Positions 1 to 30,057 of a stretch of 30,057 nucleotides of DNA are shown here, one piece after another; the stretch's first letter is position 1, and each line of letters begins with the position of its first letter. Below the pieces are notes generated by a model that ran no database searches, was not told where the DNA came from, and was given only the letters and a program-made list of their open reading frames with translations. Position numbers and translations under genes: made by a program. Source of the stretch: a virus. The DNA is taken from positions 1-30,057 of the IMG/VR virus record IMGVR_UViG_3300033153_000928; one strand, written 5' to 3'.

Positions 1-2
1 AA

Positions 3-401
3 GACGGTGGTAAAAAGTTGTCAATCTCGACGTTACGGTGGAGAATCAGCAGTAGGGGGACAGTTGCAAAAGCTCTAAACCTAAAGCCTCGTAATAGTTG
101 GAGGGCAGCAAAGAAGCATCTCTGCCCAGACGGTGTTAAGCGTGACCATAGAGGGATAGCAAAACACTTAGGCATTCCAGACTCTCGGTGGCAATCAAGA
201 TTTCATAGCCAAGGTAGGAATATAACCAAAGCTTTTAACTACACACCAACAAAGAAAGAAATAGTCGAAAAGACAGTGAAGATAGTGCAGAAAGTAGCAA
301 CCACAATAGTCACTAAGGAAACAACTGAGGCCTTGAGGGTTCAACGTGCACTTGACGCTTTACCATCTGCGACAAAATACGAGGCTGACCTCTATGGGTG
401 A
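3..401 (+). CDS. 5'-truncated protein with two DNA-binding-like repeat modules
   Basis: The frame is open from base 3 to the stop at 401, so the true start probably lies before the window; TTG at 18 is the first usable internal start. Two similar blocks are visible. The first reads KKLSISTLRWRIS then TVAKALNLKP. The second, about 40 residues later, reads DGVKRDHRGIAKHLGI then NITKAFNYTP. Blocks of this form (short helix, R-rich turn, 'A-L/F-N-x-x-P') occur in phage proteins and in NUMOD-like modules next to HNH homing endonucleases, where they are thought to bind DNA. The C-terminal 50 residues are Lys/Thr/Val-rich and predicted helical. It may be a regulator or a fragment of an endonuclease-associated protein; no catalytic motif is visible. 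It overlaps the next gene by 8 nt. Confidence 0.55.
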   Translation, partial: DGGKKLSISTLRWRISSRGTVAKALNLKPRNSWRAAKKHLCPDGVKRDHRGIAKHLGIPDSRWQSRFHSQGRNITKAFNYTPTKKEIVEKTVKIVQKVATTIVTKETTEALRVQRALDALPSATKYEADLYG

Positions 402-615
402 CACAACAAAGCTATTCTACAACAAGCGAAACAGGAAAACATACGCTCAGCAAGGAACTAAATTTTTTGAGCATATAGATAAGCACAGATGGAAAGAGAC
501 ACTACCTAAAGCGCCGATGAGATCACTACCAAGGCCAATTTACGATTGTCTGTATTTATCATTTGAGCTGTTTAAGGACAACGAACACCTAGTTAATACT
601 CATGTACTAGAGTAA
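394..615 (+). CDS. Small hypothetical phage protein (73 aa)
   Basis: The start is placed at ATG 394, inside the end of the preceding gene, with GAGG about ten bases upstream as a ribosome site; a longer frame upstream lacks such support. The product is basic and aromatic-rich (begins MGDTTKLFYNKRNRKT, later KFFEHIDKHRW and PIYDCLYLSFELF). No signal peptide, membrane segment or known motif is seen. The 8-nt overlap with the upstream frame suggests the two are co-translated and belong to the transcription unit that ends just before the putative promoter at 617. Function is unknown. Confidence 0.5.
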   Translation: MGDTTKLFYNKRNRKTYAQQGTKFFEHIDKHRWKETLPKAPMRSLPRPIYDCLYLSFELFKDNEHLVNTHVLE

Positions 616-616
616 C

Positions 617-651
617 TTGACTAAACGTCCGTTTTTGTGTATTTTTATAAT
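617..651 (+). promoter_or_regulatory. Putative phage promoter/operator, copy 1
   Basis: TTGACT (617-622) is followed by the dyad AAACG-TC-CGTTT (623-634) and then TATAAT (646-651). The distance from the start of AACG (624) to TATAAT is 22 bases. The same arrangement recurs at 5950-5983. TTGACT to TATAAT is 23 bases, too long for a standard sigma-70 spacing, so either TATTTT at 640 is the real -10 or the dyad is an activator site acting on a -10-only promoter. It sits in the only gap before the packaging genes. Confidence 0.5.
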
Positions 652-699
652 TGGCACTTGGCGCAGCTTGCGTTAATTTTTTAAATGGGGATTTTAAAA

Positions 700-903
700 A
701 TGGAAAAGGAACAAGCTCTAATAGTTTTATTCGTGGCGGTTATATTGTTTTTGATACTTAGAGAGATTGTAGGTTGGTATTTGAAGATAAATGAACGCGT
801 CAAACTGTCGAAAGATATCCTGGTAGAACTGAAAGGTATATCTAAGGCTTTGAACAACAATAAACCACCAATCATAAATGTTAAAAACGGTCATAAGGGT
901 TGA
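700..903 (+). CDS. Small single-span membrane protein
   Basis: The 67-aa product begins MEKEQ; ATG 700 is preferred over ATG 685 because GGGG sits nine bases upstream of it. Residues 6-26 form one hydrophobic helix (ALIVLFVAVILFLILREIVG), followed by a charged, probably coiled region with NERVKLSKDILVELKGISK. Small one-span proteins in front of terminase genes are common in phages; some are holin- or spanin-like, but nothing here proves such a role. The stop overlaps the TTG start of the small terminase by 3 nt (TTGA). It is the first gene after the putative promoter at 617. Confidence 0.6.
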   Translation: MEKEQALIVLFVAVILFLILREIVGWYLKINERVKLSKDILVELKGISKALNNNKPPIINVKNGHKG

Positions 904-1448
904 GAAGACTCACAGCAAAACAAGAAAAGTTTTGCATAAAATATGTTGAGTGTGGCAACGCATCTGAAGCGTATAGGTTCTCATATAGCTGTAAGAAGAT
1001 GAAAGACCACGTGGTGTGGGTGAAGGCCAGCGAGCTGCTAAAAGTCGGTAAGGTCGCGGTTAGGGTCAAGGAGCTACAGCAAGAAATAGCTGATAAGTTG
1101 CTTATATCAGAGACCTCTATTTTGACAGAATATGCCAGAATAGGGCTTTCTGATATAAGGGATCTTTTTGATAAAGATGGGTTGAAGAATATTGTTGACC
1201 TGGGAGACAACATAGCAAAGGCTGTATCTTCGTTCAAGGTTGTGACGAAAAGCGTCGGGCATGGTGAGGTTGAGTATGTCTCTGAGGTTAAGTTGTGGCC
1301 TAAAGTGCCAGCACTTGAAGCTCTCGCGAAAAATCTCGGCTTACTCAGTGGTAATGGTGAAAAGACGGAAGACCCAAGCGGAGTAAATATAACTTTTGTT
1401 GTGGCTGATCCAGTTGGTGACATAAAGGTTACAAAAGGAAAGTCTTGA
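900..1448 (+). CDS. terS: Terminase small subunit
   Basis: The 182-aa protein starts LTAKQEKFCIKYVECGNASEAY, the hallmark N-terminus of the Terminase_2 family: a helix-turn-helix domain (about residues 4-60) that binds the packaging site and assembles as a ring. The middle (residues 60-130) is the oligomerisation region, including TSILTEYARIGLSDIRDLF; the C-terminus contacts the large subunit. Stop codons at 882 and 894 in this frame leave TTG 900 as the only start that keeps the conserved N-terminus. It overlaps the preceding stop (TTGA), so translation is probably coupled. Its length is typical. It lies directly before the large terminase, as expected. Confidence 0.9.
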   Translation: MRRLTAKQEKFCIKYVECGNASEAYRFSYSCKKMKDHVVWVKASELLKVGKVAVRVKELQQEIADKLLISETSILTEYARIGLSDIRDLFDKDGLKNIVDLGDNIAKAVSSFKVVTKSVGHGEVEYVSEVKLWPKVPALEALAKNLGLLSGNGEKTEDPSGVNITFVVADPVGDIKVTKGKS

Positions 1449-2686
1449 ATCTCTCAGCTCCACAAAACATCTTCCTGAACAGCCTAAATACTAAGTTTCG
1501 CGCTTATGTTGGTGGCTTCGGGTCAGGTAAGACTTTCGTTGGTTGCCTTGATTTATTGATATTTTTTTGCAAGCACCCAGCGACAAGACAGGGTTACTTC
1601 GGGCCTTCTTACCCTTCAATTCGAGATGTGTTTTTTCCGACCTTTGAAGAAGCAGCCCACATGATGGACTTTTCTGTTGTAATTAACACCAGCAACAAAG
1701 AGGTGCACGTTTATCGAGGTAGAGAATACTACGGCACCGTAATCTGTCGGTCAATGGATAGGCCAGCCTCTATCATAGGGTTCAAAATAGCCAGAGCACT
1801 TGTTGACGAAATAGACACATTGCCTAAGGACAAAGCAACTCAGGCATGGGTCAAGATCGTGGCAAGAATGAGGCTTGTGATTGATGGGGTTGAAAATGGA
1901 ATTGGGGTAACGACAACACCAGAGGGCTTTTTATTCGTTTATGATAAGTTTTCACGGAACCCCACAGAATCCTACTCCATGGTTCAAGCATCATCTTATG
2001 AGAATCAAAAGTATCTGCCACCTGATTATATCCAAACCTTGCTTGAGACATACCCAGAGGCGTTGGTTGATGCCTATGTTGGTGGTAAGTTTGTAAACCT
2101 CCTTACTGGTGCGGTGTACAGATCATTTGACCGTATAAAGAACAACAGCAAAGAGGTTGTGATGGGTCAAGAGCCCCTAAGGATAGGGATGGACTTTAAC
2201 AAAGGTAAGATGGCTGCTTGTGCGTTTGTTAGGCGTGATAATGGCGACCATTGTGCAAGTGAAATCACAGACGGGATAGACACCCCATGGATGATTGACA
2301 CAATAAAAGAAAAGTGGCCCGAAAACAATATAACGATTTACCCAGATGCGAGCGGGAAAAATGGGAGCTCAAAGGGAGCTGACCTGTCAGATATTTCTCT
2401 TCTGGAGAGCGCGGGGTTTTCAATACGTGCCAAAAAAGCTAACCCACGGGTGAAAAGTCGTGTAAACTCTGTTAATAAATGTTTTGAAGATGAGAAAGTT
2501 TGGGTTAATTGCGATGAAGCCCCAGAAACTGCGCGGTGCCTAGAGCAACAGCCTTACGATAAGAACGGAGAGCCAGATAAGAAGAATGACCTTGATCACA
2601 CACCAGACGCTTTTGGTTATTTCTGCGAGTATGAGCATCCAATCATAAAACCTGTTATAATAACTGGCATAACCTCAGCATATTAG
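1445..2686 (+). CDS. terL: Terminase large subunit (packaging ATPase/nuclease)
   Basis: The 413-aa motor translocates DNA into the prohead through the portal and cuts it. The Walker A loop GGFGSGKT is at residues 23-30, Walker B ALVDEID at 118-124 with catalytic E122, and a coupling motif VTTTPEG at 155-161. The C-terminal RNase-H-like nuclease shows its acidic residues in IGMDFN (D250), YPDASG (D301) and DHTPDAFGYF (D384/D388). The length is normal for Terminase_6-type proteins. The start is TTG 1445, overlapping the terS stop (TTGA), with AAGGA seven bases upstream. Which packaging strategy (cos, pac or direct repeats) is used cannot be read from this window. Confidence 0.95.
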   Translation: MNLSAPQNIFLNSLNTKFRAYVGGFGSGKTFVGCLDLLIFFCKHPATRQGYFGPSYPSIRDVFFPTFEEAAHMMDFSVVINTSNKEVHVYRGREYYGTVICRSMDRPASIIGFKIARALVDEIDTLPKDKATQAWVKIVARMRLVIDGVENGIGVTTTPEGFLFVYDKFSRNPTESYSMVQASSYENQKYLPPDYIQTLLETYPEALVDAYVGGKFVNLLTGAVYRSFDRIKNNSKEVVMGQEPLRIGMDFNKGKMAACAFVRRDNGDHCASEITDGIDTPWMIDTIKEKWPENNITIYPDASGKNGSSKGADLSDISLLESAGFSIRAKKANPRVKSRVNSVNKCFEDEKVWVNCDEAPETARCLEQQPYDKNGEPDKKNDLDHTPDAFGYFCEYEHPIIKPVIITGITSAY

Positions 2687-2722
2687 CAGTAACTTTTTTA
2701 AAATACAAACCAAGCAGTACCA

Positions 2723-2748
2723 ACGGTTAAGTGGACTAGCCACACCGT
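2723..2748 (+). other. RNA hairpin ahead of the portal gene
   Basis: In the 99-base gap between terL and the portal gene, ACGGT (2723-2727) pairs with ACCGT (2744-2748), and GTGG (2731-2734) pairs with CCAC (2740-2743), leaving a 3-nt TAA bulge on the 5' side and an ACTAG loop. There is no T-tract behind it, so it is not an intrinsic terminator. It could be an RNA processing or stability element, or a translational control site, about 40 bases before the portal start. Confidence 0.4.
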
Positions 2749-2785
2749 GAATATAAACAATACTTGTTAGGCATGGTGAATTGAA

Positions 2786-4168
2786 ATGGCGATTGACTCA
2801 CAGCACAAAGAATATGTAGAGAATCTTCTTAAATGGCAGAAGGTCGATAACGTCGCTAATGGCGAGGATGTCGACCAGTACCTTGTTAAAATGAATCCGC
2901 TTGATGAATCGGACGAAAACTCAGCACGTAACGCCCAATATGTAGCGCGCGCTATTTTCTATGCTGTAACAGGGCAAACGCTTCAGGGTATGGTCGGTAG
3001 CGTGTTCAGAAAACAACCTAAACTCACTGTGCCTAAGGAGCTTGAGTACCTCACGGACAATGCTGACGGGGCAGGAGTATCAATCAACCAACTTGGGAAA
3101 AAGGTTTGTGGTAATACTACTGGCCGTGGACGGGCTGGTGTAGCTGTTTCGTTCCCAAAAGTAGATGGGCAGGTTTCCAAAGCCGATATGGTAAGTGGTG
3201 AAGTAACAGCAACAATCCATTGCTATGACCCAGAGCAGATTATAAACTGGCGTGCTGAAAGAGTTGGTAGCAAGGTGATTTTGTCGCTTGTTGTCTTAGC
3301 AGGTAGCAAAGAGGTCGTTGGTGAAGACGGGTATGACACGACATACACAGATACCTTGCACGAGCTTTCACTTGTTGACGGTGTCTACCATGAGCGAGTG
3401 TGGTCTAGGATTGAGGGTGAGTGGGTCGCTGGTGAGGATGAGATACCTACAGACTCCAAAGGTAAACCATGGGAAGAGATCCCATTTACATTTGTTGGCA
3501 GTGAGAATAATGACCATTATGTTGATAAGCCACCTATGCTAAATATTGCAGAGTTAAACATAGGCCATTACCGCAACAGCGCAGATTATGAAGACTCTGT
3601 GTGGTTCGTTGGTCAAGCCCAGCCGTGGATGTCTGGGGTTACCCAGGCACATATAGATTTGTTGGCAAAAAATAATATGTATGCTGGCTCAAGAAATATG
3701 ATGGCTGTTCCAGAGGGTGAATCTTTTGGATATGCACAGGCAGCCCCAAACCCGCTAGTCAGACAGGCTATGATTGATAAGCTTGACGGAATGGTTGCCA
3801 TGGGCGCGAGATTAATGCAAGCTGGTAGCGCGACAAAAACAGCAACTCAAGCCGCTGGTGAGATTGAGGCCCAGACCTCGTTACTTTCAATGGTAGCAGA
3901 TAATGTCTCCGAGGCGTTTACTCTTGCTCTCGGCTGGTGCTCTAAGTACATGGGAGCCGATGGAAGCGAGGTTGAGTATGAGTTGAACCAAGACTTTATC
4001 AACCTGACAGCAACCCCTCAAGAGATAAAGGAAATTGTAGCTGGCTTCTTGCAAGGTGGTATTCCTGTTGCAGACTATACCCGCAAAATGCGTAAGATGG
4101 AGATATTCTCTGATGAGACAAGTGATGAGGATTACGCCGATATGTTGCCAGTTGTAGGGTCTGTGTAA
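2786..4168 (+). CDS. Portal protein (DUF4055-like)
   Basis: The 460-aa protein forms the dodecameric ring at one head vertex through which DNA enters and leaves. The match to DUF4055 portal proteins is seen in IPFTFVGSENNDHYVDKPP, then NIAELNIGHYRNSADYEDS and WFVGQAQPW, and in the long helical stem with AGSATKTATQAAGEIEAQTS. The length fits SPP1 gp6-type portals. ATG 2786 has a modest GGTGA eight bases upstream. It lies between terL and the gp7/gpF-like head protein, the canonical position. The stop overlaps the next start (TAATG). Confidence 0.88.
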   Translation: MAIDSQHKEYVENLLKWQKVDNVANGEDVDQYLVKMNPLDESDENSARNAQYVARAIFYAVTGQTLQGMVGSVFRKQPKLTVPKELEYLTDNADGAGVSINQLGKKVCGNTTGRGRAGVAVSFPKVDGQVSKADMVSGEVTATIHCYDPEQIINWRAERVGSKVILSLVVLAGSKEVVGEDGYDTTYTDTLHELSLVDGVYHERVWSRIEGEWVAGEDEIPTDSKGKPWEEIPFTFVGSENNDHYVDKPPMLNIAELNIGHYRNSADYEDSVWFVGQAQPWMSGVTQAHIDLLAKNNMYAGSRNMMAVPEGESFGYAQAAPNPLVRQAMIDKLDGMVAMGARLMQAGSATKTATQAAGEIEAQTSLLSMVADNVSEAFTLALGWCSKYMGADGSEVEYELNQDFINLTATPQEIKEIVAGFLQGGIPVADYTRKMRKMEIFSDETSDEDYADMLPVVGSV

Positions 4169-5247
4169 TGGCCTCCACCCCTGCCCAACTAATCGAGTCA
4201 ACCACCAGGCATTCAGCCCACGTTGAACGGCTAAAAAGTCATGATGCCAAGATATTGTCTGAGATGCTTGCAGATATTGAAACATCATTGCTTGGTAGGT
4301 TGGCTCGAAATGACATAACTAAGTGGGGGATGGCACGGGCAGAAACACAACTTACGTCATTTAGGGCCATGCTAAACGACAGGTATAGTAGTTCAATAAC
4401 CCCAGAGCTCAACAGGCAGGTAAAGGAATTAGGTGTCTACGAAGCAGGTTTTGAGGTTCGGAACCTTACTGGAGTGGCACCCAATTATAGTTTCACCATA
4501 CCTTCTGAATCTCAAATTATGTCGGCTATAAACCTTAACCCGTTGGCAATTACTGGGCCAAACAAAGGGAAGTTACTCGAGCCGTTTATCAAAGACTGGA
4601 CAGATTCACAGATAGACAGATCAATAGGTGTGATAAGGGCAGGGTTCGCCCAAGGTAGCACAACGGCAACCGTTTTAGCAGAACTTTCAAATGACACGTT
4701 TCCGATTAATCAGCGTGGCCTCGCTACAATGGTCAGGACATCTTTACAGCATAGTGCAGTGCAGGCGAGGGAACAGACTTGGAAAGCGAATAGTGATATT
4801 GTAAAAAAAGTTCGTTGGTTGTCGACGCTTGACTCCAGGACAAGCACAATCTGTCAATCTTTATCAGGGCAAGAGTTTCCTGTAAATTCTGGGCCAAGAC
4901 CACCAGCGCATCTCGATTGTAGGTCAAGTGTGGTTGGTGTGCTTGATGACAGGTTCAAAGTCCTTGAAAAAGGAGGTACGCAAAGTTCACGCGACCCTGT
5001 CACTGGAAAAGTAACCTCATCACCAGCAAACCAAACTTATTATGGGTGGTTAAAAGGCCAACCTGCACAAGTCCAAGATAGTATTATTGGGCCGACACGT
5101 GGTAAACTGTTACGTGGTGGGGGGCTTACATCACAACGATTCGCAGAGTTACAACTAGGGAAAACATTTAGTCCGTTGACTTTGGTTGAAATGGAAAAGC
5201 TAGAACCACTGGCTTTTATTAAAGCAGGATTAACAGGGGAAGATTAA
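4168..5247 (+). CDS. Head morphogenesis protein, SPP1 gp7 / Mu gpF family
   Basis: This 359-aa minor head protein is likely bound to the portal and carried in the prohead. The family signature is near the middle: RWLSTLDSRTSTICQSLSGQ (residues 216-235), followed by PPAHLDCRSSVVGVL, giving the conserved D222, T225, C229, H248 and C251 pattern of the Mu F-like domain. The N-terminal part (1-200) is helical, with the usual AQGSTTATVLAELSN segment before the motif. In family members the role is portal association and DNA ejection; here that is inferred by homology. It begins on the portal stop codon (TAATG). Confidence 0.88.
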   Translation: MASTPAQLIESTTRHSAHVERLKSHDAKILSEMLADIETSLLGRLARNDITKWGMARAETQLTSFRAMLNDRYSSSITPELNRQVKELGVYEAGFEVRNLTGVAPNYSFTIPSESQIMSAINLNPLAITGPNKGKLLEPFIKDWTDSQIDRSIGVIRAGFAQGSTTATVLAELSNDTFPINQRGLATMVRTSLQHSAVQAREQTWKANSDIVKKVRWLSTLDSRTSTICQSLSGQEFPVNSGPRPPAHLDCRSSVVGVLDDRFKVLEKGGTQSSRDPVTGKVTSSPANQTYYGWLKGQPAQVQDSIIGPTRGKLLRGGGLTSQRFAELQLGKTFSPLTLVEMEKLEPLAFIKAGLTGED

Positions 5248-5249
5248 AA

Positions 5250-5948
5250 ATGACATTACAATTTATGGTAGACACACTGGAAGGGCTGGACGAAACATTA
5301 AAGCCTATGTACAAAGAGGTTGATGGTAAGTTCCAACTCTCAGTTGATGGGCTACCGAAGCAAGACGAGACTCTTGCCACACGCATTCAGAAGCTTGAAA
5401 CAAACAACCAAGCTTTACTCACTGAAAAGATCGAGGCTAAAAAAGAGGCTGAACGTGTCAAGCTAGAAGCCGCTAAAGCTGGTGGTGATGTCGAGGCCAT
5501 TGAAAAATCATGGCAAGAAAAGTTTGACAATGGCATGGCTGAAAAAGAAACAAAGATAGCAGACCTAGGTAAAATGGTATCTGGCTTGACTGTTGGTTCC
5601 TCTTCTGTTGAGATCTCAGCGGAAATCTTTGGCGAAAACGCCGAGCTTATGAAACACCATGTTGATTCACGCCTATCTGTTGACATGGCAGACGGCACGG
5701 CAAAAATTAGGGTGCTTGGTGCAGATGGGAAGCCATCAGCTCTCACGCTAGCTGAATTAAAGGCCGAGCTGGTAAATAATGAGAAGTTTGCACCATTTGT
5801 TGTCGGGACAAAGGCAAGTGGTGGTGGCGGCGGTGATTTGAAGAAGGGCAACCCAGCAGCAAAGACAATAAATCGCGCAGCTTTCAACGCACTTAACCCC
5901 ACAGACCAAATGGCACACGTAAAGGCAAAAGGTGAGGTTGTAGATTAA
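5250..5948 (+). CDS. Capsid scaffolding protein
   Basis: The 232-aa protein has the composition and position of a phage scaffold: just before the coat gene, with a charged coiled-coil centre (about residues 40-110, Lys/Glu/Ala-rich, e.g. LTEKIEAKKEAERVKLEAAK) and a flexible Gly-rich linker (SGGGGG near residue 191) before a basic C-terminus. Scaffolds guide prohead assembly and are then released. A GGGGA ribosome site lies upstream of ATG 5250, two bases after the previous stop. No protease gene or protease motif is seen nearby, so coat maturation may not need cleavage, as in P22. Confidence 0.82.
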   Translation: MTLQFMVDTLEGLDETLKPMYKEVDGKFQLSVDGLPKQDETLATRIQKLETNNQALLTEKIEAKKEAERVKLEAAKAGGDVEAIEKSWQEKFDNGMAEKETKIADLGKMVSGLTVGSSSVEISAEIFGENAELMKHHVDSRLSVDMADGTAKIRVLGADGKPSALTLAELKAELVNNEKFAPFVVGTKASGGGGGDLKKGNPAAKTINRAAFNALNPTDQMAHVKAKGEVVD

Positions 5949-5949
5949 T

Positions 5950-5983
5950 TTGACAAACGTGCGTTCTGTGTGTAACGTATGAT
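5950..5983 (+). promoter_or_regulatory. Putative phage promoter/operator, copy 2
   Basis: TTGACA (5950-5955) is followed by AACG-TG-CGTT (5956-5965), GTGTGTA and TATGAT (5978-5983). AACG to the -10-like box is 22 bases, exactly as in the copy at 617-651; the only indel between them is one base after TTGAC. It begins two bases after the scaffold stop codon and would drive the coat gene through a 130-base leader containing a terminator. Sigma-70 spacing from TTGACA is too long (22), so an activator or a noncanonical polymerase is possible. Confidence 0.5.
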
Positions 5984-6025
5984 TTAAATTAGTGTTATTG
6001 CTCTGGAGTGCTCTGGGGGGATAAT

Positions 6026-6058
6026 ATGGGAGAAGCGCCCAATCAACGATGTTTTTAA
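6026..6058 (+). CDS. Possible 10-codon leader ORF before the coat gene
   Basis: ATG 6026 opens MGEAPNQRCF and stops at TAA 6056-6058; GGGGGG lies five to ten bases upstream as a strong ribosome site. The ORF runs through the left arm (6033-6040) and most of the loop of the terminator hairpin, so a translating ribosome would block the hairpin. This is the geometry of a translation-controlled attenuator. It is short and could be fortuitous. Confidence 0.25.
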   Translation: MGEAPNQRCF

Positions 6059-6077
6059 TCGCTGGGGCGCTTTTTTT
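6033..6077 (+). terminator. Intrinsic terminator in the coat gene leader
   Basis: AAGCGCCC (6033-6040) pairs perfectly with GGGCGCTT (6065-6072), and seven T (6071-6077) follow. The 24-base loop contains a small inner pairing, CGAT with ATCG. The terminator follows the scaffold gene and the second promoter-like element and precedes the coat gene start by about 40 bases. It may separate the early head genes from the coat gene or act as an attenuator. Confidence 0.7.
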
Positions 6078-6117
6078 AATTGTAAGCCTTGGCACAATCA
6101 AACAAGAGGCTTACAAA

Positions 6118-7281
6118 ATGGCTAACACAATCACAGATTTAGTACCTGATCTGCTTGAGGCACTTGATACAGTGTCCCACGAGCTCACAGGTATGATCCC
6201 CTCAGTATCATCTGATATGACCTTCCAGCGCGCTGCCGTTGGGCAAACCGTACGTTCCCCCGTTGCTCCTGCCGCTGCTGCTGGTGACATCGCCCCAGGC
6301 GTTACTCCACCTGACGATGGCAACCAAGTAATCGGCAACAAAGACATGACAATTGCCAAATCACGGCGGGTTCCTATCCGCTGGAATGGTGAACAGTCTC
6401 TTGGTATTAATAATTCAGGTGGTGTTACTCGTTCCCGCATTATGCAAGACCAGTTTGCACAGGCAATGCGTACCCTCACAAACGAGGTTGAGTCTGATCT
6501 TACAGCCCTACACGTTAACGCTTCACGCGCCTATGGTACAGTAGGAACTATCCCATTTACTACTGCTGGTGATTTCACGGACGCTTCTTTTGTGGCGAAA
6601 ATCCTTAAAGACAACGGTGCACCTCTTACTGGTAACCGTCTGGTGCTTAATACCACCTCTTCAGCTACCATGATCGGTAAGCAATCCCGCATGGACATCG
6701 CAGGGCAAGACAGTATTTTGCGTCAAGGTGTATTGCTTGACACTGCTGGCTTCTCAATCCGTGAGTCTGCCCAGATTGCGACAGCAGGTACAAACGTTGT
6801 TACAGGTGTTGTAACAGCAACAGGTGTTGAGCCAATTGGTGAAACTACTATCAATATGACCACAGCCGCAGGTGCTGGTATTATTGCCGTCGCTGGTGAT
6901 ATTATCACCTTCGCTGGTGATACCAACAAATATGTTATCGCTGCCCCTGTGACCATCGGAGCTTCAACAACTGGCGATGTTGTTATTGCAGAGCCTGGTC
7001 TTTTAGCCGCGACTGCTGGCGCTGAGGCTGTGACAGGTTATGCCGCAACTGCTCGTAATATGGCATTTTCCCCCTCTGCCATTGTTCTTGCAACTCGCGC
7101 CCCTGCCCTCCCTGAAGAGGGTGATTTGGCAACTGACCGTCAAATTATCACAGATCCTCGTAGTGGCCTGTCTTTTGAGGTTTCAAAGTATATGCAATAT
7201 CGTCAAGTCCAGTACGAGATTGCCCTTGCATGGGGTGTCAAAGTGGTCAAAGATGAGCACCTTGCTCTGTTGATCGGCTAA
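6118..7281 (+). CDS. Major capsid protein, P22 coat-like
   Basis: The start is ATG 6118, with AGAGG about nine bases upstream; the longer frame from 6049 would translate through the terminator and is rejected. The 387-aa product has the features of P22 gp5-type coat proteins with the HK97 fold: an N-terminal arm with SSDMTFQRAAVGQTVRSPV, the segment VPIRWNGEQSLGI, and a beta-rich insertion (about 221-312) carrying AGDIITFAGDTNKYVI, a motif that recurs in the insertion domain of this family. The C-terminal YMQYRQVQYEIALAWGVKVV closes the axial domain. It is the main shell protein. Lack of a neighbouring protease agrees with P22-type assembly. Confidence 0.9.
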   Translation: MANTITDLVPDLLEALDTVSHELTGMIPSVSSDMTFQRAAVGQTVRSPVAPAAAAGDIAPGVTPPDDGNQVIGNKDMTIAKSRRVPIRWNGEQSLGINNSGGVTRSRIMQDQFAQAMRTLTNEVESDLTALHVNASRAYGTVGTIPFTTAGDFTDASFVAKILKDNGAPLTGNRLVLNTTSSATMIGKQSRMDIAGQDSILRQGVLLDTAGFSIRESAQIATAGTNVVTGVVTATGVEPIGETTINMTTAAGAGIIAVAGDIITFAGDTNKYVIAAPVTIGASTTGDVVIAEPGLLAATAGAEAVTGYAATARNMAFSPSAIVLATRAPALPEEGDLATDRQIITDPRSGLSFEVSKYMQYRQVQYEIALAWGVKVVKDEHLALLIG

Positions 7282-7307
7282 CGGGTAGTTTTTTTGTTTA
7301 TTATTAA

Positions 7308-7331
7308 TTGTGGGGGCTTCGGCTCCCACAA
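7308..7331 (+). other. UUCG-capped 10-bp hairpin after the coat gene
   Basis: TTGTGGGGGC (7308-7317) and GCTCCCACAA (7322-7331) form a 10-bp stem with one G-U pair around a TTCG tetraloop, an exceptionally stable RNA fold. No T-tract follows on either strand; a T-run lies before the stem instead. It may protect the coat mRNA 3' end or partly reduce transcription into the connector genes. Confidence 0.6.
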
Positions 7332-7347
7332 CTTTAGAGGTGGGAAG

Positions 7348-7467
7348 ATGGGAACATGCGAAACAGTTAAAATTGTAGCGAAGAATAAACTCGGCTACAT
7401 TATCGTGAACAAGGCAGACATGAAAAAAGCTGACAAGTTGTTCAAAGAAAAAAAGAGTGTTGAGTAA
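7348..7467 (+). CDS. Small conserved-type phage protein (39 aa) after the coat gene
   Basis: ATG 7348 follows an excellent ribosome site (AGAGGTGGGAAG), and the stop overlaps the next start (TAATG at 7467), so this short frame is almost certainly translated. The product reads MGTCETVKIVAKNKLGY, IIVNKADMKKADK, then LFKEKKSVE. Short proteins with a 'Gly-Tyr-x-x-Val/Ile-Asn' core often lie between coat and connector genes in phages; their function is not established. It has no cysteine pair, membrane segment or catalytic motif. Confidence 0.7.
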   Translation: MGTCETVKIVAKNKLGYIIVNKADMKKADKLFKEKKSVE

Positions 7468-7973
7468 TGGCTTTAACCATCGAGGATGGCTCTGTGGTAT
7501 CTGGTGCGGACTCTTACGTGTCCCGTGCTGATTATATCGCTTATGCTTTATCTGTTGGTGTTGTTGTCGCTGACACAGACGCGGCTGACATTGAACTTGT
7601 AAAGGCTGCGGGCTTTATAGGATCTTATGAGCCGTCTTTGAAGGGGCGCTTAACAGACAGAGCCCAGCCTTTATCATATCCACGCTATGATCTTGTTTTG
7701 GAGGGTTTTAGTTGGGGTAGTGATGAAATCCCTAGACAGGTTATTACTTGTCAAATGGCCTTTGCTTTAGATGTAAACGAGGGGATTGATTTGTATAACC
7801 CTCCTGTGAACGAGAACCGTGCCACCAGCAAAGAAAAAGTAGACGGGGCTGTTGAAGTTGAATATTTCGGATCTGGCGCTAACACTAAAGTGAATAGAAC
7901 GAGTAGCGCCCAGGCGTTATTGAATACATTGCTTTATCGCTCTGGGTTGTCAATCGTTTTGGAGCGTGCATAA
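7467..7973 (+). CDS. Head-tail connector (adaptor), DnaT-like family
   Basis: The 168-aa protein begins ALTIEDGSVVSGADSYVS, the characteristic start of phage proteins labelled 'DnaT-like ssDNA-binding' in databases, which are encoded right after the coat gene and act as adaptors under the portal (function inferred from position and helical bundle fold). The motif RAQPLSYPRYDLVLEGFSW and then IPRQVITCQMAFALDVN fits the family. The length is normal. It overlaps both neighbours (TAATG at each end), forming one coupled connector cluster with the next three genes. Confidence 0.72.
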   Translation: MALTIEDGSVVSGADSYVSRADYIAYALSVGVVVADTDAADIELVKAAGFIGSYEPSLKGRLTDRAQPLSYPRYDLVLEGFSWGSDEIPRQVITCQMAFALDVNEGIDLYNPPVNENRATSKEKVDGAVEVEYFGSGANTKVNRTSSAQALLNTLLYRSGLSIVLERA

Positions 7974-8326
7974 TGGGTTTTTATGAGAACATGGCGGCAA
8001 CAGCCTCATCTCTTATTACCAAATTTGGAAAGCCAATAACTATTAGCAGGACAGTCGGCGAAACAGACGACCCCGTGACTGGAGTCCACGTAACAGGGAC
8101 TACCACAGAATATACGCCTAATGGTATTTTTCAAACCATAAAGGCGAGCTTGATTGACGGTACACGCATCAAATTTGGGGATAAAATGTTTGTAATTGAT
8201 AACAGCTTTACTCCTCTTTTGACAGACGTTGTGCCTATTAGCGGGTCTGATTGGGCTATCGAAGAAATAACCCCAGTTGAGCCAGCAAACCTAGCTTTAG
8301 TTTACTTTGTCAGGATAAGGAAATAA
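7973..8326 (+). CDS. Head-tail connector (stopper/closure-like)
   Basis: The 117-aa, beta-rich protein occupies the second connector position. It shows the pattern of head-closure or stopper proteins: an N-terminal helix (MGFYENMAATASSLITKFG), 'PITISR' and a mid-protein KFGDKMFVIDNSFTPLLTDV, typical of the small barrel seen in SPP1 gp16-like proteins, although similarity is weak. The role would be to hold DNA in the filled head and dock the tail. Start and stop overlap the neighbours (TAATG). Confidence 0.6.
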   Translation: MGFYENMAATASSLITKFGKPITISRTVGETDDPVTGVHVTGTTTEYTPNGIFQTIKASLIDGTRIKFGDKMFVIDNSFTPLLTDVVPISGSDWAIEEITPVEPANLALVYFVRIRK

Positions 8327-8700
8327 TGGCAACTATCCCCATGGATAAACTAGCTGAAAGTTTGAACGCGACCCTTGATGAAACATGCAGGGCTATCAAA
8401 ATTGCGCTGTTTAACGGTGTAATACGTGACACCCGTGTTGCTACTGGACGGCTTAGGGGAAACTGGCAGACTAATACTGGATCCCCTAAAGATAGGGAGA
8501 TTGACCGCCAAGACAAAACACCTCAAGGTGGCGATGGTGGGTCAGCTCAAGAAGAGGTAAAGAACACAGTCAAGGGTGACACAGTTGATTACTTGACAAA
8601 CAACCTACCATATGCAGAAGTGTTCAACGAGAAGGACGGCATGATCGCCAAGAATGTTGCAAGGATGGATAGGAATGTGCGTGAGGCCGTCAAGAAATGA
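8326..8700 (+). CDS. HK97 gp10-like neck / tail completion protein
   Basis: The 124-aa protein shows the HK97 gp10-like hallmarks: a helical start, then VIRDTRVATGRLRGNWQTN (the 'D-T-G-x-L-x-x-S/N-W' motif) and later DYLTNNLPYAEVFNE ('N-x-x-P-Y-A-x-x-x-E'). Members sit at the head-tail joint or aid tail completion. The usual final glycine-rich 'P-x-G-M' segment is present as KDGMIAKNVARM. Its end overlaps the next gene by 4 nt (ATGA), as expected for the neck-terminator pair. Confidence 0.75.
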   Translation: MATIPMDKLAESLNATLDETCRAIKIALFNGVIRDTRVATGRLRGNWQTNTGSPKDREIDRQDKTPQGGDGGSAQEEVKNTVKGDTVDYLTNNLPYAEVFNEKDGMIAKNVARMDRNVREAVKK

Positions 8701-9092
8701 GTGTAAAAATTGACCAAGCCCTAGTGAATACATTTATTGGTGCAAGCTTTGGCCTACCTATAGCCCATGAGAACAAGGGCTATACCCCGACTTCCGACGC
8801 TTATGCCGAGTTGCTTGTTTTACAGAATGACACTACGGCGCTTTCATTGGCACATAGCAATGAGACAGACGGTATTTTTCGGGTAATTTTAAGATACCCT
8901 ATTGGCACTGGCGCTGTTGTGGTAAAACAGAAAACCGATGAGATATTTGCAGTTTTTAAGATTGGTGCCCGTCCAGCGTATGACGGGCAGGATCTTGTAA
9001 TAAAAACAAACCAGAGACAGCCGAGTAATGTTGACGATGGTTGGTTTAAAATTGTTTTAACAATGGGCTATACTGCCCTCATTAACAGATAA
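8697..9092 (+). CDS. Tail terminator protein (DUF4128-like)
   Basis: The 131-aa protein is the probable hexameric ring that stops tail-tube growth and joins the head. Its length, alpha/beta composition and position between the gp10-like gene and the tail tube gene match DUF4128/tail terminator proteins. Visible family-like pieces are GIFRVILRYPIGTGAVVVKQ and the late GWFKIVLTMGYTA strand. Start ATG 8697 overlaps the previous stop (ATGA). No catalytic motif is expected. Identification rests more on synteny than on a strong motif. Confidence 0.7.
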   Translation: MSVKIDQALVNTFIGASFGLPIAHENKGYTPTSDAYAELLVLQNDTTALSLAHSNETDGIFRVILRYPIGTGAVVVKQKTDEIFAVFKIGARPAYDGQDLVIKTNQRQPSNVDDGWFKIVLTMGYTALINR

Positions 9093-9106
9093 CAGAGGAT
9101 TTTACC

Positions 9107-9565
9107 ATGGCAGACTCAGGAACTTTAGCGGGAACAATCGTAAGCGTATCGGCTAACGAGCCACCAACTTATGACGCGGCTGGGTTTGAGGATGCTGGCG
9201 TTACTTATTCTGTTGTCGGTGAGGTCGCAAACCTTGGCGACCACGGCAGAACCTATGAGGATGTAAATTATACAACCCTAGGCGAGCGTGGCACTGTTCA
9301 TCTAAAGGGTACGTATGATGAGCCAGAAAAATCACTTGAAATGATCAAGTCAGTTGTTGATGCTGGGCAGGTAATTATGACCACAGCAAGCACCTCAGAT
9401 GCTGATTACACATTTAAAGTCGCCTATGGAAATGGTGATATTGACTATTTCCAAGCAAAAGTTTTCTCCTTTGTTTCAGTAGGTGGCGAGGCCAACACTA
9501 TTCGCAGAGTAAATGCAACCGTACGCATTGACCGTCAAGGCGTTGTCGAGGTTCCTGCACCTTAA
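9107..9565 (+). CDS. Major tail tube protein
   Basis: The 152-aa protein is the likely building block of the tail tube. GAGGATTTTACC gives a strong ribosome site before ATG 9107, consistent with a highly expressed protein. The N-terminus (LAGTIVSVSANEPPTYDAAG) and YTTLGERGTVHLKGTYDEPE match the small phage tail tube family, and ADYTFKVAYGNGDIDYFQAKV plus the final VNATVRIDRQG give the expected strand pattern. It directly precedes the frameshifted chaperone pair and the tape measure gene, the invariant order of siphovirus tails. Confidence 0.85.
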   Translation: MADSGTLAGTIVSVSANEPPTYDAAGFEDAGVTYSVVGEVANLGDHGRTYEDVNYTTLGERGTVHLKGTYDEPEKSLEMIKSVVDAGQVIMTTASTSDADYTFKVAYGNGDIDYFQAKVFSFVSVGGEANTIRRVNATVRIDRQGVVEVPAP

Positions 9566-9567
9566 CC

Positions 9568-9918
9568 ATGGATATCTCTAACCTAGAAACAACAGACACG
9601 GCTGAGTGTGTTATTGTCCATCCCGTCACTGGGGTGGACACTGATATAAAGATTACCCTTTACGGCGTAGACAGTAAAAAATTCCGCGAAGTTTCTTTGG
9701 CACGGGCTAGGGCCAATAGAGAAGACGATAACGACGAAGACTCACGCGAGGCTGACTTGGCGTCTGTTACTCTTGGTTGGGAGAATGTAGAGTTGAACGG
9801 CAAAGAATTAGAGTTCAGCCATGCAAACGCGGTCAAGGTTTACAAGTTGGTTTCCCCTATCAGGAATCAGGTGGACTCTTTCATTGTAAAGACTGCTAAT
9901 TTTTTAAAGAAAGCCTAG
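9568..9918 (+). CDS. Tail assembly chaperone, short product (gpG-like)
   Basis: The 116-aa zero-frame product ends at TAG 9916-9918. Its position between the tail tube and tape measure genes, its acidic middle (REDDNDEDSREAD) and the frameshift signal in its last codons define it as the G-type chaperone. By analogy with lambda G, it coats the tape measure protein before tube polymerisation and is absent from the virion. It starts two bases after the tube stop codon. A minority of ribosomes would continue into the T frame, as annotated separately. Confidence 0.82.
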   Translation: MDISNLETTDTAECVIVHPVTGVDTDIKITLYGVDSKKFREVSLARARANREDDNDEDSREADLASVTLGWENVELNGKELEFSHANAVKVYKLVSPIRNQVDSFIVKTANFLKKA

Positions 9919-10289
9919 ATGATCTAAGGATTTACGTTGAGCAACTAGGCTGGCTCCACACCAGAAGTAAAGGCGGAACAGAGAGCAGGGGGAAAGACCT
10001 TGGCAAAGATGCTAAAATTCCTCCTATCGGTAATGCTGGCTATTTGCTTGAAGCCCTCCTTGAAGTAGGGATTTACGAATTAGGATGGCAGGAAATAAAA
10101 GCGTGGTCTGATTTAACAGGCTCTATACCTACTCCATGGGAATCAACGTCGATGATTACACTCTCCAAAATATACACCAAAGCAATCAACGACCATGACG
10201 GTAAAGATACTGCCTCTCCATGGCATGATGGTATTGTTGATCGTGAAGCAATCGACAAGTCTATTCGAGCAACACTGAGGGGCAAATAA
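9568..10289 (+). CDS. Tail assembly chaperone, -1 frameshift fusion (gpGT-like)
   Basis: After codon 113 (TTA 9904-9906) a -1 slip continues at AAA 9906-9908 and stays open to TAA 10287-10289, adding 127 residues for a 240-aa fusion. The downstream frame has no credible start of its own (TTG only, no ribosome site) and its reading begins exactly over the slippery site, so fusion is the natural reading. The T part contains ALLEVGIYELGWQEIKAWSD and TLSKIYTKAIND. In lambda the T domain recruits tube subunits to the tape measure; the same role is inferred here. The stop overlaps the tape measure start (TAATG). Confidence 0.85.
9900..9951 (+). promoter_or_regulatory. Programmed -1 frameshift signal
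   Basis: The heptamer T TTT TTA (9900-9906) lies in the correct phase for tandem slippage (codons AAT TTT TTA). Five bases later AGCCTAG (9912-9918) pairs perfectly with CTAGGCT (9945-9951), making a 7-bp stem at the usual distance for ribosome pausing; the stem contains the zero-frame stop TAG. The slippery sequence is identical to that of the HIV-1 gag-pol site. Confidence 0.85.
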
Positions 10290-12451
10290 TGGCTACAGAC
10301 GTAACCAAATTAGTCTTAGCTGTTGATAGTCGGCAGGTAAAAAAGGCCACAAAAAACGTAGATGAGTTAGGTAAAAAAGGCGTTGCTGTAAAGAAAACCT
10401 TTGTTACTGCTACCTCAGCTATTGCGGCTTTTGCTGGTGCCTTGGCACTAGGGGCCGCGTTCAAGTCTGTTCTCTCTGCGACAATCGCACAAGAGGAAGC
10501 TGTCGCCCAGTTAAACGCCACTTTGAGATCTACAGGGCGTTACACCCCAGAGTTGTCGGCCTCAATGGTCGAGTATGCCGCAAGCCTCCAAAAAATAACA
10601 ACGTTTGGTGATGAGGCCACGATGTCGGCTCAAGCCATGTTGCTTACCTTCACCAGAATTGGAGGAGATGAGTTTACAAGGGCGCAAAAGGCTGTCCTTG
10701 ATGTTGCCACAGCCATGAAAACAGATTTAAAGTCTGCAGCGATCCAAGTTGGTAAGGCTTTAAATGATCCCAAAGTTGGACTTACTGCGTTATCCCGTTC
10801 GGGTATAACATTTTCAGAAACACAAAAAGATTTAATCAAATCACTTGTCGATACAGGGAAGGAAGCCGAGGCCCAGGCTGTTATCTTATCCGAGTTAGAA
10901 AAGCAATTCGGAGGATCGGCAGAGGCAGCGCGTAACACCCTTGGTGGTTCGTTGAAGGCGCTTGGAAACGCTTTCGGTGATTTGACTGAGGGTAAGGCTG
11001 GTGGTAGTGGAATTAAGGGTGCGACTGAGGCCATTGAAGAACTCACAGCAAAACTTAGCGACCAGCAGACCATTGATAACGCCTGTGTCCTTATAAACGG
11101 TCGGATAACTGGGTTCGGGCAAGTAACAGAAGCAATCTCCCAAACAGTAGAGTTCACGCCATGGTTAAGTGACTCTTTCGCTGCCTCAATATTCGGGGTT
11201 GCTGCAGATGATGTCGAGAGGTTAGAGGATAAAGTCCAAGACTTAAAGGTTGTGGCAGAAGGTAATTTCTGGGGGTTTAGTGGGAAGGCTAAAGAGGAGC
11301 TTGCTATTGCCCAGAAGCAACTAGATATGGCCTACCAGATCCGCGCGATGGGCCAGAAGCCAACCGAAAGGAATAAGCCTTTGGCTGTCCCAGTCGTTTC
11401 TGGAGCTGACACCATAACAACAGAAACACAAAAAGCTGCAGCTGCAGCCAAGAAGCTCGGTGAAGAATGGGACGCAGTTTATACCAGACTAAATGAGCAA
11501 GTGATATTAGGTGGCCTGTCTGGCATGGAGCTTGAATTTGCAAAAATCAATATTGAAGCCGCTAAGATGGTTGACACCTACGGCGAAGAGTATGAGGGTG
11601 TTATAGATAATTGGGTTCGCGCGATGCGCGGTTTCGTTTATGAGGCAGAGTCTGCAGATATCGCAGCAAAAAAACTCGCGGACAGTATAAAGAAATCAGA
11701 AGAAAGCGCGGCATCTATTGAAAAAGTAGAAATGGCAATGGAGGAGCTCACGTTTGCCACAATGACAGCCTCAGGGCAAGAAGAGTCCCTAATCATCGCT
11801 ACCCGTGACAGGCTAAATGCCATGGCTCGGCAAATGGCTATGCTCGGTGAAATAAGCGAATCAACAGCAGATGCAATGCAAAAGGTTTTTGGTGAAAAAG
11901 CACAAGCAGACATCAATAAGATAGGTGATACATCAAAGACGTTCATGGAACAGTTAAGAGATGGGTCGGCTGAATGGGCTAAAAGTTACGCAAGCACAAT
12001 GAATGAAATGCTGTGGAGCTCAGAAACAACTTTTGATGGAATACTTGAAAGCTTCGGTAAAATGATAACCGAGTTGTTGTTGCAGTCGGCAATTCTTGAT
12101 TTGGTCGGGAACGGGAAGGATGGCGGTAGCGGTACTTCTGGGCTATTATCTCAGCTTGGTAACTTCGCTGTCTCGCAGTTTTCGACGGCTTCTGCTGCTG
12201 GCGGTTACGACATCCCTTCAGGTGTAAACCCAATGACTCAACTTCACGAAGAGGAAATGGTTTTGCCCGCAAAATATGCAAACGCAATTCGCGATATGAG
12301 TGGAGGAGGTGGGGCAACACCACAGACAGCCCCAAAGAATGATGTTAGAATTATAAATGTTCAGGATATGTCACAGGTCGGGGATTATTTGGGGACGACA
12401 GACGGCGAGCAGGTTGTCATGAATATTTTACAGAAAAACGGGATTCAATAA
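10289..12451 (+). CDS. Tape measure protein
   Basis: The 720-aa, Ala-rich helical protein sets tail length; at roughly 0.15 nm per residue it predicts a tail near 110 nm. Residues 41-58 form a hydrophobic segment (ATSAIAAFAGALALGAAF), common near the N-terminus of these proteins. The prophage tail-length domain (about 65-240) includes TFGDEATMSAQAMLLTFTRI and ALNDPKVGLTALSRSGITF. The C-terminal lambda-like motif SGVNPMTQLHEEEMVLPAKY (in 638-670) is diagnostic. No lysozyme or peptidase domain is visible within it. It starts on the chaperone stop codon and abuts the next gene without spacing. Confidence 0.93.
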   Translation: MATDVTKLVLAVDSRQVKKATKNVDELGKKGVAVKKTFVTATSAIAAFAGALALGAAFKSVLSATIAQEEAVAQLNATLRSTGRYTPELSASMVEYAASLQKITTFGDEATMSAQAMLLTFTRIGGDEFTRAQKAVLDVATAMKTDLKSAAIQVGKALNDPKVGLTALSRSGITFSETQKDLIKSLVDTGKEAEAQAVILSELEKQFGGSAEAARNTLGGSLKALGNAFGDLTEGKAGGSGIKGATEAIEELTAKLSDQQTIDNACVLINGRITGFGQVTEAISQTVEFTPWLSDSFAASIFGVAADDVERLEDKVQDLKVVAEGNFWGFSGKAKEELAIAQKQLDMAYQIRAMGQKPTERNKPLAVPVVSGADTITTETQKAAAAAKKLGEEWDAVYTRLNEQVILGGLSGMELEFAKINIEAAKMVDTYGEEYEGVIDNWVRAMRGFVYEAESADIAAKKLADSIKKSEESAASIEKVEMAMEELTFATMTASGQEESLIIATRDRLNAMARQMAMLGEISESTADAMQKVFGEKAQADINKIGDTSKTFMEQLRDGSAEWAKSYASTMNEMLWSSETTFDGILESFGKMITELLLQSAILDLVGNGKDGGSGTSGLLSQLGNFAVSQFSTASAAGGYDIPSGVNPMTQLHEEEMVLPAKYANAIRDMSGGGGATPQTAPKNDVRIINVQDMSQVGDYLGTTDGEQVVMNILQKNGIQ

Positions 12452-13588
12452 ATGGCGAACAAGATAGGCTTTGTAGATAACACAACCCAACTCGCACACT
12501 ATGAAATGCTTGCCTTAATACGGCGCTTCTCAATGGGTTACGGTGAGACTGGTGTTGTTGGGTATACTGGGGTCGGAAACGGCACGCTAACACTTGAGGA
12601 CGCACTCCCCGCCGCAATTGATGAGACTTGGACAATAGAGTGTACTGGCGCTTCAGTTGATGGTGGTACTTTCTCTGTCGTTGGCTCTGTGTCTGGTGCT
12701 CAAGCAAGCGCGACGGTTGGCGTTGCTTACGAGAATACTTTTATAAGCTTTTTGATAAGCGATGGTTCCACAGATTTTGTGGTGAATGATGTTTTTGATT
12801 TTGCCACAACACAATCGACAGTCTCAGCCAATGGCGAGAATTGGGAAGAACTAAGATATGACACAGCATCAGAAGACCATGAACTTATCCTAAAAGGTAA
12901 AGGTCTTTCTGGCCTTGAGTCGATTTATGTCGGGTTCAGGACATACCACAGCGTTGGTGCTGACTATTACAACCTAGTCGCCGCGTCATTCACTGGCTTC
13001 ATTGACGCTTACACCTTCGACAACCAGCCAAATGCTGAGTTAAGCGGTGTTCCGGCACACAACACACGGATTGACTATTGGCTTTCCTTGAATGCCCAGC
13101 ATATCAAAATGGCGTTGAAAGTCGGGACACCTGTCTATGAATCGGCTTATGTCGGGAAGTTTCTACCATACTCTAGGCCAAGCCAATTCCCACACCCTAT
13201 TGTCAATTGTGGGATGTTGAATGGAGTCCCTGCGACAAGGTTCTCAGACACTTCGTACTCAATGCCATATAACGGCAATGTGGCGAATATGGCGATGCGT
13301 GACCTAATGGGCAACTGGATAAACCCAAACTGTTACCCGTACAACAACACTTATGCCATAACCAACTCACTTATACAAAGGGACACAGGGGGCGAATACC
13401 ACTTAACCCCTGTTGAGATTTACAATGATGATGGTATATTCGGTGCTTTAGATGGTATATTCCACATAACAGGTTTTAATAACACTGTTGAGAATACAAT
13501 AACAATAAGTGGCGTGACTTACGTTGTTATACAGGATGTGTATAGGACAGGGTTCGCCGACTATTACGCTATAAGGATGGACGCATAA
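12452..13588 (+). CDS. Conserved phage virion protein, tail-tip region
   Basis: The 378-aa protein starts immediately after the tape measure stop. I recognise a type seen in several phages of Gram-negative bacteria, with ELILKGKGLSGLESIYVGFR then SADYEDS-like YHSVGADYYN, GVPAHNTRIDYWLSLNAQHI, and the closing GFNNTVENTITISG and YRTGFADYYAIRMDA. An Ig-like or jelly-roll beta fold is likely. Residues 45-115 look like a Gly/Ser/Thr beta insertion (DGGTFSVVGSVSGAQASATV). No enzyme motif is seen. Position suggests a tail-tip or distal tail component; the precise role is not known to me. Confidence 0.65.
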   Translation: MANKIGFVDNTTQLAHYEMLALIRRFSMGYGETGVVGYTGVGNGTLTLEDALPAAIDETWTIECTGASVDGGTFSVVGSVSGAQASATVGVAYENTFISFLISDGSTDFVVNDVFDFATTQSTVSANGENWEELRYDTASEDHELILKGKGLSGLESIYVGFRTYHSVGADYYNLVAASFTGFIDAYTFDNQPNAELSGVPAHNTRIDYWLSLNAQHIKMALKVGTPVYESAYVGKFLPYSRPSQFPHPIVNCGMLNGVPATRFSDTSYSMPYNGNVANMAMRDLMGNWINPNCYPYNNTYAITNSLIQRDTGGEYHLTPVEIYNDDGIFGALDGIFHITGFNNTVENTITISGVTYVVIQDVYRTGFADYYAIRMDA

Positions 13589-14460
13589 TGCCATATACAA
13601 CTGGGACAGCCGTATCATTTACAGCCATGAGAACAGCACTTGTAAATGCTTGTGTTGCAGATGGGTGGACTTGGGACTCTGGGAACGAGGTTATCTACAA
13701 AGGCACTATATACGCCAAGTTATCAATAGCCACAGGGACTCACGGGGATGAGATAAGAATCCTTGGCAGAACTAGCACCACTGCAGGTGACGGGCCATAT
13801 TATGCCAGCATAGGGCCAGCCCTACAAACGGCGTTATCCTTCCCAGTCACTTATCATACATTTGTCTTCTCAAATGAGGTTCTTCTGGTTATAAGCTCAG
13901 GCGATGAATATCAGTGGTTAACTTTCGGGGAATCCCAGCAGACAGGGTTATCAGGTACTGGCAATTTCTACGGTGCTTCATTAGCTTCTAATGTTCCTGC
14001 TACTTTTACTATGGTGGCTGCCGGAGGGTTCTACGCCCCTGCGATATTTTGGGGGAATTATTACGGGGCAACTTATGGGAAAAACTGTTTTGTGCATTCT
14101 GATTTGGACGGTGATGCGTGGTGGCCAGGGTTAACAACATCGGACACCATCGTAACTGGCGCGAAGTACCTGTATGACCTAATATCTGTGCAACCAAACT
14201 CTTACAACCAAGAGACTATACTACTTCCCATTAAGGCATTCAAAAACCGTGGGGATAGCAATGTTAGCCAAACACTTGAGATCGAGAACGCCAGACATTT
14301 AAGGAATGACAACTACGTTAATGAGGAGATCGTCACAATAGGGCTTGATAGCTGGATGATATTTCCATGTTTCAAGAAGAACATAGATACACGGGACGGT
14401 GGTTCCGCCCTAACCCACTCTGGAACTTTCGGCTTTGCTGTAAAATATGAGGGGCCATAG
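13588..14460 (+). CDS. Conserved phage virion protein, partner of the preceding gene
   Basis: The 290-aa product has the recurrent start of a family found next to the previous one: AMRTALVNACVADGWTWDSG followed by EVIYKGTIYAKLSI, a 'GWTL-x-x-VIxKG' module. The rest is aromatic and beta-rich (FGFAVKYEGP at the end). No signal peptide, coiled coil or catalytic residues are evident. It starts on the previous stop (TAATG) and ends three bases before the next GTG start, so the three genes are translationally linked and probably form one tail-tip sub-assembly. Confidence 0.6.
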   Translation: MPYTTGTAVSFTAMRTALVNACVADGWTWDSGNEVIYKGTIYAKLSIATGTHGDEIRILGRTSTTAGDGPYYASIGPALQTALSFPVTYHTFVFSNEVLLVISSGDEYQWLTFGESQQTGLSGTGNFYGASLASNVPATFTMVAAGGFYAPAIFWGNYYGATYGKNCFVHSDLDGDAWWPGLTTSDTIVTGAKYLYDLISVQPNSYNQETILLPIKAFKNRGDSNVSQTLEIENARHLRNDNYVNEEIVTIGLDSWMIFPCFKKNIDTRDGGSALTHSGTFGFAVKYEGP

Positions 14461-14463
14461 AAA

Positions 14464-16113
14464 GTGACTGTATTGACAGCTACACTATCACTTTATTCTT
14501 TAGGCGGACATGAGAACATAGGCTACTGGCCTGAGTTTGATGGGTTCGACACAGACACCTACTATGACGAGGCTTGCTACTTGGCTTTGCCTTCTCTTAC
14601 AGATAGTGCCACGTTCGTGATGCCCAGTGCAAACGGAGAAGCCACCACAGCAACAATAAACAATAGCTTCAGAGACGATTTCTACGACAGGATACATATA
14701 TCCCCTGACCCTCTTGATATGGGTAATCTATTATCAGACCAGCAACGAAGCATCTATGTGTGGAACGCCTATACCACGCCACAATTATTGTCAGTTTACA
14801 GCGAAATAGACGCTTACGGGATTGAAGTAACCGAGCCATCAGCCGCACCGACAACATTCGGGGCTTTCGAGGAGAGAGATTACATAGTAAATGTGTTGAC
14901 TTCTGGGCCACCAACTATTCTGGCCTCTTTGAATTTTACCTTTCCAGACGGACTGCACTCAGTCGCAATAACAGGCACAAGGGTTGTGCTGTGGAAATGG
15001 TTGCCAGATGGCGAGTACACCGAAAAATTAGAGTTTTATACCCATATTCTCAAGACACGCCAAGGTGAGCAACGTATTGCAATGCGTGAGGCTCCAAGGC
15101 AAATACTCACACACTCTTTCACAAAAACAGAACGTGAGCTGAGTGTTATAAAGGCCACGGCTAAAAACTGGATTGCTAGACTATGGGGTTGCCCAATTTG
15201 GGGCGAACAGTCAACCGTAACGTTGACAGCTTTAGATACTTCAATTGAATTTGACACCAGCAATGCAGACTATAGGAATGGTGGTTTATTGGTATTGTGG
15301 GAGTCGTTTGAAAAGGTCACGGCTGTAGAGATTGACACGGTTAGGACTGATGGGATTGATTTAACATACCCACTTGTTGACGGATGGGGCAACGCCTTAG
15401 TGATGCCACTGAGACTGGCAAGAATGACAGACGGCCTTGACATATCTCGCAGAGGGGCAGGGATCTCGCACCTTTCGGCAACGTTCAACATCACAGATAA
15501 CATTGATTTAAGTTCCTCTGCCTACCCACAGTACCAAGGATATGACGTTTTTACCGATGAGAACGTTTTGCTAGGTGATCTTTCTGAGCGTATCGTCGTT
15601 CCAGCCCAAGAATTTGATAATGGGTCAGGGCCAGTGGTAGTTGAAACGTTGCAGGAATTTACGGATTTTTCTCAGAGTTTAGGTAGGGTTTTACATGGGC
15701 AATCCGAAATATGGGCAATGCGTGAATGGTTGCACTCAAGGAATGGCAAGCAGAAAGCTTTCTACCTACCTACATGGAATAATGATTTTGAGTTGTATCA
15801 AGCTATTTCTGAATTTGACACAGTTATCATGATAAAGAAAACTGGTGATTCTTTGTTTTCAGAAGTGCCATTCGATATTATGTTACAGCTAACAGATGGG
15901 ACTATATTTTATAGGCGTGTTTCTAGTGTTGTAGAGTCAGCAAGCTATGAAACGTTAAGTATTGACTCTGCTGTTGGCATTGTAGCTGTTGCAGCTGTTA
16001 AGATGTTCTGTAAGCTTAATCTATGCAGGTTTAACGCCGATAGCATCGAGTTGAAACACACCTCTAATATTTATGCCAAAACAACTATACCTATTATAGA
16101 GGTTCCCGAATGA
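14464..16113 (+). CDS. Conserved tail-tip/baseplate virion protein (549 aa)
   Basis: The start is GTG 14464, with GAGGGG about eleven bases upstream. The central part resembles a common but unnamed phage structural fold: THILKTRQGEQRIAMREAPR (about residues 195-214), NWIARLWGCPIWGEQ, the 'I-x-F-D-T-x-x-x-x-Y' strand SIEFDTSNADYRNGGLLVLW, and YPLVDGWGNALVMPLRLARM. The C-terminal third has AMREWLHSRNGKQKAFYLPT, a motif reminiscent of DUF2460-like tail proteins. Residues 1-190 look like a separate beta domain. It overlaps the BR0599-like gene by 4 nt (ATGA). A baseplate hub-associated role is inferred from this context. Confidence 0.65.
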   Translation: MTVLTATLSLYSLGGHENIGYWPEFDGFDTDTYYDEACYLALPSLTDSATFVMPSANGEATTATINNSFRDDFYDRIHISPDPLDMGNLLSDQQRSIYVWNAYTTPQLLSVYSEIDAYGIEVTEPSAAPTTFGAFEERDYIVNVLTSGPPTILASLNFTFPDGLHSVAITGTRVVLWKWLPDGEYTEKLEFYTHILKTRQGEQRIAMREAPRQILTHSFTKTERELSVIKATAKNWIARLWGCPIWGEQSTVTLTALDTSIEFDTSNADYRNGGLLVLWESFEKVTAVEIDTVRTDGIDLTYPLVDGWGNALVMPLRLARMTDGLDISRRGAGISHLSATFNITDNIDLSSSAYPQYQGYDVFTDENVLLGDLSERIVVPAQEFDNGSGPVVVETLQEFTDFSQSLGRVLHGQSEIWAMREWLHSRNGKQKAFYLPTWNNDFELYQAISEFDTVIMIKKTGDSLFSEVPFDIMLQLTDGTIFYRRVSSVVESASYETLSIDSAVGIVAVAAVKMFCKLNLCRFNADSIELKHTSNIYAKTTIPIIEVPE

Positions 16114-16913
16114 CATACGACTCAATAGAGGTAAGCATTGAAGGAGGGAAGCCTTTTGAGCTTTACGAGTTTACCCGTGGCACGTGGACAGGCTACCTAA
16201 CCACAGGAGCGTCTGAGTTTTATGTAGACGCGGCGAAGACGTTCACCCCGTCACCAATAAAAAGAACAAAAATAAAGCAAGGGCAAGAGGCGCTAAAAGA
16301 CCCTGTGACCCTTACTTTGCCACGCGGCGACTCTTTGTCTTCAGATTTCCTAAACATCCCACCAGAGCAGTCAACTAGCGTTACGATTAGGCGTTGTCAC
16401 ACTGGGCTTTCTTATGCCGAATCTGTTGTAATGTGGAAGGGCAGGGTGGCAGGAGCTAAGACAAGTGGCGAGTCTGTAAATATTGTTTGCGATTCTATTT
16501 ACACTTCAATCCAGCAGAACGGGCTACGCGAGAGGATGGAATATATTTGTCAAGCGCCGTTGTATTCAGTCAAGTGTGGCGTGAGCCAGCCATCATTTAG
16601 ATTTGATGACACCACAGTCTCAGTGGCTGGGACAATTGTCACAATGACAGACCTTTCATCATTTGCAGACGGATATTTCAAGGGTGGCATAGTCGAATTT
16701 ACAGGTGACAGGCGTTTTATCATAGATCACATTGGCAATATTCTTACTCTCACAAGGCCACTATCTGTGCTTTCTGGGTCAATATCTGTTGCCCTTTACG
16801 CAGGATGCAACCATATGATGGACGATTGTTTGGATAAATTTAATAACATCGTCAATTTTCAAGGGTTCCCATGGATACCTAGCAGAAACCCTTTCTCTGG
16901 TACGATCAAATGA
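16110..16913 (+). CDS. BR0599/DUF2163-type tail-tip protein
   Basis: The 267-aa protein carries the family pattern clearly: LYEFTRGTWTGYLTTGASEF, TPSPIKRTKIKQGQEALKDP, LTLPRGDSLSSDFLN, VVMWKGRVAGAKTSGESVNI, and the cysteine segment MEYICQAPLYSVKCGVSQ with a later GCNHMMDDC. Members lie just before the central hub in siphoviruses and gene-transfer agents, in the baseplate position; conserved cysteines may bind metal or an iron-sulfur cluster as in lambda gpL, although that is only an analogy. No NlpC/P60 peptidase gene follows, unlike in many relatives. Confidence 0.85.
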   Translation: MTYDSIEVSIEGGKPFELYEFTRGTWTGYLTTGASEFYVDAAKTFTPSPIKRTKIKQGQEALKDPVTLTLPRGDSLSSDFLNIPPEQSTSVTIRRCHTGLSYAESVVMWKGRVAGAKTSGESVNIVCDSIYTSIQQNGLRERMEYICQAPLYSVKCGVSQPSFRFDDTTVSVAGTIVTMTDLSSFADGYFKGGIVEFTGDRRFIIDHIGNILTLTRPLSVLSGSISVALYAGCNHMMDDCLDKFNNIVNFQGFPWIPSRNPFSGTIK

Positions 16914-16923
16914 GGTTATTTTA

Positions 16924-19359
16924 ATGGTTTGGATGGCTTTGTTTTGGTTTGTTGTGAAGGTCGTATTGTCTTTTGCGATATCTTACGCACTCGCTCCGAA
17001 GGCAGGTACTCCAGACGGAGCGGTTGCGGCTGGTCTTGATGCCTTCACTGTCCCCACGGCTATTGTGGGTCGAGAGATACCTGTTCTTTTCGGCACTAAA
17101 TTATTGTCTGGCCCTAACTGTGTATGGTCTGGGGGGCTAAAGATTGTGGCCATCGAGGAAACGATTGACGGTGGCCTGTTGCATTCTGATTCTCATTACA
17201 CAATAGCCCATGAATATAGTTTAGGTATGCACCTTATTTTAGCCCACGAGATTGATTCTATATTTCAAATAGAAGTTGATGAAAAAGTGGTGTGGGCTGG
17301 CTCAACAACTGGTGGAGAAATCTATGTAAACGCTAGGGATATCTTTGGAGGTGTCAAGTCTGGTGGCGGGATACAAGGCTATGTAGATTTTGAGAATGGT
17401 AACGCTTCACAGACTCAAAACGCATACCTCCAAAGCAAACTAGGGACAGATATACCAGCATTCAGAAACGTTGCTGCGGTAGTCCTAAAAACTGTTTACC
17501 TAGGGACAAACCCGAACCTTTTGCCATGGGCTTTTTGGTGTAAAAAAATACCTAATAGCTGGTATCCTGCCAAGGCAGAGATAAGCGGTGAGGCAAACGC
17601 CGCCCATATTATATATGAGACAATCACCAATAAAAGCTGGGGGATGAGGTTCAACGCAGAGGATATTGACGAGGCAGCGTTTACAGCCGTTGCTGACACG
17701 TTGTTCACTGAAGACTTTGGGATATCTGTTTTATGGGATCATTCATCAAGGCTAGAAGATTTCTTGCTTGAGATCCTAAAACATATTGATGCTTCTCTTT
17801 ATATTTCAAGAACGACAGGCCAGTTTACCCTAAAGCTAATACGCGAAGATTATGACGTCGAAACAATCCCAGTTTTTGACGAGTCAAATATAACCAAGGT
17901 TTCAAGATTCAAAAGGCGTGGGCCAACAGATTTAATAAATTCTGTTTCTGTTAAGTATTGGGATGCCTCGACTGGAAAACAAGGCTCAACAAGCGTACAC
18001 GATGCCGCTCTTGTCGCAACAATGGGTGGAACTGTAACCCAAGCAATCGACTATACAGGTGTCACTACTCACGCCTTGGCGGCTAAACTTGCAATGAGAG
18101 ATTTACGCGCCCTCTCGTCACCTCTTGCCGACTGTGAATTGTATGTCAACAGAGAAGGGGCAACGCTGAATATTGGTGATACGTTTATTATGTCATGGCC
18201 TAGGTATGGCATAGACGAAATAGTTATGAGGATAACTGGTGTTGAGTTCGGAGAGTTTGGTAATAGCGCGATTAGGGTAGAGTGCATAGAAGACTTTTAT
18301 GGTGTTGATGAGGCAATCTATTCCACCCCGCCTAGTAGTTTGTGGGTAAGCCCAGTCAATGACCCTGCCCCTTGCCCTGTCCATTCTGCTATTGAAGCCC
18401 CTTTTTACACGCTGTCAAGGGAAACAGAACTTTCCCCCACAGAGATTGCAGCACTTGACCCCTCTGGGGGGTTTGCCTGTGTGGCTGGAGCAAAGCCAAC
18501 CAGCGACGCCATAGACTCTGAGGCATGGTTTAATGACGGCACAGGATACGCGCGGAACACTGACACGACCTTTACCCCGAGAGGGATATTAACCTCAGAT
18601 ATAGGGATACTTGACACCGTATTGAGTCTGACTCTTGATTCTTTGTCTAGCTCAATTATCCTAGGGTCATGGGCAATAATTGATAGCGAGATTGTTAGAG
18701 TTGACGCGGTTGGAGCAACAACAATAACCGTTGGCAGAGGGTGCCTTGACACCGTCCCTGTTGAGCATCTAAACACAGCAAACGTGCTATTCGTCCAAGG
18801 CAACTATGCAATGCTAAACAACCTTTTAACTGGCAACGTTTACGCGAAGCTATTACCACGGACAGGCAAAGGAAATTTAGCGATAGCAGACGCACCAGAA
18901 CAAATAATCACGATAAACGACAGGATCAACAGACCATACCCACCTGCACAGCTTTTATTAAATAGCATGCAAGAGCCAGTAGATATAACTGGGACGATAA
19001 TTCATGGATGGGTACACAGGGACAGGTTGCAGCAAGTTGACTCTGTTATTTTAGACACATCAAGTGCTGGGGTTGGCCCAGAAGTAGGCACAACGTATAG
19101 TTACGATTTCCGTCGTGCAGATACAGACGCTTTGTTGTACAATGCTTCTGGAATCACTGGCTTAACAGCAACAACAACAAGTTTCGATATTGGTTACGAA
19201 GGGCTGGTGAAGTATCATTTATGGTCTGTCCGAGATGGTGCTGAAAGCTGGCAACAGCATGAGCGAGAGTTTTTTTACTTCCGTGCTGAAATGAGGACGA
19301 CTGAAGACGGTACAGCCAGAGTCACAGAAGACGGAATATATAGAATCGTGGAGCTATAA
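16924..19359 (+). CDS. Central tail hub / host-specificity protein (lambda J-like)
   Basis: The 811-aa protein has a hydrophobic N-terminal helix (residues 1-23, WMALFWFVVKVVLSFAISYA), then VGREIPVLFGTKLLSGPNCV, the usual opening of phage hub proteins of the Phage-tail_3 class. The hub core is seen in TNKSWGMRFNAEDIDEAAF, SRLEDFLLEILKHIDASLYI and SVSVKYWD, which correspond to the trimeric tube-closing domains. The C-terminal 250 residues hold Fn3/Ig-like strands for fibre attachment and end with a short repeat, MRTTEDGTARVTEDGIYRIV. TGAGGTTATTTTA supplies the ribosome site. It should plug the tail and trigger DNA release. Confidence 0.88.
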   Translation: MVWMALFWFVVKVVLSFAISYALAPKAGTPDGAVAAGLDAFTVPTAIVGREIPVLFGTKLLSGPNCVWSGGLKIVAIEETIDGGLLHSDSHYTIAHEYSLGMHLILAHEIDSIFQIEVDEKVVWAGSTTGGEIYVNARDIFGGVKSGGGIQGYVDFENGNASQTQNAYLQSKLGTDIPAFRNVAAVVLKTVYLGTNPNLLPWAFWCKKIPNSWYPAKAEISGEANAAHIIYETITNKSWGMRFNAEDIDEAAFTAVADTLFTEDFGISVLWDHSSRLEDFLLEILKHIDASLYISRTTGQFTLKLIREDYDVETIPVFDESNITKVSRFKRRGPTDLINSVSVKYWDASTGKQGSTSVHDAALVATMGGTVTQAIDYTGVTTHALAAKLAMRDLRALSSPLADCELYVNREGATLNIGDTFIMSWPRYGIDEIVMRITGVEFGEFGNSAIRVECIEDFYGVDEAIYSTPPSSLWVSPVNDPAPCPVHSAIEAPFYTLSRETELSPTEIAALDPSGGFACVAGAKPTSDAIDSEAWFNDGTGYARNTDTTFTPRGILTSDIGILDTVLSLTLDSLSSSIILGSWAIIDSEIVRVDAVGATTITVGRGCLDTVPVEHLNTANVLFVQGNYAMLNNLLTGNVYAKLLPRTGKGNLAIADAPEQIITINDRINRPYPPAQLLLNSMQEPVDITGTIIHGWVHRDRLQQVDSVILDTSSAGVGPEVGTTYSYDFRRADTDALLYNASGITGLTATTTSFDIGYEGLVKYHLWSVRDGAESWQQHEREFFYFRAEMRTTEDGTARVTEDGIYRIVEL

Positions 19360-19361
19360 AA

Positions 19362-19736
19362 ATGACCTTAAAAATTAGTGAATTGACCGAAGAAACAACC
19401 ATCGGAGACGGTGACTACCTTGAGATGTCTAAAGATGTCGGGTCTAGCGTATACGAAAGCAAGAAGGTGAAGGTTAATACCACGTTGCGTGAAGATTGGA
19501 CGCTGATGAAGAATGACACAGGCGACTCTCTCCCTAGCGGTACTGTTGTTGTCGGTGTATCTGTGACAGGTGAGGCTTTTGATATTAATAAAGCTATTGC
19601 AACATCTGCAGAAACTATTGGGGCTTACGCAGTTGTCACAAGCGCAATAGCAAACGGGGCAGAGGGGTGGGCCGCAACAAGAGGTATTGTTAATGGGGTT
19701 GACACATCAGGATTCAGCGCAATGGACGCACTGTAA
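19362..19736 (+). CDS. Tail fibre N-terminal part, ending at an in-frame TAA
   Basis: The 124-aa frame starts MTLKISELTEETTIGDGDYL, a common attachment module of phage fibres, followed by LMKNDTGDSLPSGTVVVGVS and the 'RGIVNGVDTSGFSAMDAL' segment. In similar fibre modules I recall, this segment continues 'D-x-L-Y-V-S'; here TAA (19734-19736) stands exactly where Tyr would be and GTG-AGT (Val-Ser) follows in the same frame. It is therefore probably the first piece of a roughly 1040-aa fibre rather than an independent protein. GGAG eight bases upstream supports ATG 19362. Confidence 0.7.
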   Translation: MTLKISELTEETTIGDGDYLEMSKDVGSSVYESKKVKVNTTLREDWTLMKNDTGDSLPSGTVVVGVSVTGEAFDINKAIATSAETIGAYAVVTSAIANGAEGWAATRGIVNGVDTSGFSAMDAL

Positions 19737-22481
19737 GTGAGTGTTATCTCAGGCACTGACGCTTCTATTGCTTCAGGTGATCCTACAGGGTTTATAAACA
19801 ACGATGGGATTACAATAGATTACGATAGTACAGCAAGAACAATAACCCTAACTGGAGATTTGAGATATTCATGGCGTGGGCAGGTTAAAGAGCTTACATC
19901 TCCATGGGTTTCTGGCGCACATAGTGCAACTCTAGATTCTACATACTTTTTGCACTCTACAAATGGTGATGATTTTGTGTGGTCTACGTCAATTTGGGGA
20001 TTCTCTGACGTGCATGTTTCTTTCGTGTGGCATGGGACAACAGATAAATACTCAATAAGAGAGACGCATGGTTTAATGCCTTGGCAAGTTCACGAAGAAT
20101 TTCACGGCACGGTAGGGTCATATAAGGTTTCTGGCGGTACTCTTGGTGGCTATGTCCTAGCTTCGACAACAGTATCTGAAAGGAGGCCGACAGTATCAGC
20201 AACAGTAGTAAAAGACGAGGATATTATAACATCAGTGGCAGAGCTTACGTCTTCTCTATACACTAAGGGGTATCTTACAGGCTCCGGTGTGCAAGCGTTT
20301 ACAGTTGAGACAGCCGATATTGTACCTTTGAGCGGTGATACCCCATACTATAACCAGTTTGTTTCTCCAAATTGGGTTCAAACACTAATGTCAAACAATA
20401 CCTATATGTCTGTGTGGTTGGTAGCAGTCCCTGCATCAAGTGACACTGGTTCGCAAAAATACAGGTACATTTGGGTGCAAGGGCAAACCGCAGGCTCATT
20501 ACTAGGCCAACAAGCTTTATTCCCTTCAGACCTATCTTTCGGAAACCTAACGAGCCTCTTTACTGAATTCGTGTTCTGCGCCAAGATAATACTTAGGTAC
20601 ACGTCTGCAAATTGGCAAATCGAGGATGTTATTGCTTTAACAGGGACTAGAAGTAGTTTTACTGGTGCTCCTGCTGGGGTGTTCCTGTCGGTTGTCTCCA
20701 CAGATGACACATTAGCTGGAGACGGGACGGCTGGCAATCCTCTTGGGGTGGTGAACCCATTAACAACTGAAGACCTTGCTAATGTAGAACTCCTTGATGA
20801 TGCCATAAAAAAGGAGATTGACAAGATCGTAGCTAGTGCGAACGCTATTGATGTATTTATCTATGACACTTCTAGGGATACAGACGGCGGTGCGTGGGTT
20901 GATGCTCAATTAGAGAAGCATAGAGTGCTCTTGTTTACAGCCACCTCTACAGGCATTAAGGCATACGATGCAACAGACGATGACTTGCCTGAAGTTACAT
21001 TATTAGAGATTACCTTATCTGGCATCAGCTCAATATCTGCACTAAACGGTATCTTGTTTGTAGGCACTAGCGCAGGATGTAAAGAATATAATATCACTGA
21101 CGGGATGTTTCTAAAGCAATCATACGCTACAACGACTACGCCAGCAATTGTAAATGGTGTAGTCAATGACGTAGCAATGACCGTCCTACCAAACGCTCCT
21201 ATCGACCCAGCCACAGGTATGCAGATTCCAATTATAGCTGTTGCTACTGATGGTGGTGTCTCTGTAATCACAGATGGTGGTGATGTTTGGGATATCACGA
21301 GAGGAGCGGGTACTGAGACTTGCGATACAATAGATTTTATTGGAGAAAGATTGCAGTATGGTAATACTGGTGGCATACCTTGGTGGAATAGGCTTGATAT
21401 ACCAACATCGGATTTAGTAGGAGAACCACCTGCTGGTGTTACACGATACACAACCAGCACAATTCCAGCCATTCTACAATATGCTGCTGATTTGAGTGGT
21501 GATTACTCTGGCAGTTATAAAGGACTCACCCACCTAATCGAAGACCCAGACAATCCTGAAAATGGTATGGTTGGTTATACAACATCCTCTTATTTCTCTG
21601 GTCTTATGCAAGGAGATATCGAGCTATGTTTATCTGGAGAAGATCTCGCGGATAAATCAGTATCCGCTACTTCGGTATCAGGTACAGCTACCCATTCTCC
21701 AGTTTCTACTGGAGCTGAGTTAGAGGCCACCACAGCAACTTCCGATATAACCGCCTCAGTTACGACAGGGGGCGAGTGTGAAGGGTGGGAATTTGTTTCT
21801 AGTGTTTGGGAGTTTAGAGAAAAGATTGTTGATTGGGTAGGTGTATCAGAATCAGGAGGAACTATTACCATAGTAAGTGGTACAGTATTCACCCTACTTA
21901 AATACACAAATGGTGCTGGAGCCTCCACCAGTCAGATTGAATTTATCTGTAACTTTGAAAAACCTCTATTCCAAGAAGATGCAAAATGTACTTTCGGTGG
22001 ATCCTCTGATTCTATGGTTTCTCTGGACTACGACGAAGTAACAGGTAAGCTTGAACTTCTTACTGGAGATAGCAAAGATACCTTCTCTGGAGCATTAAGA
22101 GTCGCCTCTGAAGCAATTACAGTAGGGACACCAACTTGTATCTCAGCAAGTGGAGGAGATGTCGCTCACGGTGGAACTACAGGTATCAAGCTCTACAGCC
22201 CAGCAGAGAATCTTAGGACTGAGCTTAAAAGAGTTGATGACCAGAACAAGTATTTTGGGTCTAAACCTGTAGCCTTTAAATTTGTAGGTGATACAGTTGA
22301 AACTGATTTTATATTACCTCACGGATGGGAGCCTACTGAGATGGTGTATGAGGCTGGGTTACTTGTTATAGAAGGAGCAGCAAATGAGTATGTCTTTACT
22401 AATGACGGCTTTATAGAGGGTGTCTCTTTTAATGTGGCCCCTGCTGCTGTTGATGTTGTAATCTTTGCAGTGAGGAAATAA
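19737..22481 (+). CDS. Tail fibre, main part (914 aa), same frame after TAA
   Basis: The frame begins at GTG directly after the stop and lacks its own ribosome site, so it is made by readthrough, reinitiation, or not at all unless the stop is an error. The first 330 residues match a fibre domain I recognise (GITIDYDSTARTITLTGDLR, IRETHGLMPWQVHEEFHGTV). Residues 365-560 look propeller-like, with VFIYDTSRDTDGGAWVDAQ and NDVAMTVLPNAPIDPATGMQ. The middle 600-750 is Ser/Thr-rich with AT-richer codons. The C-terminus (FVGDTVETDFILPHGWEPTE onward) is a tip-like domain. It probably contacts the host surface. Confidence 0.75.
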   Translation: MSVISGTDASIASGDPTGFINNDGITIDYDSTARTITLTGDLRYSWRGQVKELTSPWVSGAHSATLDSTYFLHSTNGDDFVWSTSIWGFSDVHVSFVWHGTTDKYSIRETHGLMPWQVHEEFHGTVGSYKVSGGTLGGYVLASTTVSERRPTVSATVVKDEDIITSVAELTSSLYTKGYLTGSGVQAFTVETADIVPLSGDTPYYNQFVSPNWVQTLMSNNTYMSVWLVAVPASSDTGSQKYRYIWVQGQTAGSLLGQQALFPSDLSFGNLTSLFTEFVFCAKIILRYTSANWQIEDVIALTGTRSSFTGAPAGVFLSVVSTDDTLAGDGTAGNPLGVVNPLTTEDLANVELLDDAIKKEIDKIVASANAIDVFIYDTSRDTDGGAWVDAQLEKHRVLLFTATSTGIKAYDATDDDLPEVTLLEITLSGISSISALNGILFVGTSAGCKEYNITDGMFLKQSYATTTTPAIVNGVVNDVAMTVLPNAPIDPATGMQIPIIAVATDGGVSVITDGGDVWDITRGAGTETCDTIDFIGERLQYGNTGGIPWWNRLDIPTSDLVGEPPAGVTRYTTSTIPAILQYAADLSGDYSGSYKGLTHLIEDPDNPENGMVGYTTSSYFSGLMQGDIELCLSGEDLADKSVSATSVSGTATHSPVSTGAELEATTATSDITASVTTGGECEGWEFVSSVWEFREKIVDWVGVSESGGTITIVSGTVFTLLKYTNGAGASTSQIEFICNFEKPLFQEDAKCTFGGSSDSMVSLDYDEVTGKLELLTGDSKDTFSGALRVASEAITVGTPTCISASGGDVAHGGTTGIKLYSPAENLRTELKRVDDQNKYFGSKPVAFKFVGDTVETDFILPHGWEPTEMVYEAGLLVIEGAANEYVFTNDGFIEGVSFNVAPAAVDVVIFAVRK

Positions 22482-22482
22482 T

Positions 22483-23052
22483 ATGAGCTTTGTAAACCTA
22501 AAAGACAACGTTGTGTATGAACCATATCAAATTGAAAAACGAATGTTAAGGCTAGAACGAAACGGATACCCCGCAAAGGCTGAAAGGGATCTGTTATTAG
22601 TAGGGACTGCGGTGGCATTAACAAAACGCCCAGTACATCCCCATGAAGATGATGCGATTAATGATTTTAACACTTTTATGGGTGGTATGGAGGTGTTAAA
22701 AGCTGAGTCAATCGCTGATAACGACCTCTTAAAAAGAACAATCTCATATGAGAAATCAATAATCAGACTAGAACGATATATCTTACTTGAGGGTCAGGTG
22801 GGTCAAGAGTATGAAGAGGCTACTTATGATGACTTTGGTGTAGAGCTTGCGCCAGAGATACTCTATATCCCTACCTATGAACCTTTACCTGAATTTGTTG
22901 AAATCATGAATAATGATGATCCAGATAACCCATACCTTGAAGAAGTGAGAAATCCTTTAGTCGTACAAGATGAAGATGAGAGACTGTCAGCACAAACAAT
23001 AATTAATAATGCAAACGAAGAAGTACTTAACCTTGTAGCTCTAAGGGGCTGA
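22483..23052 (+). CDS. Hypothetical protein downstream of the fibre (189 aa)
   Basis: GAGGAAATAAT gives a strong ribosome site before ATG 22483. The product has a helical, charged first half (YQIEKRMLRLERNGYPAKAE, SIIRLERYILLEGQVG) and an acidic, Pro-rich second half (EILYIPTYEPLPEFVEIMNN, DDPDNPYLEEV). No membrane segment or enzyme motif is seen. Position right after the fibre would suit a fibre assembly chaperone or a virion accessory protein, but there is no direct sequence support. The stop overlaps the next ATG (TGATG). Confidence 0.55.
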   Translation: MSFVNLKDNVVYEPYQIEKRMLRLERNGYPAKAERDLLLVGTAVALTKRPVHPHEDDAINDFNTFMGGMEVLKAESIADNDLLKRTISYEKSIIRLERYILLEGQVGQEYEEATYDDFGVELAPEILYIPTYEPLPEFVEIMNNDDPDNPYLEEVRNPLVVQDEDERLSAQTIINNANEEVLNLVALRG

Positions 23053-23420
23053 TGATGACAAATTTGGAAACGATTGACGCCATAAGTAAAGCTTTAACAA
23101 GCCACCAATTCACGATTACACAAGCTACAGATTGGCCGATGTTTTTGGCTATGGGTGGGTTGTTGTTTTTAGTATTTGCGGGGGCGTGGGGAGTTATTGT
23201 TAGCCTTCTAGTTTATGGGTTCAAAGATATAAAATCGAGGATATCAGCCCAGCGCGCCGAAGATGTTGGTCGTTGTTCCGATTGCAAGTCAGCAATTTGG
23301 GATCACATAGATGGCCCGATGTGGACAGCGATCAAAGAACATTGCTCATCGTGGTCTAAGTCAGAGCAAGAGTGTTTCAGGGATAGGGTGAAAAGTGGTG
23401 TTGAAGGGTGTTCACCATGA
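23052..23420 (+). CDS. One-span membrane protein with Cys-rich tail (possible holin)
   Basis: The 122-aa protein has one clear membrane helix at about residues 30-57 (PMFLAMGGLLFLVFAGAWGV then IVSLLVYGF), a basic stretch after it (KDIKSRISAQR) and a tail with five cysteines (C75, C78, C98, C108, C120) including a CSDC pair. It is next to the DUF5675 gene, which suggests a lysis or inner-membrane function, but one-span holins are usually smaller and lack such a tail. The double ATG (23052 and 23055) follows AAGGGG. Its end overlaps the next gene by 4 nt. Confidence 0.55.
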   Translation: MMTNLETIDAISKALTSHQFTITQATDWPMFLAMGGLLFLVFAGAWGVIVSLLVYGFKDIKSRISAQRAEDVGRCSDCKSAIWDHIDGPMWTAIKEHCSSWSKSEQECFRDRVKSGVEGCSP

Positions 23421-23815
23421 AAATATTAGAATTGATCAGGCTCGAAGAAACCGAGCAAGGCACAATCGGTGTCTTAAAGATCAATAAAACCGTTTTCTGC
23501 TTCACACTTGAACCACCAGACTTAGAAAACCGTGTTAACAAGTCAAGCATTCCAGCACAACAATACACTGTAAAGCCCTACTCATCCCAGAACTATCCAG
23601 ACATTTATGAAATAATAAATGTTCCTGATAGGTCGTATGTTCTTTTCCATCCTGGTAATACTGTTGATAATACCGCTGGTTGTATTTTACTAGGTGAATC
23701 TTTAGGTAAGTTGCAAGGTGATAGGGCTGTCTTGAATAGCGGCAAAACGTTTAATAAGTTCCGCAATATTTTACGTAATGAAGACCATCATTTAACAATA
23801 ACAGAGGTGTATTAA
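23417..23815 (+). CDS. DUF5675 protein, candidate peptidoglycan-active enzyme
   Basis: The start is ATG 23417 (ATGA overlap with the preceding gene), with AAGGGTG upstream; an earlier GTG has no advantage. The 132-aa product matches DUF5675: ETEQGTIGVLKINKTVFCFT, LEPP, SSIPAQQYTVKPY, and VLFHPGNTVDNTAGCILLGE. The H78-P-G-N and G88-C89-I arrangement recalls the His/Cys pattern of L,D-transpeptidase-like folds, so a peptidoglycan-directed activity is plausible but unproven for this family. It is the only candidate for a lytic enzyme in the window, flanked by small membrane proteins. Confidence 0.7.
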   Translation: MKILELIRLEETEQGTIGVLKINKTVFCFTLEPPDLENRVNKSSIPAQQYTVKPYSSQNYPDIYEIINVPDRSYVLFHPGNTVDNTAGCILLGESLGKLQGDRAVLNSGKTFNKFRNILRNEDHHLTITEVY

Positions 23816-24040
23816 ATGTCTGAATATATTGAAATTGAAGGCGTGCACCTTCTCGGTTGTAATGGCATCAATGACCGCCGTGACGACTTCGACGAATTCT
23901 ATGAAAATTTAAAATTGTGGATAAAAGCAAAGTCAAACATCTTCCTTAGATACCCACGGCTTGCCCGAGCAAAAACATATTACGAGGCAGTTGATAAATT
24001 CGGATGGTCTGTCTTCGCGGATTGTAGGGGGATAAAGTGA
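23816..24040 (+). CDS. Hypothetical protein (74 aa)
   Basis: ATG 23816 follows the DUF5675 stop with no gap; AGAGGTGTATTAA is the ribosome site. The product (IEIEGVHLLGCNGINDRRDD, then FYENLKLWIKAKSN) is soluble and mixed alpha/beta with two cysteines. It shows no motif that I recognise. The stop overlaps the GTG of the next gene (GTGA). Its place within the small-gene cassette between the fibre and the 1211-aa tail protein is the only functional hint. Confidence 0.55.
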   Translation: MSEYIEIEGVHLLGCNGINDRRDDFDEFYENLKLWIKAKSNIFLRYPRLARAKTYYEAVDKFGWSVFADCRGIK

Positions 24041-24183
24041 AGACAACAATACTCATTATTCTAATATTTATATCAATCTGGGCCTGTGGTTGCGTGTTTA
24101 TTTACAATACGGGGCAAGGCGTAAAGTTCCAAATTGATGACAAGGATAACCCAGACGTTGATGGGACGGTGAAACAGCGATAA
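24037..24183 (+). CDS. Small membrane or lipoprotein-like peptide (48 aa)
   Basis: GTG 24037 overlaps the previous stop and has GGGGGATAAA upstream. The peptide is MKTTILIILIFISIWACGCV followed by a polar tail (NTGQGVKFQIDDKDNPDVDG). Residues 4-22 are a membrane or signal helix; the two cysteines (C17, C19) resemble a degenerate lipobox, so it may be a lipoprotein such as an outer-membrane spanin, or just a one-span peptide. The stop overlaps the next ATG (TAATG). Flush packing on both sides argues that it is real. Confidence 0.6.
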   Translation: MKTTILIILIFISIWACGCVFIYNTGQGVKFQIDDKDNPDVDGTVKQR

Positions 24184-24317
24184 TGCCTAGAAAACTCGAT
24201 AAAGAACTCAAAAAACTTAAAATTACAGAAGAGGATGCTATTACTATCCTTCGCAAGGTTAAGTTTAAGCGCAAAGCCACTAAGTCTAACCGTGGTTACG
24301 CAGCAGGTAAACGTTAA
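24183..24317 (+). CDS. Small basic protein (44 aa)
   Basis: ATG 24183 begins on the preceding stop and the TAA overlaps the ATG of the 1211-aa gene (24317), so the frame fills the space exactly. The peptide MPRKLDKELKKLKITEEDAI followed by TILRKVKFKRKATK and a Gly/Lys/Arg end is very basic. Function is unknown; it may bind nucleic acid or simply couple translation into the long downstream gene. No ribosome site stands out, in line with coupled reinitiation. Confidence 0.55.
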   Translation: MPRKLDKELKKLKITEEDAITILRKVKFKRKATKSNRGYAAGKR

Positions 24318-27300
24318 TGGCTGATATTACATCTACAGGTTCAGGTAATTGGACATCTACTACACCAGACGCACCGTGGCCTAGTGGGGTTGTGCCGACT
24401 TCAAGCGATGATGTCACAGTCTCAGCAACACATACTGTCACGCTCGATGCGACTGGGTGTGCCTGTAATACGTTAACAATATCAGGTAAAATAACTGCCT
24501 CCACAGTCGCTTCGACTGATATCACAGCCGAAGCGCAAATCTCCATTGAGGCAACGACTGGGGAATACGATGTTGATATCTCGTCCGATGTAGCTGTTGA
24601 ACACTCAATTATATTGAATAAAGGGTTAGCAACGCAACATGAATGTTTTTATGCCAAACAACACTCCCAAACATTTAACTTAGTAGGGTTCTATAGGAAG
24701 CGTTGGACTGTTCTTACAAGTCCAGTTTCTATAGGTGCGACATCATGTGATGTCGGTGCTGTCGATGGGTGGCAGGTGGGTGACACTTTGGCTTTTGGTT
24801 CGACGACATTTAGTGATGATACAGCCTGTGAGACTATTGTAATAACAGATATTACTGGGTTAACTGTGTCATGGTCTGGTGGTATAACATACGGCTATGC
24901 CGATGAAGGTTACATAGGAAATATGACAAGTAATCTTACTATCCATTCCTATGATGAAACGACATTTGCAAATACAGCACAAGTATATATGAACTGTTGG
25001 ACTGAGGTTGTGACGAAAACTAAGAATTTTGAAAACGTTGCATTCAGGGGGCTGGGGTATGGTGGGAATGGTGCGCTTGAAGCACAGGTTGGCTTGGCGT
25101 TAAGTATAAAAAACGTGAATGGGTGTTCTTTCTTCCAGTGTTTCGGTAATAGTATGCGCTACAAAGATGGGTCTCCAACATTGAACATGGACGATTGTGT
25201 TTTTTGGACAGACAAAAAATATACAACAATCGGGTCATACAACACACATCTTAGTATTCATGCTCCATACAACTCTCCTGTGACGAACTTGTTGATTATG
25301 AGGGCAGGCTACTCAGCAATGCAAAGCTCTAGGACAGGAGGAGTTCTCCACATGGCTGACTCCGTTATATGTGGGGTGACACCTGGGTCAGCAGGGGCCG
25401 CTAATGCTATTTTTGAGGACTGCGTTTTTGCATCATGGAAGGCTAGTTTTTTAGGCCCAGCAACAAACATAACATTTGACGGTTGTGATCTATATACAAA
25501 GTTCGGACATCCGGCGACAGGGAGATTGCTAGACCCTAGGAACTATATTATAGGCAATTTGTTAAATTGCTTACTCCAATCAGGTTTTAAATTATTGCAA
25601 ACATTCTGGACTGAATCTCCTACGGTAATAGGCCCACCTGATAGTTCAGTTATAAAACTGGAAAACATTAACGGAGATACAGCAGAGCATGAGATATACA
25701 AGAACCAAAGCGAAGACGAACCACTATTTAAAAGAAATAACTCTGTAATACATAGGTCAACGTCATCCTTGGAAGTAGCCCCTAGATTAGTTGATAAGGA
25801 CTACCCAAAAGAGCAATCAATTTTATGTGCTGCTGGGGCAACAATAAGAATTGTCGGATATGCTAGAGTTGATTCAGATTTTTATAACAGTGGTGATTGG
25901 TACGCGCCAACAGTAGAACTCTCTGGATTGGGCGAGGCACCTGTTGTCCATATTGTTACCCCTTCGGCAGAGGACGCCTGGGAGCAGTATGACATTTCTA
26001 TAACTAACAACGGTGCCTCCGATGGCGAATTTACGTTAACGAGGCAAGTCGTCGCAAAAACTGTTGTGGTTGGTCTAGTCTATTTTGACGGTGTGCCTGA
26101 CGCTCCATTCATTACAAAATGTCGGCATTATGGCTTTGTCATTGACGAGGCAAACCCAACTAGAAAAGTTGACTCGTTAATATCAGCGAATGAAGCTACA
26201 GCAATTTCTTATACTGGCGTTACAATCACAGACGGAACCAAGACAATCACAATTCCTGGTGGAACAGCAGATACAGCACAAAAATTTTATGATTATATGA
26301 TTGCTAATGCCTGCGAAAACCTAGATACAGAGATTCCCTTAACAAGAGCTGGTTCTCTTTTTTCTTTAGTTACTGGGTGGACTGTTGTAGAACCAGCTTA
26401 CGACGATATGACCTGGGGTGGTGGTACAATTCAGTTTGATGACCTTGGTGCAAAATCAGGAAGCTTCGATAGTAACATTTTTGATTTCACTTCTGTAGGG
26501 ACATATGATTTCGGCTCTGCTTCTTTCGCTGGAGATATCGAGTTAATTAATACTTCTGGTGGGGCTGTAACTGTTGCCTTACCAACAGGAGTTTCATATA
26601 CAAACACTGGGCCAAATATCACAGTGACAACCCCAGTCAATTATGCAACTATTGATATTACTGGTGCTGATGCAGGGTCAAGGATTCAGCTCTATGACAC
26701 AGCTAATTCAATAGAGCTTTACAACGGTACACCATCTTTTCCATACCAGTTTAGTGAAGAATATTCTATTGATCGAACAATACGAATACGAGTAATGTAT
26801 CAAGATGGTGATACAGCCAGAATGTTTATTGATCAGGCAATTGGAGAAATTACAGAATTAAGCCCTGCTTTATCATATTTAGTTTCTCAAGTTGACGATG
26901 ATGTTTATAATACTAATGCTCTGGATGGGTCTATTATTACAGACATAACTATCACTGATGGTACGTTACTTGTTGAGGTTGATACTGGCACGGTTACATG
27001 GCCTAAATTGTATGCCTATGAAACATATTGGTTATTTACTGAGGAAGGTATACAAGATGAAGGGCGGTTCGCTGTGGCTGTTGATACCGCTAATTACAAG
27101 TGGTATGACTTCAAGCTTAAAAACATAACATCTCCAGAAGTTCCACTTGTAGTTTCTGGTGGTTATGGAGTTGATGGTGATACCGGAACATCATTGAGCA
27201 TGATTGATCAAGATGGCGGGTCAATCATCATGGCCCCAGATCATGTTGTCCCCTATTCCACAGGGGCATCCGTAACTGAGCAGATCGTTCAAAATGGTAT

Positions 27301-27952
27301 GACAGCTCAAGGATATAATTCACCAGCTTCTGATGCTATTTTAACAAGGCAGGAGGTCGATGCTAATTCGACTCAGTTAACAGCAATTAAAGCCAAAACA
27401 GATTTAATTCCAGCAGATCCTGCAACTGAGGCTAATGTGGATGACACTCAAAGCACATTAGTTTTAATTAAACAAGACACAGATAACATCACCGATGACC
27501 CAGCAACCGAAACAACAGTATTAGCAATCAAGGATAAATCAGACCTAATCCCCACAGATCCAGCTACAGAATCAAACATTGATGCTACGCAGATTACTTT
27601 GGATTTGGTTAAGCTTGACACCGACAATATCAGCTCAGATCCAGCGACTGAGACAACTGTTTTAGCCGTTAAGGCCAAGACAGACTTGATACCTAATGAT
27701 CCCGCAACTGATAGTAATGTTGACGGTGTGCAAACAACAGTAGATTCGATATTGACAACAGACACAATCCTCCTAAAGACATTGAACAACTACCGCGAGA
27801 TCAAAAAGGTTGGAGATGTATGGACTTTGTTTGTGTATGATGATGATAATACTACGCCAATCCTATCTAAAGAGTTGAAAGATATTAACGGTAATAATAT
27901 TACAGATTTAGCAGCAGGGGCGTTAGCACAGGAGATTAAGTCAAGTGTTTAA
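24317..27952 (+). CDS. Large beta-helical tail protein (1211 aa) with C-terminal repeats
   Basis: The N-terminal domain (about 1-80) resembles G8-type modules: GSGNWTSTTPDAPWPSGVVP, DDVTVSATHTVTLD, CNTLTISGKI. Residues 200-420 have the short-strand, Asn/Gly-rich pattern of a right-handed beta-helix (NLTIHSYDETTF, TLNMDDCVFW, NITFDGCDLY). A middle region (about 850-990) contains TWPKLYAYETYWLFTEEGIQ and MAPDHVVPYSTGASVTEQIV, a motif pair I recall from other phage tail proteins. From residue 1024, 47-residue repeats follow. It is a probable second fibre or spike, or a receptor-binding/polysaccharide-recognition protein; no catalytic residues could be assigned. Confidence 0.75.
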   Translation: MADITSTGSGNWTSTTPDAPWPSGVVPTSSDDVTVSATHTVTLDATGCACNTLTISGKITASTVASTDITAEAQISIEATTGEYDVDISSDVAVEHSIILNKGLATQHECFYAKQHSQTFNLVGFYRKRWTVLTSPVSIGATSCDVGAVDGWQVGDTLAFGSTTFSDDTACETIVITDITGLTVSWSGGITYGYADEGYIGNMTSNLTIHSYDETTFANTAQVYMNCWTEVVTKTKNFENVAFRGLGYGGNGALEAQVGLALSIKNVNGCSFFQCFGNSMRYKDGSPTLNMDDCVFWTDKKYTTIGSYNTHLSIHAPYNSPVTNLLIMRAGYSAMQSSRTGGVLHMADSVICGVTPGSAGAANAIFEDCVFASWKASFLGPATNITFDGCDLYTKFGHPATGRLLDPRNYIIGNLLNCLLQSGFKLLQTFWTESPTVIGPPDSSVIKLENINGDTAEHEIYKNQSEDEPLFKRNNSVIHRSTSSLEVAPRLVDKDYPKEQSILCAAGATIRIVGYARVDSDFYNSGDWYAPTVELSGLGEAPVVHIVTPSAEDAWEQYDISITNNGASDGEFTLTRQVVAKTVVVGLVYFDGVPDAPFITKCRHYGFVIDEANPTRKVDSLISANEATAISYTGVTITDGTKTITIPGGTADTAQKFYDYMIANACENLDTEIPLTRAGSLFSLVTGWTVVEPAYDDMTWGGGTIQFDDLGAKSGSFDSNIFDFTSVGTYDFGSASFAGDIELINTSGGAVTVALPTGVSYTNTGPNITVTTPVNYATIDITGADAGSRIQLYDTANSIELYNGTPSFPYQFSEEYSIDRTIRIRVMYQDGDTARMFIDQAIGEITELSPALSYLVSQVDDDVYNTNALDGSIITDITITDGTLLVEVDTGTVTWPKLYAYETYWLFTEEGIQDEGRFAVAVDTANYKWYDFKLKNITSPEVPLVVSGGYGVDGDTGTSLSMIDQDGGSIIMAPDHVVPYSTGASVTEQIVQNGMTAQGYNSPASDAILTRQEVDANSTQLTAIKAKTDLIPADPATEANVDDTQSTLVLIKQDTDNITDDPATETTVLAIKDKSDLIPTDPATESNIDATQITLDLVKLDTDNISSDPATETTVLAVKAKTDLIPNDPATDSNVDGVQTTVDSILTTDTILLKTLNNYREIKKVGDVWTLFVYDDDNTTPILSKELKDINGNNITDLAAGALAQEIKSSV
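27386..27748 (+). repeat. 141-bp (47-aa) tandem repeats inside the tail protein
   Basis: Units start at 27386, 27527 and 27668, a constant spacing of 141 bases. Each full unit has two halves: (I/V)K-x-K-(T/S)-D-L-I-P-x-D-P-A-T, then (I/V)K-x-D-T-D-N-I-x-x-D-P-A-T. The third copy is a half unit. The protein repeats much better than the DNA, so the copies are old and under selection. A fibrous shaft or trimer register is likely. Confidence 0.85.
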
Positions 27953-28103
27953 TTTGCAACCAGGATCAGGACTAGGCACAACACCATCACGATTAATCGC
28001 TTTCGGTTTAACCTCCGCAATCACAACAGGACTACGGAAAATAATACGATTAACAACAATAATTACAAAGAGGTGGGAATGTGCAAGCAAACTTGACATG
28101 TAA
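27945..28103 (+). CDS. Small Gly-rich phage protein (52 aa)
   Basis: GTG 27945 overlaps the end of the 1211-aa gene by 8 nt, with AGGAG ten bases upstream. The product begins MFNLQPGSGLGTTPSRLIAF and then GLTSAITTGLRKIIRL. Tiny proteins with a 'GSGLGTTxxRLIAFGL' type start occur in other phage tail regions as far as I recall, which supports a real gene. The amphipathic second half could associate with membrane or another tail protein. Function is unknown. Confidence 0.55.
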   Translation: MFNLQPGSGLGTTPSRLIAFGLTSAITTGLRKIIRLTTIITKRWECASKLDM

Positions 28104-28245
28104 AATAACTAAAACTATCTCACTTTCTAGTGAAGTAACTAAAGAACTTTCTCTTGTCACAAAAATAACTAAAGAAACAGAAACCACGAATCAAATAACA
28201 AAAAAAGTTGATCTGACGACCTTACTAGATCTGGAGGAGCAGTGA
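28081..28245 (+). CDS. Small Thr/Lys-rich repeat protein (54 aa)
   Basis: GTG 28081 follows AGAGGTGGGAAT, an excellent ribosome site, and the stop overlaps the next ATG (TGATG). The sequence is a near-regular repeat of about ten residues: CKITKTISLS, SEVTKELSLV, TKITKETETT, NQITKKVDLT. The alternating pattern favours beta structure. It overlaps the previous frame by 23 nt. It may be a small virion peptide; no relative with a known function is apparent to me. Confidence 0.6.
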   Translation: MQANLTCKITKTISLSSEVTKELSLVTKITKETETTNQITKKVDLTTLLDLEEQ

Positions 28246-28526
28246 TGGGTAAAATATATAAAGGTGATGTAGGCACGGAAATAATTCTTGACACAGGGGA
28301 ACCACTTGCGGATGCAACTGTCCATAATATTGCCTATAAAAATGCAAGTTCAACAGGGGTATTTGTTGGCGAAGTTGTTGAGACTACAAAGATTAGATAC
28401 ATAACTACATCTACAGACGACCTAGACGTTGCTGGAGACTGGAAGTTCCAACCTATTGTCACTTTGCCTTCGTGGTCTGGAAGAGGAGAGACCGCCGTGC
28501 GAGCAATTTATGATGACTTCGGTTAG
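28245..28526 (+). CDS. Small beta-sandwich phage protein (93 aa)
   Basis: ATG 28245 is preferred because GGAGGAG lies eight bases upstream. The product MGKIYKGDVGTEIILDTGEP, with LDVAGDWKFQPIVTLPSWSG near the end, resembles short Ig-like proteins often encoded at the ends of phage tail operons, where a 'Y-x-G-D-x-G-T-x-I-x-x-D-T-G' start is usual. It would be a tail accessory protein. Its stop TAG overlaps the - strand stop by 4 nt, so this is the last gene of the + strand operon. Confidence 0.65.
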   Translation: MGKIYKGDVGTEIILDTGEPLADATVHNIAYKNASSTGVFVGEVVETTKIRYITTSTDDLDVAGDWKFQPIVTLPSWSGRGETAVRAIYDDFG

Positions 28527-28816
28527 CAAGGTTCAAATTCATTGAGTATTTCTTCGATACTACTGATAATTTTATAATGTCCTTTCCAAGTTTTTTCTAG
28601 TTCGATTTGATGAGGTTTTTTTGCAGAGTCTAAAATATCACCTGTCTTGCGGCTCACACAGTCAGGGTTTTTTATTTCATACCATCGAGTTGCGCCATCC
28701 TTCCCGACTAATATATCATCCATTCCGAGCTCTACAGAGTAACCACGCTTTTTTAATTCCTCCACAATAGCTGGCTGGTTTGCATCTATCTTTTTATCAT
28801 ATCTATTTCTACCCAA
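28523..28816 (-). CDS. PD-(D/E)XK nuclease (VRR-NUC/Holliday-resolvase-like)
   Basis: The 97-aa protein starts at TTG 28816, backed by AAGGAG nine bases upstream on this strand, and overlaps the HNH gene by 8 nt. The active-site pattern is visible: D33-D34 (MDDILVG), then E47-x-K49 (WYEIKN), and a later glutamine in HQIELEKTW (Q70). The N-terminal ANQPAIVEELKKRGYSVEL is the helix-strand entry typical of VRR-NUC-like and Holliday junction resolvase enzymes. In context it probably cuts branched or recombination DNA, like Rus in the DLP12 prophage, although it is not a RusA homologue by sequence. Confidence 0.78.
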   Translation of the reverse strand: MGRNRYDKKIDANQPAIVEELKKRGYSVELGMDDILVGKDGATRWYEIKNPDCVSRKTGDILDSAKKPHQIELEKTWKGHYKIISSIEEILNEFEPC

Positions 28817-29075
28817 AATTTAGCACTCCTTGACGATACGCCTCTTCCTGTGTCTCTACCATCCACCTAGTCTGGGGATAGCCTGTGGGGTCTTTATGCA
28901 CCTCGGTGTGGCATTGTCGAACGTCACACAGGGGCATAGCTGCTAGATCGCTTGCTTTCCCGCCCATGATCCCCATATTGTCAATACCTATGATGTGGTG
29001 AGGTATTGAGTCATAACCACCACAGTGACAACATGGTAACGTTGCAACCCATTTGAGATATTTTGGTGATTTCAT
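28809..29075 (-). CDS. HNH nuclease (YbcO/DUF968-like)
   Basis: The 88-aa protein begins SPKYLKWVATLPCCHCGGYD, the usual opening of phage HNH proteins related to YbcO and Ref. The zinc cysteines are C15/C18 and C50/C55; the catalytic region has HH at 26-27 (PHHIIGI) and H56/H60 in CHTEVHKDP. In relatives this family cleaves single-stranded or displaced-strand DNA and cooperates with recombinases. ATG 29075 overlaps the preceding stop (ATGA). The residue set looks complete. Confidence 0.82.
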   Translation of the reverse strand: MKSPKYLKWVATLPCCHCGGYDSIPHHIIGIDNMGIMGGKASDLAAMPLCDVRQCHTEVHKDPTGYPQTRWMVETQEEAYRQGVLNFG

Positions 29076-29512
29076 TTCTCGGGATACTCCAGTTGAACAC
29101 GCCCTGCATAATGCGATTGAACATCGTCCATGTATTGTAGGAATTGTTTTGATTTCATAAGGCTTGTAACGTCAAGATGCTCCATGGCTTCCACCCTGTC
29201 GTCATAATTGTAATGGTCGATATACTTAACACAGAATTCGTTGAACTGTCTTCCGGCTTCACTATCTTCACCCCGTAGGATCGGAAGGCCAAAGGCGTAT
29301 TTGCAAAGATTCTTAATATGTCCTGCTGTGTATTGTCTCTCCTCGTTTGCTACTTGATTATACCAAACATGGGAAATCGCATTTAGATTCAGAGACCTTT
29401 TTTTGCCAAGAATAAACTCAATTTGAAAATATTTCTTATCGTCGAAAAGATCTTGCAAAACCCCAACGGCACGAGACAAAGCTTCTTTGCTATTAATGGT
29501 TAGTTTTCTCAT
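29072..29512 (-). CDS. NinB / lambda Orf-like recombination mediator
   Basis: ATG 29512 is chosen over GTG 29521 because it overlaps the stop of the upstream micro-gene (ATGA); this gives 146 aa, the length of lambda NinB (Orf). The shared motif is KKRSLNLNAISHVWYNQVAN ('K-R-S-x-x-x-N-A-x-x-H-x-W'), followed by AGHIKNLCKYAFGLPIL. Orf binds single-stranded DNA and SSB and supports RecA-independent recombination; that role is inferred here. It precedes the HNH gene, as ybcN/NinB-type genes precede ybcO-type genes in lambdoid phages. Confidence 0.75.
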   Translation of the reverse strand: MRKLTINSKEALSRAVGVLQDLFDDKKYFQIEFILGKKRSLNLNAISHVWYNQVANEERQYTAGHIKNLCKYAFGLPILRGEDSEAGRQFNEFCVKYIDHYNYDDRVEAMEHLDVTSLMKSKQFLQYMDDVQSHYAGRVQLEYPEK

Positions 29513-29652
29513 GGCCCACACTTATCAATAGGAATTGCCGTGCGACCAACCAAAAGCCATAGTACCACGCAAATTAGCAAGGCCATCACAGTTCCACCGC
29601 AAATAGCACCAGTTAGAAATATTTCGTAGTGTTTCAATATTGCGTCAATCAT
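29509..29652 (-). CDS. Small membrane peptide (47 aa)
   Basis: The frame starts at ATG 29652 with AAAGGGTG eight bases upstream and ends in an ATGA overlap with the NinB-like gene. The peptide MIDAILKHYEIFLTGAICGG is followed by TVMALLICVVLWLLVG, giving one membrane helix (about residues 12-36) and a short RTAIPIDKCGP tail. No family is recognised. Good ribosome site and coupling make it likely to be translated despite its size. Confidence 0.6.
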   Translation of the reverse strand: MIDAILKHYEIFLTGAICGGTVMALLICVVLWLLVGRTAIPIDKCGP

Positions 29653-29694
29653 GTTGTTCACCCTTTGTCTTCCAAACTGGAATCTGAAGTATCA

Positions 29695-29790
29695 TCAACA
29701 GCTTTTCTTTGTCTTGCAAACTGGACAATAATCACCGTAGAATTCGTTTTGGCAAATTCTGCATCTGTTTAGTGGCGTTGGTTTTGGCAT
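29695..29790 (-). CDS. Zinc-ribbon micro-protein (31 aa)
   Basis: ATG 29790 follows AAGGGTGAGGAC, a strong ribosome site. The peptide is MPKPTPLNRCRICQNEFYGD then YCPVCKTKKSC, with two CxxC knuckles (C10/C13 and C22/C25) and a final cysteine: the minimal pattern of a zinc ribbon. Such peptides in phage early operons are thought to bind nucleic acid or proteins. It lies three genes before the NinB-like gene and is probably co-transcribed with it. Confidence 0.6.
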   Translation of the reverse strand: MPKPTPLNRCRICQNEFYGDYCPVCKTKKSC

Positions 29791-29831
29791 GTCCTCACCC
29801 TTATCTATGTCTGTTTAGTATGGTTGTCTCT

Positions 29832-29903
29832 TTATATTGTTCCAAAAGCTCTGGTTTTGATACTCTGACCAGAAAACAGAGGGCTCCACTTTGCAGGAGA
29901 CAT
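29832..29903 (-). CDS. Doubtful micro-ORF (23 aa)
   Basis: ATG 29903 is preceded by AAAGGTAGG seven bases away, which could be a ribosome site, and the frame reads MSPAKWSPLFSGQSIKTRAF then GTI. Nothing about the peptide is recognisable. It is the only frame with a fair start in the 144-base space between the Cys-rich partial gene and the zinc-ribbon gene, so this space may instead be untranslated leader. Confidence 0.2.
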   Translation of the reverse strand: MSPAKWSPLFSGQSIKTRAFGTI

Positions 29904-29934
29904 CGTGAAGCCTACCTTTAGGAGGGAGGTAACT

Positions 29935-30057
29935 TTATTTAATTGCGTTCTGGTATGCCCGACAACTAGTGTTGCACTCCATGGCAACAGAACACTCTTT
30001 AATCGTGCATTCTTTGTCGTCGTTTGGGCAAGTGATAGTTTTAACAGTTGGCTCTGG
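29935..30057 (-). CDS. Partial Cys-rich small protein at the window edge
   Basis: The frame runs in from beyond base 30057 and stops at TAA 29935-29937; 40 residues are visible. They contain five cysteines in a short space (TITCPNDDKECTIKECSV, then MECNTSCRAY), a density that suggests metal binding. An internal ATG exists but would remove half the cysteines, so the start is most likely outside the window. It is upstream of the recombination cluster on the same strand. Confidence 0.45.
   Translation of the reverse strand, partial: PEPTVKTITCPNDDKECTIKECSVAMECNTSCRAYQNAIK

Follow-up and report, generated by a model that had tools for sequence, protein, structure and literature searches.

The fibre locus and its neighbouring genes

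The window analysed here, the whole of a 30,057-base metagenome contig recorded as an uncultured virus, carries tail genes that are about 31-44% identical to those of siphoviruses of the Queuovirinae/Mesyanzhinovviridae kind. On its + strand lies a fibre coding unit that is interrupted by a stop codon and comprises the following features.

19362..22481, + strand: interrupted fibre coding unit (N-terminal segment, partial module A, TAA, module B, C-terminal part)
19362-19736, + strand: ORF1, ATG start, 124 aa, ending in TAA
19362..19490, + strand: N-terminal fibre segment of ORF1 (MTLKISELTEE...), like the gene directly 3' of the tail protein in the loci L051 and L056
19491..19733, + strand: module A, truncated, beta-tulip/decoration-protein-like, covering approximately profile positions 8-89 of 130
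19734..19736, + strand: joint codon TAA, at the column where module A has Tyr/Trp
19737-22481, + strand: ORF2, GTG start, 914 aa, zero spacing after ORF1
19737..19739, + strand: GTG, the sole ORF2 start that leaves module B whole, with a weak Shine-Dalgarno match (-3.0 kcal/mol)
19737..20756, + strand: linker and complete module B (HGLMPWQVHEEFH family), with 36 loci in IMG/VR and a confidently predicted fold
20757..22481, + strand: C-terminal part of ORF2, for which no relative was found

Some neighbouring genes were also characterized. At 16924-19359, a single ORF of 811 aa corresponds to what in named relatives are separate chaperone-like CDSs and a tail protein; in one of these (L008) the separate CDSs lie at 6001-6234, 6231-6437 and 6421-8592. 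A 1211-aa ORF at 24317-27952, with a DUF5675 gene (23408-23815) upstream of it, shows a weak match to the G8 domain (22.4 bits against a curated cut-off of 22.9) and is a possible tail spike. On the - strand, an ORF at 28809-29075 matches the DUF968/HNH endonuclease families (Pfam 2e-16, PHROG 1e-17).

The junction between ORF1 and ORF2

As an earlier note on this DNA had recorded with exact coordinates, ORF1 and ORF2 are parted only by the TAA, the break reading ...SAMDAL*VSVIS.... Zero spacing makes a shared frame automatic, so that the common frame of the two ORFs does not count as a second observation. Zero-spaced stop/start pairs are also found at 12451/12452 and 23815/23816, three of the 25 listed junctions being of such kind, and the spacing by itself is therefore unremarkable. 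The starts of the two other pairs are preceded by stronger ribosome sites (-4.1 and -7.1). Regarding the GTG of ORF2, the earlier note had seen no ribosome site; a weak match does exist, and yet its -3.0 kcal/mol lies near the background median of -2.3 calculated over all ATG, GTG and TTG triplets of the + strand, compared to -5.5 to -8.4 for most genes of the window, although a few other listed starts are as weak. Termination-reinitiation calls for a stop and a start that overlap or lie very close together, as they do here (spacing 0), and is helped by a good ribosome site at the second start, not a strict condition, which the GTG lacks.

The same region bears on the possibility of an assembly or sequencing fault, or of a minority variant chosen by the assembler, which we consider unlikely. 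The sequence belongs to an uncultured virus record, searches of IMG/VR, which may leave out the nearest records, gave no second copy of the joint, and fibre genes vary within populations, all of which would fit such an explanation. Against it, the present sequence contains no repeat able to collapse the segment, no composition step of the sort that marks a chimera was detected, composition and codon usage being even across the joint, and the frame is kept on either side.

The N-terminal segment and module A of ORF1

Residues 1-35 of ORF1 match locus L051 with 51% identity (tblastn, E=0.003), and the corresponding protein of L056, which begins MAKKISELTQ, shows a weak match (E=0.29). The ORF1-like frame of L051 stays open for at least 361 aa, up to the end of the contig, whereas that of L056 has only 105 aa; short proteins with an ORF1-like start at the same place occur in L056 and in L050, where the protein has 127 aa. 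Translated searches of named phages returned no relatives of ORF1.

The remainder of ORF1 (residues 44-124) is occupied by module A. With a profile built without the window, residues 44-120 match positions 8-85 of 130 with 41.7 bits, and ORF1 ends at profile position 85-89. The end of this profile was reached by all 21 confident full-domain matches in the fetched loci, and two more matches, in L014 and L015 (identical in sequence), are weak and partial. Module A was also found in named phages, namely in a tail fibre protein of Pseudomonas phage Rollin and in several Synechococcus phages. The complete module A of locus L042 was modelled with eight strands (pLDDT 86.6), and the best Foldseek matches of the model were beta-tulip decoration or head-fibre base proteins, at modest values (E about 1e-3, TM about 0.5-0.6). 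Mapped onto this model, the stop lies within strand 6 (residues 88-91), beyond which strands 112-116 and 123-128 are absent, so that the module A of ORF1 would lack its last two and a half strands. The beta-tulip fold has been described previously (PMC7602432), and at these modest scores the predicted fold of the complete module comes closest to that of gp8.5 of phi29, HFTV1 and TW1; unlike these decoration or head-fibre base proteins, module A is located inside long fibre proteins, and in the window it is incomplete.

Comparison across the break

L002 and L003, the two closest relatives, carry module A followed directly by module B within a single ORF. Both align with the window up to the stop and resume at residue 2 of ORF2, with a gap between corresponding to about 41-42 codons that are absent from the window. 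The same one-piece layout was obtained whenever A was found directly 5' of B: the continuity of homologues, which the earlier note had proposed to check, extends without interruption across the joint in 8 of 8 non-identical environmental loci, in agreement with its view of a single fibre-type coding unit. Between the stop column and the [DE]PTG-type motif in module B there are 53-89 codons in these eight relatives and 15 in the window, stop included. ORF2 begins at the linker to module B, and the last 40 or so residues of module A are absent. Two marks of a split gene were found here, homologues in one frame (8/8) and a segment of the relatives missing at the break; a third, an unbroken parent or sister strain, was looked for without success. 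What goes beyond chance is this homology to one-piece fibres, which reaches both sides of the stop with about 41-42 codons gone, and not the spacing. The missing segment was not found elsewhere in the window, where it was looked for with an invertible or shuffled fibre in mind.

An imperfect inverted repeat of 26 nt (73% identity) surrounds module B, at 19687-19712 and 20741-20766. A segment invertible through the 11-base exact inverted repeat in these arms was considered and rejected, the repeat being at chance level (1 observed versus 1.28 in shuffles).

The comparison also allows the origin of the stop codon to be evaluated. From the residue expected after D-x-L, which it gave as Tyr, the earlier note had considered that the TAA might have come from TAT or TAC by a one-base change. 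Tyr does occupy this column in 5 of the 8 relatives, but the other three have Trp, and a single base change is insufficient, because at least 38 codons beyond that residue, about 40 in all, are gone as well and the sequence continues from the linker; the gap and the stop are accounted for together if a deletion or recombination left a joint that reads TAA. For a point mutation to be kept as the cause, the Tyr-to-TAA change would have to have occurred in a fibre whose module A was already shortened in the lineage. The frequent Tyr codon at the stop column is in its favour, but it would take two independent events at one residue, and module A was not seen shortened anywhere else, which makes this explanation very improbable.

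That two forms of the fibre are made by programmed readthrough, a possibility listed in the earlier note, or by bypass is in our judgement barely credible. The frame, open over a long distance before and after the stop, would accommodate it. Nevertheless, TAA is generally the least leaky stop codon, no unusual RNA structure for readthrough or bypass is present at the joint (RNA fold z=-1.2), and none of the eight relatives has a stop codon in this column. Moreover, the missing segment of module A means that the readthrough product would still carry an incomplete, broken domain and would not be a family-like fibre. A recoded genetic code, which that note held unlikely, is not indicated, since TAA, TAG and TGA all serve at other gene ends in the window.

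Module B and the start of ORF2

Module B, comprising the first 340 residues of ORF2 and containing HGLMPWQVHEEFH, has related loci whose contigs span 4-236 kb and in which the segment upstream varies widely; the first set of these showed 43-59% identity to the window. Its fold was confidently predicted for residues ~15-310 of ORF2 (pLDDT 84.5), and no solved structure matched the model convincingly. Translated searches of named phages gave no match to ORF2, and for module B none even at E=5; no occurrence of module B was confirmed in bacterial genomes, and a search with the module A profile of prophages in bacterial genomes with a related tail protein returned no fibre with module A or B.

In three loci, module B lies close to the beginning of an ORF of its own that opens shortly after a stop. 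In L038 and L042 the module B ORF starts 1-4 codons past an in-frame stop. In L033 (3236-3922), a 228-aa ORF ends in TAG and is followed, with zero spacing and in frame, by an ORF starting with TTG that contains module B, a layout as in the window; the TTG has a good ribosome site by eye, and this joint is possibly a natural stop-start fibre pair.

These layouts bring in a different explanation, namely that recombination produced a working gene pair, one gene for a short first protein and the other for the distal fibre protein, ORF2 being translated by termination-reinitiation at the GTG. Reinitiation is favoured by very short gene distances (PMC10666635), and this reading is consistent with the other zero-spaced pairs of the window, with L033, L038 and L042, and with the complete module B and the intact 914 codons of ORF2. 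We nonetheless regard it as unlikely: ORF1 ends within a conserved domain, unlike every other module A seen, the GTG has a weak Shine-Dalgarno match, ORF2 would start without an attachment segment, and in L033 and L038 the upstream protein is complete and the start region better. It is decidedly unlikely that the TAA-GTG joint yields stub and distal fibre in a fixed proportion, the distal part joining the virion via another protein. Reinitiation and assembly error, both listed in the earlier note, are treated here as minor rivals.

Proposed origin of the split fibre gene

Starting from the observed positions, the homology to either side of the stop, the segment that is missing and the one-piece layout in relatives, we propose that the fibre gene was once a single frame and was probably split by a deletion or illegitimate recombination, with the stub being made and the distal part little or not at all. 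The ancestor would have been a siphovirus fibre gene with N-terminal segment, module A, linker, module B and C-terminal part in one frame. One event may then have removed about 41-42 codons, taking away two and a half strands at the end of module A together with the beginning of the linker, and the joint happened to read TAA, so that the same event would have given rise to both the gap and the stop. The protein made would be a 124-aa stub with an unfinished domain, the 914-aa distal part being little or not made, and the outcome in the sampled phage would be loss of the fibre or a variant fibre, with a presumed effect on the virion.

Some observations speak against a deletion. The relatives of module A are distant, with 25-38% identity to the window where aligned, module B can start its own ORF, and short ORF1-like proteins exist in L056 and L050. 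The ancestral sequence is unobserved because no close relative of the phage was found: in IMG/VR, peptide patterns and the exact DNA flanking the joint retrieved none for ORF1 or the flanks, in searches from which the records closest to the window may be missing, and in named phages there was none for ORF1, ORF2 or module B, by DNA or protein. All 914 codons of ORF2 have remained open, and their usage is normal, which suggests that the event was recent or that some expression continues.

Previous studies offer parallels to the proposed deletion. In kayvirus 812K1/420, a 77-bp deletion in orf119, a gene of the tail fibre complex, created a premature stop and two ORFs (PMC6445280). As in the window, a deletion-made stop divides a fibre gene in two, and 812K1/420 is viable; it differs in that it is an isolated host-range mutant with a known parent and a deletion of 77 bp, whereas in the window the loss amounts to about 41-42 codons, is deduced from distant homologues and keeps the frame. 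The stf fibre gene of the laboratory strain of lambda was likewise disrupted by mutation (PMC10721106; PMC2762979), a parallel drawn by analogy, and there the lesion is a frameshift, in contrast to the deletion joint with TAA proposed here. The lambda stf case illustrates that fibre loss can be selected, and fibre-less phages are viable (PMC2762979; PMC10721106). Since the ORF at 24317-27952 is possibly a second receptor-binding protein, losing the split fibre need not be lethal for the phage of the window.

Taken as a whole, the evidence points to a deletion-split fibre gene of the sort already known in other phages, and to no new translation trick. Comparison at the level of domains can tell whether a stop codon interrupting a metagenomic fibre gene marks a deletion joint, a point mutation or programmed readthrough. 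The analysis also brought to light a widespread fibre module, module B, which occurs in 36 environmental phage loci but was absent from all named phage records that were searched. Should reinitiation turn out to be real, the joint would represent a simple route by which phages split their fibres into two proteins.
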